Below are positions 1 to 64,000 of a DNA stretch of 64,000 nucleotides, in pieces; the stretch's first letter is position 1, and each line of letters starts with the position of its first letter. The notes under the pieces are model-generated. The model made no database searches, was not told the DNA's origin, and was given only the letters and a program-made list of their open reading frames with translations. Position numbers and translations under genes: made by a program. The DNA comes from Gracilimonas sp. (lineage in GTDB: Bacteria > Bacteroidota > Rhodothermia > Balneolales > Balneolaceae), in contig NZ_JAVJQO010000008.1 in NCBI RefSeq assembly GCF_040218225.1, positions 310,001 to 374,000 on the forward strand, written 5' to 3'.

Positions 1-5
1 TTGTA

Positions 6-1202
6 ATGATTGCATTGATAGCAGGTTCAGTATCTGTTACTGCTCAAACATCTGACTATCAGGTAAAAAAGAACTTTGAAGAGCGTTATGCGGAACTTAA
101 GACATCAATATCGGAAGCGATGACCGTGAAAGAGATTGATAGTTTGCGTACCGAGATTAAAGATTTCGCTTACTATAATGAAGACCATGAAGCTTTGCTT
201 AATAATGCTTTGTATCCGGAAACTTATGAAAGCAGTATCGATGAACTTGAACAAAGAGCACGAGCTGCAGAACACAAATTGCTGATTATTGAGAATCAAA
301 ACGAGAAGCTAACCCAGCTTTCTACTGAGCTCTCTAGTTATAAGTCAGAAATTGCAAATTTAAATGAGCGTACCGATTCACTTAGAAATGCAATTTTAGC
401 TTCTGAAAAGAGTGAAAGTAATCTTTCCAACCTTGTCCAAAGATATCGCAAAAGTATGGAGGAGCGTGATGAATTCGTACTTAATATGATCGATTCTCTT
501 TTTATCACCTATAAAGATATGCAGGGTGAAGCGTTGGCTGAATTTACCGAAGAGAATGGCCCAAGAGCTTTACAGGAAGAGGATAATCCGTTACACGTTA
601 TAGAATCTGTGATCGAAGAGAATATTCAGATTCTGAAATCTGATGATGGTTCTTTGCAAACGGAAGATTATCTGCGAATGTATGTCGTACAGAATCGCTT
701 TTCAGAAGTGTGGAACCAAATTGGAGACGACCTCACTCGTATTTATGCAGGTAATAAAGCCAATGAATGGGAGAACAGTATAGAGAATAAACTGGGTGAC
801 TGGAAAGCCAGCGCATCAAAAAATATGTGGGCTTCCATGGATAGCTATCTCGAGAAAAACAATGTTGACCTCGGTGCTTTTGATAGTAACGAAAGTTTCT
901 ACAATTCTATCGAGCAATTTGTTACCAAGGCAACAGATGCCAGCCGTGAGAAAGTTATTACTGATGAAAACTATGCTGATTTTCAGGCTTTTTATGATTT
1001 CTGGAATGGGAAAATCAAAAAAGACTGGGGCAAATTTGTGCAGCAAGGAGAAGTACTCACAATGACTCAAATTTCAACCATTGACACTGAAATTATGACC
1101 TGGAGAGATGAGGCCAAGCCAAAGTCATTCCTTATTCCAATTCTATTTGGATTAAGCCTGTTAACCATAGTAGGTCTTATAATCGTATTAGCAAGAAAGT
1201 AA
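6..1202 (+). CDS. Exported coiled-coil protein with C-terminal membrane anchor (5' end may lie outside window)
   Basis: No recognised family. The first residues look like the second half of a signal peptide ending near VTAQ. The reading frame is still open upstream to the window edge, so the true start may lie outside. Residues about 75-160 are rich in Glu, Lys, Leu and Ser with heptad spacing and read as a coiled coil. A hydrophobic segment near residues 373-395 (FLIPILFGLSLLTIVGLIIV) followed by ARK looks like a membrane anchor. I infer a periplasm-facing, C-terminally anchored structural or scaffolding protein. A strong hairpin terminator follows directly, so it is the last gene of its transcript. 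Confidence 0.7.
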   Translation: MIALIAGSVSVTAQTSDYQVKKNFEERYAELKTSISEAMTVKEIDSLRTEIKDFAYYNEDHEALLNNALYPETYESSIDELEQRARAAEHKLLIIENQNEKLTQLSTELSSYKSEIANLNERTDSLRNAILASEKSESNLSNLVQRYRKSMEERDEFVLNMIDSLFITYKDMQGEALAEFTEENGPRALQEEDNPLHVIESVIEENIQILKSDDGSLQTEDYLRMYVVQNRFSEVWNQIGDDLTRIYAGNKANEWENSIENKLGDWKASASKNMWASMDSYLEKNNVDLGAFDSNESFYNSIEQFVTKATDASREKVITDENYADFQAFYDFWNGKIKKDWGKFVQQGEVLTMTQISTIDTEIMTWRDEAKPKSFLIPILFGLSLLTIVGLIIVLARK

Positions 1203-1225
1203 TACCCCAAATATTACTAACTGTC

Positions 1226-1257
1226 AAAAAAGGTCGGCCGGGAGGTCGGCCTTTTTT
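1226..1257 (+). terminator. Intrinsic terminator after the coiled-coil protein gene
   Basis: Six A, then GGTCGGCC, a GGGA loop, GGTCGGCC and six T. Allowing G-U pairs, the two arms form a continuous 14-bp stem with a U-tract, a textbook intrinsic terminator 24 bases after the stop codon. The A-tract on the other side means it could work in both directions. Confidence 0.85.
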
Positions 1258-1325
1258 ATTATCAAAAAGAAACTAAATTAAACAGACAACCGTATGGCCT
1301 CACAACTTTTAATCTTGCATGACAT

Positions 1326-1841
1326 ATGAAACGACTCTTATTAATTTCCGGTGTTCTTTTAATATCCTTAACCGCTTTTGCTCAGTCAGCAGAAGAACCA
1401 GTCTCAGAAACAACCTTGATATTTGTTCGTCATGCAGAGAAAGTAGATGATGGTACACGAGATCCATCCTTAAGTGAGCAGGGAAAAACCCGGGCTGTGC
1501 GACTAGCTGACATTATGCTTAAAGAATATAATGTATCAGCTATTTATAGCACACCATATAAGAGAACCAAAGAGACCGCATCTCCAATAGCAGATAGTTT
1601 AGGCATTGTAATCCAGGAATACGGATTGAATGATCCAAAGGGATTGGTTCAGTCTATCATATCCTCGAATAAAGCTTCTACAGCTCTGATTGTGGGTCAC
1701 TCCAACACAACACCACTCTTGGTTAATATATCACTGGGAGAACAACGATTTGAGCAACTCGATGAAAAAGCCTATGGAGATATTTTTATAGTAACCATTG
1801 GTGAGAATCAGCCCCCTAAGGTGGAAAAAAGAAATTATTAA
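1326..1841 (+). CDS. Secreted histidine phosphatase superfamily protein (SixA/phosphoglycerate mutase-like)
   Basis: A signal peptide (about residues 1-19, ending in AFAQ) precedes a histidine phosphatase domain. The RHAEK motif carrying the phospho-accepting His lies near residues 35-39, and the second catalytic His is in VGHSNTTP near residue 125. At 171 aa it is a minimal branch-1 domain like SixA rather than a full phosphoglycerate mutase. The signal peptide puts it in the periplasm or outside, so a phosphomonoesterase or phosphoprotein phosphatase role is inferred; the substrate is unknown. Its stop codon overlaps that of the convergent VWA-like gene by 4 bases. Confidence 0.88.
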   Translation: MKRLLLISGVLLISLTAFAQSAEEPVSETTLIFVRHAEKVDDGTRDPSLSEQGKTRAVRLADIMLKEYNVSAIYSTPYKRTKETASPIADSLGIVIQEYGLNDPKGLVQSIISSNKASTALIVGHSNTTPLLVNISLGEQRFEQLDEKAYGDIFIVTIGENQPPKVEKRNY

Positions 1842-3934
1842 GGAAGAGAATAATATTTCCTGAGCAGCCATTCACTTCCCAATAAAAGCAATACAAGGGC
1901 AAACCAATAAAAAGAGCGCACTGGAAAAGAATATTTCTCTATCGTCTGTGTACTTGATTGCAGTACATTAGCAGTTTTGAGGCTGTCCCAAAGAGATTCT
2001 GCATTTTGATAAGTAAAAAAGCTACCGCCAGAATTGGTTGAAATAGATTTTAATAAAGCATCATCGCGAATTGTGTTGGTAAGTTCTGAGCTGGAATTGG
2101 ATATCAGAAACTCTCCAGACTTTGTTTCAATCTCTCTTTCTCCTTTTCGTGCCGCAGCCTGATAGCTATATAAACCTTCAGACAGGCGAGGCAGGGTAAG
2201 AGTATAATTTCCATTTCCCACATTCTCCATGTTGAATGACCGGGGACTTCCTTCATCAGAGCTAACCTCGACTTCAATAATTCCATCACTTTCCGGATCC
2301 CCGCGTTCGTTTCTAAGACTGGCATTGATGATAGGAGCCTCAGCTGTACTGAATGTTTTTTTAGCCGGAGAAATACGAAGCTTTCTGTTGTCAGGGTCGC
2401 TTGCAGTCCATGAAACTAAATTCGCTATAAAAGTACCTGCATATTCCCGTTCAAGAGGATTAGAACTTTGAATCCATTTATACCAACCCCAGGGTAGTAC
2501 ATGAGAGCGTCTTAAGTTTCCCTGTTCTATAATAGCAACAGCAGGCGATTCCGTGTTTATTCCATCATAATTTATTGAGTATAGAGTCGTACTCTGTAAA
2601 TCGGAAAGCTGGCTTCTTAATCCTGAATACAAAGGAGGTACTTCGTTTAAATTAACTTCAGGTAATTCTAAAATAGGTTGTTGATCCTGTTCTAATAACT
2701 GATTCAGACGTACTGGTGCAACACGGTTTGCCTGAGTATTAATAAGTTCGAGGGTTCCCAGTTCATTAAAACCTATACCTGAACGACTACCCAACTCAAA
2801 AAATATAGTCGGTGTATCAACAATTGGGTTCAGAAAACTGAAATCCTGTACAGAACCAGGCATCCCATGCACGATAATCAGGTTAAACTCATTCTCATCT
2901 GGTAATTCTTCCACAAAACGATTTCCACCTAGCCATGTCAGCGTTGTTAAGTCGTTGTTTTCGTCTTCCCGGATAATTGAACGAATCGATTTAACATCAG
3001 GATGAATTTGAAAAGCAACATGCAGAATCTTCACTTTGCTATCCAATATATCTATAGAAAAAAGCCGGGAATTGTTTGAATTGGTCCATTCATCAGGAAG
3101 AGGCGTAGCCTGTATCTCAAATTGCTTAAGACCTTCTTCAGTAAGCTCAAGCTCAAACTGTGCTTTTTTTACCTGATTATCTGTATCGAATGTAATCTGT
3201 TGCTGTTGAAGCACTTCTTCATTAGCTATGAGAGATACATTAACGTTATTACTAGCAAACCCGGATTGTGAGATCTCAGCTTCAATGATATGGTTGGTGT
3301 TTGTATACCCGGTTGTATTTGTAAGGACGTTTGAGATTGAAACATCTTTTACACGTGAAGTATCTCCAACTGCTATCGTGTATAATGGAATAGAAGAGTT
3401 AGAAGCGTTTATGGAAGGGTTTCGTCCAAAAGTAATGATTCCATCAGAAATTATGATTGCAGCCTGCACCTGTTCTTCCATTTCAAGAATTGATTTAACA
3501 GGTTCTGCAAGGTTGGTTTGAGATTCAACTGCATTTAAAGAATCAGGTATGAATTCAGAAATGGACTCTCCGATAGAATAAAACCTGAACTCTGCCTCAC
3601 TAATAGAGTTAAAATTCAGGGAGTTCAGAAGCCGGATATAAGAATCAAGTCCTTCATAATCTCCCTTTGAAATGTCGATGCTCTCTGAATTATCGAGAAA
3701 GACAGCTATTGTTGGTTTTAGATCAACGGTGCGGGAGGAGTAGAAATAGGGATTTAGTAAAAGTAATAAAACGACAACCAGAGCGGAGCTCCTTAGAGCT
3801 ACAAGCGTCCATTTACCGAATGAAGGAATGCTGCTAAACTTTCGATACGAAGCCCATGATAGTGCCAGTAATCCAATAATAAGTATGATTATTATTGCTG
3901 GCGGAAGTATGTGCTGAAAACCCTGGAAATCCAC
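1838..3934 (-). CDS. VWA-like membrane protein, partner of the MoxR ATPase
   Basis: Two hydrophobic segments sit at the N-terminus (residues about 10-27 and 42-62), followed by a von Willebrand A-like region that starts with IAVFLDNSES. This provides a DxSxS MIDAS-like metal site. A third hydrophobic segment near residues 673-690 anchors the C-terminus, so most of the 698 aa lies in the periplasm. The gene follows the MoxR ATPase by 21 bases on the same strand. MoxR/VWA pairs are known to act together in folding or metal-insertion tasks; that assignment here is inference. The DUF58 partner commonly found in such operons is absent. Confidence 0.82.
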   Translation of the reverse strand: MDFQGFQHILPPAIIIILIIGLLALSWASYRKFSSIPSFGKWTLVALRSSALVVVLLLLLNPYFYSSRTVDLKPTIAVFLDNSESIDISKGDYEGLDSYIRLLNSLNFNSISEAEFRFYSIGESISEFIPDSLNAVESQTNLAEPVKSILEMEEQVQAAIIISDGIITFGRNPSINASNSSIPLYTIAVGDTSRVKDVSISNVLTNTTGYTNTNHIIEAEISQSGFASNNVNVSLIANEEVLQQQQITFDTDNQVKKAQFELELTEEGLKQFEIQATPLPDEWTNSNNSRLFSIDILDSKVKILHVAFQIHPDVKSIRSIIREDENNDLTTLTWLGGNRFVEELPDENEFNLIIVHGMPGSVQDFSFLNPIVDTPTIFFELGSRSGIGFNELGTLELINTQANRVAPVRLNQLLEQDQQPILELPEVNLNEVPPLYSGLRSQLSDLQSTTLYSINYDGINTESPAVAIIEQGNLRRSHVLPWGWYKWIQSSNPLEREYAGTFIANLVSWTASDPDNRKLRISPAKKTFSTAEAPIINASLRNERGDPESDGIIEVEVSSDEGSPRSFNMENVGNGNYTLTLPRLSEGLYSYQAAARKGEREIETKSGEFLISNSSSELTNTIRDDALLKSISTNSGGSFFTYQNAESLWDSLKTANVLQSSTQTIEKYSFPVRSFYWFALVLLLLGSEWLLRKYYSLP

Positions 3935-3955
3935 ATTAGTCCCTCATTTATGATT

Positions 3956-4948
3956 TCAGGATTGTTCTGTAAGCATATTAATCAACTTAACCGTAGTATA
4001 ACCCTCAGCTTCAGCAGCATAATTATTGACAATACGATGTCGCAAAACGGGAATGGCCAGGGTTTTAATATCTTCTTCGGTCACATGGTAACGCCCCTGA
4101 GAAAGTGCGCGGGCTTTCCCTCCTAAAATAAGGTATTGAGAGGCTCTTGGGCCTGCTCCCCAGCTCATGTACTTATTTACGAAATCCGGAGCCATGTCGG
4201 TGTTTGGACGAGTTTTAGAGACCAATTCAACGGCATAGTCAAGCACATTATCGGGTACGGGGACTTCGCGCACCAAAGACTGCAATTCTTTGATTTTCTC
4301 TTTAGTAACCAAGGCCTCAATATTAATATCCTGATGAGCTGTTGTCTTACTCACAATTTCCTTTTCCTCTTCAAGGGTAGGGTAATCAACCCAAATATTG
4401 AACATAAAACGGTCAAGTTGAGCTTCAGGAAGGGGATAAGTTCCTTCCTGTTCAATAGGATTCTGCGTTGCCAGCACAAAGAAAGGAGTATCTAAATTAT
4501 AAGTCTTCCCACCCGTTGTAACATGATACTCCTGCATACCTTCTAATAAAGCAGCCTGTGTTTTCGGTGGGGTGCGATTAATTTCATCAGCAAGAACAAT
4601 ATTGGCAAAAACAGGTCCTTTAATAAAGGTGAACTCTTTACGGCCCGAATCTTTATTCTCTTCAATTACCTCCGTTCCGGTAATATCACCAGGCATAAGG
4701 TCTGGGGTAAATTGAATACGATTAAATGTAAGATTCAATGACTCAGCTAACGTTCTGATCAGCAATGTTTTAGCTAATCCGGGAACACCAATTAAAACGC
4801 AGTGACCTCTTGAAAAAAGACTAATCAACAGAAGATTAATTATATCTTCCTGCCCAATTACAGCTTTATGTATCTCTTTTTTTATCTGATGAAAAACCTC
4901 ATGGAATTCATCCGCTAACTTCACCGGATCTTTTACATCAGTACTCAT
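3956..4948 (-). CDS. MoxR family AAA+ ATPase
   Basis: A cytosolic AAA+ ATPase of usual MoxR length (330 aa). Walker A is GVPGLAKT near residues 58-65, Walker B is VLADEINR near 117-124, and the sensor-1 stretch LATQNPIEQEGTYPLPEAQL is the family hallmark. MoxR proteins act as chaperones, often with a VWA-domain partner, and such a gene follows immediately. The start codon overlaps the end of the upstream surA-like gene by 4 bases. This suggests translational coupling and a link between this ATPase and envelope protein folding. Confidence 0.95.
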   Translation of the reverse strand: MSTDVKDPVKLADEFHEVFHQIKKEIHKAVIGQEDIINLLLISLFSRGHCVLIGVPGLAKTLLIRTLAESLNLTFNRIQFTPDLMPGDITGTEVIEENKDSGRKEFTFIKGPVFANIVLADEINRTPPKTQAALLEGMQEYHVTTGGKTYNLDTPFFVLATQNPIEQEGTYPLPEAQLDRFMFNIWVDYPTLEEEKEIVSKTTAHQDINIEALVTKEKIKELQSLVREVPVPDNVLDYAVELVSKTRPNTDMAPDFVNKYMSWGAGPRASQYLILGGKARALSQGRYHVTEEDIKTLAIPVLRHRIVNNYAAEAEGYTTVKLINMLTEQS

Positions 4949-6318
4949 AAACTATTCTCCATTTGAGGCACATCAATCTTGTATTCAACATAAATATCTT
5001 CCCGCAAATCTCGCATCCATTTCTGCATTATTCGAATTTGTTTTTGCTGCAAAGCTATACTTTTTATGCGCTCATAGTCTTGTTTAAGGTTCGCTATATG
5101 TTCAGGAATTTGCCGATCTAAACGTACAATTCTGTACGCCTTCTTATTCTGGCTTTGAAGGTTGAATGATTTAGGCTCAGAAATATAACCTTCCTCATCC
5201 ATCAACAATACGACCCTGTACATAGCAGGATCTAAACGGTTCAGGGGTATCAGGCGTTCACCACTCTGAGGATCAAATATTTTACCCCCAAGATTAGATG
5301 TAGAAGGGTCTTCGCTTAACTTGCGGGCAACTTCGGAAAATTTTACATCCTCATTCGCCATAATGCTGTCTCGAATTGCATTCAGACGATTGACAGCAAA
5401 TTCTTCATCAAGCTCATCGGAATCTACTGAAATTAAAATATGATTGGTTTCTATCTGATCACCCATTCTGCGGTTAAGACGAATAACGTGATACCCAAAT
5501 TGCGTCTCAACAACTTTAGAAATACCTCCGGGTTGCAGGGCAGAAGCTGCTGCTGAGTATTCAGAAACTAACTCATCAAGCCCCATAAGTGGTAATAGTC
5601 CGCCTCTTTGAGCCGATCCCCGGTCATCACTATGCCGACGTGCTAATTCTTCAATCGACTTTCCATGTGTTACGATAGAATCCCGAAGCTGCTGCGCAAA
5701 TTTAAAAGCCTGTTGTTCTGCATCACCTTTAGCGGGAGGGATGATGACAATTTGAGACAGAGCAACCTGCTCAGGGATGGTTGGAAGAGAATCTTTAGGA
5801 ATGCTTTCGAAAAACTCATTTACCTCCGGCCGGGTTATTGAAATAGACTGCATTTTTTGTTGCTGAACCTTACTGGTAATCATCTGTTCCCTGAAATCAG
5901 ATCGAAAGTCGGCCTTTAGCTGTAGCAAAGATTTTCCAAATGCTTGTTCAAGAGCTTGTTCACTTCCTGCTTGTCCTATAAGCTGCTGAATTCGCTGGTC
6001 CATTCTAAGTTCTACTTCTTCTTCAGACACTGTAATAGAGTCAATCTGGGCTTTTTCAAGAAGTACATAATTATCAATAGCTGACTCTAGAAAGTTAAAC
6101 CATAGTTCGCGGCTGAATTGAACGGGTTGTCCCTGTTGTTGAACTCTGGACTGACGTATGTAGTCAGCGACACTTTGGTCGATTTCAGACTTTAGAATAA
6201 TATTATCATTTACATGAGCGACAATCTGATCTGCAAGCTGACGCTGCTGAGCCTGAGTATTAAATGTGAAAATTAAAGCTAGAAAAAGAAGGGGTATAAA
6301 AACGTATTTATTCTTCAT
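4945..6318 (-). CDS. surA: SurA-like periplasmic peptidyl-prolyl isomerase
   Basis: Signal peptide (residues 1-23, ending TQAQ), then a SurA N-terminal chaperone region with the early motif IVAHVNDNIILKSEID, then two parvulin (PpiC) rotamase domains at about 180-285 and 290-400. The typical parvulin blocks ARRHSDDRGSAQRGG and QFGYHVIRL are visible. The 457 aa and two-domain layout match SurA, which escorts unfolded outer-membrane proteins across the periplasm. It overlaps its neighbours on both sides by 4 bases. It is third in a row of PpiC proteins and is the one most like true SurA. Confidence 0.92.
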   Translation of the reverse strand: MKNKYVFIPLLFLALIFTFNTQAQQRQLADQIVAHVNDNIILKSEIDQSVADYIRQSRVQQQGQPVQFSRELWFNFLESAIDNYVLLEKAQIDSITVSEEEVELRMDQRIQQLIGQAGSEQALEQAFGKSLLQLKADFRSDFREQMITSKVQQQKMQSISITRPEVNEFFESIPKDSLPTIPEQVALSQIVIIPPAKGDAEQQAFKFAQQLRDSIVTHGKSIEELARRHSDDRGSAQRGGLLPLMGLDELVSEYSAAASALQPGGISKVVETQFGYHVIRLNRRMGDQIETNHILISVDSDELDEEFAVNRLNAIRDSIMANEDVKFSEVARKLSEDPSTSNLGGKIFDPQSGERLIPLNRLDPAMYRVVLLMDEEGYISEPKSFNLQSQNKKAYRIVRLDRQIPEHIANLKQDYERIKSIALQQKQIRIMQKWMRDLREDIYVEYKIDVPQMENSL

Positions 6319-7232
6319 TGATTAATTTGGTTCAGTGAAACAGTAGAGTCGTCCACTGCTGTATTCGTTTCGTTTATAACGCTATGAATTTTAATTTCAT
6401 TATTTGCCTGTCCCTGAAGATAAAGATTCTTTACATATGTGTTGAACGCTCTTTTTCGTTTCTCCAAAGTCAGCCATTCTTTGATCTGGCCGATTAACCA
6501 ATCTAAATCGGGGTGATCGCCCTGGGGGCGCTCATCTAATAATTGCACAAAATGATATTCACTCCCAGATCGATAGGTGGGAGATATTTCTGAAGGGCCA
6601 ATGATATTTAAATACCGGTTTAGCATAGTAATATCGCCACCAGCAATGGAAATAGGCCAGAAACGTTCGGATTCTCTGATCTTCAGGTCTGCATGTTTTG
6701 AGTATTGTTTAGCTACGGTTTCCCACTCAATTCCTCGCATAAGGTCTCTTTTTGCCTGTTCTGCACCGTTGTTGCTGCTCGCTATTAGATGGCGATAGCG
6801 TACATATCGTTCGTCAAGTGTAAACTTATCCTTATTCTGCTGGTAATAATTTCGGGCTTCTTGTTCGCTGACATCTATATCACCTTCAAATTCAGTGATG
6901 ATGTAATCCTGAACAGCCTGAAGAATGTATTCTTCACGAATTCGCTGTAATTTTTCTTGAACTCCTTTGCGTTGAGTAAAGTTTAATCGTTCGGCTTCTT
7001 GCAGAATTACCTGTCTGCGCACCCAGTTATCCCTATAATTCAAATAAGCAGAAGTGCTGTCTGATTGAAAAATATGAGTAGGAATTTCAGCTTTTGCTGC
7101 TGCTTTTGTTAACTGCTGACTTCCAACTTCAGCTAAAATTACTGGTTGCGTGCTGTTATCTTTTTGACACGATGATATCAGCAGTAAAAGGGTAGACAAA
7201 AGTAAAATATACCAAGACCGAGGTATTGCCAT
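6315..7232 (-). CDS. PpiC-type peptidyl-prolyl isomerase lipoprotein
   Basis: A lipoprotein signal peptide with lipobox LISSC (Cys near residue 22) is followed by an N-terminal helical region and one divergent parvulin-like region around residues 130-250. Few of the canonical rotamase residues can be picked out (YRHLIAS, AKQYSKHADLK), so chaperone activity is more certain than isomerase activity. It lies 4 bases after the preceding PpiC gene and overlaps the surA-like gene by 4 bases. I infer a membrane-tethered periplasmic chaperone working with its two neighbours on outer-membrane proteins. Confidence 0.85.
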   Translation of the reverse strand: MAIPRSWYILLLSTLLLLISSCQKDNSTQPVILAEVGSQQLTKAAAKAEIPTHIFQSDSTSAYLNYRDNWVRRQVILQEAERLNFTQRKGVQEKLQRIREEYILQAVQDYIITEFEGDIDVSEQEARNYYQQNKDKFTLDERYVRYRHLIASSNNGAEQAKRDLMRGIEWETVAKQYSKHADLKIRESERFWPISIAGGDITMLNRYLNIIGPSEISPTYRSGSEYHFVQLLDERPQGDHPDLDWLIGQIKEWLTLEKRKRAFNTYVKNLYLQGQANNEIKIHSVINETNTAVDDSTVSLNQINQ

Positions 7233-7236
7233 CAGA

Positions 7237-9174
7237 TTATGCGTCTTTCTTATAAGCTTTTTGAAGCTTCTTAACGTGAACTCTCACATTATATTTGTCG
7301 CGGAGTTCCTGCAGCCATTCTTTCTCACGCTGCGGCTGGAACTCTGCCAAAATGCGATTAAATGCCTCATCAAAAGTCATATTCCGTGCAGGAAGCCTGT
7401 CTTGTAACCAAAACATCCCGCGTATACTGTTATACTCGAATGTGTCAGAGAAGCTTTCTTCATTCATTCCTGCCAGCTTATCGAATGGCTCCTGAACAAA
7501 AACGGTAGTAGAGTCAACCGAAACCCCCAGCTTATCAACCTTGGACTTAACACTATCCGGAGAGCCGCCATTAGTAATAAAGGTTTTGGCTTTCATCAGG
7601 ATTGAATCGTGTCTTGCTGTGAACAAGTAATAGAAGGGACGCTCAGGATATTGATACTTGTCCAGATTATCCTCATACATTGAATGCAAACGTGAGCTAT
7701 CTACAGTGGCTGCACTCCAAACATTTTGTTCATTGATGTTATATACCACCAGGCCATTAAGATAACTTTCTGATTGTTGCTCAAATTCAGGGAATTTTTT
7801 CAGGGTGAGTGGAATAATGTTATCGTCAACTACTTTTTGAGCATATTCATCCAACCAATTACTGCGATAATCTTTAGCCATACGGCTGCCATACTTATTT
7901 AGGATGAAGGTATGATATTCATCGGTGGTATAATCTTCACCATTAAACTCAAATACTGTTTCTCCAGCAAGGCCAGATGGACTAGAAAGAGAGGATATTT
8001 TTGAAGTGTCAAACTCAGTAATCCACTTTCTATATAGATCTTCTGATTCGGAAATTTTTTCAGCATCAAATTCTTTCTGTAGAAATTCAATGACAAATTG
8101 ATTGCTTTCCTCGTAGTAAGGAGTATTCCGTAATTGCTGCATCAGAACCTGATTTCGTTCTTCCTCAGAGTTATAGGTCTCAACTGAATCTATCTTAAAT
8201 ATATGATAGCCATAGTTAGTTTTAACCGGCTCAGAATAAGGTTCTGAAGGGTCCTGGTTAATTACCGCCTCAACAAAATCCATGGCAAAGTTTTGCCTGT
8301 AGCTTACCCAGCCAATTCGGCCATTTGTTCTTTTAGAGGCTCCATCTTCAGTAAATTCGTTAAGCACCTGATTCCATGGCCGGCCGTTTTCAAGAGCATC
8401 ATAAGCATTATGTATCTTATCATAGGCTGTAGAATCTCCGGTTCCGCGAACAAAAATATGGTTAACCAGACGCGCAGGGGTCAACTCCCGTTTGTCCTGA
8501 AGAAGGACTATGTGGTAACCAAACTGAGTTCTGAAAGGCTCAGAAATTTCACCTACTTCTAAATTATAGACTACTTCTTCAAATTCCTGAACAGTTCGCC
8601 CAACAGAGATCCATGGAATATCGCCACCCATGCTACGGCCACCTCGCACTGTTGAATACTTTTCATTGACTTCATCCAGAGGAATGCCATTTTTGATTTC
8701 TTCCTTTGCCTGATTCAATTTTGCAATTGCCTCGTTCGCTTGTTGTTCGGAGGCATCAGGTTCAACAGCAATTAAAATGTGATATGTTTTGAGCTCCAGT
8801 TCTGCTCTTTTTTTAAATTCACCGAAAGCTGCTGGTTTAATCTCATTTTCAAGCCAATATGCATAGGCGGCCTGAGTCACATATGACTTATGCTCTGCTA
8901 CTAATGCAGAATCTTCGAAATAGCCTTGTTCTTTAGCTGAGATTAACTTCGCTTTATAATCCAGATAAATAGGAAGGAAGCTTTCAAGATCTTCAAGGGT
9001 AGGTGTTTCAGAAGTACCGCTGCTGTAGTTTTTCTTAAGTTCAGCATATGTCACCTTTTGATTTCCGACTTCCCCAACAACGGTTTTATCGTTTTTTGAC
9101 TGCCCGATAACCAATGAAGGGACAATTAGTAAAAGAAATAAACTATAGAATGATCGATAAGTTATGTTCGCCAT
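7237..9174 (-). CDS. Periplasmic PpiC-type peptidyl-prolyl isomerase with two rotamase domains
   Basis: Signal peptide (residues about 1-24, ending VIGQ). Two parvulin domains follow. The first, about 125-235, has TYHILIAVE, YSTVRGGRSMGGDIPW and TQFGYHIVLLQDK. The second, about 235-340, ends in TNYGYHIFKID. A long C-terminal half of about 300 residues lacks a recognised domain and may bind clients. At 645 aa it is longer than SurA and resembles PrsA/PpiD-like foldases, but without the N-terminal membrane anchor of PpiD. It follows nupC by 42 bases. Confidence 0.9.
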   Translation of the reverse strand: MANITYRSFYSLFLLLIVPSLVIGQSKNDKTVVGEVGNQKVTYAELKKNYSSGTSETPTLEDLESFLPIYLDYKAKLISAKEQGYFEDSALVAEHKSYVTQAAYAYWLENEIKPAAFGEFKKRAELELKTYHILIAVEPDASEQQANEAIAKLNQAKEEIKNGIPLDEVNEKYSTVRGGRSMGGDIPWISVGRTVQEFEEVVYNLEVGEISEPFRTQFGYHIVLLQDKRELTPARLVNHIFVRGTGDSTAYDKIHNAYDALENGRPWNQVLNEFTEDGASKRTNGRIGWVSYRQNFAMDFVEAVINQDPSEPYSEPVKTNYGYHIFKIDSVETYNSEEERNQVLMQQLRNTPYYEESNQFVIEFLQKEFDAEKISESEDLYRKWITEFDTSKISSLSSPSGLAGETVFEFNGEDYTTDEYHTFILNKYGSRMAKDYRSNWLDEYAQKVVDDNIIPLTLKKFPEFEQQSESYLNGLVVYNINEQNVWSAATVDSSRLHSMYEDNLDKYQYPERPFYYLFTARHDSILMKAKTFITNGGSPDSVKSKVDKLGVSVDSTTVFVQEPFDKLAGMNEESFSDTFEYNSIRGMFWLQDRLPARNMTFDEAFNRILAEFQPQREKEWLQELRDKYNVRVHVKKLQKAYKKDA

Positions 9175-9216
9175 TGCGAATACTGATTTAGTTTTCTTGA
9201 TGATTTTTGGTTCTGT

Positions 9217-10545
9217 TTAAAAAAGCATGCCAGCAAATGTAGCCGTCATTAAGTTAGCTAAAGTTCCGGCAAAAACGGCTTTAATTCCAAATTTTGCCAA
9301 ATCTGATTTTCTGCTTGGTGCCAATCCTCCAATTCCACCAATTTGAATGGCTATAGAGGAGAGATTAGCGAACCCGCACAACGCAAATGTAGCCATTGCT
9401 ATTGTTTTAGGAGATAAAGTTGCTGCACTTACACCTTCTGCGAGTTTTAAGTAAGCTACGAACTCATTTAATACAATTTTGGTACCTAACAACGAGCCCA
9501 TATTAACTGCATCTGCCCAGGGAACGCCAATTAACCAGGCGATGGGGGCAAAGATCCAACCCAGCATCATCTCAATAGTCAGGCTTTCACCTAATAACCC
9601 GGTGATACCAGTGATATCACTTCCCCAGCCCAAAATGCCATTAAACATAGCCAATAATGCAATAAATGCTAACAACATTGCACCTACATTTAAAGCAAGG
9701 TGCAAACCCGTTCCGGCTCCTGATGCAGCAGCATCAATACCATTGGCATCCGTTTTCTCAACATTCATAGAGACGTCACCTTTTGTGACTGGTTCACCAT
9801 CCTCTGGAAATAAAATCTTAGCGATTACAAGAGCAGCAGGGGCGGCCATTAAACTAGCACCCAATAGTCGCTCTGCAAAAAGTTGTTGAGCTACCTGTAT
9901 TTCCAATCCATTAGCCTCAGCGAATGGGGCTCCGAGCATGGCTACATAAGCAGCCATCACACCACCAGCTATGGTAGCCATTCCACCGGTCATTACTACA
10001 AACAACTCAGACTTTGTCATTTTTTTAATGAATGGCTCAACTACCAATGGAGCTTCTGTTTGTCCAACAAAAATATTGGAAACCACCGATAAAGTTTCCG
10101 CACCAGAAGTTCCCAAAAGCTTTTGCATTCCTTTTGAAACCATCTTAACTATGAATTGCAAAATACCATAGTGGTAGAGAATTGCTGTCAGCGAAGCGAA
10201 GAAAACAATAGTAGGGAGAACCTGGAAAGCAAAAAACACGCCTAAACTATCTTCATACTCTGGGCCATGCCCTAATCTTCCAAAAATAAAAGAAGCTCCT
10301 TCTGTTGTATAATTAAGCACCACCACAAAAAAGCTGGCAATCTTCTGAAAAAGAATCATGGGCCAGCCAAGCGGCCCCCAAAAACCTGCCAGTACATCTG
10401 CTTTCAGAATAAAAATGGCAAGAATGAATTGGATTCCAATCCCAATACCAACCAATCTCCAGTTTATATTTTTTTTGCTATTGCTAAATATGAACGCAAG
10501 TCCAAGAAGACTTACAATTCCAATGATTCCGCGTATGATATCCAT
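9217..10545 (-). CDS. nupC: NupC-type concentrative nucleoside transporter
   Basis: A 442-aa inner-membrane protein with about ten hydrophobic segments and CNT family motifs: [12 protein letters not shown] near residues 163-174, and the C-terminal pair LNEFVAYL and [21 protein letters not shown] proteins import nucleosides with Na+ or H+. Its start overlaps the stop of the thymidine kinase gene by one base (TAATG), so uptake and phosphorylation of thymidine are coupled in one salvage unit. Confidence 0.94.
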
Positions 10546-11219
10546 TAGGTGTGCTCTGAGTTTATTTCTTCGGTTTTGTCTGCAGAATCTTCTTCAGATT
10601 CTTTTACAGCCGGGTTTATAAAAGGTTTGATAGGGCGCCCCCGGCGGCGATCCACCGGAGGACGAAAACAGTGCCGGGCGCGAGGTTCATATGCATCGTA
10701 CTCTCCAACTAAAACCTGACCTTCTTTTTCAACAACACGTTGGGAGTAATGAGCCATAGTTCCGCTTTCCGCACAAACAGCATGTAGTTTAGTTACATAT
10801 TCGGCTATGGCAAGGAGGTAGGGCATAGGGCCGAAAGGCTGGCCTTTAAAATCCATGTCAAGCCCAGCTACAATTACTCTTTTCCCATCGTTGGCTAAAG
10901 AGTTGGCTACTTCAACCACACGATCATCAAAAAACTGAGCTTCATCGATACAAACTACACGCGCGTCTCCGGTGAGCAGAACAATTTGGTCGGCGGTATC
11001 TACCAAAATACTGGGAAGTGCTGTTTCATTATGAGAAACTACTTCGGTGTCGCTATATCTTTTATCGAGAGCGGGCTTTACAACTACAACTTTTTGTCCA
11101 GCGATGTGAGCTCGTTTTGCACGACGAATCAATTCCTCGGTTTTTCCGCTAAACATGCCGCCACAAACGACTTCTATCCATCCAAATTCCCGCGGTGCTA
11201 ACGAAGGTTCGTTAATCAT
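10545..11219 (-). CDS. tdk: Thymidine kinase with degenerate zinc site
   Basis: Phosphorylates thymidine to dTMP in the salvage pathway. The P-loop [14 protein letters not shown] starts near residue 20, [11 protein letters not shown] is the Walker B/DEAQF motif, and the lasso-loop region follows. Type II thymidine kinases usually bind zinc with two Cys pairs. Here the first pair reads CAES (second Cys replaced by Ser) and the second reads ARHC (first Cys replaced by Ala), so zinc binding is probably lost. The C-terminus carries a basic RRRGRP stretch and an acidic tail. First gene of the operon leading to nupC. Confidence 0.94.
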
Positions 11220-11295
11220 TTAATGCTTTACTTAATATTTGAACCCTATAATTTTGTGGACGGAATATATTTGGGTATTCGGACAATTGGAAAAA

Positions 11296-11877
11296 CTAAT
11301 TCTTAAGATTTATATAAGAATGGAAGTCGTATTTATCTTTTGAATTATTACGCTTCAAAACGATTAGTCTTTCTACATCAAAAGTATAGTAAAAAGGCTT
11401 TGAAATATATTTCTTCTTGATCTTTTTAAAAGCTTTAGTCGGTAGTTTTCTGGCAATAGTTACATGAGGAGTATTACTGTTGTAAAACCTGGTTGTCTTA
11501 ACTACCTCTTTTTTGATGGTTTCAAATTCTTTGGCCAGGTACTTAAAAGATTTTGATTCTTCTACTCCAATAAAAAAAGTTCTGCCAGCATCGAAAGTTG
11601 AGAAGCCCTTAAGCTGTAACTCAAACTTAGGAAACAAGGATAATCTTCGGCCAATGGTTGATATTACCTTATCAATTCTGTTTTCTGCAACCAGGAAATT
11701 ACTGAGAGTAATATGAGCTTTAGAACCACGTGAAAGAAAATCACCATATTCATCTTGTAGCTCTCTTTTTAGGATGGAAACGTAGTCAACCACATTTCGT
11801 GGCGGTTCAATTAATATCAAACACTCATTTACCTTAACCTCATCTTTAAATAAAGGGAGTTGAATTGGTTTGGCCAT
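11296..11877 (-). CDS. 2H phosphoesterase / 2'-5' RNA ligase family protein
   Basis: The two HxTx motifs that define the 2H superfamily are present: HITL near residue 56 and HVTI near residue 138, about 80 residues apart. The 193-aa length fits the LigT/ThpR/YjcG-like group. Known members hydrolyse cyclic phosphodiesters or act on RNA 2',3'-ends; the substrate here cannot be told. It is divergent from the UvrD-like helicase gene, with an AT-rich 114-base spacer that must hold both promoters. Confidence 0.85.
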   Translation of the reverse strand: MAKPIQLPLFKDEVKVNECLILIEPPRNVVDYVSILKRELQDEYGDFLSRGSKAHITLSNFLVAENRIDKVISTIGRRLSLFPKFELQLKGFSTFDAGRTFFIGVEESKSFKYLAKEFETIKKEVVKTTRFYNSNTPHVTIARKLPTKAFKKIKKKYISKPFYYTFDVERLIVLKRNNSKDKYDFHSYINLKN

Positions 11878-11991
11878 AATCTGCCTCTCTGAATTGATTT
11901 ACATTACACATGTTATTTACATATATAGTATGATATAGTCAACAACGAATACATAATTTTTACATATACATTCAGATTACTATCTTAAAGC

Positions 11992-14010
11992 ATGAAAAAA
12001 TTTGTACTACAGAAAGAAGAGCCCAGAAAAAGGCCGGAAGATTACTCTATTCCTTATGCTGATCTGTTGAATAAGCAGCAGTTGGATGCTGTATTTCATG
12101 AAAAAGGGCCTGCTTTAGTGGTTGCCGGGGCTGGAACAGGTAAAACAAGAACCTTGGTTCATAGGGTAGCCAGGCTGGTAGAAAGTGGAGTAAAGCCTTC
12201 CAATATTCTATTGCTCACCTTTACACGACGGGCTGCAAAAGAGATGCTGAACAGAGCCAGCTATATCCTTGACGAGCGTTGCAGGCAGGTACAAGGAGGG
12301 ACCTTTCATTTTTACTGTAGCTTACTCCTTCATCGTCATGCTGACGTAATCGGATACCCATCCAATTTCACTATCATAGATACAGCTGATGCATTAGAAG
12401 TCATTCAGTTTGTGAGAACAGAGCTTAAACTTCACAAAAAGAAGAAAAGATTTCCTAACAAAAATACTCTTCTGAATATTATCAGCACATGCATAAACAA
12501 ACACCTTGATTTGAGAGTGGTTTTGCAAGAGCAGTACCCGCAGTTTTTAGAGCAGGAAGAGAAGATCGAAAAGGTAGCATTGGCATATCAGGATTATAAG
12601 GAAAAGAACTTTGTTATGGACTTTGATGATCTTCTCATAAAAACGCGGCAACTTCTTAAGCAGCATGATGATATACGGGTTAAGGTTGCTTCCAATAATG
12701 AGTTTGTTATGGTTGATGAATTCCAGGATACCAACAAACTTCAGGCCGAACTCACTGAGCTGTTTTCGAGCGTTCATGGTAATGTGATGGCAGTAGGAGA
12801 TGATGCCCAGAGTATTTATTCATTCAGAGGGGCAGACCATCAAAATATTATGGATTTTCCTGAGCGCTTTGAGGGTACTAAATTAATCAAGCTGGAAGAA
12901 AACTATCGATCAACCCCACAGATTCTTGATGTAGCGAATAACCTCTTAAAACAAGCGAATTTCAAGTTTGATAAGGAGCTCTATTCAGAAATAAAGAATG
13001 GTGAACTTCCTGCACTTGTACAATCTTCAAGTGAACACGATCAAAGCCGTTTTATAACCCAGGCGGTTCTCCAGATGAGAGAGCAGGGAATGGAGTTAAA
13101 TGAGATGGCCGTATTATTCCGGAACGGGCGTGATTCTTTTGATCTTGAAGTAGAGCTAAATCGAAAGAACATTCCTTTTGTTAAATATGGAGGACAAAAA
13201 TTCACTGAAGCAGCTCACATAAAGGATGTCTTGGCTCATGTCAGAGTTTTGGTGAACCCAATGGACACTATTGCCTGGAATAGAGTGCTGATGTTATTGG
13301 ATGGAATAGGACCAAAGACTGCTCAGGACTTATTTGAATGGATTAGATTAGCCAAAAATCCCTACCGTTTGGATCTGTCTGATACAACAAGTCAATCTTA
13401 CATTGAGCAATTAAAAGTGCTTAGTAAATTGCTCGTGGAGCTTAAAGACAACGATCATTCTGTTTCCAAAGTGGTTGAATTAATAGTGGGATACTATCGG
13501 GACTTTTGCAAAGACCGATATGATGACTACCCTAAGCGCCTTAAAGACTTAGAAGCTTTCATTAACGTTTCTGATAGCTTCGCATCTTTGCCAAAAATGC
13601 TGGAAGAACTGGCTCTGGATCCAATCACAGCAACGGCCGTAGACACCGAACAAAAAACCAAGGAAGAGCCACCTTTGATACTCAGTACCATTCATTCTGC
13701 TAAAGGATTGGAATGGAAGCATGTATTCATCATACAATGCCTGGATGGAATTATTCCATCTGCGTATTCGGTGGAAGACGAGGAGCAATTGGATGAAGAA
13801 TTAAGGCTGTTATATGTAGCTACCACCCGGGCCAAAGAGATGTTGTATTTCAGCTATCCGGTTTTAGCTCAGTCAGCCTATGGTGATTATTTTACACAAC
13901 CTTCCCGCTTCATTAAAGAAATGAACAACGATTTAGTAGAAGAATGGAAACTGGTTGAAGAAGAGCAACAGCAGCTGTCGGATGGGAATCAACAGCAATT
14001 GACAGATTAA
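11992..14010 (+). CDS. UvrD/Rep/PcrA-like superfamily 1A DNA helicase
   Basis: A 3'-5' DNA helicase. Motif I is AGAGTGKT near residues 45-52, Ia LLTFTRRAAKEML, motif II DEFQDTN, motif III GDDAQSIYSFRGA, motif IV LEENYRS, motif V ILSTIHSAKGLEW and motif VI LLYVATTRAKEML, all in order. At 672 aa it is similar in size to Rep/PcrA. All catalytic motifs are intact, so it is probably a housekeeping repair helicase, distinct from the shorter UvrD-like protein of the defence block near 35 kb. A glutamine-rich tail (EEEQQQLSDGNQQQ) ends the protein. Confidence 0.93.
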   Translation: MKKFVLQKEEPRKRPEDYSIPYADLLNKQQLDAVFHEKGPALVVAGAGTGKTRTLVHRVARLVESGVKPSNILLLTFTRRAAKEMLNRASYILDERCRQVQGGTFHFYCSLLLHRHADVIGYPSNFTIIDTADALEVIQFVRTELKLHKKKKRFPNKNTLLNIISTCINKHLDLRVVLQEQYPQFLEQEEKIEKVALAYQDYKEKNFVMDFDDLLIKTRQLLKQHDDIRVKVASNNEFVMVDEFQDTNKLQAELTELFSSVHGNVMAVGDDAQSIYSFRGADHQNIMDFPERFEGTKLIKLEENYRSTPQILDVANNLLKQANFKFDKELYSEIKNGELPALVQSSSEHDQSRFITQAVLQMREQGMELNEMAVLFRNGRDSFDLEVELNRKNIPFVKYGGQKFTEAAHIKDVLAHVRVLVNPMDTIAWNRVLMLLDGIGPKTAQDLFEWIRLAKNPYRLDLSDTTSQSYIEQLKVLSKLLVELKDNDHSVSKVVELIVGYYRDFCKDRYDDYPKRLKDLEAFINVSDSFASLPKMLEELALDPITATAVDTEQKTKEEPPLILSTIHSAKGLEWKHVFIIQCLDGIIPSAYSVEDEEQLDEELRLLYVATTRAKEMLYFSYPVLAQSAYGDYFTQPSRFIKEMNNDLVEEWKLVEEEQQQLSDGNQQQLTD

Positions 14011-14052
14011 TTTCCGTATTTCAGGCTGAATTTATAACACAACCATCGATCT

Positions 14053-16983
14053 TTGTTTAAAAAGTCTATTCTATTCATCACCTTTGTTTTATCCACTCAG
14101 TTATTAGTTGGACAAGGATTTAATTCGACTAGTGGAAGAAATCATCCAGAACTGGACTGGCAGGTTGCTGAGACAGCACACTTTCTAATCATGTATCCTG
14201 ACAGGATTAAAGGTATTGAGGTTGAAGCGGCAGCCATTGCTGAGAAAACCTACGATGCACTTTCAAAAAACCTGGAAGTAGAATTTGATCAAAAGATCCG
14301 CATTTACCTTTCTGATGAAGATGAAGTAAATAACGGTTTTGCTGTTCCATTTACCCGGCCATACACAAATATTTGGGTTAACCTTAATGATTATAGTGAA
14401 ATCTGGACCGGACGGGAGAAATGGCTTCGTAAAGTAATAGCTCATGAGCTAGCTCATATTTTCCATTTTGAAGCGGTAAAATCTCCCTTGGGATTACTTC
14501 AATATACGTTTGCAAACCCATTGCCAAGTTTTTGGACAGAAGGGTTGGCTCAATATGAAACTGAGAAATGGGATTCCCAGCGTGGTGACCGATGGCTTCG
14601 AAAAGCTATATTTGATGATGATTTAGATTTCAGCGGAGGCCAATCGTTAGAGAATGGTCGACTTCTATACGCCTTAGGAAATTCACAATTGCGCTATTTT
14701 GCCGAGCAATATGGTGATACAACGCTCGCTAGTCTTCTCAAATTTCGAAAAAAATTATTTGGCTTGTTCAGCTATCACGATTTTGAAAAAGCCTTTGAAG
14801 AAACCATTGACGGAGGTTACAGTACTTTTTATGATGAATGGCGTAAACATGTCAACGTCTATTATAACACCGTGGCCTCTCAAATGGAACGGACCGATTC
14901 ACTCTATTCAAATAAATTTTCTTTTCCAGGTCAGTTCTATTTTGATGCCGCTGTAAGCCCTGATGATAGTCTCTTGGCAGTATTGTCTTTGACTTCAATG
15001 TCGCGTCCTGTGCGCAGATTATATGTTGCCAATACAGATTCTTCCAGAGAAAGTACCTTAATTAGTGAGGGAGGGATTAACTCTGATCTAAATTGGCTGA
15101 ATAAAAATACACTGATTTATTCGCGAATAGTAAGAGGGCGGAACTCATCTCTTGTGAATGATATTTTTAAGTACGATTACAAAAAAAGAAAAGAGACACA
15201 GGTTACCTATAACCGAAAAGCCAAATTTCCTGTATCCGGCCCATCAGAAAATGAAATCGGATATATTGCTAATGAAGAGGGCACTGGAAATTTATTTACG
15301 CTGAATCTTGAGACAAAAGAAGAGAAGCGGATCACCCGTTTTTCCGGAGATGTTCAGCTCCTTTGGCCGCTTTGGGTAGAAAGTGAGAACAGCTGGCTTA
15401 TTCATAGATTTGGAAAAGGTGGAGATCGAAATCTCATCCTGATTAACCCTGATACAGGTTCAGAAAGAATCCTGGATTCAGGAAATATAGATAACCGGAA
15501 AGCAACTCTGAGTCCCGATGGCAGCAAAATAGCTTATGTTTCTTTGAGAGACGAGGTACCAAACGTTTTTATTTATGATTTTAGATCCGGTGTAGAATCC
15601 CGGTTCACTAACTTGTTTACCGGAAGCGAGGTTTTTGGGTGGATATCAGATTTTGATTCTACAGGTGAGGAGCACTTGATAATTGGTGCGTCTGAGACAA
15701 GAATAGAGGATCATATTTATTTTGTTTCTGCATCCCGTAAGGTTTATCAACCTGAACTAACTATTCCTGAGGAATATGGAAGCTGGAGGTATTCCACACC
15801 GCCAGCCCAAATTCCTTCCAAAATAGAACCGGACCCAGAATTGATTAGCAACCGGTATTCCTACCATTCATTAAAAAACCTTACTCACGTTGCCAGCTTT
15901 GGCTTTCCTTATTATTCAGATTCTGAGGATTGGGGATTGTTCGCAACCACAAACTGGACCGAGCCTCTTGCTAAACATACAATATCTGGCGGGGGATGGT
16001 TTTCTATCCCTGATCCATTCATCAAATCATTTGGTGCTGTATCCTATATCAACAATCAGCTATATCCCACGCTAACTTTTTCTGTCTATAATATTCCAGG
16101 AAACGGTCAATTTTATGGAGATGAATTCTTAGTTGAGGAGTACTCAGGCGGAGATATTTCGATCTATTGGCCGTTGGATATGTTCTCGGGATCCTATCAA
16201 ACAAGCAGTTGGTCTGCCAGGCTGAGACGATATTCAACAGATCCTATGGGAGAAAACCGGCTCGCTTCAATCCCAAATCTTTCGGCACCTCAAAATGCAA
16301 CAATTGCTGACCTTCAGCTCAGCTGGCAAATAACGAAACAGCGTCCATGGAAAGATAACTCTTTTCATCCTTTAGATGGATCAGGACTGAAGTTAAGCTT
16401 AACAGGATCTGAAAAAATTCTTGGTTCCGATACACGAACCCTTACAAGTGATATTCATGGTTACACTATACAACCATTCTTTGGGCTGAACCGGTTTTTC
16501 CTGCAGGGAAGACTCCAATCACAATGGGGTAACAACTTGCCTCAAAATTACATTGGATTTTCGAAGTACGACAATATAAGCATCCATTTGCCTGATAATA
16601 TTCCTCTGCAGTTCTTTGGTGATAATGAGCGGGTAAGAGGTTACCGTGAGTTTGTGACAGGTAAACATGTGGCTTTTGGTAGTTTGGAATATAGAATTCC
16701 ATTAATACAGTCCTTGCAAACACAAATACTCGGGCTTCTCCGATTTGGGGGAGTAAGTTTAAATATCTTTACCGATGCCGGAATGGTTTGGAACGCAAAA
16801 TCAACGTCTGGCGAAACAGGTACCATATATAGATGGGGAGCAGGGACAGAACTGAAGAACGAAGTATCTATTTTTGGAATAAACATATCGCATAGTGTTG
16901 GTCTGGCTCAACCAGCCCAAAAGGCATTCACAAATGCCCAGTCTGATTTATACTACCGGGTTCAGGCAGCAATACCTTTTTGA
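14053..16983 (+). CDS. Surface gluzincin-like peptidase fused to a TolB-type propeller and outer-membrane barrel
   Basis: Starts with TTG; signal peptide to about residue 20 (LLVGQ). A zinc peptidase region follows, with HELAH at residues 131-135 and a downstream WTEGLAQYE that supplies the third (Glu) ligand, as in gluzincins. Residues about 280-600 contain repeated propeller-like blades (LSPDGSKIAYVS, VSPDDSLLAVLS). The last 350 or so residues look like outer-membrane beta-barrel strands and end in IPF, with the terminal Phe expected for BAM-dependent insertion. I infer an outer-membrane protein that presents a metalloprotease; its substrate is unknown. It begins 42 bases after the helicase gene. 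Confidence 0.83.
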   Translation: MFKKSILFITFVLSTQLLVGQGFNSTSGRNHPELDWQVAETAHFLIMYPDRIKGIEVEAAAIAEKTYDALSKNLEVEFDQKIRIYLSDEDEVNNGFAVPFTRPYTNIWVNLNDYSEIWTGREKWLRKVIAHELAHIFHFEAVKSPLGLLQYTFANPLPSFWTEGLAQYETEKWDSQRGDRWLRKAIFDDDLDFSGGQSLENGRLLYALGNSQLRYFAEQYGDTTLASLLKFRKKLFGLFSYHDFEKAFEETIDGGYSTFYDEWRKHVNVYYNTVASQMERTDSLYSNKFSFPGQFYFDAAVSPDDSLLAVLSLTSMSRPVRRLYVANTDSSRESTLISEGGINSDLNWLNKNTLIYSRIVRGRNSSLVNDIFKYDYKKRKETQVTYNRKAKFPVSGPSENEIGYIANEEGTGNLFTLNLETKEEKRITRFSGDVQLLWPLWVESENSWLIHRFGKGGDRNLILINPDTGSERILDSGNIDNRKATLSPDGSKIAYVSLRDEVPNVFIYDFRSGVESRFTNLFTGSEVFGWISDFDSTGEEHLIIGASETRIEDHIYFVSASRKVYQPELTIPEEYGSWRYSTPPAQIPSKIEPDPELISNRYSYHSLKNLTHVASFGFPYYSDSEDWGLFATTNWTEPLAKHTISGGGWFSIPDPFIKSFGAVSYINNQLYPTLTFSVYNIPGNGQFYGDEFLVEEYSGGDISIYWPLDMFSGSYQTSSWSARLRRYSTDPMGENRLASIPNLSAPQNATIADLQLSWQITKQRPWKDNSFHPLDGSGLKLSLTGSEKILGSDTRTLTSDIHGYTIQPFFGLNRFFLQGRLQSQWGNNLPQNYIGFSKYDNISIHLPDNIPLQFFGDNERVRGYREFVTGKHVAFGSLEYRIPLIQSLQTQILGLLRFGGVSLNIFTDAGMVWNAKSTSGETGTIYRWGAGTELKNEVSIFGINISHSVGLAQPAQKAFTNAQSDLYYRVQAAIPF

Positions 16984-16986
16984 AAA

Positions 16987-17232
16987 TTATTTTTCCTCTT
17001 CACGCATATATTTTCGCTGAAGATACATATCCACAATCAACCATATAACAGGATAGGGTGGAAATAGAACAGCTAAAATAACCTGCCAGTCTTTACCTTT
17101 TTTACGGCCTCCGTCATAGGGCAGAGAAATGCCGGCGATGCCAGCAATCCAAAAAATAAAAAAGATGAATAGAAAGAACGCGATGAAGAACGCGCCGAAG
17201 AAGCCGAGGTTGTCATAAAAGCTTTGTAGCAT
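16987..17232 (-). CDS. Small two-helix membrane protein of unknown function
   Basis: An 81-aa protein with two hydrophobic segments (residues about 10-33 and 48-66) joined by a basic loop GGRKKGKDWQ and ending in a charged tail RKYMREEEK. The WQVILAVLFPPYPVIWLI stretch is faintly like YqaE/Pmp3-type small membrane proteins, but I cannot assign it. It is convergent with the barrel protein gene and divergent from der. Confidence 0.6.
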   Translation of the reverse strand: MLQSFYDNLGFFGAFFIAFFLFIFFIFWIAGIAGISLPYDGGRKKGKDWQVILAVLFPPYPVIWLIVDMYLQRKYMREEEK

Positions 17233-17298
17233 AGTTAATATAGTGCTGAATAATGCGTACCTTTATTGCTTGTTCAATCTAAGAATCTAAGACTTAAA

Positions 17299-18609
17299 AT
17301 GCTCCCAGTAGTTTCCATTGTAGGACGCCCTAACGTTGGTAAATCCACATTATTTAATCGGCTAATCGGAACCCGTAAAGCAATTGTTCACGATGAGTAT
17401 GGTGTAACACGTGACCGTCACTACGGTGAGTCGTTCTGGAACGGCCGTGATTTTACCGTTATTGATACCGGAGGATACCTGCCAAACGAAATGAATGTGA
17501 TGGTGGTAGGTATACGTGAACAGGTTCATATTGCGCTCGAGGAATCAGATGTGATTCTTTTTGTTGTAGATGTAACCAATGGGATTAATACCCTGGACAA
17601 GTCGGTAGCTAATCTGTTACGACAACAGGATAAGCCTGTACTTCTTGTAAGCAACAAAGCCGATAATGAAGAGCGCAGAATGAATTCCACAGAATTCTAT
17701 GAATTAGGTTTTGAGGATTTATTTGCGGTAAGCTCGATCAACGGAACCGGAACCGGAGATTTATTGGATCGGGTTGTGGAACTATTACCAGAAGAGACTG
17801 AGCCTGAACCGGAAAATGATACCCCGAAACTGGCTTTTATTGGCCGGCCCAATGTTGGCAAAAGCAGCCTTTTTAATGCTTTACTTGACGATGAACGTGC
17901 AATCGTAACCGACATCGCCGGAACCACCCGTGATTCTATAAACAGTAGTTTACAGTATGATGGGAAAGAGTATCTATTAGTGGATACTGCCGGCCTTAGA
18001 AAACGCACTAAAGTAAAAGAGAATATCGAATTCTATAGTACGATCAGAACCGACAGAGCCATCCGTGAATGTGATATTGCAATTCTGATTGTAGATGCTA
18101 TGCAGGGCTTTGATGCTCAGGATAAACGGGTAATCCGAGAGGCTGAAAAGTTCAATAAAGGACTGGTTATAGTGCTAAATAAATGGGATTTAGTTCCTGA
18201 AAAGGACACCAACACCGTCCGCGATTTTGAGGATTATATCTATACTTCAGTACCACAACTTTATTATGTGCCTATTGTGACAATTTCTGCACTTAATAAG
18301 ACAAGAATTCACCGGGTTTTGGATGTTGCAAATGAAGTAATCAATGAACGAAGAAAAGAAATCCCAACATCGGAATTCAATGACTTTTTGGACCAGATGC
18401 TAGGAGAGAAGCCGTTACCAATGAAAAGAGGACGGCAGTTAAAGATTACATATGCGACACAGGTAAAAAGCGATCCGCCGGTGTTTAAGTTTTTTATGAA
18501 CAGTCCACATGATTTGCCGCCTAACTACCGTAAATACATAGAAAATAAAATAAGGGAACGTTTTGGATTTATTGGCGTTCCGATTACCATGATTTTCCGC
18601 CAAAAATAA
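17299..18609 (+). CDS. der: Ribosome biogenesis GTPase Der (EngA)
   Basis: Two tandem GTPase domains and a C-terminal KH-like domain, the layout unique to Der, needed for 50S ribosome assembly. G1 motifs are GRPNVGKST near residues 9-17 and GRPNVGKSS near 180-188; NKWD and NKAD supply G4. I chose the ATG at 17299 because it gives the normal N-terminus (MLPVVSIVGRPNVGKS) and 436 aa. A TTG at 17266 would add eleven residues that the family does not need. Confidence 0.97.
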   Translation: MLPVVSIVGRPNVGKSTLFNRLIGTRKAIVHDEYGVTRDRHYGESFWNGRDFTVIDTGGYLPNEMNVMVVGIREQVHIALEESDVILFVVDVTNGINTLDKSVANLLRQQDKPVLLVSNKADNEERRMNSTEFYELGFEDLFAVSSINGTGTGDLLDRVVELLPEETEPEPENDTPKLAFIGRPNVGKSSLFNALLDDERAIVTDIAGTTRDSINSSLQYDGKEYLLVDTAGLRKRTKVKENIEFYSTIRTDRAIRECDIAILIVDAMQGFDAQDKRVIREAEKFNKGLVIVLNKWDLVPEKDTNTVRDFEDYIYTSVPQLYYVPIVTISALNKTRIHRVLDVANEVINERRKEIPTSEFNDFLDQMLGEKPLPMKRGRQLKITYATQVKSDPPVFKFFMNSPHDLPPNYRKYIENKIRERFGFIGVPITMIFRQK

Positions 18610-18698
18610 AATAGAAAAGCTCAGAAATAACTTTGATGCTAACCCAACAAAGGTTTATTTTTGAGTGCTAATACAGACACGAAAACGATTCGAATTGA

Positions 18699-19388
18699 AT
18701 GGCTAAGAATCTCGAAAAACCTACAGTAAACGCATTAAGCGATAATTATAAGAATGAGCGAAAGCTCAATTTTCTTGAAAAACTGTATCTGCCTGAGATA
18801 TTTAAAGGAATGTGGTATTCCTTTAAACAAATGTTTCAGCCTACATTTACCCTTAATTATCCGGAAGAAAAATGGGATCCGCCCGCAATTTTCCGCGGCC
18901 GACCCGTTTTAGTTGAAGACCATAACAAGGAACGTTGTGTTGCATGTGGATTGTGTGCACGAGCTTGTCCGCCGCTTGCCATCAGTATGCAGGCAAAAGA
19001 AACAGAGGATGAGAAGGAGAGATACCCGGATTTCTTCGAGATCAATATGCTTCGATGCATTTATTGTGGTTATTGTGAGGAGGTTTGTCCTGAAGAAGCC
19101 ATTGTTATGAGTAAAGACTATGATATAGTATTCGAATCACGAGAAGACGCTATTTATGATAAAGAGCGTTTATTGGTGCCGAAAGAGGATGTAGCTGATC
19201 GTCTTGAGTACCTCAAAAAGTATAGAAACCGTCAGTTTGGTTCATTCTGGGATTTCCAGGAAGAGAATAACATTCACTCCGTAAGAGACAGGGATAAAGA
19301 CTGGAATACGGGATTGTCTTTGGTTGACATGATTGAGCAGCAAGAAAAAAATGATTCAACCCCGGCTTCTTCCAGCTGGAACACCTAA
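18699..19388 (+). CDS. nuoI: NuoI-like 2[4Fe-4S] ferredoxin subunit
   Basis: Two [4Fe-4S] binding motifs of NuoI type: Cys80-x2-Cys83-x2-Cys86-x3-Cys90 and Cys120-x2-Cys123-x2-Cys126-x3-Cys130, preceded by an amphipathic N-terminal segment containing [10 protein letters not shown]. In complex I this subunit passes electrons between clusters N6a and N6b toward quinone. The 229 aa include a C-terminal extension beyond the usual end. No other nuo gene is in the window, so it is a stand-alone copy. Whether it serves complex I or another oxidoreductase cannot be read from the sequence. Confidence 0.87.
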
Positions 19389-19401
19389 TTACTCTTATAA
19401 G

Positions 19402-19932
19402 ATGGATATAAAGCAAAGCCAAATTGATTCTCTTATCGATGATGTAGCTTACCTTGAACATGAGGCTGAAGCACTTAAATACGTAATAGATTCCGTCCCT
19501 TATGATGAAACCCCTCCAGGGGGAAGGTCCATAGCAGAAATTCTTCTGTTTTTGGATCACGCCCAGCAGAATTACTACAGAGAAGTGATAGAAGATGCCT
19601 TCAAAAGTGTTCGCCCAATAAACCTTAATGCGTACGCCGATCCTGAAGAGACTTTTGAGGTGGACGATGATCTTACAAAAGACATTCAAAAGTTACTTTA
19701 TAAAATCTCAAAACATCGGGTCGCTATCTTAAATCTTATTAAGAACATTAACCTAATTGATTGGGAGAGAGAGATTAACAAGGGTAGACAAAGTATTTCT
19801 CTATATGAATTCGCCAATCAAATGGTTCGTAAAGAGCGAGCCACATTGAAAGAAATTGCTGATCTCGTTCTAACTTATCAAAACAGCAAACAAGTGCAGC
19901 GGGAGCTGGAAAGCAGAAATCCTGAAAGCTGA
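19402..19932 (+). CDS. DinB-like four-helix-bundle protein
   Basis: A 176-aa all-helical protein. The segment GRSIAEILLFLDHAQQNYYR resembles the first metal-site helix region of the DinB/YfiT family, and the rest is amphipathic helix. The histidines expected for the metal triad are only partly identifiable, so the family call is tentative. The ATG at 19402 is preferred; the frame extends upstream to 19333, but that would overlap the nuoI-like gene. The stop overlaps the next gene's start (ATGA), suggesting coupling. Confidence 0.65.
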   Translation: MDIKQSQIDSLIDDVAYLEHEAEALKYVIDSVPYDETPPGGRSIAEILLFLDHAQQNYYREVIEDAFKSVRPINLNAYADPEETFEVDDDLTKDIQKLLYKISKHRVAILNLIKNINLIDWEREINKGRQSISLYEFANQMVRKERATLKEIADLVLTYQNSKQVQRELESRNPES

Positions 19933-20534
19933 TGGAACCAGCTAAATGGATTGATTTAGTTGTATCATCTTCATTTGGAGTAGTATGTGTTCTCTTACTG
20001 AAGCGTTTTATACAGCGCAGAACATTATTAGAACTTTATTTTAGTCTCTCTGCTTTATTCATCTCTATTCCATATTTGCTTGATCTTTTCCAGGTTGATG
20101 TGGTAATAAACCTTTTCCAGTGGGGAAAACTAATCTCTGTTACCATCTATATAAGCGGATTATTAGTACTTATAAGGGAGTCTAAACCGATATTTGCACG
20201 ATTTCCGGTATATCTGACTGCGTTACCGTTTGTGAGTTTCTTCTTTTTTCCGCTGATTATCGATTCAATAGTTATCAAAGATCTGATTAACGCTATATAC
20301 CAGGGCGGAGCTCTGGCAGTAACCGTTTTAGTATTTACCTTAAATCAGGCTAGAAAGCGTAGAAGAAGATATTATATTATCGGTTTATCCAGCATAGGAA
20401 TATCATATTTGGGGTATTGGCTGATATTCAATCGAACAGCTCCGGAGTTAATATGGATATCTGAAATTTTACTAACTGTGGGAATTCTTTTTATGACATA
20501 TAGATTTATCAAGAGCGAAGAATTCAACAACTAA
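19932..20534 (+). CDS. Polytopic membrane protein of unknown function
   Basis: 200 aa with about seven hydrophobic segments, short loops and positive clusters such as KRFIQRR and ARKRRRRYYI. This topology resembles the seven-helix sensor modules often attached to histidine kinases, but there is no kinase or other output domain. The ATGA overlap with the DinB-like gene and the 10-base gap to the peroxiredoxin gene suggest one transcript. No function can be assigned. Confidence 0.65.
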   Translation: MEPAKWIDLVVSSSFGVVCVLLLKRFIQRRTLLELYFSLSALFISIPYLLDLFQVDVVINLFQWGKLISVTIYISGLLVLIRESKPIFARFPVYLTALPFVSFFFFPLIIDSIVIKDLINAIYQGGALAVTVLVFTLNQARKRRRRYYIIGLSSIGISYLGYWLIFNRTAPELIWISEILLTVGILFMTYRFIKSEEFNN

Positions 20535-20544
20535 AAATACATAA

Positions 20545-21000
20545 ATGGAAAAAGCCTCAAATTTCACCCTCAAAGACACCAATAACGAAGACGTTACACT
20601 TGAGGACTACAAAGGCGAAAAAAATGTGGTTCTGCTTTTTTTCCCATTAGCATTTAGCGGTGTTTGTACAAAAGAACTTTGCTCCACAAGAGATAATCTT
20701 AAAATCTATAATTCCTTAGATGCAGAAGTATTAGCTATTAGCATTGATAGCTTTTTTACTCTAAGAGCTTTCAAGGAAGCCAATAACTTAAACTTTAAGC
20801 TTCTTAGCGACTTCAACAAGGAAGTAAGCGCACTGTATAATTCTCTATACGAAGATTACTTTGGAATGAAAGGCGTATCGAAACGCTCAGTATTTGTAAT
20901 TAATAAAAAGGGAATAGTAGTTCATCAAGAAATTCTTGAGGACTCAGGCAAGATACCAAACCTTTCCAAAGTTCAGGAAGTCCTGGCAAGTCTGGACTAA
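20545..21000 (+). CDS. Peroxiredoxin of the AhpC/TSA (AhpE/BCP-like) family
   Basis: A thiol peroxidase of 151 aa. The active-site block PLAFSGVC places the peroxidatic Cys at residue 41 with the supporting P34 and S38. A second Cys at 46 (CTKELC) is spaced as in atypical 2-Cys BCP/PrxQ proteins and could be the resolving residue. It reduces peroxides using thioredoxin or a similar donor in the cytosol. Last gene of the nuoI-like cluster. Confidence 0.9.
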   Translation: MEKASNFTLKDTNNEDVTLEDYKGEKNVVLLFFPLAFSGVCTKELCSTRDNLKIYNSLDAEVLAISIDSFFTLRAFKEANNLNFKLLSDFNKEVSALYNSLYEDYFGMKGVSKRSVFVINKKGIVVHQEILEDSGKIPNLSKVQEVLASLD

Positions 21001-21210
21001 AGCTAAAAGCATTAGATACTAACTTACTCAGTTTATATAGAACCAATATTAGTATAGGGAGGAGAGATTGTATTAACTTAAATACATATTACTTTACATA
21101 ATATAAATTATAGGAAAGTTATGCTATTATAATTTTACCAAACTTAAATAACTTCTTACCTTGAAATTATATGATGGTTGGTTAATAGAAATAAAGTATC
21201 TTTGCTCAGT
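21001..21210. other. AT-rich intergenic region before the receiver-domain gene
   Basis: About 210 bases separate the peroxiredoxin and response regulator genes. The stretch is strongly AT-rich and has no hairpin that I would call a terminator and no small reading frame that I trust. It must hold the regulator's promoter. Confidence 0.5.
21197..21204 (+). promoter_or_regulatory. Possible Bacteroidota-type -7 element
   Basis: TATCTTTG fits the TAnnTTTG -7 consensus of Bacteroidota housekeeping sigma factors. A TTG lies 16 bases upstream at 21178, shorter than the usual spacing. The element ends 6 bases before the ATG at 21211, so if real the transcript would be nearly leaderless. Similar TATCTTA tracts lie just before the starts at 11992 and 26061. 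Confidence 0.3.
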
Positions 21211-21579
21211 ATGAAAATAATTATTGTAGAAGACGACAAAGTCCTTTCCTTGTTACTCTCAAAAATGATAGAACGACTGGACTATGAGGTCATGGAAATT
21301 ATTACCAAAGGTCAGGAAGCCATTGAAAGAATTGATGCTCTGAATCCAGACCTTGTTTTGATGGACATCATGCTCGAAGATGACGTTGATGGAATCGATG
21401 CTATGATTGCCCTTCGTGAAAAGTCAAATAACGTTCCGGTTATCTATATCACGGGTAACTCTGACCCTATGAATCGTGACCGGGCAAAGGCAACAGATTT
21501 TGTGGACTATCTCATCAAACCTGTTAGTTTCGATGAGCTTAAAAGTACAATTAACCGACTTGCAGAAAAAGAGTCCTGA
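21211..21579 (+). CDS. Single-domain response regulator (CheY-like receiver)
   Basis: A lone receiver domain of 122 aa. The acidic pocket is E7-D8-D9, the phospho-acceptor is D52 in LVLMDIML, the switch residue is T81 and the invariant lysine is K103 in IKPV. There is no output domain, so it acts by protein-protein contact or in a phosphorelay. No histidine kinase is adjacent. I chose the ATG at 21211 because it gives the standard MKIIIVEDD start; a TTG at 21178 would add eleven unsupported residues. Confidence 0.92.
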   Translation: MKIIIVEDDKVLSLLLSKMIERLDYEVMEIITKGQEAIERIDALNPDLVLMDIMLEDDVDGIDAMIALREKSNNVPVIYITGNSDPMNRDRAKATDFVDYLIKPVSFDELKSTINRLAEKES

Positions 21580-21601
21580 ACATTTTAGCCCAGAACTCTT
21601 T
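21568..21601. terminator. Possible bidirectional terminator between converging genes
   Basis: AAAGAGTCCTG and CAGAACTCTTT pair over 10 of 11 positions with a 12-base loop. The hairpin overlaps the end of the receiver gene and lies 42 bases after the end of the converging tonB gene. The flanking T-run is short, so this is a moderate call. Confidence 0.45.
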
Positions 21602-21642
21602 CCTATTCCTATTTACAATTCTATGATTATCCGGTAATTGCG

Positions 21643-22326
21643 TTAGCTTTCAGTTTGTTGCAATTTGAATGTTACTGGCATACTGTATCGAACAACCACT
21701 GGTTTTCCTCTTTGCCTTCCTGGAATAAATTTAACTTTTTGAACTGCTTTGAGAGCTTCTTCGTCACAACCACCTCCAATTCCGCGAACTACAATAGGAT
21801 CTTGAACATTACCTTCCTTGTCAATTAGAAATTGAACGACTACGCGACCTTCAATTCCAGCTTTTAAAGCCATTTCAGGATAAGTAATATGTTTTTGCAC
21901 AGAAGCTAGACCACCAATAAGTTCAGGCATTTGCTCAACCACTACGAAGATTTCCTCTTCTTCTTCCTCTTCAATCATTCTGGGTGGTGGCGGCGGTAAT
22001 TCCATCATAGCCGCATCCAAATCAAGTTCAGCATCCAAATCGATGATTTCATTGTCAATAATTTCATCATTTGGCACTTCAACAGGTACAACCGGACGCG
22101 GTGGCGGTGGTGCTTTAAGTTCTTGTTTAGTTTGCACGATCTCTTCTACAAATACTTCTTCCTGCTTATCTATAACAATTTGCTCTCCCTTATCGGAAGG
22201 TCTGATGTTAAGTTTTGAAGCGGAAATAAATATCAGTAAGGATAGTACAAAACCTATTTCCAGACGGACTAAATATCCTTGTTTCAGATCATTCTTGCGA
22301 TCGATTATTTTTACCGGACCTCTCAT
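21643..22326 (-). CDS. tonB: TonB family energy transducer
   Basis: A short cytoplasmic N-terminus, one membrane helix at about residues 24-41, a proline- and acid-rich periplasmic spacer (PPPPRPVVPVEVP, then runs of Glu) and a C-terminal TonB domain starting near residue 135 (IGGLASVQKHITYPEMALKA). It transmits proton-motive force from ExbBD to outer-membrane receptors. ExbB and ExbD are not adjacent. A strong Shine-Dalgarno sequence precedes the ATG. Confidence 0.93.
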   Translation of the reverse strand: MRGPVKIIDRKNDLKQGYLVRLEIGFVLSLLIFISASKLNIRPSDKGEQIVIDKQEEVFVEEIVQTKQELKAPPPPRPVVPVEVPNDEIIDNEIIDLDAELDLDAAMMELPPPPPRMIEEEEEEEIFVVVEQMPELIGGLASVQKHITYPEMALKAGIEGRVVVQFLIDKEGNVQDPIVVRGIGGGCDEEALKAVQKVKFIPGRQRGKPVVVRYSMPVTFKLQQTES

Positions 22327-22330
22327 AATT

Positions 22331-22340
22331 TCCTCCTTTA
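22331..22340 (-). promoter_or_regulatory. Strong ribosome binding site of tonB
   Basis: On the minus strand TAAAGGAGGA ends 4 bases before the ATG at 22326. It is a near-perfect Shine-Dalgarno sequence, unusually strong compared with neighbouring genes, and it fixes the start. Confidence 0.6.
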
Positions 22341-22407
22341 AATTTAGAAGTTAATTAAGAGTACTCCGAAATCGTGAAGATTTAATGAAGCGCTTTTCTG
22401 AATTTTT

Positions 22408-23298
22408 TTAAGCTATTATGACAGGTAATTCCCCCTTGTAAACCTCAAAGAAAAAATCAGCTGATTCTGATACCTGTTCGCCGTCTGCGTGAGATTTTAA
22501 CTTTTTGTAGGTCTTAATTTTTGCAGCTGATGTCATAGAAAATTCAATAATAACATTCTTCTTAAAAGAAAAACCAAACGATAGCTTTAAGAACTCGATA
22601 ATCAGACGAAGCCTGGAGACAGCTCTCACTAGTATGAGTTCAACTTTTCCATCATGATTAACAGATGAAGGAGAAATTATATACCTCCCTCCTTCAGATT
22701 TCCCATTGGCTACTGCCACCATCCAAACTGACAGTTCAACTTCTATATTTTGATCCGGAATTGAAATTTTGGTTCTAACGGGCTTGGATGTCAACAAAGC
22801 GGTCAATCCACCCAAAAAATAGCGCATAAAACCACTCTTGAATCGTGATTTTGAAGCATAGTAATTTGTGAGGCCATCTACACCGATTCCAAAAGTATTC
22901 AAAAAAAATCCCCAATTACTTTTAACCAGGTCTGTTCGAACAACTTTTCCCTTAAGAAGTGTATTCACATTCTTCTCAAAATCTTTTCCCAAGCCTATAC
23001 TCTGAGCAAAATCATTTCCACTGCCAAGAGGAATAACACCAAGTATGCATTCACTACCAACTAATCCATTGGCCACCCGGTTGACAGTTCCATCTCCGCC
23101 ACACGCAATAATATGCGAGTACTCTTGTGCCTTTTCTTTTACTATATCAACAATGGAATCGCCTTCACTGATATAAATGAATTCTGTATTCAAAAATTTA
23201 CCAGTGAGAAACTTCTCTTTACTTCTGAAGAAGGCCTCAGCCCGGTTAGCATTGGATGCGCAATTGATAATAAAACAATATGAATGCTGATTGCTCAA
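22408..23298 (-). CDS. Diacylglycerol/lipid kinase family protein (YegS/DagK-like)
   Basis: A cytosolic or membrane-associated lipid kinase. The nucleotide-binding motif GGDGTVN is at residues 67-73, and GVIPLGSGNDFAQSIG, the second signature of the DAGK catalytic family, follows about 20 residues later. The 296-aa length is typical. The family phosphorylates diacylglycerol, phosphatidylglycerol or sphingoid bases; the substrate here is not determinable. It overlaps the DUF952 gene by 4 bases. Confidence 0.92.
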   Translation of the reverse strand: MSNQHSYCFIINCASNANRAEAFFRSKEKFLTGKFLNTEFIYISEGDSIVDIVKEKAQEYSHIIACGGDGTVNRVANGLVGSECILGVIPLGSGNDFAQSIGLGKDFEKNVNTLLKGKVVRTDLVKSNWGFFLNTFGIGVDGLTNYYASKSRFKSGFMRYFLGGLTALLTSKPVRTKISIPDQNIEVELSVWMVAVANGKSEGGRYIISPSSVNHDGKVELILVRAVSRLRLIIEFLKLSFGFSFKKNVIIEFSMTSAAKIKTYKKLKSHADGEQVSESADFFFEVYKGELPVIIA

Positions 23299-23642
23299 TC
23301 GAAATGCTTAACGTTAAGAGAAAACTTTCCCTTTTTATCGGAATGGAGTTTTATTTTATCAATAATGGCATCAATTGAGACCGCTCCCTGAATAGCGATA
23401 AATTTGAATCCATCTTCAGTGATATGCTTTATGGGAGATTGAATTCGAAGCGGATCAAGCACGATCAGCATCACTTTTTCTTCTCCTTTGAAGTAATGAT
23501 TAAGGATATCTTCTGCCCGCTCGCCAGTAAAAGAACGAACATAACCAGCCTCCTCAACAGAATCAGGACTAAAACTTCCATTATCAGATACACTTTTCCA
23601 GTCAGCCGGTTTAATCGCGGTAAATAATAAGTCTATTTCCAA
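23295..23642 (-). CDS. DUF952 family protein
   Basis: A 115-aa protein with the DUF952 hallmarks: the DWKSVSDNGSFSPDSVEEAG-like opening and GFVRSF-like block (YVRSFTGERAEDILNHYF), then LIVLDPLRIQSPIKHI. DUF952 belongs to a fold shared with ADP-ribosyltransferase-like proteins, but no activity is established. It sits between the aspartoacylase-like and lipid kinase genes with 12-base spacing and 4-base overlap, so it is co-transcribed with them. Confidence 0.85.
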   Translation of the reverse strand: MEIDLLFTAIKPADWKSVSDNGSFSPDSVEEAGYVRSFTGERAEDILNHYFKGEEKVMLIVLDPLRIQSPIKHITEDGFKFIAIQGAVSIDAIIDKIKLHSDKKGKFSLNVKHFD

Positions 23643-23654
23643 GGTAATATTTTT

Positions 23655-24599
23655 TTATTTGTTATATGCGAAATGAATAAGAGCATCGCCCTTATTTACT
23701 ACAGGACAGTTATTTAGACCAATTACCATTCCATCCTGAGGAGCAACCACACGGGAATTAAGTTCTCCATAAGGATCCTTAATTGACCCAAGTACCTGAC
23801 GTCTATTGAATATCTCGCCAAGTTCAGCTTTTGTGATGAAAAGTCCTGCATTTTTAGTTCTGATCCACGTGGAGTTATTAAAAACTTTGGTCTCATTAGG
23901 ATCAGGAGCACTTTTAATCATGCCTAGATGTTTCATAAGTCTTTGGGTGCCGTCTATGCCTTCTTCAATTCCGGTTTCGTCGTACCGAAGTGATTCTCCG
24001 GTTTCGTACACCAGGATTTCTTTTCCCTTTTTATGGGCTGCACTTCGAAAAGACTTGGATATCAGCGAAGAATGCATCATCACCGGAGCACCCATAGCCT
24101 TTGCCAGCTCTTTCGCCTTTTTGATTTTAAATGAGCATCGTATTTGTGGATAGTTTGCTCTTGCCGAACCTCCTGTATGGAAATCAATTCCGCAATCAAC
24201 TTCCGGAATGATCTCTTTCATTAATGTATGTGCCAGTAACTTGGCCAGTGATCCGCCTTTAGCACCAGGAAAGCTTCGGTTAATATCTTTTCCATCCGGT
24301 AACCCTCTGGAATTCTGTATGAAACCATAAATGTTTACAATAGGAATGGCGATAACAGTTCCTTTTTCGGGAATAACGATATCACGTTCAATCATCCGGC
24401 GTACTATTTCAACACCATTAACTTCATCCCCATGAAGCCCACCTGTAAGCAATAATACGGGGCCATCTTTGGGCGCCCGATAAACCAGTACAGGTAAGTC
24501 AATACTCGTGTAAGTGGGCAGCCTGGCTATATTCAGGTTGACAATTCTTTGTTCCCCAAGCCCGATTTTTTGCTTATTAATCGTTATAAAATCAGGCAT
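23655..24599 (-). CDS. Succinylglutamate desuccinylase/aspartoacylase-type zinc amidase
   Basis: A 314-aa M14-like zinc hydrolase. The first metal ligands are in [15 protein letters not shown] (His and Glu spaced H-x2-E), the third His is in [18 protein letters not shown], and a Glu-containing block LVYETGES follows. The AstE/AspA group hydrolyses N-acyl or amide bonds of amino acids and peptides. The overlap of 8 bases with rimK and the adjacent aspartic protease suggest action on glutamylated substrates; that is inference from context. Confidence 0.88.
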
Positions 24600-25515
24600 G
24601 TTTTTTCGCTTTTTTCTTGCGTGCAGGATTTTGCTTCCGTTCTTCCACAGCTTTTTCTATATAACCGATGATAGCGGAAGCAATATCTTTCTTTGTTGTC
24701 TTTTCAATGCCCTCAAGCCCTGGAGAAGAATTTACTTCTAAAATTAATGGCCCGCGGTCAGATTGCAACATATCAACTCCTGCAATTTGAAGATCCATAG
24801 CTCTGGCAGCCGTCAGGGCCGCTTCCTTTTCACTCTTAGAAAGCTTGATAAGTGTACCGCTACCACCCTGGTGCAGGTTTGAACGGAACTCCCCTTCTTT
24901 TCCCTGCCGTTTCATTGCGCCAATTACTTTTCCATCCACAACAAAAGCCCTGATATCTGCTCCTTTAGACTCTGAAACAAACTCTTGAACAATTACCCGG
25001 GCTTTCATTGCATGAAAAGCTTCGATAATAGATTCCGCAGCTTTCTTTGTAGGCCCCAGAACCACACCATGTCCCTGTGTACCTTCCAGTAACTTAACAA
25101 TAAGCGGAGCGCCCCCAACCGATTCAATTAACTTCTTCACCTCTTTAGAGTAGTTGGTAAATACTGTTTTTGGTAATCCAACTCCGGAACTGGCCAACAA
25201 CTGAAGGCTTCTCAGTTTATCCCTGGAACGCACCAGAGCTTGAGAATGGACCGCGCTAAATACCTCCATCATTTCAAACTGCCGAACAACAGCAGCTCCA
25301 TAAAAAGTCACTGATGCACCTATTCGGGGAATGATTGCATCCAGATAATCAATCCGGTTACTCTTATAGTATATTTTGGGATTATCCTGCTCAATAACAA
25401 TATCACATTTGAGGTGATCAATAACTTCAACATCATGTCCCTTTTCTTCAGCTGCTTCAACCAACCGAGAAGTAGAATAAAGTGATTTGTTTCTGGAAAG
25501 AATTCCTAATTTCAT
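24592..25515 (-). CDS. rimK: RimK-type ATP-grasp L-glutamate ligase
   Basis: An ATP-grasp ligase that adds glutamate residues to the C-terminus of ribosomal protein S6 or makes poly-glutamate. The start [15 protein letters not shown] is characteristic. ATP-grasp blocks [37 protein letters not shown] and [18 protein letters not shown] appear in order. Length 307 aa is standard, with a basic tail of Lys and Arg. It begins 3 bases after the RimB-like gene, so the two are surely co-translated. Confidence 0.94.
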
Positions 25516-25518
25516 TAT

Positions 25519-25974
25519 TTAAGACTCCTTGGTCTTTATATTCTTTGAAAGATTTTTGTTTGTCACATCAACAATAAAAGGACCTTTTCTAAGAAATTTT
25601 CTCCCTATCAATAAGGGATATTTCATAGCAGAACGATCTGTAAGAGAGAATTCGATGGTATAAAGAGAGTTAAAAAACTCAATTTTGGTTTGAATAAAGA
25701 AGCGCAGTTCAGTTTCTCCGTTCGAGCTCTTTACTTCACGCTGATCATGAAGAGGCATTTCAAGCATTTGCTCATTATAAGCATCGTGATCAGGATCGAG
25801 CATATAAAATCTAATCCAGGACTTACCGTCTTTTGTAAATGGCTCTATATGATGGCAATGAAGACTTGAAGTGAAAGCACCGGTGTCAATCTTTGCTTCC
25901 AAATCGGTAAAATTCCACTCTGGTAAATTTACCAGTTCAATACGACCAATAATTTTTTGGTTTGATGTGTTCAT
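25519..25974 (-). CDS. rimB: RimB-like retropepsin-type protease ('ATP-dependent zinc protease' family)
   Basis: A 151-aa protein of the family placed next to rimK in many bacteria. The single active-site motif KIDTGAFTSSLHCHHI resembles the DTGA of retropepsin-like aspartic proteases, and LIGRKFLRKGPFIVDV is the conserved end. In Pseudomonas RimB acts with RimK on ribosomal protein S6 modification; applying that here is inference from order. It is the first gene of the operon. Confidence 0.85.
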   Translation of the reverse strand: MNTSNQKIIGRIELVNLPEWNFTDLEAKIDTGAFTSSLHCHHIEPFTKDGKSWIRFYMLDPDHDAYNEQMLEMPLHDQREVKSSNGETELRFFIQTKIEFFNSLYTIEFSLTDRSAMKYPLLIGRKFLRKGPFIVDVTNKNLSKNIKTKES

Positions 25975-26060
25975 AGGATTCCCAAAAATACAGGTTTTAT
26001 ACTGCTTATCACATTTCCTTCTTAAAATTGTTTAGCTCTTCTTTTGATTTCCTATCTTAG

Positions 26061-26930
26061 GTGAAAAGTCAAAAGAAAATCATTGGTATGCATTACTTAA
26101 AAGTTGGTATCCTTTTATCTGCCATCACATTTGTTTCCTGTAGCTCTACTCAGAATATTAATATTCAAAATGATGCTACACTACAGTCCACTCTCTGGGT
26201 TCAAAACTCAGCCGAATATGATGCCCTCGCCTTACAAACATATGCCACGGCGGTAAGAACACTCCCCCTTCCATTGGAAGATTCATTCTGGACAGCGTCT
26301 CTGAATCAGGAACAGGATGATAATTTCATGTCCCTGCCTCCTGCTATTATTCTGGATGTGGATGAGACTGTTCTAGATAATTCTCCCTTCCAGGCCCGTA
26401 TGATTAAACAAGGGAAAGATTTTAATATAGAGGATTGGAATGCTTGGTGTAAGCAAGCAAAAGCAAGTGCGATTCCGGGAGCTGTTGAGTTTACAAACTT
26501 TGCTGCAGAGCGTGGTGTCACTATTTTTTATATCACTAACCGCGGATATGAAGTCGAAGAAGCTACACGTAAAAACCTGATTGAAGAAGGATTTCCTGTT
26601 TCAAATTCCATAGATAACATCATGACAAATGGTGAAGAACCAGGCTGGAATTCCTCTAAAACTGAACGAAGAAAACAGGTTGAGGAAAATTATCGAGTGG
26701 TTATGATTATTGGGGATGATTTAAATGATTTTCTTCCGGCTAAAGACATCAGCCAAAAAAAACGAGCTGATTTAACTGAAAAATACAGTGAGTACTTTGG
26801 CCGCCGATGGTTCATCCTTCCTAACCCTGTTTATGGATCGTGGGAACAAGCTATTTTTGACTTTGAAGAAGGCTTGAGTGAATCAGAAAGAAATACTATT
26901 CTCAGAAAAAAATTGGACTCCAAAAACTGA
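26061..26930 (+). CDS. Lipoprotein e(P4)-type acid phosphatase / 5'-nucleotidase
   Basis: Starts with GTG; an ATG nine codons in (26088) is the alternative. The lipobox FVSC lies near residue 27, so the mature protein is a lipoprotein. HAD motif I is DVDETVLDNS, with both catalytic aspartates, near residue 100; motif II is FYITNRG; motif IV is VMIIGDDLNDF. This is the class C acid phosphatase layout of e(P4), which dephosphorylates nucleotides outside the cell so that nucleosides can be imported. Transport could be by the NupC-type carrier encoded at 9.2 kb. Confidence 0.93.
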   Translation: MKSQKKIIGMHYLKVGILLSAITFVSCSSTQNINIQNDATLQSTLWVQNSAEYDALALQTYATAVRTLPLPLEDSFWTASLNQEQDDNFMSLPPAIILDVDETVLDNSPFQARMIKQGKDFNIEDWNAWCKQAKASAIPGAVEFTNFAAERGVTIFYITNRGYEVEEATRKNLIEEGFPVSNSIDNIMTNGEEPGWNSSKTERRKQVEENYRVVMIIGDDLNDFLPAKDISQKKRADLTEKYSEYFGRRWFILPNPVYGSWEQAIFDFEEGLSESERNTILRKKLDSKN

Positions 26931-26935
26931 TATTG

Positions 26936-28000
26936 ATGCAGCCGTTTCCTACCCTATTTGTTGACCTGGATATTGTCAGGTCTAATATCTCGCAAATGTC
27001 TTCCAAGGCAAAAAAAGCAGGAGTTGAATTACGCCCTCATTTTAAAACTCACCAATCTAAAGCTATTGGAGAAATTTTCCGGGAGTTTGATGTTACCGGC
27101 ATCACAGTTTCATCCATAAAAATGGCAGAATACTTCCTAAGTGATGATTGGGATGATATAACTATTGCATTCCCTGCCAATGTGTTAGCTCATGAATATT
27201 ATAATAGAATTGCAAAGAGAATATCTTTAAAAACACTTGTTCTTTCAGAAGAAGTAGTTAAGAAGCTGGATGAAAAACTGGATGCAGAACTAGGACTTTA
27301 TATCGAAATTGACCCTGATTATGGAAGAAGCGGGATTCCTGTCTCTGATATAACCCGAATCCGTTCTTTAGTGAATGTCATTGAAGAATCTGAACATTGC
27401 TACCCTGCTGGATTTTATTGCCATGCAGGACATACCTACAAATCGAGATCCAGAGAGGAAATAGAGAAAAAAGGAAGACAAGTCCTGCAGAAATTGGAAG
27501 CACTTAAATCTCACTTTCCAAAATTACCCATTTGCTATGGCGACACGCCTTCCTGTAGTACATTGGAAGAGTTTGGCCCTGCTGAGCAGATAAGTCCCGG
27601 CAATTTTGTGTTCTATGACTGGATGCAGGTTCAAATTGGCTCTTGTTCTCCTAATGAAATCGCAGTGTATATGGAATGCCCGGTTATAGAAAAGTTTGCA
27701 GACCGGAACCAAGTACTAATTCATGGAGGAGCCGTCCATTTTTCTAAAGATTCCGTTCATATAGATGATTACCAGAGCTTTGGTGAACCTATGCTGAAAT
27801 ATCTTTCGGAAGAGACATACGTGAAGAGCCTTTCACAGGAACACGGGATTATTCAATGCAGTGCTGATGTGTTTGACAAACTGAACATAGGGGAAACCAT
27901 TCAGATATTTCCTATTCACTCCTGCCTTACGGCTGATTTAATGCGTGAATATCATACCAAAGAAGGTCAGGTTCTGGACCATATGAATGGTATAAACTGA
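26936..28000 (+). CDS. D-threonine aldolase / D-serine dehydratase-like PLP enzyme
   Basis: A fold-type III (alanine racemase-like) PLP enzyme. The PLP lysine is in RPHFKTHQS near residues 32-40. The C-terminal domain offers possible metal ligands in a His/Cys pair (HSCLTAD), as in DSD1-type enzymes. Known family members cleave D-threonine or deaminate D-serine. It follows the acid phosphatase gene by 5 bases. ATG at 26936 is used; a TTG codon directly before it would add one residue. It is convergent with the cupin gene, with the stops 1 base apart. Confidence 0.86.
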   Translation: MQPFPTLFVDLDIVRSNISQMSSKAKKAGVELRPHFKTHQSKAIGEIFREFDVTGITVSSIKMAEYFLSDDWDDITIAFPANVLAHEYYNRIAKRISLKTLVLSEEVVKKLDEKLDAELGLYIEIDPDYGRSGIPVSDITRIRSLVNVIEESEHCYPAGFYCHAGHTYKSRSREEIEKKGRQVLQKLEALKSHFPKLPICYGDTPSCSTLEEFGPAEQISPGNFVFYDWMQVQIGSCSPNEIAVYMECPVIEKFADRNQVLIHGGAVHFSKDSVHIDDYQSFGEPMLKYLSEETYVKSLSQEHGIIQCSADVFDKLNIGETIQIFPIHSCLTADLMREYHTKEGQVLDHMNGIN

Positions 28001-28001
28001 A

Positions 28002-28418
28002 TTAATCCACGTTGAGATATTTTTTAATGACCAGGTACTTAAGTTCTGTGTCTCCAACGTTACGAATACCGTGCATGCTGTTGGGTGGGCAGTAAAAACT
28101 GGCATAGGGTTTCACAACGGTTGTTTCCCCATTGAGGTAAAACTCAGCAGTTCCTTCCAAAACAAAAAAGAATTCATCTTCCTCGTGTGAATGAGGCTCA
28201 TGGGTTGCTTTATGAGGTTCCACCACACTCATTTTAAGTGTACGGCCATCCAGGAATTTTTTATCTACAAACCAGAACTGATATCCAACCCCGGTAGAAT
28301 CTATTTCTTCCAGATTGAATTCAGACACCGCATTTTCTATGGTGAATGATTGTTGATTTTCCTGAGCCAGCAAGGGAAAATTTAGCAGTATTAATAAAAG
28401 CGTTAGTGTGATTTTCAT
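28002..28418 (-). CDS. Exported cupin-domain protein
   Basis: Signal peptide of about 18 residues (MKITLTLLLILLNFPLLAQ), then one cupin barrel. The motif PHSHEEDEFFFVLEGTAEF provides the His and Glu metal ligands, and YCPPNSMHGIRN provides the second motif with its His. Small cupins next to hexuronate genes include KdgF-type ring-opening enzymes, but those are cytosolic while this one is exported. It follows uxaA by 16 bases, so a role in uronate use is inferred only from position. Confidence 0.82.
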   Translation of the reverse strand: MKITLTLLLILLNFPLLAQENQQSFTIENAVSEFNLEEIDSTGVGYQFWFVDKKFLDGRTLKMSVVEPHKATHEPHSHEEDEFFFVLEGTAEFYLNGETTVVKPYASFYCPPNSMHGIRNVGDTELKYLVIKKYLNVD

Positions 28419-28434
28419 CTATGCCTCAGTTTTT

Positions 28435-30096
28435 TTAAAGAGAAACGCCTCTTTTCCATGGTATGAAATCATATTGTTCGAGATCCATAGATTTAGCAGT
28501 TTTTTTACCACTTGCAATCTCGATAATATAGTCCAGTATCTCAGCTCCCATCTGTTCAATGGTTTTTTCACCCTTTATAACCGGGCCTGTATCAATATCT
28601 ATGATATCCGGCATTTTTTTGGCTAAAGCTGAGTTAGAAGATAATTTCAATACAGGAGCAATAGGATTTCCGGTTGGTGTTCCAAGCCCGGTTGTAAACA
28701 AGATTACATTGGCGCCAGAACCAGCGAGTCCGGTAGTAGACTCAACATCATTTCCAGGTGTACAAAGCAGGTTTAAACCCGGTTTATGAGCGTATTCGGT
28801 ATAATCAAGTACATCCTGAATCCTGGATGTTCCGCCTTTTTTAGCCGCTCCGGCCGATTTCATGGCATCCGTTATTAAACCATCTTTAATGTTGCCTGGA
28901 GAAGGGTTCATATCAAAACCCGAGCCGGCATCTATTGCAGATTGCTCAAATCTTCTCATAATGTCGACGAACTTTTCCGCCATCTCGTCGGTCTCCATTC
29001 GGTTTATGAGCTCTTGCTCAACGCCACATAGTTCAGGAAATTCAGATAAAATAGCCTTACCTCCCAGCGCTACAATTAAATCACTGGTGTATCCAATGGC
29101 TGGGTTTGCGGAAATTCCAGAGAATCCATCGGAACCACCACATTCCAAACCTATGGTGAGTTTACTTAATGGAGCCGGCTTCCGTGTTTGTTTATTGACT
29201 TCCACCAGTTCCATAAAGGTTTTCGTAATTGAATTCTTTATGAGCTTTTCTTCGGTTCCGGTAGCCTGTTGGTCTAGTATAACAACAGGTTTTTTCAGAT
29301 CAGGATTAATTGATTTCAAGGCATCCCTGAACATGGTAATTTGAGCGTTCTGGCATCCCAGACTCAATACTGTAGCACCAGCTACATTTGGATTGTTTAT
29401 ATATCCGGATAACAGTCTGCACAAAGTTTCTGAATCTTGGCGTATTCCTCCACAGCCTCCCTGATGAGTTAAAAACCTGATTCCATCGATATTCTCGAAT
29501 ACTCTTTTTTGAGGAGTTGGCTTTGGCTGCTCCGGTTCAATATCAATATCCAGGCCGTTTCCACTACCATTAAGCTGATTATTCTCATAGCGATCCACCA
29601 GCTTGCTAACCATGCTTACGTATGGATCAGGTTTTTCAAAGCCGAGTGCTTTATTAAATGCTTTTTTTATGGTTTCAATATTTCGGTTCTCACAAAAAAC
29701 CAATGGGAAAACCAGCCAGTAGTTAGCCGTACCAACCTGACCATCTTCCCTGTGGTAGCCGTCAAAGGTCACATCCTCCCATTTAGAAACATCGGGTTTA
29801 TCCCACGAAATTTGTTTCCGGTTTTCGATACTAAAATCATCTGATGTATGAGATACATTTTCAGTAGTAATAGCCTCGCCTTTTTTAATAGCATACTTTG
29901 CCCGACCTACAGTTACATTATACATATGCATCTGGTCTTCGGGCTCAAAATCCTTCAAAGCAAATTTATGCTTGGCTTTGATAAAGTCTTTAACTGTTAC
30001 CTCTTCCCCATTTACAGAGACTATCATTCCTTTTGGAATATCAGAAAGGGCAACAGCCAGATCGTCATTTTCATGAATGGTTATTGCTTCAATCAT
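28435..30096 (-). CDS. uxaA: Altronate dehydratase
   Basis: Converts D-altronate to 2-keto-3-deoxygluconate in galacturonate breakdown. The N-terminal SAF domain (residues about 8-85, with KKGEAITTENV) and the large UxaA C-terminal region are both present in the usual single chain, here 553 aa. Marker stretches are THQGGCGG, SLGCQNAQI and GLECGGSDGFSGISANPAIG, the last of which carries Cys and Asp residues typical of the iron-dependent enzyme. It lies 2 bases after uxaB, so reductase and dehydratase are made together. Confidence 0.94.
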   Translation of the reverse strand: MIEAITIHENDDLAVALSDIPKGMIVSVNGEEVTVKDFIKAKHKFALKDFEPEDQMHMYNVTVGRAKYAIKKGEAITTENVSHTSDDFSIENRKQISWDKPDVSKWEDVTFDGYHREDGQVGTANYWLVFPLVFCENRNIETIKKAFNKALGFEKPDPYVSMVSKLVDRYENNQLNGSGNGLDIDIEPEQPKPTPQKRVFENIDGIRFLTHQGGCGGIRQDSETLCRLLSGYINNPNVAGATVLSLGCQNAQITMFRDALKSINPDLKKPVVILDQQATGTEEKLIKNSITKTFMELVEVNKQTRKPAPLSKLTIGLECGGSDGFSGISANPAIGYTSDLIVALGGKAILSEFPELCGVEQELINRMETDEMAEKFVDIMRRFEQSAIDAGSGFDMNPSPGNIKDGLITDAMKSAGAAKKGGTSRIQDVLDYTEYAHKPGLNLLCTPGNDVESTTGLAGSGANVILFTTGLGTPTGNPIAPVLKLSSNSALAKKMPDIIDIDTGPVIKGEKTIEQMGAEILDYIIEIASGKKTAKSMDLEQYDFIPWKRGVSL

Positions 30097-30098
30097 AA

Positions 30099-31514
30099 TT
30101 AAATTTGTTGTATTGCTTTAGGCATTCCATGCTTCTGGATGTTTTTAAAGTACTCGAGGACCAATTCTTTCATTCCTTCAACTTTTGTAAGGTCCTGATC
30201 CCACATTTCGATATTACTCAAAGCATCATCAACCAGCTCTTCAGGAGACGCTGATTTTCTTTTAAAAAAGAATTCCAGGTTTTGCTCATCATCATTTAGC
30301 TCGCTCGTCCGTTTCTGATAAAGCTCAATCAGGCAAGCAAGAGCAAATACCAGTCTCTTTGGAAGTTCTCCTTTCAGCTTCAGGTAATCCAACACTGTTG
30401 GAAGGACCCTTACTTTATACTTGGAAACGGAGTTCAGTGAAATATCCATCAATTCATGCCGTATAAAAGGATTTTTAAACCGGGAAATGATTTCTTCTGC
30501 AAACTCTTTAGGGTCTTCACCGGGAATTTTTATGGTAGGTACGATTTCATCAAATATTATCCTGTTCATCATCTCACCAACCACCTCATCTTCGATGGCT
30601 TCTTTTACGGTTTCTAGTCCGCTTAGCAAACCAATCTGAACCATCGAAGTATGGGCGCCATTCAGGATTCTGACCTTCTGGGTTCTAAATGGTGTGATGT
30701 CTTCAACAAACTTCACATTTAAACCGGCTGCTTGTGCTGGGAAAAGCTTTTTTACTTTATCCGGAGCCTGAACTACAAAAAGGTGAAAAGCCTCCGACTT
30801 TACCACCAGATTATCATCATAGCCAATACGTTCTTTTATGGACTCTATTTCTTCTTTTGGGTAACCAGGGACGATTCTATCGACCAACGTATTCGCAAAC
30901 GAGCAGTTTTGATCAATCCAGTTCTTAAATTCGTCGCCCAGATTCCAAACATCAACATATTTGAGAATGCATTCCTTGAGCTTGTCACCATTTTTTTCAA
31001 TTAACTCGCAAGGTATTATTGCGAGACCTTTTTCGGGATCTCCGTTAAAATGATCATAGCGGCGTTTCAGAAGCTGAGTTAATTTACCGGGAAAAGTTTC
31101 AGCAAGGTCTCCATTTTGAGGGATGTCGCTGGCATCAAACTCAATTCCCGCCTCGGTTGTATTCGAAACTACCAGCTCTACTCCTTCTTCCTCAGCTAGG
31201 CCAAAATAAGTATCAAGTTCTTCAAAGGGATTTATAGCCGACGATACACATTCAATCTTTCTGACTTCATCAATTGTTTTTCCATTTTCAATGCCCTGTC
31301 GTAAATGATGATATAAACCATCCTGTTCTTTCAGATAGCTAACCATTCCTCTTTCGATCGGTTGCACGATAGCTACACTACCATTGAAATGATTTTTTTC
31401 GTTCAGGATGTCGATCATCCAGTTTATAAAAGCCCGTAGAAAATTACCCTCACCAAACTGTATTACTTTTAAAGGATTTCCGTGATCCTTTTGATCTCTT
31501 TTTAATCTATTCAT
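30099..31514 (-). CDS. uxaB: Tagaturonate reductase
   Basis: An NAD-dependent reductase of the mannitol dehydrogenase family that turns D-tagaturonate into D-altronate. The nucleotide-binding start is VIQFGEGNFLRAFINWMID, an unusual beta-alpha-beta motif typical of UxaB/UxuB. The catalytic Lys region is FVEDITPFRTQKVRILNGAHT. Length 471 aa is normal. With uxaA it forms a two-gene unit for galacturonate use. The upstream isomerase (UxaC), KdgK and KdgA are not in this window. Confidence 0.94.
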   Translation of the reverse strand: MNRLKRDQKDHGNPLKVIQFGEGNFLRAFINWMIDILNEKNHFNGSVAIVQPIERGMVSYLKEQDGLYHHLRQGIENGKTIDEVRKIECVSSAINPFEELDTYFGLAEEEGVELVVSNTTEAGIEFDASDIPQNGDLAETFPGKLTQLLKRRYDHFNGDPEKGLAIIPCELIEKNGDKLKECILKYVDVWNLGDEFKNWIDQNCSFANTLVDRIVPGYPKEEIESIKERIGYDDNLVVKSEAFHLFVVQAPDKVKKLFPAQAAGLNVKFVEDITPFRTQKVRILNGAHTSMVQIGLLSGLETVKEAIEDEVVGEMMNRIIFDEIVPTIKIPGEDPKEFAEEIISRFKNPFIRHELMDISLNSVSKYKVRVLPTVLDYLKLKGELPKRLVFALACLIELYQKRTSELNDDEQNLEFFFKRKSASPEELVDDALSNIEMWDQDLTKVEGMKELVLEYFKNIQKHGMPKAIQQI

Positions 31515-31813
31515 GATCTATAATTATATGATAGCCGAACAATGTATTGACGATATGCGGCTTCTGAAAAATCTGCGAAATCAACAAAATGAAATACGAG
31601 AAATACTGTACTCATATTTATGGGTGGTCAAGTTTTTTGCTGGATTACAAATTTTAAGTTACCGATTAAGTAAGCCCAAAGTAAAGATTTGAAAATGAAA
31701 AATCATCTTAATTTATTTGTCGGTAAACCAAGAAGTAGCCTTTAAAGCAATATAGGGAGGTGCTTAAACTACAACTGCTAAGAAATGCGATAGATTGAGC
31801 GAGTGAATTATCA
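31515..31813. other. Intergenic region upstream of uxaB
   Basis: This 299-base gap must hold the uxaB promoter. It is AT-rich, and I see no convincing operator palindrome, RNA element or gene in it. It also marks the approximate left edge of the accessory region. Confidence 0.4.
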
Positions 31814-32536
31814 TTATATATTATAAATGACGGGCATTTTCCCTTTCCATTTTTCCCAAAGATCAGAATCTAAAACCAGCTCAGACATAAAATCAGCAAC
31901 ATTGACGCGACTGGTTTTTCCAGCATCAAAAATAGGATTTCTTATTGGCGAGGCATAGATCTTATAGTCACTGACTTGCTCTTCATCAATCAGGCCATCG
32001 GGACGTACTACCACCCACTCCAGCTTATGGTTATCCTGACCAATCTGGACTCGAAGGAAATCTGCTGCCTGTTCATTATCCACATGAGGTGGCAGAATGA
32101 GCCGCAATAAGGCAACAACCAGTCTTTGAGAAAACGGTGGCTTTTCCGGTATATCCCGATTGCTGTTGCCGGTGGTGTTCATCAAAACCATTTTGATCGG
32201 GTGATCTGTCTGAACCAGCTCCACAGCTCTGGCCACTTTAGCAACCGCATCGGTCACTAACCGACGGGGATGTCCATATATACCCTTGAAGCTTATATTA
32301 TGGCCCAGGCACGAAAATACAGAAGTGCACCCGGCAAGTAATTTCGCTAACTCCTGATCCGGTATGGTTGATATTTCCGCTTCCACAATATCTAATTGCC
32401 CATTGGAATCTATGATATTAGCGAGAGATCCCGCATTCCGGACTAAAGCGATTACCTGTACCCCTTTGTCCAGCAACAATTTCACCAATAACCGACCGGT
32501 GGCCCCGCTGGCGCCTAAGACTAATGCTTTACTCAT
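31814..32536 (-). CDS. NAD(P)-binding NmrA/SDR-like protein
   Basis: An atypical short-chain dehydrogenase-like protein of 240 aa. The Rossmann motif is GASGATGRLL near residues 8-17, followed by VIALVRN. There is no clear YxxxK catalytic pair, so it groups with NmrA-like or SDR-a5-type proteins that bind NAD(P)H and act as reductases or regulators. Substrate unknown. A 75-base gap separates it from the exported protein gene upstream. Confidence 0.8.
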   Translation of the reverse strand: MSKALVLGASGATGRLLVKLLLDKGVQVIALVRNAGSLANIIDSNGQLDIVEAEISTIPDQELAKLLAGCTSVFSCLGHNISFKGIYGHPRRLVTDAVAKVARAVELVQTDHPIKMVLMNTTGNSNRDIPEKPPFSQRLVVALLRLILPPHVDNEQAADFLRVQIGQDNHKLEWVVVRPDGLIDEEQVSDYKIYASPIRNPIFDAGKTSRVNVADFMSELVLDSDLWEKWKGKMPVIYNI

Positions 32537-32611
32537 GTATTCCTTTTGTGTGATAGAAACGGCTGCCTACGCAGGAACCTCGAAAAGGTTTAATTACCTC
32601 CGCCACTACTA

Positions 32612-33301
32612 TTAATCATCAACATGATATTCACAGCTTACCGATGGATTAAACGGCATAAAGAGTCCGTGCTCATTTTCTTTATACAGCCACATATGGA
32701 GGTCATAATGAGGTTCAAACTTATGGGCTTCATCGGGTTCAGTTTCGGGATTGTCGACCATAGAAAAATAGTCGATACCCATAAAGTCAGGACGAGCTTC
32801 ATTACCTGCATCATGCCATCCTTTCTGGAAAACCAGGTTCTCAATGGCTACTAACTTCATAGAGCCGTCCTCCATAGGTTCATAGATCAAAATAGCCGGA
32901 TTGTTGAAGTCCGTATGAAGGCCATTTCCATCGACACGTTCGGTTCCGGGCACAAGCCCCAGTAAATCAGGTCGAACGTAGTGAACCCCCATTGCTCCGG
33001 TAAATTCAGGCCATCCCATCATCGGGCCTGTGTCACAAATATTAAACGGATCTCTTACATATCCTTCTTTCAGCGCTACTTCCACATCCTGAAATCGTTT
33101 AGTAGCGTGATATACTTCTATAAGTTTTTCAGCCATTTCAGCATTCTTATCAAATGCATTCTGAATGACAGCTGCTACACTTTCATTTTCAATTGAGTTA
33201 ATCGAATTCTGGGCCTTCACGAAATATGAACCCGGCATTAACAGGCAAAGAGTGGTGATTAAAACACCAGTAGTTTTATTGAGACGCATATTTATCCCCA
33301 T
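32612..33301 (-). CDS. Exported protein of unknown function
   Basis: Signal peptide to about residue 31 (YFVKAQ), then about 200 residues with no domain I can name. Conserved-looking stretches are MGVHYVRPDL, NPAILIYEP and the C-terminal FEPHYDLHMWLY, which has two His and acidic residues that could bind metal. The pattern recalls uncharacterised exported proteins of soil and marine bacteria. The next gene upstream, the VOC protein, is compositionally very different, so the boundary of foreign DNA may lie between the two. Confidence 0.62.
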   Translation of the reverse strand: MGINMRLNKTTGVLITTLCLLMPGSYFVKAQNSINSIENESVAAVIQNAFDKNAEMAEKLIEVYHATKRFQDVEVALKEGYVRDPFNICDTGPMMGWPEFTGAMGVHYVRPDLLGLVPGTERVDGNGLHTDFNNPAILIYEPMEDGSMKLVAIENLVFQKGWHDAGNEARPDFMGIDYFSMVDNPETEPDEAHKFEPHYDLHMWLYKENEHGLFMPFNPSVSCEYHVDD

Positions 33302-33398
33302 TATATTTTTAGTTTCCCTTTAGAAAAGCATGTTAGAAGGGATTATTCCGAATCTTAATTAATTCAGGAAAGATTTACAAAAGCAAAGATGGGCTACA

Positions 33399-34148
33399 TC
33401 AATTCCCTTCCTGCAAGGCTATATAGACACCAACGGGATCCCTGATTACGGCGTGTCCGGCCTCCGTCTCTTCCTTAACGATTTCACCGCCGCCATCACG
33501 AACATGACGAAGGCTCTCGCTGAAGTCACCGACCGGCAAACTAAGTATCCAGACGGAAGGAATACGCTCGTTGTCGTTATTCTTAGGACAGATTTCTGCC
33601 GCGGCAATACCATCCGGTCTCCGCATTTCAAATCCACCTTCTGTGTCGGCCGGGGTCGCTGACCAACCAACGACCTGCTCGTAGAATTCACACATCGACG
33701 AAACGTCTGAGACCACAAGTGAAAGCCAGGATATGCAACCGATACGGACGGAACGACTTGAACTGTCCGGATCGTCAGCAGCAGCGGGGACTACCCCGAA
33801 TGCCGCTCCACAGGGGTCAACCAAAACGGCCCACTGACTCTGCCCGTCATCGCCTTTGGCATGAATCAGCTCCTGCCCTCCGAGTTCGAGTGTACGATCC
33901 GCACTGGCTGCTACATCGGAAACCTGTATGTGCGGCATCCATTGCAGTGGCAGGGCTTCGTATTCAGGTGAACGTGCCCCCAATCCTATCACCGGCGTGC
34001 CTTGGTTGTTGGTTAAATCGTCCTGCCACAGCGGAGTCGAACCGGTCGTCAGAACCTTTGAGTAGAAACGTAGTTCCCGCTCATGCTCCGGTACTGCTAT
34101 ATCTGCGCTTAGTACTCCCCCAACACCGTGTAAGAATGGATTTTGCAT
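33399..34148 (-). CDS. VOC superfamily protein, two glyoxalase-like domains, GC-rich
   Basis: A 249-aa protein with two vicinal-oxygen-chelate repeats, roughly residues 10-120 and 130-248. The second shows FEMRRPDGIAAAEI and AVIRDPVGVYIALQEG, and the first VLVDPCGAAFGVVP. VOC proteins include glyoxalases, dioxygenases and antibiotic-sequestering or modifying proteins; the role cannot be assigned. The base composition is conspicuous: 34 of 60 bases at 33481-33540 are G or C, against 20 of 60 at 37381-37440 in the defence block. This points to recent transfer. It lies directly 3' (in transcription direction) of the attC-like site B. Confidence 0.82.
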   Translation of the reverse strand: MQNPFLHGVGGVLSADIAVPEHERELRFYSKVLTTGSTPLWQDDLTNNQGTPVIGLGARSPEYEALPLQWMPHIQVSDVAASADRTLELGGQELIHAKGDDGQSQWAVLVDPCGAAFGVVPAAADDPDSSSRSVRIGCISWLSLVVSDVSSMCEFYEQVVGWSATPADTEGGFEMRRPDGIAAAEICPKNNDNERIPSVWILSLPVGDFSESLRHVRDGGGEIVKEETEAGHAVIRDPVGVYIALQEGN

Positions 34149-34206
34149 GACTACCTCATTTGGTTTAGAGTTGGCAAGGTTTAAAATTTGGGTGTAATGA
34201 TCCGGT

Positions 34207-34317
34207 GTTTAAACGGCGCGCGGTTTCGGTTTTTTGAAAGTAAGAGAAATAAATAGTTAGCTGAAAGTTTTAAATGCGGAGCCACTACCCAAGTCCGACT
34301 TGAAACGCTTGTTATTG
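34207..34317 (-). repeat. attC-like site B, between the helicase and VOC genes
   Basis: Read on the minus strand, the site starts with TAACAAGCGTTTCAAGTCGG and continues through GGCTCCG. This looks like the R''-L'' half of integron attC sites from aquatic bacteria. About 90 bases further, CCGAAACCGCGC leading to CCGTTTAAAC can pair imperfectly with the first half, as L'-R' should. The 111-base length is in the attC range. The R' box does not match GTTRRRY exactly, and no integrase is present. The 38-base conserved half (34277-34314) matches site A at about 25 of 37 aligned positions. Confidence 0.45.
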
Positions 34318-34406
34318 GTTGATTTTTAAGGTGTTATATTTAATCCTTAGGTAATTGTAATGGGATAGAAAACTGAAAGACTTCGAAAAACTTTCAAAAT
34401 AAATTC

Positions 34407-36161
34407 TTAGCTATCCAAATAATGTAGCTGAAGCTCCACCTCTTTAATAGAGCCCATATCAGATTCATTTATTTCTGGAATATTTATGAATAAATTTTCC
34501 ATAGCCCTACTACATGCTACATAAAATATCCTTCCATCATCTTCATCGTTCTCTAGATAAGAAGGTGCATCCAAAATATATTTTTTAAAATCACTTAAGG
34601 TCTCGAAGTGAACTAAAGTATTTTCAAACTCAGTTCCCTTTGCACTATGTATAGTTCTAACTTTATCATCAGACCTAGTATCAACCTTAACGTGAGGGAG
34701 TAAATCATTAACTGTATTATTCTCATAGAATGTTTTTGCATTCCCACTACGTAATCCACTACCAATGGTAATACCAAATTTATCTGATACTTCTGACCTT
34801 AAATCTGTGTAAAGATCATAAATGGTTTGCTGTCTTTGGTTTTCATCAAGATTAGTTAGTAACCCAATAGCAATGTCTCTAAGTTCTATTTTTAAAACGG
34901 AACCATCATTTACTCGTTTTAAATGTCTCACAATCTCTTTGACTGAATTAAGATAGTCATGCTTATCATGAAATTTTAAACCCTTAAAGATTGAATGAAT
35001 AAAACTAGCCCTCTGGGCATTTGAATCGTTTAAATACATTTCATTCAAACGATCATCTGTAGAAGAACCTATCTGGCTTGATATCTGATAAACAGAAGTA
35101 TTCTTTCTTGTTAATATGTACAAGTCTTTATCGTCATGATGTGCGCTAAACCAATCCATAGACTGCTTTGGTGTTCCTACTAATACAACAACAGGCCCTC
35201 CATTCTTCTCTTCATCTCCATAGTCCTGTTGAATATCACTCCTAAGCATATTAAGAAAGTCAATTATGTTAGTCGTTGACCTATGGTTTTGTCCTAACTT
35301 AAATGCAGAAATATCCCCATTTTTGAAAGTGATAAAATCATTCCTCTGAGCGCCCGTAAACCGATAAATTGATTGGGCTAAGTCCCCGACCACACCAATG
35401 ACAGTGTGTTGCTCAGATATTTTATCCAAAATCCATGTTTGAAGTTGAGTAGTATCTTGGAATTCATCTACAAAGATATAGGGAAACTTATTTCTAATAA
35501 GTTTTATTACTGATGGGTACTTAGATAAAATTAAATAGGAAAAATAAAGAACGTCTTCGTGATGCATGATTCCATCAGACCAATATTTGGATTTATAAAT
35601 CCAAAGCTCCCCGTTTGATTTGGGTATTCTGGCACCTCTTCTAGCTCTAACAATTAATTGGACTTTCCCATCGTCGTCAAATTCATAATCAAGGCTAGAC
35701 AGCTCTACAACTACATTTGGTTTATTTTGAGACCATTGTAAATAATTATAATTACCACTTAATGTATTTATCCACCTCCTTAGACGGTCTCCATGAACTA
35801 CGTGTTCTTCATGACCATCTAAATTCGAAACATCAAATAATTCCTCACCATTATCATCGTATTCAATCAGATAAGAGAAAGGCTTCACAATATTTCTATA
35901 TAAAAAGCTATGTATCGTTGAAATATCAAAACGAGATTTGTCACAATCCAGCCTTCCTATAAGCTCCTCAGCAGCTACGTTAGTGTAAGTTATACAAGCA
36001 ATTTGCCTAGTTCTTTCCAGCCTAGTTGACTTTTTTAGGACTCTTTCTAAGTGTTCTATGAGCCAAGAGGTTTTTCCAGCACCAGGCCCGGCATATACTT
36101 TAAAATTGGTTTCAAGAGTATTCAACTCAGAAACATCTGGTAATTCATTCAAATCTGGCAT
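34407..36161 (-). CDS. gajB: Gabija GajB-like UvrD-type helicase
   Basis: A shortened superfamily 1A helicase of 584 aa. Motif I is YAGPGAGKTSWL near residue 23-34, Ia is CITYTNVAAEEL, motif II VDEFQDTTQLQ, motif III GDLAQSIYRFTGA, motif V RTIHSAKGTEFENT and motif VI FYVACSRAMENLF. The gene begins 1 base after the end of the OLD-type nuclease gene, the order found in Gabija systems, where GajA nicks DNA and GajB responds to DNA ends to trigger defence. AT-rich composition sets it apart from the housekeeping UvrD-like gene at 12 kb. Confidence 0.85.
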   Translation of the reverse strand: MPDLNELPDVSELNTLETNFKVYAGPGAGKTSWLIEHLERVLKKSTRLERTRQIACITYTNVAAEELIGRLDCDKSRFDISTIHSFLYRNIVKPFSYLIEYDDNGEELFDVSNLDGHEEHVVHGDRLRRWINTLSGNYNYLQWSQNKPNVVVELSSLDYEFDDDGKVQLIVRARRGARIPKSNGELWIYKSKYWSDGIMHHEDVLYFSYLILSKYPSVIKLIRNKFPYIFVDEFQDTTQLQTWILDKISEQHTVIGVVGDLAQSIYRFTGAQRNDFITFKNGDISAFKLGQNHRSTTNIIDFLNMLRSDIQQDYGDEEKNGGPVVVLVGTPKQSMDWFSAHHDDKDLYILTRKNTSVYQISSQIGSSTDDRLNEMYLNDSNAQRASFIHSIFKGLKFHDKHDYLNSVKEIVRHLKRVNDGSVLKIELRDIAIGLLTNLDENQRQQTIYDLYTDLRSEVSDKFGITIGSGLRSGNAKTFYENNTVNDLLPHVKVDTRSDDKVRTIHSAKGTEFENTLVHFETLSDFKKYILDAPSYLENDEDDGRIFYVACSRAMENLFINIPEINESDMGSIKEVELQLHYLDS

Positions 36162-36162
36162 A

Positions 36163-38259
36163 TCAATCTGCTATCTCATTAATTGCACCTTCTATATAAT
36201 CAGGAATAATGAAATCTAGTTGTCCATCATCTTTATCGAGGTTTTCTCTCAGATTCTTCTCAAGATAAAAAGCGTGTTCTCCCTTAGCACTCTTGACAAT
36301 CCTATTATAAATGGCGGCTATGAAAGCTTTATTCTTCTCATTTTCATCCCATGTACAATTATCAATTCCTGACAAAATTTTATCCTTATTAATATCATCA
36401 ATCCCTCTCATCTCTTTGTATTTATCAATAATGTTGTCTGTTTCTTGGTCTAGAATACTTTGGAGTTCACTAAAATTTTCTGGGGTATGCGCACTATTTT
36501 GCGAAGGAAAAGAAGTTGTTATGAGCAACTCAGATTTAGGATTGATAATAGCCAACTCATATTCTAGGGTTTTGCCTTTACCTTCCTCTGGATGAAACAG
36601 GTTGATATTCTCATAATTTTCTGAGTAATCGGTCTTTAAATCATCAATATGAAATGATATAGCCTTTGTTTCTTCATCAGCCAAACTTTCCAAAGTAAAC
36701 GGATAAGCTGATACCCAATTATTACCCTTCTTAATAGTTGGGTCAGCATCTGTTATACATACGATCTTTTTATTGATCGCATATGGCAAGTCATCATTGA
36801 AAGAAAAAATCTTCAGGAAGTGTTTAAATGATCTACTATCAACACTAATGATTGCCGTGTGGTTATCCGTTAGCTTATCTTCTTTTTCCAAGTATGCCGC
36901 AAAGCAAGGGATAAGTATTTTTTCGCTAATTCCTTCAACAAAAATAACTTTTTCAGCAAAAAGCATATTGGATTTTGTTGCATCTAAAAACCTCTGAACA
37001 AATATTTTGGAGCTTTTGCCCTCATTATTTTCTGAAAAGACTTTCCCGGGGTATCCAACTCTGTATTCCTCTTCAATATCTGTATACAAACAAATGATTG
37101 AATTAAGTTCTATAGCAGAAGTAATATGCGTAGAATGAGTTGTAACAAAGGCTTGTCTTGCCTGTTGATTAGTTTCAAGGTTGGTTTCTAAAAACTTCAA
37201 AAATTTTGCCTGTAAATTTGGATGTAAGTGTGCCTCAGGCTCTTCAATAGCTAGTATTGGAAATACTTTTGCATTATCCCCCATGAAAGCTGATGAAACT
37301 TCCATTTGCATCTTTGCAAGTATGAGAGCCATATACAGAAGATTGTTATAACCAAGTCCGTTATTGTTAATCGGAATTTTTAGTCCACTTTTTTCAACAA
37401 CAAGACGTAAAGCGAATAATAAATCATGTTCAGAAGCATCAGCATCAAAATTAGGTACACCTCCTTTATCTGCTCCTGTATCTTTTGAATATTTTAGGAT
37501 CTCATTTTTATCTATTCTACCTATGAGTTCTTCTAAGAGTATTTTGGACTTTTCTTTAAAATCATCTTCTCTTTGTTTTATCTCTTCTAATTGTTCATCG
37601 GATAATTCTTCCATTTCCTGTCCTTGAGTTATGTCATAGTCCAAAAAATAATTTAATACATCTCTTAGAATTGTATTATTTCCAAAGAACATTTCCCTCT
37701 CTGCATCACGGATAGCTGTAAGAAATTGATAATCAAATCTATCTAAATTTTCATTTGAGGCTTTCTCTTTTTTAGCTGGGTTACCGCCATAAATTCTTGA
37801 AACATATTTTGAGAGAAATTTCTTATTTATAATTTGGAAACAGGCTTGAGCATCATACTGTCCATCGTCCTTCTTGCCTCCTTCTATTAAGTCAAGATAC
37901 TCTTCATGATGTTTTACCGGAAGCTCAAAAATATAAGTGAGTTTTGCTCTGTAATTAGGAGGGTTTTCAACTAACCAATCATAAATGACATTTTGGTCGT
38001 CAGGCTCATCTTTATGCGGACAAATTAAAACCGAAATCTGTATGGATGGTGGCGAACTAAAGTCACTGATATTCTTACTAAAATCATCAATACTTGGCTT
38101 GTTATTGCCTGTTCTATCGAAAATAAACTGTAATGCTCTTAGAAGATTAGTTTTCCCAGAATTATTATGCCCTATAATTACATTTACCCCTGGATTAAAT
38201 AGAACCGTTTCACTTTGAAAATTCCGAAAGTTTGTTAATGATATCTCTGATATATACAT
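36163..38259 (-). CDS. gajA: Gabija GajA-like OLD-family ATPase/TOPRIM endonuclease
   Basis: An N-terminal SMC/ABC-like ATPase with Walker A GHNNSGKTN at residues 30-38, a central helical arm at about 150-260 and Walker B PILAIEEPEAHLHP at about 334-347. A C-terminal TOPRIM nuclease follows, with E442 in VEGISE and the DxD pair D504/D506 in CITDADPT. This is the OLD class-2/GajA layout. The 698 aa exceed canonical GajA because of about 120 extra C-terminal residues. A Shine-Dalgarno AGGGAG precedes the ATG. Paired with the GajB-like gene 1 base away, it is a probable anti-phage system. Confidence 0.87.
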   Translation of the reverse strand: MYISEISLTNFRNFQSETVLFNPGVNVIIGHNNSGKTNLLRALQFIFDRTGNNKPSIDDFSKNISDFSSPPSIQISVLICPHKDEPDDQNVIYDWLVENPPNYRAKLTYIFELPVKHHEEYLDLIEGGKKDDGQYDAQACFQIINKKFLSKYVSRIYGGNPAKKEKASNENLDRFDYQFLTAIRDAEREMFFGNNTILRDVLNYFLDYDITQGQEMEELSDEQLEEIKQREDDFKEKSKILLEELIGRIDKNEILKYSKDTGADKGGVPNFDADASEHDLLFALRLVVEKSGLKIPINNNGLGYNNLLYMALILAKMQMEVSSAFMGDNAKVFPILAIEEPEAHLHPNLQAKFLKFLETNLETNQQARQAFVTTHSTHITSAIELNSIICLYTDIEEEYRVGYPGKVFSENNEGKSSKIFVQRFLDATKSNMLFAEKVIFVEGISEKILIPCFAAYLEKEDKLTDNHTAIISVDSRSFKHFLKIFSFNDDLPYAINKKIVCITDADPTIKKGNNWVSAYPFTLESLADEETKAISFHIDDLKTDYSENYENINLFHPEEGKGKTLEYELAIINPKSELLITTSFPSQNSAHTPENFSELQSILDQETDNIIDKYKEMRGIDDINKDKILSGIDNCTWDENEKNKAFIAAIYNRIVKSAKGEHAFYLEKNLRENLDKDDGQLDFIIPDYIEGAINEIAD

Positions 38260-38327
38260 TTTCTCCCTAATTTGTAGTTGGTTGTAAGTCCAATTCTATT
38301 ATCCAAATTTACCAATAATGTACCAGC

Positions 38328-38431
38328 ACATAACAGGTGAGAAATATGAGTCAATAAATATTGATAATTTCTAAACAAGCAATTTTGGAAATCGGAGCTT
38401 CGTCCTCGTCCAAGTTGATGCGATTGTTAGT
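38328..38431 (-). repeat. attC-like site A, overlapping the NADAR gene stop codon
   Basis: On the minus strand the NADAR stop codon TAA (38427-38429) is the first part of TAACAATCGCATCAACTTGG, followed within 20 bases by AAGCTCCG. This matches site B in order and spacing. A stop codon inside the first attC box is common in integron cassettes. A possible 3' box (TGTTATGTG) lies near 38328-38337, but its pairing with the first half is poor. The site may be degenerate or only half present. The conserved half is 38393-38429. Confidence 0.4.
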
Positions 38432-39023
38432 GGGCTGTTTTGTAATTAGTGTCTACGAATTTTATAAGATCTATATCATAAAAGTAAAGGTTCTGAAGTT
38501 TAGGAAGATCAATTTGATAATCTTGTTGACTGTATTTTTTAACCTTTTCTCGTATTTCCATCAATAATCTTCCTTGAGCATTTACTCCTATAAATTGATC
38601 ATCCTTACTTGAAGCACCCCATATTTTATCTTTATTGGAATACTCAACTATGTTTTTGTCTTTTGTTGAAATTAAAACAGTTGAAAATTTATGATAGTTT
38701 TGTATTAGCTTAAGTTCGATACAGAGCTTCATCACTTTAAAACGTATTCTATTCCAGTCTTGTCTTGTATCATTTTGGTGTTTCCTTGAAATTTTTTTAG
38801 CAAATATTGGGCTTTTCATGGATACAATTTTTTCCTGTATCTCTACTCTATTAGGAAACTTTAGAGCTTGATATAAAGCTTCAGATGTCCTGACAGTGTA
38901 GGAGCCAACTCTTATCGGAAAACCACCAGCCATATTTGATAGTGATCCAAACTTATCTTTAGTACTTCTAAAAGAAATACTTTCTGTTTTGTCGTAATGT
39001 CTAAGATTCTTTTTATAATCCAC
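38427..39023 (-). CDS. NADAR domain protein (YbiA-like N-glycosidase fold)
   Basis: A 198-aa protein with the whole NADAR signature in order: FGSLSNM at residues 25-31, TSEALYQALKF at 46-56, RQDWNRIRFKVM at 87-98, VEYSNKDKIWGA at 126-137 and GVNAQGRLLMEIR at 146-158. NADAR proteins are N-glycosidases: some remove ADP-ribose from guanine in DNA and pair with DarT toxins, and YbiA acts on riboflavin-pathway intermediates. No DarT lies here. The gene overlaps the upstream PRTase-like gene by 11 bases, so the two are made together. Its stop codon is part of the attC-like site. Confidence 0.88.
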   Translation of the reverse strand: MDYKKNLRHYDKTESISFRSTKDKFGSLSNMAGGFPIRVGSYTVRTSEALYQALKFPNRVEIQEKIVSMKSPIFAKKISRKHQNDTRQDWNRIRFKVMKLCIELKLIQNYHKFSTVLISTKDKNIVEYSNKDKIWGASSKDDQFIGVNAQGRLLMEIREKVKKYSQQDYQIDLPKLQNLYFYDIDLIKFVDTNYKTAH

Positions 39024-40143
39024 GGTTTCCTACGGGAAATAAAGGTACCCATCCTTTGTTCTCCCACCAATATATGATAGGACAAGTATTTGAGATGTTC
39101 CTCCAAGTAAACGCATGACTTCCAGTTCCAAAAGTTTGATAACTTGGAGTTGTAATGCCTAAAGGTCTAATTGAAGGAGCAAGATTATCTGCTCTTTCTA
39201 ATATTTCAAGTCCTTTATCTAAAACTATTTTTTCGTAACGAATTCTATTTTCTGGTGAACTAAAAAAAATCTCTTCTGAAGGTTGCTCATTGGCCCTGTA
39301 GGCAAACTTCCTATTATGTTCAGCATGTTCTAAAGAGTCTAAATAGTTATTCCATTTTTCGTTCTCTTGATCTTTTCTTGGATAAGCATGATTAAATGAA
39401 GGGTTTTTGTTGTAATTATTAATTCGAGGATTATTTTCTATTTCGTTACTGTAATGAATATCTAAACGATCGCTTATTTGATCATGAATATTTTTGTTTA
39501 GTATATATTTTGAGTTTCCACATCCCCATGAATGAAGAAAAAAGAAAAAACCAACTATCTTTATTTCCTCGTTAATAAAGTTCTCGACCCCATAATCATT
39601 TAGTTTCTCACTTATATTATTTCTGAACGTACCACCTGAAGCCAAAACATCATCAAAATATATCCAGTATTTAACACCATCTTTACCACATTCGTCAATA
39701 TCTATTCCGATATCATTTTTTAAAAAGTCATCAACCTTATTGAGTATAATTGATTGGCTTTTGTAATTGGGTTGGCAATCCAAGAAAATAGATTCCCTTA
39801 AAAATTCTTGAATTGAATTGTATCCATAATGACTTGAGAGGTAACCTAATATGCTTTCAATCCCTTCATCAATATCAGATTGGGCTACATAAGAATTAGG
39901 TAGAATATGATTTAATTCTGTTAGTAAAAATTCTTGATCTTGGTCCTCAAATTGTTTTGCCCAGGTGATTACATGTTGGGCGTCGATCTGAATACCATCA
40001 TCAGATCTGTAATCAGATATTTTACTAACAATATCATTTGCGATGTCAACCATTTGATCATTTTTGAATTTAAAAGCCCAATAACATAATATTATCCGAA
40101 TAAGGACTTTGTTAGTAAGCCGTGGATAAAACCCAGAAATCAC
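39013..40143 (-). CDS. Phosphoribosyltransferase-like protein of conflict-system type
   Basis: A 376-aa protein with one recognisable motif, YFDDVLASGGT at residues 162-172, which matches the PRPP-binding signature of type I phosphoribosyltransferases. Other blocks are WAKQFEDQDQEFLLTELNHI near 61-80 and a C-terminal IIYWWENKGWVPLFP near 356-370. These match my recollection of PRTase-fold proteins from bacterial conflict systems, not nucleotide salvage enzymes. The start is uncertain: GTG at 40143 has an in-frame stop two codons upstream and no good ribosome site, and an ATG at codon 31 is possible. It overlaps the NADAR gene. Confidence 0.7.
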   Translation of the reverse strand: MISGFYPRLTNKVLIRIILCYWAFKFKNDQMVDIANDIVSKISDYRSDDGIQIDAQHVITWAKQFEDQDQEFLLTELNHILPNSYVAQSDIDEGIESILGYLSSHYGYNSIQEFLRESIFLDCQPNYKSQSIILNKVDDFLKNDIGIDIDECGKDGVKYWIYFDDVLASGGTFRNNISEKLNDYGVENFINEEIKIVGFFFFLHSWGCGNSKYILNKNIHDQISDRLDIHYSNEIENNPRINNYNKNPSFNHAYPRKDQENEKWNNYLDSLEHAEHNRKFAYRANEQPSEEIFFSSPENRIRYEKIVLDKGLEILERADNLAPSIRPLGITTPSYQTFGTGSHAFTWRNISNTCPIIYWWENKGWVPLFPVGNRGL

Positions 40144-40346
40144 CCTTCAAAATCATTATTCGCTGTTGTATAGATATTATCCGTCTCATTAGTCGCATAA
40201 AGTTGTTGGACAATGTCTATTTCTAACTATCTACAATATAACATCTTAACCCTTTATTTCAACTGTGTTAATTCCCCAAAAAATTAGTAGCTGTAGGAAT
40301 GCCTGAAGTTGTTAGGTTAAACACTGAGCTTAATTAAAGCAACCAG

Positions 40347-40366
40347 ATTCCAGCCTTCACAGGAAT
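40347..40366. repeat. REP-like short hairpin
   Basis: ATTCCAGCCTTCACAGGAAT, followed by GAC, closes as a short hairpin. It resembles the widespread intergenic repeat of the form 'GTCATTCC...GGAAT' found in many bacterial chromosomes. Only one copy was seen in the window. Confidence 0.4.
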
Positions 40367-40409
40367 GACTTTTTCCGGAAATGGTTTTTGGCTTAATGAT
40401 GAGGTAAAC

Positions 40410-40437
40410 AAAAAAGGCTCCCGAAGGAGCCTTTTTT
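40410..40437. terminator. Bidirectional intrinsic terminator
   Basis: Six A, GGCTCC, loop CGAA, GGAGCC, six T: a perfect 12-bp stem with tetraloop and U-tracts on both strands. On the minus strand it lies 80 bases after the amidohydrolase stop codon and would separate that gene from the defence block. Confidence 0.88.
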
Positions 40438-40450
40438 CGTTGATCGTGTT

Positions 40451-40499
40451 TCGTTATTCGTTTAATCGGGATAATCTGTTATTCAATAACGAATAACGA
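40451..40499. repeat. Inverted repeat TCGTTATTCG / CGAATAACGA
   Basis: Perfect 10-base arms at 40451-40460 and 40490-40499 with a smaller nested palindrome GTTATTCAATAAC at 40478-40490. It lies between the amidohydrolase stop codon and the terminator. It may be a decayed mobile palindromic repeat; no function is evident. Confidence 0.45.
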
Positions 40500-40517
40500 T
40501 TTCCCATTAACGAAAAT

Positions 40518-43500
40518 TTATTCTTTTCCGGGGAGCATCATCTGCGTTGGGTTTGGGAATTCCCACTCGTAGGGAGCTGCTTTCACCTGCATTGGGTATA
40601 GCTGATCCAGCGTATCGCCGTCGTAAAGGCGGCCGTTTTTCATGACCCATTCAATAGAATTGGTGTTTCTGAGGTCATCCAGCGGGTTTGCATTCAGAAT
40701 GATCAGGTCGGCCAGTTTGCCGGCTTCTATAGACCCTATATCACCGTCCAGGCCAATAGCGGTGGCACCGTCAATGGTGGCTACCTGAAGGGCGTCGTGG
40801 TTATTCATGCCTCCAGTGGCCATCGCCCACAGCTCCCAGTGGAAACCAAGTCCCTGCAACTGACCATGGCTTCCCACTCCGGAAAGTCCGCCTGCTTCTT
40901 TCAGGTCTTTCTGAAACTCTGCATGCTTCTGGAATACATGCTCATCGTCATGGAACCAGCCCGGACGACGGCGCGACTTGGAAGCCAGCTCTTCGTACGG
41001 AGTGAAGGTGCGCAGCTTCTCGTCAAAGAACGGATTCTCGCGGGAATAGAAATAATTTTCGGCCCACGGACCACCATAAGAAACCAATAAAGTGGGCGTA
41101 ACCGCCATTTTCGCCTCAGCTGTTGTGGTGATTACATCTTTATAAATCGGATAGATAGGCAATGAATGCTCATGTCCCGGATACCCGTCAATAAGTTGCG
41201 TCATATTCAGTTTCCAGTCGAGGGCACCTTCGGTGGTTGGCATAATGCTCTGCTCTTTGGCTGCCATCAGAATCCATTGCCGCTGCTGTCGGTTTCCTGC
41301 CAAATACATCTTGATGGTTTTGGTGTTATAGTACTTGCTGTACTGTTTCATAACATCTTTGGCGTGCTCAAGGCTTTGAATGTTATATGCCCAGAATCCA
41401 AGTCCTGGACCTGTAGAATACACGCGCGGACCTTCCATCATTCCGGTTTCTACCATATCTGAGTATGTCAGAACATCTGTAGTAGCAGTTTGAGGATCAC
41501 GGGTAGTAGTAACTCCATAAGCCAGATTAGCGGCATAGCCCCAGAAACGTTGTTTATGAATACCCCAGGAAGCCCAAAGGTGAGCATGAGTATCAACAAA
41601 TCCCGGAACAATCGTTTTCCCGCTTAGGTCGCGGGTTTCTGCACCGCTTGGCGCTGTAAGATTAGTTCCCACTTCCACGATTCGGTTGTTCTCAATCAGA
41701 ACATCGCCATTTTCAATCACCTCATCGCCATTCATAGTAATAATGCGGGCATTTTGGAGAAGAATAGTTCCTTCAGGAATATCTCTGGTAATGGATACCT
41801 CAATGCTGAGTTCTTCAGGCTTATACCCTTCGTCTTCCTTCTTCTCTTCCTTTTCTTCTTCAGGTTCTTCCTCATCTGCTTCTTCATCAGCATCACCAGA
41901 ATCATCCCCATCGTCGGAGTCGTCGTCTTTCTTCATCTGCTCCTCCTCTTTCTTCTTCTCGGCTTCAGCTTTCTTAGCCGCTTCCACGCTGTCTTCGTAA
42001 GCTTCAGCAGCATTCAGATCATAAATAAAATGACCTTTACCAATCGACCAATGTACTTTACTCGCATCGTTCGACCAATGAGGAAACTGCCCGCCAATGG
42101 AGGTAAGCTTTTTGGAAGGAAAAGCCGCACTCGCTGCGCTCGCAACCGATATTCTCGGAGTATCACCACCTACTTTAGGCACTGTAACTACATAAATATC
42201 ATTGTTGATAAGCGCCATAGCCTGATCTCCTTCGGGAGCCATTGTTACCATACTGGCATTAGAAGGCGGGTTATTTTCTTTAGCAGCCTCTTCCGGATGA
42301 AGCATCTCAGGAGACGCATAGTTCTCTCCCATAGAGTTAAAACCGGCTGTAGTGATTCCGGTAATACGAACATGCTCTTTCTCATCGGTTCCATCCCAGC
42401 GAACAGAAAGGAGCGTACCATTTCCACGGTTCAGGTAGATGCGATCATTTGATTTTACAAAGTGAGGATTAGATCGGCCATTGCTTTTAGCAATAAAGTT
42501 GCTCGAACCACCGTCTGCAGAAACCCAAACAAGGTCTTCGGTAGATCCAAATGCAAAAGGACCAGTGGAATGGTCATAGCTTCGGTTGTCTCCTTTAAGA
42601 GCAACAATTCGATTTTGTGATTTTGACCAAGCGGGTTCACTATATATTCCCGGATCGTTGGTAATCTTTTCAGCCCGGATTCTTCGTGCATTCGGGTTTA
42701 CTTTATATAAAGCCCCGCCGTCTTCCATATCATAGGTAGCATAAACAATCCAGCTACCATCGGGCGACCATGTAGGCTGCGCTTCGATAAGGTCAGAATT
42801 GGTTATTCTTTTAGGCTCTCCATCCGGTAAATCCTGAATATAAAGTTTGTCGAGTACAGTGAATGCCAGCTGTTTTCCATTGGGAGAAGGCTCTGCATCA
42901 CGAATTTGTGTAGCAATCATTTCTTTACTGTCATCCACAGGATATTTGAAGAAAACTTCAGGACCCATTTCGAGATCTGCATTTACTTCAAAAGGAATCT
43001 CTTTCGATTCCCCGCTTTCAATATTAATGCTATATATCTTTCCGCCATAAGAAGTTATAAGATTCTTATTATCTGGTGTAAAGGTCATTGCAGGTAATAC
43101 ACCCATTGTAGCAATAGACTCCTGATCATCTCTTTGAACCGGGTAAGCAAGCCATCTTTCATCACCTGTTTTCAGATCACGAATTACCAATCCGGTTTTA
43201 TCTTCATACCTGGAACCATAAACCATCCACTTTCCGTCCGGGGATAAAGTTGGAGTGAAGGCCGAGCCATAGCGGGAAGTCACAGTCTGTCGCGAACCAT
43301 CCTCACGATCATACCGTGCAATCTGATATTGTGGTAGCTGGGCATTGTAGTTCCATGCACCATTTCTTTGTGAGAAATACACATAACGCCCATCAGGAGA
43401 AATTGCAGGATCGATGATTTTAAGACCATTTGGTTCACCAATAAGCGCTGTTCCGCTTCCACCTTCTTTGTGAATCAGCCATAGCTTTGGAGTCAACCCT

Positions 43501-44015
43501 CCTTTTGACGCGATCACATATTCACCGTCAGGTGTCCAGTCAGCGTTGGTATAGCGCGTATTTCCACCTTTGGTGATCTGCGTGATTTCAGACGTATCAG
43601 CAACATCAACATAGTATAAATCCTCTTCACCGGAAGCATCCGAAGTAAAAAGAACATACTTACCATCGGGGCTGTATCGGGGGTGTGTATCAAAAGCCAT
43701 TCCATCGGTAAGTTGTTCAGCCTCACCACCTGATGCAGGAATACGATATATATCCCCCATTAAATCAAAAACTATATGTTGACCGTCCGGGCTTATGTCA
43801 AGTGACATCCATGTGCCTTCGGTAGTATTGAATTCAATAATTCGCCCGGGTTTCATCGGGAGTTCGTTATCAGCTTTGGGGATCACTGTTGTATCCGCTT
43901 CAGTAGTGTCTTGCCGTACCTCGAAAATAGAAGCATGTACACTCTGAACCGTGAATAGCCCCAAAAAAAGGAAAAATGGGATCTTTGCCCATTTAGTGGT
44001 TGTAATCGTATTCAT
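40518..44015 (-). CDS. Exported TolB-propeller amidohydrolase
   Basis: A 1165-aa protein with signal peptide (about residues 1-28). Residues about 60-660 hold TolB/WD40-like blades with repeated signatures such as SPDGQHIVFDL, SPDGKYVLFTS and SPDGRYVYFSQ. A linker near 680-740 is almost all Lys, Glu and Asp. The C-terminal part, about 750-1140, is a metal-dependent amidohydrolase with the metal motif GFVDTHAHLW near 805-814 and the closing ADLIILNANPLDDLRNT. Such proteins may hydrolyse peptides or cyclic amides in the periplasm; the substrate is unknown. Monocistronic, between a terminator and a 100-base gap. Confidence 0.9.
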   Translation of the reverse strand: MNTITTTKWAKIPFFLFLGLFTVQSVHASIFEVRQDTTEADTTVIPKADNELPMKPGRIIEFNTTEGTWMSLDISPDGQHIVFDLMGDIYRIPASGGEAEQLTDGMAFDTHPRYSPDGKYVLFTSDASGEEDLYYVDVADTSEITQITKGGNTRYTNADWTPDGEYVIASKGGLTPKLWLIHKEGGSGTALIGEPNGLKIIDPAISPDGRYVYFSQRNGAWNYNAQLPQYQIARYDREDGSRQTVTSRYGSAFTPTLSPDGKWMVYGSRYEDKTGLVIRDLKTGDERWLAYPVQRDDQESIATMGVLPAMTFTPDNKNLITSYGGKIYSINIESGESKEIPFEVNADLEMGPEVFFKYPVDDSKEMIATQIRDAEPSPNGKQLAFTVLDKLYIQDLPDGEPKRITNSDLIEAQPTWSPDGSWIVYATYDMEDGGALYKVNPNARRIRAEKITNDPGIYSEPAWSKSQNRIVALKGDNRSYDHSTGPFAFGSTEDLVWVSADGGSSNFIAKSNGRSNPHFVKSNDRIYLNRGNGTLLSVRWDGTDEKEHVRITGITTAGFNSMGENYASPEMLHPEEAAKENNPPSNASMVTMAPEGDQAMALINNDIYVVTVPKVGGDTPRISVASAASAAFPSKKLTSIGGQFPHWSNDASKVHWSIGKGHFIYDLNAAEAYEDSVEAAKKAEAEKKKEEEQMKKDDDSDDGDDSGDADEEADEEEPEEEKEEKKEDEGYKPEELSIEVSITRDIPEGTILLQNARIITMNGDEVIENGDVLIENNRIVEVGTNLTAPSGAETRDLSGKTIVPGFVDTHAHLWASWGIHKQRFWGYAANLAYGVTTTRDPQTATTDVLTYSDMVETGMMEGPRVYSTGPGLGFWAYNIQSLEHAKDVMKQYSKYYNTKTIKMYLAGNRQQRQWILMAAKEQSIMPTTEGALDWKLNMTQLIDGYPGHEHSLPIYPIYKDVITTTAEAKMAVTPTLLVSYGGPWAENYFYSRENPFFDEKLRTFTPYEELASKSRRRPGWFHDDEHVFQKHAEFQKDLKEAGGLSGVGSHGQLQGLGFHWELWAMATGGMNNHDALQVATIDGATAIGLDGDIGSIEAGKLADLIILNANPLDDLRNTNSIEWVMKNGRLYDGDTLDQLYPMQVKAAPYEWEFPNPTQMMLPGKE

Positions 44016-44115
44016 AGGTATAAGGGATTAATTGTAGTTAGAAATGCTTATCTACGGAATTAAAGCAAATAGTTGCTTCTTAACCCGTAAAATTTTGTTT
44101 TTGTACCAAACTGTT

Positions 44116-46557
44116 TTAAAACAGTAACAAAAAGCCAATAGAATTCCCAAACTCGCCATAGAGCTTCTTGCTCACTTCAGCATAGAAGATTCCAAAAATC
44201 TTGGAAGCAGCAATACCTATCTCCGCTTGTGTTTTAGATCCTGAGTACGGAAGCAATGGCTCCAGGCTGGAAGTCTGATCTATCACTCCCGCCGTTAAGA
44301 CAGTGGAAATTTGTATCCCGCTTTTCTGAATAAATTTGATAGGTATGCTTCGGGTGAGTGAACTTCCAAATTTGTAGCGGACTTTAATTTGTGATATTCG
44401 ATTTCCTAATGGTTCACGATAGTCTAATGTGCTAAAAGGCCGATACCTGACATAATCATCTGGAATATATCCGTTATATGTGAACAATCGCTGATTGGGC
44501 ACTCCGCTGTTTGCAGCTCCGACAATAATATCTGTTTGAAAGAAATGAGATGAAAAAACAGGCCAATAAAATTTCAGAGCCAGTCGGTATCGATTGTAGT
44601 CAAAATCACTTTTCCACTCACTCATTCCCTTTTCAAGAACAGCATCGGCAAGCCAGCCAAACTCGCGGATATTATAATCCCGTAGAAATTGTGTTCTTAG
44701 GTACTGACGGGTATCATGGTGCAGATGAAGATATAAGCCATTAATATCCCCTGGCTCAGCAGGATAAACCGGATCGTTGTTTGCATATTTTTCAGGGCTA
44801 AGATCGTTACCAAAAATGCTGAAATTTCTTGTAGAAGTAAGTGAACGATGGGTTTCATTTATATACAAAAAGCGTAAAAAAGATTCCGTACCAAATCGAA
44901 AGCGCAATCCAGCCTCATATCCTTCACGCTCAAAAAAGTTATTACCCGAAGTACCTGTAGCCAATGCATACATCGTCTGGCGAGCCTCGAAAAAATCCAG
45001 CGGAGTTCGATTGTACTCATAATCCTGATATTGAGGCAATGTAAGTTTATGATAACTTCCTTCCGGAGCTACAAATGAATTCCCAAAGAAATGATATCCA
45101 CTTAATTCATAGCTCCAGGATTGGTTGCCAAATCCGTACCCGCCTATAGCCCGGTATTCGTAGTCGGGGTGAACCGGAGTCCGGAGTCCAAGTCCAAGGT
45201 AGTTTCCTTCTACCCTGTTATAATGATAGATATCGCTAAAATTGGTCAGATAGAATCGCTCAAGTTGATAAGGCAGCCTGAAAAAGGTTCGCATAGCTGA
45301 CATCCCTGCCTTTACCAGGGCCCGGTCTTCTTCATACTCTTTGGCTTCATCCAAGAGCCGGGTATTATCATTTTGATCCCGGTTAGAAAGCGTATCCCAA
45401 TAAGTTTGCTTCCGTTTGTGGGCGTCCTGCAAAATATTGGTCGTATTTAATTCTATCTGCTGAGGATCTATACTTCGGGCATTAAGTTCATAATTATCCC
45501 AGGTCCATACATCATGATAGTAAATACGGTCTTTGGAGGTGATAAACTGCAGCATAGCCGAAAGCTCTGTTTCTTCCGGCAGCCAGAAATCTTCAACTTT
45601 TTTATAACTCTGCTGGTACCTCAGATCAGAAATTTTAAAGGTGCCGGAATTAGTTTCGGCATAGTCGTTAAGGGTTACATCTATGCCAAGTATGACCGAC
45701 CGCTCTTCGTCGTACCAAACCTGACCTTCAAAAAGTGGACGGTTATCGGTTTTTGGTTCAAAGTATATCTCAATGGTCCCTTCCGGCCAGCTGCTGTCAG
45801 CTTCTTCATCATAAAGTTCATAAAACCGGCCGGCTTTATCTGAGATTGGGCCAACTACGGTCAAATCTTCTGAAAGGATACTCAGGATGACCTCATCAGA
45901 ATTCAGGTTCAACGGAGCTCCCCCGGTAGAAAAGAAATCATATTCACTGAAGAAATTATCGCTGGCCCTGTTGGCTTCCAGTGTTTCGGAGTAACGTTCC
46001 GGCTCCGATATATATCGTATCTCTGATTTGCGTTCAGAGAAAGCAATGGGTTCTAATTCGTCTTGTTCAGCTTCTTCATAATTAAAGTCTTTGTCTACAT
46101 TGCTGAGAATAGCCAACTTGTACACTTCAGCTTTGTAGGAGTTCAGATTCGAGTTCTGCTGATCACGCAGGCGGGCAAGTTCCTGAACCTTTCGTGCAAC
46201 GCGATTGGCGCTTACCGTTACTTCCATAGATGCCAGGTCAGGTTTTAAATACACATCCTGTTTAATCTCTTTGCCGGCTTTAATATTAAACTGGATAACG
46301 GTATCGCGAAATGATATAAACCGATAGCGAATGCTGACTGTGCCGGTATCGAGTTGAATGGAATAGGAACCGTCGCTCGCCGTATAGGTTCCTTTGCTTG
46401 TTCCCTCTACTATAATATTGGCATATGGAAGGGTTTCCCGGGTTTCTGCATCATGCACAAAGCCGGATAAAGTCCCCTTTTGTGCAAAAACATTTAAACC
46501 CGCCATCAACAGTAAAACGAACACCATCAACCCAGAAAAACGGGACTCACAACTCAT
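44116..46557 (-). CDS. DUF5686 outer-membrane protein with carboxypeptidase-regulatory-like domain
   Basis: Signal peptide to about residue 26 (NVFAQ), a CarboxypepD_reg-like beta-sandwich at about 30-110 (GTLSGFVHDAETRETLPYAN), then a long DUF5686 region. The C-terminal half alternates aromatic and polar residues as in outer-membrane beta-strands and ends in IGFLLLF, with a terminal Phe. The layout resembles TonB-dependent receptors without a plug. DUF5686 proteins are typical of Bacteroidota and of unknown function. The gene is 100 bases upstream of the amidohydrolase gene. Confidence 0.88.
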   Translation of the reverse strand: MSCESRFSGLMVFVLLLMAGLNVFAQKGTLSGFVHDAETRETLPYANIIVEGTSKGTYTASDGSYSIQLDTGTVSIRYRFISFRDTVIQFNIKAGKEIKQDVYLKPDLASMEVTVSANRVARKVQELARLRDQQNSNLNSYKAEVYKLAILSNVDKDFNYEEAEQDELEPIAFSERKSEIRYISEPERYSETLEANRASDNFFSEYDFFSTGGAPLNLNSDEVILSILSEDLTVVGPISDKAGRFYELYDEEADSSWPEGTIEIYFEPKTDNRPLFEGQVWYDEERSVILGIDVTLNDYAETNSGTFKISDLRYQQSYKKVEDFWLPEETELSAMLQFITSKDRIYYHDVWTWDNYELNARSIDPQQIELNTTNILQDAHKRKQTYWDTLSNRDQNDNTRLLDEAKEYEEDRALVKAGMSAMRTFFRLPYQLERFYLTNFSDIYHYNRVEGNYLGLGLRTPVHPDYEYRAIGGYGFGNQSWSYELSGYHFFGNSFVAPEGSYHKLTLPQYQDYEYNRTPLDFFEARQTMYALATGTSGNNFFEREGYEAGLRFRFGTESFLRFLYINETHRSLTSTRNFSIFGNDLSPEKYANNDPVYPAEPGDINGLYLHLHHDTRQYLRTQFLRDYNIREFGWLADAVLEKGMSEWKSDFDYNRYRLALKFYWPVFSSHFFQTDIIVGAANSGVPNQRLFTYNGYIPDDYVRYRPFSTLDYREPLGNRISQIKVRYKFGSSLTRSIPIKFIQKSGIQISTVLTAGVIDQTSSLEPLLPYSGSKTQAEIGIAASKIFGIFYAEVSKKLYGEFGNSIGFLLLF

Positions 46558-46598
46558 TATTTGTACCTGATTGCATACAAATTGAAATTTTTATTCGA

Positions 46599-47624
46599 TC
46601 AAACAACAGCCGATTCTAATACGTGAATTGTTTTCTTTGTTGCATCTATTCTGGCACTCAAACCAACCGGCAGGGTGATATTTTCATCTTCATGACTGAT
46701 CATAGCCCCATAAAAAGCCGGAATATCCAGTGGCTTGATGTGATCATCAAAAACCTGTTGTAACGTAAGGCTATTTTCTCCGGCATCGCAATCGGTGCAT
46801 TTCCCAAAAACAAACCCTGAGATCTGATTTAGAATACCGGCCAGTTTAAGCTGGGTCAGCATCCGGTCGATTCGGTATACGCTTTCTCCAATATCTTCCA
46901 GGTACAAAACAGCGTTTTCAAAGGAAGGCAAATACTCAGAACCAATCATGGAGACCAATACCGAAAGGTTTCCTCCAAGTAGTTTTCCCTCAATGGTACC
47001 GGGATTTATAACAAAATTTCGGGTATCGGTTGGTGGAATTTCGAAGCTAGGAGTTTCCCCTTTCCAGATTATTTGTTTAAAAGCGTCCGTCGTAAACTTA
47101 TTCCACTTCGACTTCCCTACTGGTCCGTGAAAAGTAATCAGATCACTTTTCTGAAACATGGCCATATGAAGCGAAGTGATGTCGCTGAAACCACAGAATG
47201 CTTTCGGGTTGTTTCGGAATACATCAAAATCCAAAAAGGGTAAAATACGGTTACACCCCCACCCTCCCCGAATACACATAATTCCGTCCACTTCGGGATC
47301 CCGGAACATATTCATTAAGTCATCCGCCCGCTGTTGGTCGGTACCAGCAAGATATCCTCTTTGGCTGCGTACATATTTTCCCAGCTTCAGTTTGAAGCCC
47401 AAACCCTGCAGGTTTGTAAGCATTTCATCAAAAACAGATGATTCATAAATAGGACTAGCCGGAGCCACCAGTCCTAAGGTATCGCCGGCTTTTAAGGCTT
47501 TGGGTTTAATTTTTTGGGTTGAACCGGGTGCAGCTTCTATTTCGGAATCTGAAATTCCTAATGCGGCTCCTGTTAAAGAAGCGAGTGCGGTTGTCTTGAG
47601 AAAGTCTTTTCGGGTAAATGCCAT
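46599..47624 (-). CDS. LD-carboxypeptidase, S66 family, with export signal
   Basis: A muramoyl-tetrapeptide carboxypeptidase-like serine peptidase of 341 aa. The N-terminus TRKDFLKTTALASLTGAALG resembles a Tat or Sec export signal, with RK instead of RR. The nucleophile is S147 in CGFSDIT, the Glu is in YLEDIGES and the His in ISHEDENITLPVGL, completing the S66 triad. LdcA-type enzymes trim murein tetrapeptides and MccF-type ones inactivate microcin C. Export here is unusual for cytosolic LdcA and suggests a periplasmic role. Confidence 0.9.
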   Translation of the reverse strand: MAFTRKDFLKTTALASLTGAALGISDSEIEAAPGSTQKIKPKALKAGDTLGLVAPASPIYESSVFDEMLTNLQGLGFKLKLGKYVRSQRGYLAGTDQQRADDLMNMFRDPEVDGIMCIRGGWGCNRILPFLDFDVFRNNPKAFCGFSDITSLHMAMFQKSDLITFHGPVGKSKWNKFTTDAFKQIIWKGETPSFEIPPTDTRNFVINPGTIEGKLLGGNLSVLVSMIGSEYLPSFENAVLYLEDIGESVYRIDRMLTQLKLAGILNQISGFVFGKCTDCDAGENSLTLQQVFDDHIKPLDIPAFYGAMISHEDENITLPVGLSARIDATKKTIHVLESAVV

Positions 47625-47652
47625 TCTGATAATATTTTATGAATGGCAGTAG

Positions 47653-48234
47653 TTAGCTATATAACTGCTCTTTTTCAATGACTTTTACGACTTCTTCGGG
47701 TACCTGATCAGAAATCGAACTTCCTCTGGCGATTTTTTTTCTGATCTCTGAAGAAGATATATCCAAAGGGGTATGATCTACGAAGTGAGTACGCTTTAGA
47801 ATTTTGTCTTCAACTTCAGTATGGGTTTCGCCGGGTCTGCGTGCTACAATAAGTTCACACTCTTCCAAAATCTCCTCATAATATTTCCAGGTGTGAAAAT
47901 AAGCCAGACTGTCTTCACCCATGCAATATAAATATGTTTGATTCGGATGCTTTTTCTTTAAATACCGAATGGTCTGAACACTATAGGAAGGCTTTGGCAG
48001 CTCATTCTCAATAGTTTTTATAGATAAGTTCTGAATACCAGAAAAAGCTTCTCTAAGCATCAACAAACGCATATCATAGTCGGTTTGATCCTGACTTTTA
48101 TGGGGCGGATAAGGAGTTAAAAGTACCCAAAGTTCATCTATTAATTTCGATTCCAGAAAGGAGTGTGCAATAGACAGATGTCCGTTGTGCACCGGATCAA
48201 ACGTACCCCCAAATAAACCAATACGGCGCGACAT
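47653..48234 (-). CDS. nadD: Nicotinate-nucleotide adenylyltransferase
   Basis: Makes NaAD from NaMN in NAD synthesis. The nucleotidyltransferase signature GGTFDPVHNGHLSIA is at residues 9-23 with its HxGH motif, and the second motif ISSSEIRKKIARG near 158-170 is intact. Length 193 aa fits NadD. Its start shares one base with the stop of bamD (TAATG), so the two are translationally coupled although functionally unrelated. Confidence 0.95.
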   Translation of the reverse strand: MSRRIGLFGGTFDPVHNGHLSIAHSFLESKLIDELWVLLTPYPPHKSQDQTDYDMRLLMLREAFSGIQNLSIKTIENELPKPSYSVQTIRYLKKKHPNQTYLYCMGEDSLAYFHTWKYYEEILEECELIVARRPGETHTEVEDKILKRTHFVDHTPLDISSSEIRKKIARGSSISDQVPEEVVKVIEKEQLYS

Positions 48235-49073
48235 TAGCCTTGCCCTGAATCAGCAACTTCATCTTGGTTACTGTCTCTCTTTTGGACTTCGGCTAATTTC
48301 TGAACTGCTTCATCATGGTAGTTTTCAACTTCTTCCCGGAGTTTACTTTCAGGAAAAAGCTGAAGAAATTTTTCATAGTTCTCTATTGCTTTACTATATC
48401 GCTCTGCCTGCTTGTTGGCTACACTATTATCAGCATAATCAATATAAGTTTGAATCTGATCTACCAATGCGCGTTCAGCCCATTTAGACTCTGGATACTG
48501 ATCAATGGTTTTATCCAGATAAATAGTAGCGGCTCTGTACTGTTCAGTCCGAACGTAAAAACGAGCAGCTTCATAGGACTTATGAGCCAGTTTTTCTCTT
48601 AATTCGTCGATTCGAGCTGCAGCTTCCTGAACTCTTTCATGGTCTGGATAGCGGTTATTGAATAAACGGAACCGGTCAATAGCTTTACGGGTTTGCGCCT
48701 GATCCAGCTTATATCTCGGGCTTAGCTTGTAAAAGCACATCGCTGATTTAAATTCAATCTCAGGGCGGCGCTCGTCTTGTGGAAAATAGCTCACATACCG
48801 GTCATATTCAGAGGCAGCCAGAAGGTATTGACGGTCTTTATAATAACTTTCGGCAAGATAATATTGGGCATCTTGGCCATACTCTGTTCCTCTTGCTACT
48901 CTGGTAACCGTATCAAAAGCATTTGCAGCCTCGCCATAGTCCCCTTCTTCATAAAACGCCATGGCTTTTTGATAAGCCACTTCAACAGAGTCTCCTCTTT
49001 TGATGAGACGGTCATTTTTACAAGCCGAAAACATGAATAAAAAAGCAAATACTACTAAAAGTTTACTGCGCAT
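48234..49073 (-). CDS. bamD: Outer-membrane assembly lipoprotein BamD
   Basis: A lipoprotein with lipobox FSAC (Cys18 from the chosen ATG) followed by five TPR-like repeats (AMAFYEEGDYGEAANAFD, QYYLAESYYKDRQYLLAASE, ATIYLDKTIDQYPESKWAER). BamD is the essential regulatory subunit of the BAM complex that inserts outer-membrane barrels. The ATG at 49073 is chosen because it gives a normal lipoprotein signal; the frame extends to 49160 but would add about 29 residues in front of the signal. Confidence 0.93.
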   Translation of the reverse strand: MRSKLLVVFAFLFMFSACKNDRLIKRGDSVEVAYQKAMAFYEEGDYGEAANAFDTVTRVARGTEYGQDAQYYLAESYYKDRQYLLAASEYDRYVSYFPQDERRPEIEFKSAMCFYKLSPRYKLDQAQTRKAIDRFRLFNNRYPDHERVQEAAARIDELREKLAHKSYEAARFYVRTEQYRAATIYLDKTIDQYPESKWAERALVDQIQTYIDYADNSVANKQAERYSKAIENYEKFLQLFPESKLREEVENYHDEAVQKLAEVQKRDSNQDEVADSGQG

Positions 49074-49092
49074 TGAATATGTTTTTTGTGAT

Positions 49093-50088
49093 TTAGTGGT
49101 CACGGTTTCGTAAGAAGATAAGAAGTTTTTCAAGCTCTTGTTTGTATTCAGAAGATTCAAATTTATTGAGTAGGTGTAATGCCTTTTGGTAATGCTGATC
49201 TATTTCCTGAGCCACATCATCAAGAACACCTAAATTTGACATAATATCCAGCACTTCATCTACACGATCAGCTGCCGGATTTTCAGTGTCTAATGTATCT
49301 TTTATTAGTGTAGCCTGTTCATCATTTGCACGTTCTAACGCAAGTATGGTAAGATATGTTTTCTTTCCTTCAAAAATATCTCCGCCAGGACGTTTTCCAA
49401 ATTTCTCAGGATCAGCTATCGCATCCAGCAGATCATCCTGTACCTGGAAGGCAATACCCATTTCATAGCCCAATTCAGCGAGCTCTTCCCTTTTCTGTGA
49501 TGAAGCATGTGCTGAAATAGCTCCCATTTCGAGGGCTCCACTAAGCAACGCGGCCGTTTTACCTGCAATCATCTCAAGGTATTCATTATGATCGACATCT
49601 TTTCGATCAACGAACTCCATATCCAGTGCCTGGCCTTCACAAACGGTGATTACAGTCCGGGTAAAAACATCATGAATAGAAACATATTCTTCTTTTGAGT
49701 AAGAGTCATTATGTCCATAAAAATTAAGTTTCTGAAATGCATCAGCAAACATCACATCTCCGGATAGAATCGCGATGTTTTCATTCCATTTTTTGAATAC
49801 GCTGGGTTCTCCACGTCGAGTATCGGCGCTATCCATAATGTCATCGTGTACGAGCGTAAAATTATGGAGAATCTCTATAGATAGTGCGGCAGGAAGTGCA
49901 TCATCCAAATCCCCTCCGCAAAGCCCGTTCGCAAGTATAGTAAGCATGGGGCGAATCCGCTTCCCTCCAACCGATAAGGCATAACGGTATGGCTCATAAA
50001 GGGTTTTTGGGTGAACCGGGAAATCAAGGTCTTTTAAACCCCTTTCAATCTTTTCCAGTAATTTTTGCTGAAGGTTGTTGTTGCTCAA
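49093..50088 (-). CDS. Trans-polyprenyl diphosphate synthase (FPP/GGPP type)
   Basis: Condenses IPP with allylic diphosphates. The first aspartate-rich motif is DDIMDSADTRRGE near residues 86-98, and the second is QVQDDLLDAIADPEKFGKRP near 212-231; both are intact. Product length cannot be decided from sequence alone, but the residues before the first motif (NFTLVH) are bulky, as in short-chain enzymes. It lies 75 bases downstream of type 2 IPP isomerase, so the two form an isoprenoid unit. Length 331 aa is normal. Confidence 0.92.
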   Translation of the reverse strand: MSNNNLQQKLLEKIERGLKDLDFPVHPKTLYEPYRYALSVGGKRIRPMLTILANGLCGGDLDDALPAALSIEILHNFTLVHDDIMDSADTRRGEPSVFKKWNENIAILSGDVMFADAFQKLNFYGHNDSYSKEEYVSIHDVFTRTVITVCEGQALDMEFVDRKDVDHNEYLEMIAGKTAALLSGALEMGAISAHASSQKREELAELGYEMGIAFQVQDDLLDAIADPEKFGKRPGGDIFEGKKTYLTILALERANDEQATLIKDTLDTENPAADRVDEVLDIMSNLGVLDDVAQEIDQHYQKALHLLNKFESSEYKQELEKLLIFLRNRDH

Positions 50089-50163
50089 TGCTCTTTTCGT
50101 AGATGAATAAACTGAATATAAGGAAATTACAGGACGATGTTAGTTTGAATCCGCCTGACAGCT

Positions 50164-51189
50164 CTACTTAATTTCCTCAACATGCGAACGATTTAAATCC
50201 CTCACGTTTGTGCATCCCAACAGGATTAAAATAGTTCTTAAGTCCTGTTTCCATTGATTAAAAAGCTTTTCCAATCCTTCATATCCTCCATTTTTTATCG
50301 CTTTTATCACAGGTTGTGCCGATGCTGAAAAATGAGCCCCCAGACACAGCGACCTGGCAATATCAAAGGAAGAACGAATGCCTCCAGAAGCAATGATTTC
50401 AAAACTGCGTTCCCATTCCAGTTTGCTTAGCTGTTGTATGCATTCAACAGTGGGAATACCCCACTCATCAAAATTATGGTTTGCACTATGATTAGACGAT
50501 CTGAAATTCTCAACTTTTGCCCAGCTGGTGCCTCCGGCTCCTGCAACGTCAATTACTTCGATCCCAACATTTAATAATCTGCGAGCAGTATGTTCGGAAA
50601 TTCCGGCTCCGGTTTCTTTCACAATAACCGGTAATTCGGTGTCTTTAACCAGCTGTTCTATGCCATCTAAAATCCCTTTAAAATTCCGATCTCCCTCAGG
50701 TTGCATAAGTTCTTGCAGTGGATTCAAATGAACAATTATGGCACTAGCCTTGATTGAATCTATCAGTTGGGTGATCTTCTTAGGTTTAAGTCCACCAATA
50801 AGTTGAGCTCCACCAATATTAGAACAAATAAAAGCATTTGGAGCCTTTTCCCTAACTACAGAAAAGGTATCTGTCAGGGATTGATCTTCCAGCATCGCAC
50901 GCTGACTCCCAACTCCAAAAGGAAGATTCTCTGCCTCACAAAATTCAGCAATTATTGAATTCACAGGTCCGGCATCAGCATATCCTCCGGTCATCGAAGA
51001 AATGAATAGTGGGAAACTGAAAGTATGTCCCAAAAAATCTGCTGCAGTTGTTACTTCGTTGATATTAACTTCAGGTAATGCATTATGAATGAAGCGATAG
51101 CGTTCGAATCCTGCAGATAGATTATATTGGGTTCCGTCAGTAACGGTCAGCTCAACGTGGTCTTTTTTTCGGTCTCTGATGTCTGTCAT
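50164..51189 (-). CDS. fni: Isopentenyl-diphosphate isomerase, type 2 (FMN-dependent)
   Basis: Interconverts IPP and DMAPP using reduced FMN. Family stretches are RDRKKDHVELTV at the start, PLFISSMTGGYADAG, PFGVGSQRAML, IVHLNPLQELMQPEGDRNF and IDVAGAGGTSWAKVE. The ATG at 51189 is used since it gives the family-typical MTDIRDRKKDH start; the frame extends to 51210. Type 2 isomerase is common in Bacteroidota. It is followed by the prenyl synthase gene. Confidence 0.95.
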   Translation of the reverse strand: MTDIRDRKKDHVELTVTDGTQYNLSAGFERYRFIHNALPEVNINEVTTAADFLGHTFSFPLFISSMTGGYADAGPVNSIIAEFCEAENLPFGVGSQRAMLEDQSLTDTFSVVREKAPNAFICSNIGGAQLIGGLKPKKITQLIDSIKASAIIVHLNPLQELMQPEGDRNFKGILDGIEQLVKDTELPVIVKETGAGISEHTARRLLNVGIEVIDVAGAGGTSWAKVENFRSSNHSANHNFDEWGIPTVECIQQLSKLEWERSFEIIASGGIRSSFDIARSLCLGAHFSASAQPVIKAIKNGGYEGLEKLFNQWKQDLRTILILLGCTNVRDLNRSHVEEIK

Positions 51190-51330
51190 GACGGAAATTC
51201 CACATTCCAAGCACCAAATTCCAATGCTTATTTATTGATTATCATCCCGGGGAGCTTCAAGACTATAAAAAAAATGAACACAGCTTTCGACGTGGCGATC
51301 TTCTTGGAATGCTTGGGTTCTTGAAATAGG

Positions 51331-51392
51331 GAGATTGCTTCGTCGAAATACTTATTAAATAGAATCTAAGATCTTTACTCCTCGCAATGACG
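51331..51392. repeat. Decayed intergenic repeat (GAGATTGCTTCGTCG ... CTCGCAATGACG)
   Basis: The two ends match the common intergenic element of the form 'agattgcttcgtcg...ctcgcaatgacg' known from many Bacteroidota and other genomes. The inner part is AT-rich and diverged, so the copy is probably inactive. It lies in the 276-base gap between the SDR and fni genes. Confidence 0.4.
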
Positions 51393-51412
51393 TTTTTCTC
51401 TAGTAAGTCGTC

Positions 51413-51433
51413 ATCCTGAACTTGATTCAGGAT
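51413..51433. repeat. Hairpin repeat ATCCTGAA-CTTGA-TTCAGGAT
   Basis: A perfect 8-bp stem with a 5-base loop, preceded by GTC and followed by C. This is a widespread intergenic palindrome, often seen as 'GTCATCCTGAACTTGATTCAGGATC'. It lies 32 bases after the SDR stop codon and may stabilise the mRNA end. Confidence 0.6.
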
Positions 51434-51465
51434 CTGTAGGGTATTTGCATGACGATCAGAAAATT

Positions 51466-52188
51466 CTATACCAGGTAACTTCCCGAGTTAATATGAAACG
51501 TCTGCCCCGTTGCGTGCTTCAGTTTTCCTGACGCCAGCAAATAACTGATTTCTGCTATTTGTTCGGGTGGAGCTATGGAATCTAAAGCTAAGTCCTTGGT
51601 GAGATAATCTTCTCCATACACTTCAATGCTACCCTGAGCCATATCAGTATTAACGAAGCCGGGAGCGACTGTGTAAGCGGTGATTCCATACTTTCCAAAG
51701 CTTCGAGCAATGCTTTTAGTCAGAGCGGTCATCCCTCCTTTACTGGCGGCGTAGCTGGCATACTCCTGCGTGTCTCCTCTTGTTCCCGCCCGGGATGAGA
51801 TGTTGATAAGCCTCCCTTCCATTCCGGTTTTTTTCCAGGCATTCAGTGCCCACTTGGAAATGAGAGCAGCTGAACGGAGATTAACCTGAAGCGTCAGATC
51901 CCAGTTGGCCAGCCAATCTTCATCAGAGATATCAAAATCAGCTTCGGCAAACATTCCTGCATTGTTGATAAGCACTTCGGGGATTTCTTCTTCATGAAAT
52001 ACCGCCTTCAGCTTCTCTACTTCTTCCAGCTTTGATAAATCACAGGCAATGTGGCTATAGCGTTGGTTATTGGGAAATGGTGTATTGGTTGAACGGGATG
52101 TACCAATAACCAAATTGCCATTTTCCAATAACTTTTCTGCAATGGACTTTCCAATTCCGCGGGAGGTGCCGGTGATTAAGACTTTCAT
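51466..52188 (-). CDS. Short-chain dehydrogenase/reductase
   Basis: A classical SDR of 240 aa: NAD(P)-binding TGTSRGIGKSIAE at residues 6-18, NNAGMF for the substrate side, the catalytic Ser in LINISSRAG and the YASYAASKGG block with the Tyr and Lys pair. The C-terminal VTADM-like stretch VAPGFVNTDMAQGS is also conserved. It resembles 3-oxoacyl-ACP reductase-like enzymes, but the substrate is unknown. It follows the DUF2480 gene by 1 base at the end of the suf run. Confidence 0.9.
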   Translation of the reverse strand: MKVLITGTSRGIGKSIAEKLLENGNLVIGTSRSTNTPFPNNQRYSHIACDLSKLEEVEKLKAVFHEEEIPEVLINNAGMFAEADFDISDEDWLANWDLTLQVNLRSAALISKWALNAWKKTGMEGRLINISSRAGTRGDTQEYASYAASKGGMTALTKSIARSFGKYGITAYTVAPGFVNTDMAQGSIEVYGEDYLTKDLALDSIAPPEQIAEISYLLASGKLKHATGQTFHINSGSYLV

Positions 52189-52189
52189 A

Positions 52190-52699
52190 TTATCCTCTCC
52201 AAACAGGCACGTTCGAGCAGGCTTCCCCGTACATAATCTTTTTAGCTCTTTTCATTAACTTATTGGTAGCCAGCATGTAAATGGAATCAGGTACATGTAC
52301 TTTACCGCATCCTTTCAGCAATACAAACTTGTCTTCGTATTGATCCCAATCATAACTGTCTAACTCTCTTTGATAGAGCTGGTGTTGAAAAACTTCCTTC
52401 CTCCCCTTGAATATTTCCTTGGCAAATTCTGAAGCATAGGAGGTAATCAACATCCAGGCCCAGGGAGCTATGATGGCGTCGGTGCTGCAAAAAACAGTCA
52501 GGTATTTACCCTCATATCGCGACCAGTCGAACTCTTTAATCTGCTCCCGGAAGTCTTTTTCCTTCAGCATCAATTCCTGAAACAAGAACTGTTTAATATC
52601 CAGCTCTTCGATAGGCGTATCGTCGTGGAATTTCTGTAAATCCAGCGTAACCAGCTTGGTGTTCTGCTGAACCCGATTTACAATTTCATTTTCTCCCAT
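52190..52699 (-). CDS. DUF2480 family protein
   Basis: About 169 aa from the ATG at 52699, matching the DUF2480 family, which is found mainly in Bacteroidota and next to suf genes. Recognisable blocks are FLFQELMLKEKDFREQIKEF, STDAIIAPWAWMLITSYA and the C-terminal GCGKVHVPDSIYMLATNKLM. Two cysteines (KGCGK, EACSN) could bind a cofactor. The frame extends 10 codons upstream. Function unknown; position suggests a role in Fe-S assembly. Confidence 0.85.
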   Translation of the reverse strand: MGENEIVNRVQQNTKLVTLDLQKFHDDTPIEELDIKQFLFQELMLKEKDFREQIKEFDWSRYEGKYLTVFCSTDAIIAPWAWMLITSYASEFAKEIFKGRKEVFQHQLYQRELDSYDWDQYEDKFVLLKGCGKVHVPDSIYMLATNKLMKRAKKIMYGEACSNVPVWRG

Positions 52700-52772
52700 A
52701 AGAAGATCATTTTTGTTGCCAAAAAGCACGAAAACTCAAAATTTTAGTGCTTTCGTGATTTAGTGACAAAAA

Positions 52773-53111
52773 TTATATAGAAAAAGATTCTCCGCAGGAG
52801 CAGGTTCGCGAAGCATTAGGATTCTTAAAATGGAACCCCTGCCCGTTCAGTCCTTCGGTATAATCCAGTTCGGTTCCGGCCAAATAGAGAAAACTGCGCA
52901 TGTCGACCAATACTTTGAGGCCGTCTACATCAAATATCTTATCGTTCTCTTTTGGTTGAACATCAGAATTGAATTCCAGATCATAGGTTAAACCAGAGCA
53001 ACCACCGCTTACAACACCCACACGTAAATAGGCGTCGTTGGGTACATTCTGCTCTTTCCGGATTAAGTTAATCCGTTCGGTTGCTCGATCTGTAATGGAA
53101 AGCTCTTCCAT
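52773..53111 (-). CDS. sufA: A-type iron-sulfur carrier (IscA/SufA family)
   Basis: A 112-aa A-type carrier with the three cluster-binding cysteines: C38 in GGCSGLTY, and C104 and C106 in CSCGESF. It receives Fe-S clusters from the SufBCD scaffold and passes them to apo-proteins. It follows the Nfu gene by 18 bases. ErpA or SufA type cannot be separated by sequence alone. Confidence 0.92.
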   Translation of the reverse strand: MEELSITDRATERINLIRKEQNVPNDAYLRVGVVSGGCSGLTYDLEFNSDVQPKENDKIFDVDGLKVLVDMRSFLYLAGTELDYTEGLNGQGFHFKNPNASRTCSCGESFSI

Positions 53112-53129
53112 AATGTTACTTCCTTCTGT

Positions 53130-53681
53130 TTAAACAGACACAACTTGAATTTCAGGGTCAATGCGCTTCACCATGCTCTCAATGGCATAAAGCGTACCGG
53201 TCGTAGCTGTTGGGCATGTTCCGCAAGCACCCTGATAGTGCACTTTCAGTCGGTTTGATTCGAGACCCAATACTTTGAGTCCGCCACCGTCTGCCAACAG
53301 ATATGGTCGAACCTGCTCATCCAGCATGCGGTTAATTTCCTGCAACCTTGGATCATCAGATTCTTGTGCCTCTTTACTTACATGCACTTCAGAATCATCT
53401 TCATTGTGATCGGTAGCTTCAGCCTCACGAATTGGAGGAGCCAACTTGCGAAGCAGTTCAGACCAAACAGCTTTACCATCTTGCGTTACAGTCACGTATT
53501 TGTCTACATAGTAAACATTGATCACGTTATCGATTGCAAACAAAGCAGATGCAAGTTCATCGCCTTCAGCTTCGGCCGCATTCTCAAACGAACGGGTAGT
53601 TCCATTCGTCAGCGGTTCAGCCAATACAAAGCGCATGGCATCCGGATTTGGTGTGCGTTCTATTTCTTTAATTTTTGCCAT
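53130..53681 (-). CDS. Nfu-type Fe-S scaffold/carrier (NifU C-terminal domain)
   Basis: Two domains in 183 aa: an N-terminal Nfu_N region (residues about 5-85, TPNPDAMRFVLAEPL) and a C-terminal NifU domain (about 112-183) with the cluster-binding C153-x2-C156 in GACGTCPTATTG. An acidic linker joins them. Nfu proteins deliver [4Fe-4S] clusters. It lies 18 bases after sufS and is part of the operon. Confidence 0.92.
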   Translation of the reverse strand: MAKIKEIERTPNPDAMRFVLAEPLTNGTTRSFENAAEAEGDELASALFAIDNVINVYYVDKYVTVTQDGKAVWSELLRKLAPPIREAEATDHNEDDSEVHVSKEAQESDDPRLQEINRMLDEQVRPYLLADGGGLKVLGLESNRLKVHYQGACGTCPTATTGTLYAIESMVKRIDPEIQVVSV

Positions 53682-53699
53682 CTCGATTCTCGTTTGTTT

Positions 53700-54950
53700 T
53701 TAGAAAAATTCTTTTACGTATTTGATTCCTTCCACTAACCGGTCAACATCTTCTTTATTATTGTAGAAGGAAATCGATGCCCGTGCTGTACCCGGTATAT
53801 TATAATGATCCATAATGGGCTGAGCGCAATGATGTCCGGTTCTTACTGCAATTCCTTTTTGATCCAGAATAGTGCCGGCATCCGTTGGATGAATATCCTC
53901 AAGTAAAAACGAAATTACCGACGCCTTATTCTTTGCTGTACCGACGATTTTAAGTCCGTCGATCTTACTCAGTTCAGCTGTGGCGTAATCCAGTAATTCC
54001 TTTTCACGGGCCGCGATGTTCTCCATCCCGACTTCATTCAGGAAGTCGATGGTTTCAGCAAAACCAACTCCGGCAGCAATAGGCGGAGTACCGGCTTCAA
54101 ATTTATGCGGGAGATCATTCCAGGTGGTTTTCTCAAACGTTACCTTATCAATCATATCCCCTCCTCCTCTGTATGGAGGCATTTCTTCCAGCAACTTTTT
54201 CTTGCCATATAAAATACCAAATCCCGTAGGACCACACATCTTATGGGCTGAAAAGGCATAGAAATCAGCGTCCAGTTCCTGAACATTCACCACGGAATGG
54301 GGAACAGCTTGGGCTCCATCAATTAAAACAGGAATGCCTTTGGCGTGAGCCGATTCTATAATTTCTTTAACCGGGTTGATAGTACCTAGTGCATTAGAAA
54401 CATGAAGAACGGCAACCATTTTGGTTCGATCGGAAAGTAAGTTGTGGAATTCATCCATCACCAACTCACCATCATCCGTCATAGGAATGACTTTGATCTT
54501 AGCACCGGTCTCTTCAGCAACCATTTGCCATGGTACAATATTGGCATGGTGTTCCATTTCAGAAAGGATGATTTCATCCCCCTCCTTGAAATGCTTACGA
54601 CCGTAACTGTTGGCCACTAGATTAATGGAATCTGTGGTTCCGGTTGTATAAATAATTTCTTCCAGATGACGGGCATTGATAAAATCCTTCACCTTAGTGC
54701 GGGCTGCTTCAAAAGCATCGGTCCCCTCCTGACTCAAAGTATGAATGCCCCGGTGAACATTCGCATGCTCGTTGGCGTGATAATCATTAATCCGATCAAT
54801 CACCCGCTGCGGCATCTGACTGGAAGCACTGTTATCAAGATACACCAATGGATTTCCCTTGATTTCCCGCTTAAGCACAGGAAACTGATTACGGATGGAT
54901 TCCCAATCCGTAGTTAATGTGGCGGTATCTTGTTTTAGTGCTTCTTCCAT
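53700..54950 (-). CDS. sufS: Cysteine desulfurase SufS
   Basis: A PLP enzyme that mobilises sulfur from cysteine for the SufBCD scaffold. The PLP lysine is K237 in FSAHKMCGPTG, and the catalytic cysteine is C375 in RTGHHCAQP, the group II motif of SufS. Length 416 aa is normal. A copy of the 75-bp repeat lies 11 bases upstream of the start codon. SufE and SufU are not visible nearby, so the sulfur acceptor may be elsewhere. Confidence 0.96.
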   Translation of the reverse strand: MEEALKQDTATLTTDWESIRNQFPVLKREIKGNPLVYLDNSASSQMPQRVIDRINDYHANEHANVHRGIHTLSQEGTDAFEAARTKVKDFINARHLEEIIYTTGTTDSINLVANSYGRKHFKEGDEIILSEMEHHANIVPWQMVAEETGAKIKVIPMTDDGELVMDEFHNLLSDRTKMVAVLHVSNALGTINPVKEIIESAHAKGIPVLIDGAQAVPHSVVNVQELDADFYAFSAHKMCGPTGFGILYGKKKLLEEMPPYRGGGDMIDKVTFEKTTWNDLPHKFEAGTPPIAAGVGFAETIDFLNEVGMENIAAREKELLDYATAELSKIDGLKIVGTAKNKASVISFLLEDIHPTDAGTILDQKGIAVRTGHHCAQPIMDHYNIPGTARASISFYNNKEDVDRLVEGIKYVKEFF

Positions 54951-54961
54951 TTTCTTCTTAA

Positions 54962-55036
54962 GTCATCCTGAGGCTACTGCCGAAGGATCTTCACAAGTTT
55001 GACAAGTGATGATTCTTCGCTGTCGCTCTGAATGAC
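54962..55036. repeat. 75-bp palindromic repeat, copy 1 (upstream of sufS)
   Basis: Begins GTCATCCTGAGG and ends CTCTGAATGAC, with an inner hairpin formed by GGATCTTCAC and an imperfect GTGATGATTC. By eye it matches copy 2 at 57210 at 64 of 75 positions with no gap. On the minus strand the element contains ATG ACT TAA, a two-codon frame just before sufS. Confidence 0.85.
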
Positions 55037-55052
55037 TCTTTTCTGGTAAATA

Positions 55053-56390
55053 TTACTCACTTACCGCTACAAATTCCTCGTCACGGCTGGTGAATTTGAC
55101 TACTTCATCTAATAATAATTTATGTACTGATTCCACTTCCATGTTCTCAATACTTTCTAGTGTAAAAGCGTAAACCAAAAGTTCACGCGCTTTTTTCTTG
55201 GTCAGACCACGGCTATGCAGATAAAATACCTCGTCTTCATTCAGATGACCTATGGTGGCTCCGTGCGAGCAAAGTACGTCGTCAGAAAAAATCTCAAGCT
55301 GTGGTTTGGTGTGAACCGTTCCGTCGTAGGATAACAACAGGTTTCGATTTTCCTGGAAGGAATCGATTTTCTGTGAGTCTTTACGAACAAAAATCTTACC
55401 GTTAAAAATGGAATGCGCTTTATCGTTCACCACTACTTTATGTAGCTGGTGGCTTTGCGCATGCCAGTGTCTGTGATCGATAGCAGAATGCGTATCAGCT
55501 ATTTGTTCACCGTCAATCAGCACCAGGCCATCGATAGTAAAATTGACTTCTTCATCATTCTGGACAACTCGTGGATCGTTCCTGAACAATTTTGCTCCCA
55601 GACAAATAGTGTATGAGTGATATTCAGCATATTTATCCAGGTGAGCAATCGGACGTGAAATATGATTCGCCTTTTTACTGTCGCGCTGAATACGTGCATG
55701 GTGAACATGAGCGCCTTCAAAGAGCTTAAACTCATTCACAGTTACATTCAGATATTCATTTTGCTCCAGAGCTACGTGCTCCTCAACAATGGTTGATTTG
55801 GAATAAGCCTCACCTACAAAAAGCACCCTCGGAGTTGCGTAAAAAGCTTTGTCAGCACCCGTAAATACATTCAGGATATGAATCGGGGCTTCTACTTTGG
55901 TCTCTTTGGGAACATAAATAAAAGCACCATCTTTGAAATTAGCATCATTCAAAGCCGCAAACACATCCTGATCTTCATCATAATTGGTGTAAGCACCTAA
56001 ATGCTTTTCGATAATCTCAGAATCAGCGTTTTCTGCCAGCGTTCCTACAATTACATTTTCAGGAATATCCGTTGTTGAAGACAGCTCCGCATCAAATTCG
56101 CCGTTCACAAAAACCAACCGACTGTTGGTGGCTTCCGGCAGATAATATTCACTAATATCACCAACTGAAACAGTTCCAGCTTCTGATACCGGCACAAAAT
56201 GGCTTCGGCTGATTGATTTCAGGTCTGTAAATCGCCAGTCTTCGTCCTTCTTGGTTGGAAATGGGAATTCAGAAATATTTCCCGCTCCTTTCTCATTCAA
56301 TCCGGCAATAGCTGAAACGTTAGATACGGTTTCAAAATTACCGTCCAGAAAGTCTAAAATGGTTTCTTTTTCTTTTACTGCTACACTCAT
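55053..56390 (-). CDS. sufD: Fe-S assembly protein SufD
   Basis: A 445-aa scaffold component of SufBC2D. The C-terminal beta-helix stretch (VLCSHGATIGHLNEDEVFYLHSRG region) with the conserved SHGATIG motif is intact. The N-terminal part has KKDEDWRFTDL, the typical SufD opening. Its start shares one base with the stop of sufC (TAATG). SufD joins SufC in ATP-driven cluster assembly. Confidence 0.95.
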   Translation of the reverse strand: MSVAVKEKETILDFLDGNFETVSNVSAIAGLNEKGAGNISEFPFPTKKDEDWRFTDLKSISRSHFVPVSEAGTVSVGDISEYYLPEATNSRLVFVNGEFDAELSSTTDIPENVIVGTLAENADSEIIEKHLGAYTNYDEDQDVFAALNDANFKDGAFIYVPKETKVEAPIHILNVFTGADKAFYATPRVLFVGEAYSKSTIVEEHVALEQNEYLNVTVNEFKLFEGAHVHHARIQRDSKKANHISRPIAHLDKYAEYHSYTICLGAKLFRNDPRVVQNDEEVNFTIDGLVLIDGEQIADTHSAIDHRHWHAQSHQLHKVVVNDKAHSIFNGKIFVRKDSQKIDSFQENRNLLLSYDGTVHTKPQLEIFSDDVLCSHGATIGHLNEDEVFYLHSRGLTKKKARELLVYAFTLESIENMEVESVHKLLLDEVVKFTSRDEEFVAVSE

Positions 56391-57163
56391 TACTGAGCCT
56401 CTCCATTTAGGGAAAATTCTTTTTCTAACCAGTCGTAACCTTGATCTTCAAGCTCAAGTGCAAGGCTTTTGTCGCCTGATTTCACAATCTTACCACCCAT
56501 CATTACATGCACATAATCAGGAGTAATATAATTCAGGAGACGCTGGTAGTGAGTAATCAGTACAATCCCATTTTCTGGTCCTGCAATTTTATTGATGCCG
56601 TCTGATACAATTTTCAGCGCATCGATATCCAGGCCGGAATCGGTTTCATCCATAAAAGCCAGCTTTGGATTCAGCACGGCCATTTGGAATACCTCATTCT
56701 TCTTCTTCTCACCACCGGAAAATCCAGTATTGATAGACCGCTCGAGAAATTCATCTTTCATATCAATGATTTCCAGACGATCTTTTAAATAGTCTTCAAA
56801 CTCAATTGGGTCTAGTTCTTCGCGGCCGTTTTCTCGGGCAATAGTGTTGTATGATTCACGAAGAAGGGTTTTGTTGGTGATACCCGGAACTTCTACCGGA
56901 TACTGAAATGCCAGGAACAGCCCAAGGTGAGCTCGTTCATCAGCATCCATATCAGTGATGTCTTCTCCTTCAAACAGGATTTCACCTTCGGTTACTTCAT
57001 ACTCCGGGTGACCAGAAACAACTTTGGCCAGCGTACTCTTCCCGCTGCCGTTTGGTCCCATAATGGCATGGATTTCACCTTTGTTGATCTTCAGGTTCAC
57101 ACCCTTCAGAATCTGTTCTTCTTCGCCTTCTACTGAGGCATGTAAATTTTTAATCTCTAACAC
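56390..57163 (-). CDS. sufC: Fe-S assembly ATPase SufC
   Basis: An ABC ATPase of the SufBCD scaffold. Walker A is GPNGSGKST, the signature is [11 protein letters not shown] and Walker B is [13 protein letters not shown] prefer the GTG at 57163, which gives the family-typical start (VLEIKNLHA, initiator read as Met) and 257 aa. An upstream in-frame ATG at 57214 would add 17 residues ([16 protein letters not shown]), and it lies inside repeat copy 2, where GGAGG sits at Shine-Dalgarno distance. Both starts may be used. sufD follows with a 1-base overlap. Confidence 0.92.
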
Positions 57164-57209
57164 GTTATCGTTCTTTTCTTTTTTGATTTTAAGTTCTTTG
57201 TCGTTTCTG

Positions 57210-57284
57210 GTCATCCTGAGGATACCTCCGAAGGATCTTCACATGTCGAACTAGTGAAGATTCATCGCTATCGCTCTGAATGAC
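57210..57284. repeat. 75-bp palindromic repeat, copy 2 (between sufB and sufC)
   Basis: Begins GTCATCCTGAGG and ends CTCTGAATGAC. The inner arms GATCTTCAC and GTGAAGATT pair over 9 bases, one of them G-T. On the minus strand it holds GGAGG followed 10 bases later by an ATG that is in frame with sufC. It differs from copy 1 at 11 of 75 positions. Confidence 0.85.
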
Positions 57285-57301
57285 TTCATGGGTAGTTTCA
57301 A

Positions 57302-58744
57302 TTACCCTACACTACCTTCCAGCTTGATATCCAACAGCTTGTTCGCCTCAACGGCAAATTCAAGCGGCAGTTCTTTCAGTACTTCTTTCACAAACCCATT
57401 AATAATCATGGAAATGGCATCCTGCTCACTTATACCACGCTGCATCAGGTAGAAAATCTGCTCTTCTCCTACTCGTGAAGTTGAAGCTTCGTGCTCCACA
57501 CTTGCCGTTGGGTTCTGAGAAGAGATATATGGGAATGTATGTGCACCGCAAGTTTGCCCGATCAACATCGAGTCACAAACCGAATAATTACGTGCACCAT
57601 CCGCTTTCTTAGAGATTTTCACTTCACCTCGGTAACTGTTTTGTGAGTTACCGGCAGAAATACCTTTAGAAATAATGGTACTCTTGGTGTTCTTACCGAT
57701 GTGAATCATTTTGGTACCGGTATCGGCCTGCTGACGTTTGTTGGTAACAGCGACTGAATAAAACTCACCGATGGAATTATCCCCCTGTAAAATCACACTT
57801 GGATATTTCAGGGTTACGGCTGAGCCGGTTTCAAGCTGTGTCCAGGAAATCTTTGAATTCTTACCCCGGCAAGCACCACGCTTGGTTACAAAGTTATAGA
57901 TACCACCTTTACCATCTTCATCACCGGCGTACCAGTTCTGAATGGTGGAGTATTTAATCTCGGCGTTATCCATCGCCACTAACTCAACAACCGCTGCGTG
58001 CAACTGGTGCTCATCATACATAGGAGCAGTACAGCCTTCGAGGTAGCTTACATGTGAATTGTCTTCAGCAATAATAAGCGTACGCTCAAACTGCCCGGAG
58101 TTCATGTTGTTAATCCGGAAATAGGTAGAAAGCTCCATCGGACAGATGGTGTCTTTCGGTACATAGCAGAAAGATCCGTCTGAAAACACAGCGGAATTTA
58201 GAGCAGCGTAGAAGTTATCCCGGGCTGGCACTACTGATCCCATATATTTCTTAACCAATTCCGGGTGATTTTTAACCGCTTCTGAAATGGAGCAGAAAAT
58301 CACGCCGGCTTCAGCAAGCTTCTCCTTGAACGTTGTGAAGATAGAAACACTATCGAAAACAGCATCAACTGCAACTCCGGACAACATTTTTTGCTCATCC
58401 AGTGGAATTCCCAATTTATCATAAGTCTCACGAATCTTTGGGTCTACGTCATCCAGACTATCCAATTTGGGTTTATTCTTGGGAGCTGAGTAATATTGAA
58501 TATTCTCAAAATCAGGCTTTTCATAGGTTGCATTGAACCAATCAGGTTCTTCCATTTCAGTCCACGCCCGATAAGCCTTCAAACGGAACTCAAGCATCCA
58601 CTCCGGCTCTTCTTTTCGAGCAGAGAGTTCGCGGATGATATCTTCGTTAAGTCCCTTGGGAAAATCTTCGTATTCAACATCGGTGGAAAAGCCATATTTG
58701 TACTCTTCCCCAATCATTGACTCTAACGCTTGCGTTTCGCTCAT
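57302..58744 (-). CDS. sufB: Fe-S assembly protein SufB
   Basis: The main scaffold subunit on which the cluster is built, 480 aa. Typical SufB stretches are [17 protein letters not shown] at the start, [35 protein letters not shown], and the C-terminal [20 protein letters not shown]. The Cys in CTAP and the catalytic Cys/Glu region appear intact. It is the first gene of the suf operon, so the promoter lies in the gap beginning at 58745. Confidence 0.96.
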
Positions 58745-59136
58745 TAGTTATATGGTCTTAAAATTTTGCTTCTTGATTACACCTGAAAAACAACCTTTCA
58801 TCGGTTTAAGTTCGCTCTTTTACAGGCCTATTTAGATTGAGTACAAATATACGAAATCTACCTTTCTTAACTAAATCTGAAATGATTGAGAATCTCTATT
58901 GAATAAATAGGTTTGTAACGGTAAGTAATTGTAAGCCAAACGTTGAAAAGTTCGGGGTTTGTTTAGCCATGGAAATTGATTGCTTTCTCCCGACCAAGTC
59001 CTTCAGAGCGAAGCGATGAATATTTGCCAAGATGATATACTTAGGATTAATCAAGAAAATCCTCCCATCCCATAAATCAAGGTTCAAAATCATGGAACCT
59101 TGATTGGCTTGATTTTGGGATTACCATGATTACAAC
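58745..59136. other. 392-base intergenic region between pta and sufB
   Basis: Holds the sufB promoter at its left end and repeat-like sequence at its right end. The stretch 58896-59093 can be read as a 65-codon frame, but its translation looks like a repeat rather than a protein. No SufR or IscR operator could be identified with confidence. Confidence 0.45.
59075..59105. terminator. Hairpin after pta, repeat-like (AATCAAGGTTC / GAACCTTGATT)
   Basis: Perfect 11-bp arms at 59075-59085 and 59095-59105 with a 9-base loop, 32 bases after the pta stop codon. There is no clear U-tract on the minus strand, so termination is not assured. The neighbouring text (TTGGCTTGATTTTGGGATTA) resembles a common Bacteroidota intergenic repeat. 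Confidence 0.45.
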
Positions 59137-60090
59137 TTACTCCCTCCCCATCAGGGAGCATACACAGGCGGTATTTACAATATCTTCCCAGGAACAGCCT
59201 CTGGAAAGATCCATCATGGGCTTGGCTAATCCCTGAATAATCGGACCGGTTGCAGTAGCCCCGGCTAGTCGCTCTGTAATTTTGTAAGCGATATTTCCGG
59301 CATCAAGGTTTGGGAAAATAAACACATTGGCCTGTCCTGCTACTTCTGATCCCGGTGCTTTGCGTATGGCAATATCAGGAATTATAGAAGCATCGAATTG
59401 CAGTTCACCATCTACCGGAAAATCCAGATTATGAGATTTTACGATTTCCAGGGCTTCCCGGACCAGATCTATGCGCTCGTGTTCAGCACTGCCTTTTGTA
59501 GAAAAAGAAAGCATGGAGACTTTTGGACCAGCTCCGGTAACTTTTTTATGGGTTTGAGCTGAATCCATTGCGATGGTGGCCAGTTGCTCAGCATTGGGAT
59601 ATGGCACTACCGCACAATCTCCATAGGTAAACACACGGCCGTCATCAAAACTCATGAGGAATACACTGGATACGACATTAGAACCCGGTTTCAGGCCAAT
59701 GGTTTGAATTGCTGCCCGAAGAACATCACCGGTTGTAGATACTGAACCAGCTACACAGCCGTCGGCATCACCTGCTGCAACCATAGCCGAAGCGAAGAAA
59801 AGCGGGTCTTTAATAATTTCAATAGCTTCTGCTTCAGATAGTCCTTTATGTTTCCTTCTCTCATAAAAAGAATGTGCATATTTCTTAAGGTTTTCGTCCG
59901 AAACCGGGTCAATAAATTTTAGTTCTTCAGGAATTGAAGCACTTTCATTCTGAATCAGTATGGGCTTAGCCAGATCATTTTCCTGCAAAAAAAGAGCTGC
60001 TTTAATTACCCGCTCATCCGAAGAGCGCGGAAACACGATGGTTTTTAAGTCCGATTTTGATCTTTTTCGAATGTCTTCAATGATATCCAT
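59137..60090 (-). CDS. pta: Phosphate acetyltransferase (short form)
   Basis: Interconverts acetyl-CoA and acetyl phosphate. The 317 aa cover only the catalytic PTA/PTB domain, as in the Bacillus type, without the regulatory N-terminus of the long enterobacterial form. Characteristic blocks are VFPRSSDERVIKAALFLQEN, AGDADGCVAGSVSTTGDVLR, SMLSFSTKGSAEHERIDLVR and QANVFIFPNLDAGNIAYKI. The ATG at 60090 is used (MDIIEDIRKRSK); it shares one base with the stop of the transporter gene. It forms the acetate pathway with ackA three genes upstream. Confidence 0.95.
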   Translation of the reverse strand: MDIIEDIRKRSKSDLKTIVFPRSSDERVIKAALFLQENDLAKPILIQNESASIPEELKFIDPVSDENLKKYAHSFYERRKHKGLSEAEAIEIIKDPLFFASAMVAAGDADGCVAGSVSTTGDVLRAAIQTIGLKPGSNVVSSVFLMSFDDGRVFTYGDCAVVPYPNAEQLATIAMDSAQTHKKVTGAGPKVSMLSFSTKGSAEHERIDLVREALEIVKSHNLDFPVDGELQFDASIIPDIAIRKAPGSEVAGQANVFIFPNLDAGNIAYKITERLAGATATGPIIQGLAKPMMDLSRGCSWEDIVNTACVCSLMGRE

Positions 60091-60953
60091 TATCCTACTA
60101 GTAAAATGATTGAAATTACTGCTACAGCCAGTCCTGACCATTGCTTCGCCGAAGGTTTATCTTTCCATATTCCGATACCAATGATCGTCCCTAAAACAAC
60201 CAGGCTCACGTTCACAAGTGGGAAGACGATAGAGCCGGGCATAAGTTTTAACGCATAAATCAAAAATATGGACGAATAGAGATTTACAACTCCGGTGGCT
60301 ATACCATACACGATTTCTGTGAAGTTAAAATGAATCTCCCTCCTTTTTAAAAGAATTACTATTCCCACTAAAAAGGAAAAAAAGAAAATTCCCGAAACAA
60401 AAAGATCTTCCGAAATCTGTTGGGAAAACAACTGCTCATACACTTTCAGTCCGGTGTCGGCCATTCCTGTCATTAAAAAAATTAATACCGGCAACCACGC
60501 ATGGGAGAATCCGGAAATACTTTTCGTGCTTATGCGTGGCACCATCAGCAACAATGAGCCCAAGGCCAGGATGATTCCAATGTATTTCAATCCACCGATG
60601 GCTTCACCAAATACAAACAGGCTAATTCCAATCGGGAAAATCAGAGACATTCGCATCGCGGCTATACTAACGCCCATTCCCACCCTGTCGATTGAACGGC
60701 TATAAACCACCATATTAGCGATGAATATTATCCCCAGAATGAGCGCAAGAATAATAAGCCAAATTCCTGGATCGGGAGAGATTTCGGGGAAAACAGAAAA
60801 TTCAGTTGAATTGAACAAGCTGATTAAAAACCCAGCCAGATAATTGCAAACCAGTATTTTGAGTACATTCAGCTTTCTGTTTTCAGCAAGCTTTAGTATT
60901 TGGGCAATGGTAAGCGAACACGAAATACTCAGAAATATGTAGAGCAATCCCAT
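60090..60953 (-). CDS. EamA/DMT-type membrane transporter
   Basis: An inner-membrane protein of 287 aa with about ten hydrophobic segments in two EamA-like halves, short loops and few charges. The second half ends ISIILLVG. DMT proteins export or import small metabolites, amino acids or nucleotide-sugar-like compounds; the substrate cannot be read. It shares one base with pta and one with the caspase-like lipoprotein gene, so all are translated from one message. Confidence 0.88.
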   Translation of the reverse strand: MGLLYIFLSISCSLTIAQILKLAENRKLNVLKILVCNYLAGFLISLFNSTEFSVFPEISPDPGIWLIILALILGIIFIANMVVYSRSIDRVGMGVSIAAMRMSLIFPIGISLFVFGEAIGGLKYIGIILALGSLLLMVPRISTKSISGFSHAWLPVLIFLMTGMADTGLKVYEQLFSQQISEDLFVSGIFFFSFLVGIVILLKRREIHFNFTEIVYGIATGVVNLYSSIFLIYALKLMPGSIVFPLVNVSLVVLGTIIGIGIWKDKPSAKQWSGLAVAVISIILLVG

Positions 60954-62683
60954 CAGTTCAGAAGCTCAAGCTCACTGTTTCCGAAGAATAATGGATTCTG
61001 AGGGCGTTCATAAAGACTGCGGGACGTAAAAGGCACATTCCTTTCTAAATGATTATAGATGGCATTCATCGTCATATTTCGCTCTTTAATGGCTTCAGCC
61101 AGATAGTATGTAAAAATGCTATGTCTGTTTTGCTCTCCACTTGTGGAGGAATAAATTCCCGAACGTTGACCTGGCCTTGAAGAAAAGAATACAGCTGACG
61201 CAAAATTTCTATCTGTAATAATGGAAGCAAGATTATCCAGAGGCTGGGTTGAACCATTTTCATTCAGTATATCGAGATCCGCAAAAACTTTAATAGAGTT
61301 TAAGTCCAGGTTATTGAAAGCTCTGAATAATTTTTGAAGATCAATATATTGTAGTTCCCCATCATCAGATAACTCGCTTCCCAACAGATAAACCTGGCCA
61401 TCCCTGATTTCTGCATAGCCATTAATGTATACATTAAGATTGTGCCGGGAATCATTTATAGTTGAAGCCAGTCGGGAGTAAGCTCTGTCTACCATCATAT
61501 CGCTGGTGGCATTCATTGCCTTTACGACTCTCGTACTTCTGACACCAAAACCCTGAATGAAATATTCTTCCATTAATTTCGCGTCACGCTGACCATAAAT
61601 ACGTTCCGAAAATTCTCCTTCATACTGATTGTTGGACAGTATAAAAGCTCCTGAATTAAGCGAGCTTCTTCCCAATACCGGAATATTTCTCTCCACATCA
61701 ACCGAGCCAAAGGGAACATTGGGGATGGCAACAACAGAAAGATCGGAAGCAAATTCAGAGGGCCTCCAAATAGTGCGTACATCATTTACCGAAACCCAGG
61801 TTTCAGAAATACCATACAACACTTTATACCAATCGCCTTCTTTAGAAACCAGCTTTAGCTGACTTCCTTCAGCCAGATCGGTTAGAATATTACCCGGGTT
61901 AGATTCCGGTTCATTCCTAAGAGCCGTAATTTGCACGTTTACTACCACAAATTGTTCAAAAACAGACGGAACCGCTACTTCTTTTCTATGAGTTAAAGAA
62001 TCATATGATGCTTCAACAACGATATTCTGTCGGGGATTTTCATCAAATATTCCGGCATCCACTTCTTCTGCAAGGTTAATTGAGATACGTCCCCTGTTAA
62101 AATCCCATTCTTTATTCTCTACCAATATCCTGTTGTTGTAAGAAATTCGGATTCCGGGGTTATCGGTGTTATATGGACGAGCAGAGGTAGTATCAACCTC
62201 CGTGGTGGTACCGGTCTGCCTCAATAAACGGCTTTCCCCGGTGCGTGTAGGCTCACCAACAGGTTTCATATTTAAAAAAGACAAACCGGTTAGCAGGGTG
62301 CCTGCTCCGGTTAAAGCATACCGCTGTATATCAGAAGGACGATCCAGAAATTGATCAGAAAAAGCAGCATAGTAAGACAGTCCCGCTCCGGCAGCACCGA
62401 GTAAAACATATCCTAGCCTGGGGCGATACCTTTGTATATAACGCTCAGTTTTCACCCTTTCAGCGTATTCATAGGTATTAATTGATTTCAGGTCAAAATG
62501 AATAATGGGCTGGTTTGGCGTGATACCATTGGTGCTTTCTAAATAATACTGGGATGAAATAAGCTCATAGTCGTTAATATCAAGAGCCTGATCATCAACA
62601 ACTACCCAACTGGTACTTGAGCATCCCTGTAATAACAAGCTTGCTACTAAAGCAGCAAAAATTAAATAGTTTTTTAAGCCCAT
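60953..62683 (-). CDS. Lipoprotein with SH3-like and degenerate caspase-like domains
   Basis: Lipobox LLQGC (Cys21). Residues about 251-305 form an SH3b-like domain (AEGSQLKLVSKEGDWYKVLY), and about 325-576 match the caspase-like C14 fold: a first strand GAFILSNNQYEG, and the insertion block MEEYFIQGFGV with KAMNATSDMM as in such proteases. Where active members have GHG, this one has NGYA at 420-423. Where they have the catalytic Cys after DAC, it reads FADLDIL (467-473). Both catalytic residues look lost, so it is probably a pseudoenzyme. It overlaps ackA by 10 bases. Confidence 0.78.
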   Translation of the reverse strand: MGLKNYLIFAALVASLLLQGCSSTSWVVVDDQALDINDYELISSQYYLESTNGITPNQPIIHFDLKSINTYEYAERVKTERYIQRYRPRLGYVLLGAAGAGLSYYAAFSDQFLDRPSDIQRYALTGAGTLLTGLSFLNMKPVGEPTRTGESRLLRQTGTTTEVDTTSARPYNTDNPGIRISYNNRILVENKEWDFNRGRISINLAEEVDAGIFDENPRQNIVVEASYDSLTHRKEVAVPSVFEQFVVVNVQITALRNEPESNPGNILTDLAEGSQLKLVSKEGDWYKVLYGISETWVSVNDVRTIWRPSEFASDLSVVAIPNVPFGSVDVERNIPVLGRSSLNSGAFILSNNQYEGEFSERIYGQRDAKLMEEYFIQGFGVRSTRVVKAMNATSDMMVDRAYSRLASTINDSRHNLNVYINGYAEIRDGQVYLLGSELSDDGELQYIDLQKLFRAFNNLDLNSIKVFADLDILNENGSTQPLDNLASIITDRNFASAVFFSSRPGQRSGIYSSTSGEQNRHSIFTYYLAEAIKERNMTMNAIYNHLERNVPFTSRSLYERPQNPLFFGNSELELLN

Positions 62684-63891
62684 GGAGTTTGCTTTGAAGC
62701 CGTAGCTATTTTGGCTGCATCTATTGCGATCACCAATTCTTCATTAGTTGGAATAACGTGAACATCCACATCTGAATTGTCTGCACTAATTTTAGTTTCG
62801 TTGCCCAAATCTGCGTTTTTGTTCACATCAATTTCAATGCCGGCATATTGCATATTCCCTAGTATTTTCTCACGGATGGGGGCTGCATTTTCACCTATAC
62901 CACCTGTAAAAATGATCGCATCCACTCCATTTAATGCCGCAATGTAAGATCCGATGTATTTCTTTACCCGATAGCAAAAAACATCAATGGCTTCATTACT
63001 GCGGCGGTCACCACTTTCAGCTTCATCCAGTAAATCACGCATATCGGCAGCATATCCGCTGAGGCCCAGAAGTCCGCTATGCTTGTTCAATAAAGCATGA
63101 ACATTTGCAAGAGATAATTCCTCTTTCTCTATGAGGTAGAACAAAATAGATGGATCTATATCGCCACTTCTGGTTCCCATAACCAAGCCTTCGAGTGGAG
63201 AAAAACCCATGCTGGTATCGTATGATTTACCATCTTTGATAGCGGTTACCGAACATCCGTTACCCAAATGACATGTAATTACTTTGGAACCTTCCTTTGG
63301 TTTGCCTGATATTTTGTGATACTGACGACTCACGTAATAATGTGAGGTTCCATGAAAACCATACTTTCTGATTTTATATCTGCGATAGAGTCGATTGGGA
63401 ATACCATATAAATAGGCATGTTGTGGTAAAGAATGATGGAAAGCTGTATCAAAAACAGCCACGTGCGGCACATTGGGCAGATGCTGTTTGGCAGCGCGAA
63501 TCCCCTCCAGATTTGGGGGATTATGCAACGGAGCGATATCAAAAGCTTGCTGAATCGCTTCTTCAACATCTTCGTCGATGAGTACAGAATCTTTAAAGGT
63601 TTCCCCTCCGTGTACCACCCGATGGCCAACAGCTTCAATTTCATCAAGGGATTGAAGAGAATCATTGTCAGACTCAATCAACAATTCCATAATTTTCTTA
63701 AGAGCAGCTGCATGGTTTTCAATTACCATAGACTTTTTAAGCGGCTTCTCATCCTTAAATTCTTGTTTGATAATTGAAGTCACCGCCCCGATACGCTCGA
63801 CTAACCCCTTGCATAAACACTCTTTATTCTCCGTGTTTATGAGTTGGTATTTAATAGATGAACTACCGCAGTTTATTACCAGAATTTTCAT
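62674..63891 (-). CDS. ackA: Acetate kinase
   Basis: Converts acetyl phosphate and ADP to acetate and ATP. Typical stretches are MKILVINCGSSSIKYQLI at the start, GHRVVHGG, FDTAFHHSLP, RRYKIRKYGFHGTSHYYVS, CHLGNGCSVTAI, TRSGDIDP and IIFTGGIGENAAPIREKIL. Length 405 aa is standard. It shares the operon with pta but is separated from it by two membrane or envelope genes, unlike the usual adjacent ackA-pta pair. Confidence 0.97.
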   Translation of the reverse strand: MKILVINCGSSSIKYQLINTENKECLCKGLVERIGAVTSIIKQEFKDEKPLKKSMVIENHAAALKKIMELLIESDNDSLQSLDEIEAVGHRVVHGGETFKDSVLIDEDVEEAIQQAFDIAPLHNPPNLEGIRAAKQHLPNVPHVAVFDTAFHHSLPQHAYLYGIPNRLYRRYKIRKYGFHGTSHYYVSRQYHKISGKPKEGSKVITCHLGNGCSVTAIKDGKSYDTSMGFSPLEGLVMGTRSGDIDPSILFYLIEKEELSLANVHALLNKHSGLLGLSGYAADMRDLLDEAESGDRRSNEAIDVFCYRVKKYIGSYIAALNGVDAIIFTGGIGENAAPIREKILGNMQYAGIEIDVNKNADLGNETKISADNSDVDVHVIPTNEELVIAIDAAKIATASKQTPWA

Positions 63892-63898
63892 GAGTGAG

Positions 63899-64000
63899 TT
63901 AAAGTGAGATTACTGCTCCAATGCCTATCAAATTACGAAATTTGAAAGTTTTTTCTCCATTCTCGGGATCAGATATCCAAAATGGCACCTCATACCTGAT
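63899..64000 (-). CDS. 3' end of an upstream gene, barrel-like C-terminus (truncated by window edge)
   Basis: Read on the minus strand, 33 codons stay open from the window end to a TAA at 63899-63901. The amino-acid pattern FKFRNLIGIGAVISL, preceded by YEVPFWISDPENGEKT, alternates as in beta-strands and looks like a real C-terminus, possibly of an outer-membrane or surface protein. The stop is 7 bases before the ackA start, so it belongs to the same operon. No family can be assigned from 33 residues. Confidence 0.6.
   Translation of the reverse strand: MRYEVPFWISDPENGEKTFKFRNLIGIGAVISL

What the first reader, a model, noticed from the sequence alone, without database searches (positions are those of the whole stretch)
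60953..62683. Pseudo-caspase lipoprotein inside the acetate kinase - phosphotransacetylase operon
Seen: a lipoprotein with SH3b-like and caspase-like regions in which both catalytic positions are replaced (NGYA for the usual GHG; FADLDIL where a DAC-type Cys motif is expected). It overlaps ackA by 10 bases and shares one base with the transporter gene that overlaps pta. Known: caspase-like proteins can persist as inactive binding or sensor proteins. Inferred: an envelope sensor or peptidoglycan-binding adaptor co-expressed with acetate metabolism, which is an unexpected pairing.
Basis: partly seen in the sequence, partly recalled or inferred. Interest (0 to 1): 0.5.

Follow-up and report, generated by a model that had tools for sequence, protein, structure and literature searches.

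The report
Dead caspase lipoprotein beside acetate genes
A Gracilimonas bacterium carries a lipid-anchored envelope protein with the shape of a caspase but without the cutting residues; it belongs to an old, conserved family that usually sits in an acetate-gene operon but does not depend on it.

Summary
The 576-aa ORF (window 60953-62683, minus strand) is a predicted lipoprotein with an SH3b domain and a C-terminal caspase fold (Pfam C14 over cut-off; model matches solved caspases, metacaspases and MALT1 at Z 18.2-20.5). The catalytic Cys is absent in 54 of 54 distinct homologues, replaced by Asp/Glu in 49. The His is Tyr in 33 and kept in 8, all from one sister family. No other Cys is conserved besides the lipobox Cys. 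A paralogue read in one congener has an intact dyad. Synonymous change is near saturation while the protein is conserved, so this is a maintained pseudo-protease, not a decaying gene.

The operon linkage is old and tight (ackA directly upstream in 26 of 43 loci; a 10-base overlap in four genera). Genomes do not show functional coupling: 7 of 44 carriers lack both ackA and pta, and 9 of 13 non-carriers have both. In 10 of the 17 loci without adjacent ackA, an unnamed predicted outer-membrane protein gene abuts it.

Best reading: a non-proteolytic, membrane-tethered binding or scaffold protein of the periplasm, an order-specific variant of the known pseudo-orthocaspases. The binding role is inferred, not shown.

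The parts
60953..62683 (-). Pseudo-caspase lipoprotein gene, 576 aa
62621..62683 (-). Signal peptide and lipobox (residues 1-21, LQGC; lipidated Cys21)
   Evidence: Cys21 in 54 of 54 distinct homologues and the only column with 5 or more Cys; lipobox rule recalled
62174..62623 (-). N-terminal stalk-like region, residues 21-170: three long predicted strands (21-51, 60-88, 139-167)
   Evidence: AlphaFold2 models
62273..62416 (-). Moderately hydrophobic helical hairpin, residues 90-137, possible membrane insertion
   Evidence: helices 90-108 and 118-137; hydropathy
61955..62173 (-). Small beta domain, residues 171-243 (least conserved region)
61766..61954 (-). SH3b domain, residues 244-306
   Evidence: Pfam SH3_3 in 5 of 19 homologues; Z 8.2-10.0 to bacterial-type SH3 domains over 60-67 residues, the first 13 rows
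61673..61765 (-). Conserved linker, residues 307-337 (PFGxVDVExxIP)
   Evidence: highest mean pairwise identity of the five regions, 0.41, although the model has no confidence at 308-326
60956..61672 (-). Caspase-like domain, residues 338-576
   Evidence: Pfam C14; Z up to 20.5 to metacaspase 4 and MALT1
61412..61420 (-). GYA, residues 422-424, where GHG is expected (His position = Tyr423)
61271..61279 (-). DLD, residues 469-471, where DAC is expected (Cys position = Asp471)
   Evidence: Asp469 in 54 of 54; position 471 Asp 42, Glu 7, Ser 3, Phe 1, Met 1
62674..63891 (-). ackA, upstream operon gene, overlaps by 10 bases
60090..60953 (-). EamA-type transporter gene, downstream, shares one base
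59137..60141 (-). pta (likely start at 60090 by homology)
63899..64000 (-). 3' end of the predicted outer-membrane protein gene upstream of ackA; it continues beyond the window (L076:7900-9105, start not fixed)
   Evidence: outer-membrane nature judged from the sequence, recalled

Best explanation
The protein is a membrane-tethered pseudo-caspase that binds and does not cut. Shown by sequence and model: a lipobox Cys, a caspase fold without catalytic Cys in any homologue examined, an SH3b domain, and strong constraint. Inferred: the lipid and a hydrophobic helical hairpin hold it in a membrane (outer membrane most likely); three strands of 29-31 residues form a stalk, roughly 90-100 angstroms if straight, that carries the SH3b and caspase-like domains into the periplasm; the SH3b domain binds cell wall or a partner peptide; the old substrate cleft, now with Asp in place of Cys, holds a peptide or protein ligand, so that the whole acts as a scaffold or receptor in the envelope. 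Its place in the ackA-pta operon reflects an old gene block and shared expression, not a role in acetate chemistry.
For: Fold. Dyad loss: Cys in 0 of 54, His in 8 of 54; 39 of 54 proteins hold a single Cys, the lipobox one (partial N-termini included). Intact dyad in 9 of 9 related caspases read in full, one of them from a congener; the pseudo group lies on one side of a branch, support 98/96 (23 pseudo and 9 intact rows chosen). Constraint: against congener G001 dN is 0.069 while dS is beyond the method for the whole gene and 2.0-3.0 in two regions; omega 0.053 between G001 and G007. SH3b. Dissociable from acetate enzymes. No intact partner caspase needed: 39 of 44 carriers, the window's genome included, show no other C14 match at E<=0.001.
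Against: No ligand, location or phenotype is known. The stalk and its length rest on models with pTM 0.47 (whole) and 0.63 (N-terminal part) from 17 sequences; coordinates were not inspected. The hairpin is only weakly hydrophobic (mean 1.31 and 0.65). SH3b domains do not all bind peptidoglycan. The operon is conserved over several families, which could still mean a conditional link to acetate. The C14 search that found no partner caspase also missed the pseudo-caspase itself in 23 of 44 carriers, so a diverged partner could be missed. Constraint is looser against G008 (omega 0.087 overall, 0.142 in the caspase domain).
Confidence: 0.6

Rival explanations
1. Acetate-linked envelope sensor: the protein works with AckA, Pta and the EamA transporter, for example sensing or transporting acetate or an acetyl-phosphate-dependent state.
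For: ackA is the immediate upstream gene in 26 of 43 loci, with the same 10-base overlap in ten loci of four genera (starts chosen by rule); pta lies in 35 of 43 loci. In five of six fetched f3 loci from genomes without ackA and pta, a divergent acetyl-CoA synthetase gene lies upstream (Pfam on one of them).
Against: 7 of 44 carriers lack both enzymes and 9 of 13 non-carriers have both. ackA is not adjacent in 17 of 43 loci. greA, NUDIX, outer-membrane protein and suf genes share the same block, so long-term gene-order conservation is enough. The seventh carrier without both enzymes (L069) has no acs in its 11.7 kb locus.
Confidence: 0.15
2. cFLIP-like regulator: the dead caspase binds an intact caspase of the same cell and controls it.
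For: Such pseudo-caspases are known in animals and trypanosomes (passages in PMC6426788). Five carriers have another C14 match (G001, G005, G007, G027, G032); the one read, in G007, has an intact dyad.
Against: 39 of 44 carriers show no other C14 match at E<=0.001, the window's genome among them; the search is not fully sensitive.
Confidence: 0.05
3. New enzyme: the acid pair Asp469-x-Asp/Glu471 with conserved Arg and Gln residues is a new catalytic or metal site on the caspase fold.
For: Position 471 is acidic in 49 of 54 and Asp469, Arg555, Gln562 are in 54 of 54; pseudo-orthocaspases described so far mostly have Ser there (PMC6426788, passages).
Against: Asp469 is also present in intact relatives (DAC in 9 of 9), so only 471 is new; 5 of 54 have Ser, Phe or Met there.
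Confidence: 0.1
4. Partner of the neighbouring predicted outer-membrane protein: both are parts of one envelope assembly and acetate genes lie between them in part of the order.
For: That gene is found in 38 of 43 loci, more than ackA or pta, and abuts the pseudo-caspase gene by 1-17 bases in ten loci without adjacent ackA (starts chosen by rule).
Against: It is also present in 9 of 13 genomes without the pseudo-caspase and absent in 5 of 44 carriers; in one genome it sits next to eamA with the pseudo-caspase gene missing (L146).
Confidence: 0.2

Closest known systems
Pseudo-orthocaspases (Klemencic et al. 2019, PMC6426788; SyOC of Synechocystis, PMC7889975)
   Same: Bacterial caspase-fold proteins with the His-Cys dyad replaced; His to Tyr is a common change there and here.
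   Different: Cys becomes Asp/Glu here, mostly Ser there (also Gly); predicted lipoprotein with stalk and SH3b; Balneolota, not Cyanobacteria or Rhizobiales; conserved operon place.
Peptidase family C14 (caspases, metacaspases, paracaspase MALT1)
   Same: Fold over residues 338-576, Z up to 20.5; Pfam C14 match.
   Different: No catalytic Cys in any homologue examined and mostly no His.
Intact caspases of the same phylum (L134-L138) and of congener G007 (L045; a similar gene in G001, L046, was fetched but not read)
   Same: Nearest relatives of the caspase domain by score; in several a short stretch ending in (I/L/V)-P precedes the domain, as seen by eye.
   Different: Intact GHG and DACFSG; other N-terminal parts.
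Bacterial SH3 (SH3b) domains of NlpC/P60-type hydrolases
   Same: Residues about 243-308, Z 8.9-9.8 to such chains (that the dipeptidyl-peptidase VI entries are NlpC/P60 enzymes is recalled).
   Different: Here beside a pseudo-caspase, not a peptidoglycan hydrolase.

Membership tests
Peptidase C14 as a protease family | Caspase fold | tested here: met
   Z 18.2-20.5 over 196-215 residues in the 50 rows shown: caspases, metacaspases, MALT1
Peptidase C14 as a protease family | Profile match over curated cut-off | tested here: met
   29.7 bits against 21.4; 12 of 19 aligned homologues match at E<=1
Peptidase C14 as a protease family | His-Cys catalytic dyad | tested here: not met
   Cys in 0 of 54, His in 8 of 54
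Peptidase C14 as a protease family | Proteolysis after a basic or acidic residue | not testable with these tools
   needs an assay
Pseudo-orthocaspases | Bacterial caspase-fold (p20) domain with substituted dyad | tested here: met
Pseudo-orthocaspases | No separate p10 domain | not tested
   the Pfam model used spans the domain as one; no p10 model was run
Pseudo-orthocaspases | Shared descent with the cyanobacterial and alphaproteobacterial groups | not tested
   tree holds only sequences of the window's phylum
Bacterial lipoproteins | Signal peptide ending in a lipobox Cys | tested here: met
   Cys21 in 54 of 54, preceded by a hydrophobic stretch in the window protein
Bacterial lipoproteins | Lipidation and membrane location | not testable with these tools
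   needs labelling or fractionation
SH3b domain proteins | SH3b fold or profile | tested here: met
   fold; Pfam in 5 of 19 homologues but not in the window protein
SH3b domain proteins | Cell-wall binding | not testable with these tools
   needs a binding assay
Acetate pathway component | Co-occurrence with ackA and pta | tested here: not met

The most novel reading that the evidence does not exclude
The Balneolota have turned a caspase into a lipid-anchored, stalked envelope receptor: the DAC nucleophile motif became an acidic D-x-D/E motif that forms a new ligand, metal or catalytic site, carried with an SH3b domain to the cell wall and expressed with acetate metabolism as a read-out of carbon overflow.
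Probability: 0.1. Interest if true: 0.6.

Novelty: new variant of a known kind. Interest (0 to 1): 0.35.

Why it matters
Bacterial pseudo-caspases have been described mainly from Rhizobiales and Cyanobacteria (PMC6426788, passages) and have few assigned functions. This one is a mostly single-copy, conserved family of one order, in organisms that mostly show no other caspase by the search used, so regulation of a partner caspase is an unlikely explanation. It gives a clean case of a protease fold kept for a non-proteolytic task in the envelope, with sister lineages in which the Cys is lost throughout and the His kept in one.

Tried and rejected
Relocated dyad: rejected, as no Cys column with 5 or more Cys exists besides Cys21. 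Pseudogene in decay: rejected by constraint and by frames without stops in all matches listed. Acetate pathway component by co-occurrence: not supported. Regulator of an intact caspase: weak. Relatives of the N-terminal region outside the order: none in 247 genomes of the phylum (31 genomes match, all in the order; four f4 genomes without). Known fold for residues 21-243: only rows of Z 7.4-7.5 over 85-88 residues touch it in the list, which neither shows nor excludes one. Sequence search of solved structures: no hit for the protein and only a chance-level one for the profile. Name for the upstream outer-membrane protein: no Pfam or NCBIfam match. Promoter and terminator scan: fewer hits than shuffles, uninformative. 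Literature: 'Balneolaceae' with 'caspase' gave no paper; pseudocaspase/pseudoprotease terms gave two, one relevant; Balneolaeota/Gracilimonas with lipoprotein gave nothing relevant in the ten listed.

Full report
What is there. The ORF at 60953-62683 (-) encodes 576 aa. It meets an EamA-type transporter gene in a one-base stop/start contact and begins inside the last 10 bases of ackA. The window is from the genus of Gracilimonas mengyeensis and G. amylolytica: their contigs (L119, L132) have the same lengths as contigs of same-genus genomes G003 and G002.

Domains. Pfam gives C14 at 346-564. A model from 17 sequences (pLDDT 82, pTM 0.47) matches metacaspase 4 at Z 20.5 (rmsd 2.6, 212 residues) and MALT1 at Z 20.5 (rmsd 2.8, 209 residues), then animal caspases (Foldseek gives the same families). 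The N-terminal part modelled alone (pLDDT 88, pTM 0.63) shows an SH3b domain at about residues 243-308 by Z 8.2-10.0 to bacterial-type SH3 domains; Pfam SH3_3 hits 5 of 19 homologues, not the window protein. Before it lie three long strands and a helical hairpin in both models. If the strands are straight they measure 92-99 angstroms (3.3 per residue); strand two would return toward the lipid end and the hairpin follows it, so hairpin and lipid could share one membrane. That is inference.

Dead site. In 54 distinct homologues position 469 is Asp in all, 471 is Asp 42, Glu 7, Ser 3, Phe 1, Met 1, never Cys; 423 is Tyr 33, His 8, Phe 6, Ser 4, Lys, Gln and Ile 1 each. The eight with His are the eight fetched members of one sister family (f3) and read GHG or GHA, with DTDW at the Cys position. 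Cys loss is thus universal among those examined and His loss is not; Cys going first is the simplest order, but the deep branches are not firmly resolved. Nine related caspases read in full all have GHG and DACFSG, including one from congener G007. The 23 pseudo rows lie on one side of a branch with 98/96 support; ps_L044 has a very long branch.

Constraint. Against congener G001, dN is 0.069 with dS beyond the method's range (dN 0.065 for the caspase domain); G001 against G007 gives omega 0.053; the window against G008 gives 0.087 overall and 0.142 in the caspase domain. Mean pairwise identity over 43 sequences: stalk 0.37, beta domain 0.21, SH3b 0.37, linker 0.41, caspase 0.31.

Distribution. 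44 of 57 genomes (the window's own included) have it; 9 of 9 genomes of family f4 and four genomes of f1 do not; these four are incomplete (71 and 86%) or small (1.5 and 1.8 Mb), though in G011 the locus is present and the gene is missing. In a draw of 296 genomes of the phylum, 38 have a full-length match, all in the same order; 23 others match in the caspase domain region only. The N-terminal profile alone finds nothing outside the order in 247 genomes. A second C14 match occurs in 5 of 44 carriers; the same search misses the pseudo-caspase itself in 23 of 44, so it is not exhaustive. With the family profile, three of 38 carriers show a second, weaker match (G007, G305, G316).

Neighbourhood. 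In 43 fetched loci (42 relatives and the window's own) the commonest block reads greA, NUDIX, outer-membrane protein, [ackA], pseudo-caspase, [eamA], [pta], sufB, sufC. ackA is directly upstream in 26, the outer-membrane protein gene is present in 38, pta in 35 (counted from the listing; some contigs are cut). Gaps are -10 to +98 bases with ackA and 1 to 17 with the outer-membrane protein where it abuts, in ten loci (starts chosen by rule). The 10-base overlap is found in ten loci: seven Gracilimonas, L068 and two f5 genomes. In five of the six fetched f3 loci from genomes without ackA and pta, a divergent acs gene and an MFS gene lie upstream; L039, the sixth, is cut by the contig end.

Acetate link. 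Of 44 carriers 33 have both enzymes and 7 neither; of 13 non-carriers 9 have both and 3 neither. The pairing is therefore a conserved gene order with dissociable partners.

Known background. Pseudo-orthocaspases make up 8.6% of bacterial caspase homologues, mostly in Alphaproteobacteria and Cyanobacteria, with 10 of 1078 in Bacteroidetes; Tyr-Ser is the commonest pair (PMC6426788, passages). The 2012 survey lists dyad substitutions, operons and functional classes (PMC3501461, passages; 'acetate kinase' 0 times in its main text). Deleting SyOC made Synechocystis more tolerant of oxidative stress (PMC7889975, abstract and section list).

Verdict. A real, conserved, catalytically dead caspase-fold lipoprotein; a new variant of a known kind. 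Function is inferred as binding or scaffolding in the envelope.

Noticed in passing
L034, L035, L041, L042, L043: In genomes of one family without ackA and pta, an acetyl-CoA synthetase gene and an MFS gene lie divergently upstream of the pseudo-caspase gene, between it and the outer-membrane protein gene.
   Followed up: partly
63899-64000 and L076:7900-9105 (-): Unnamed 400-aa protein with a signal-peptide-like start and barrel-like C-terminus (judged by eye) upstream of ackA; found in 48 of 57 genomes, no Pfam or NCBIfam match.
   Followed up: partly
L141, L142, L145: In family f4 the eamA-pta pair follows a giant ORF of about 2400-2500 aa instead of the pseudo-caspase (SprA-like by size, recalled, not tested).
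   Followed up: no
L045:5971-6897 (-): Congeners G001 and G007 have an additional caspase-like gene; the G007 one, read in full, has an intact His-Cys dyad.
   Followed up: partly
L146:11145-13205: In G011 the outer-membrane protein gene directly precedes eamA; the pseudo-caspase gene is missing there.
   Followed up: yes
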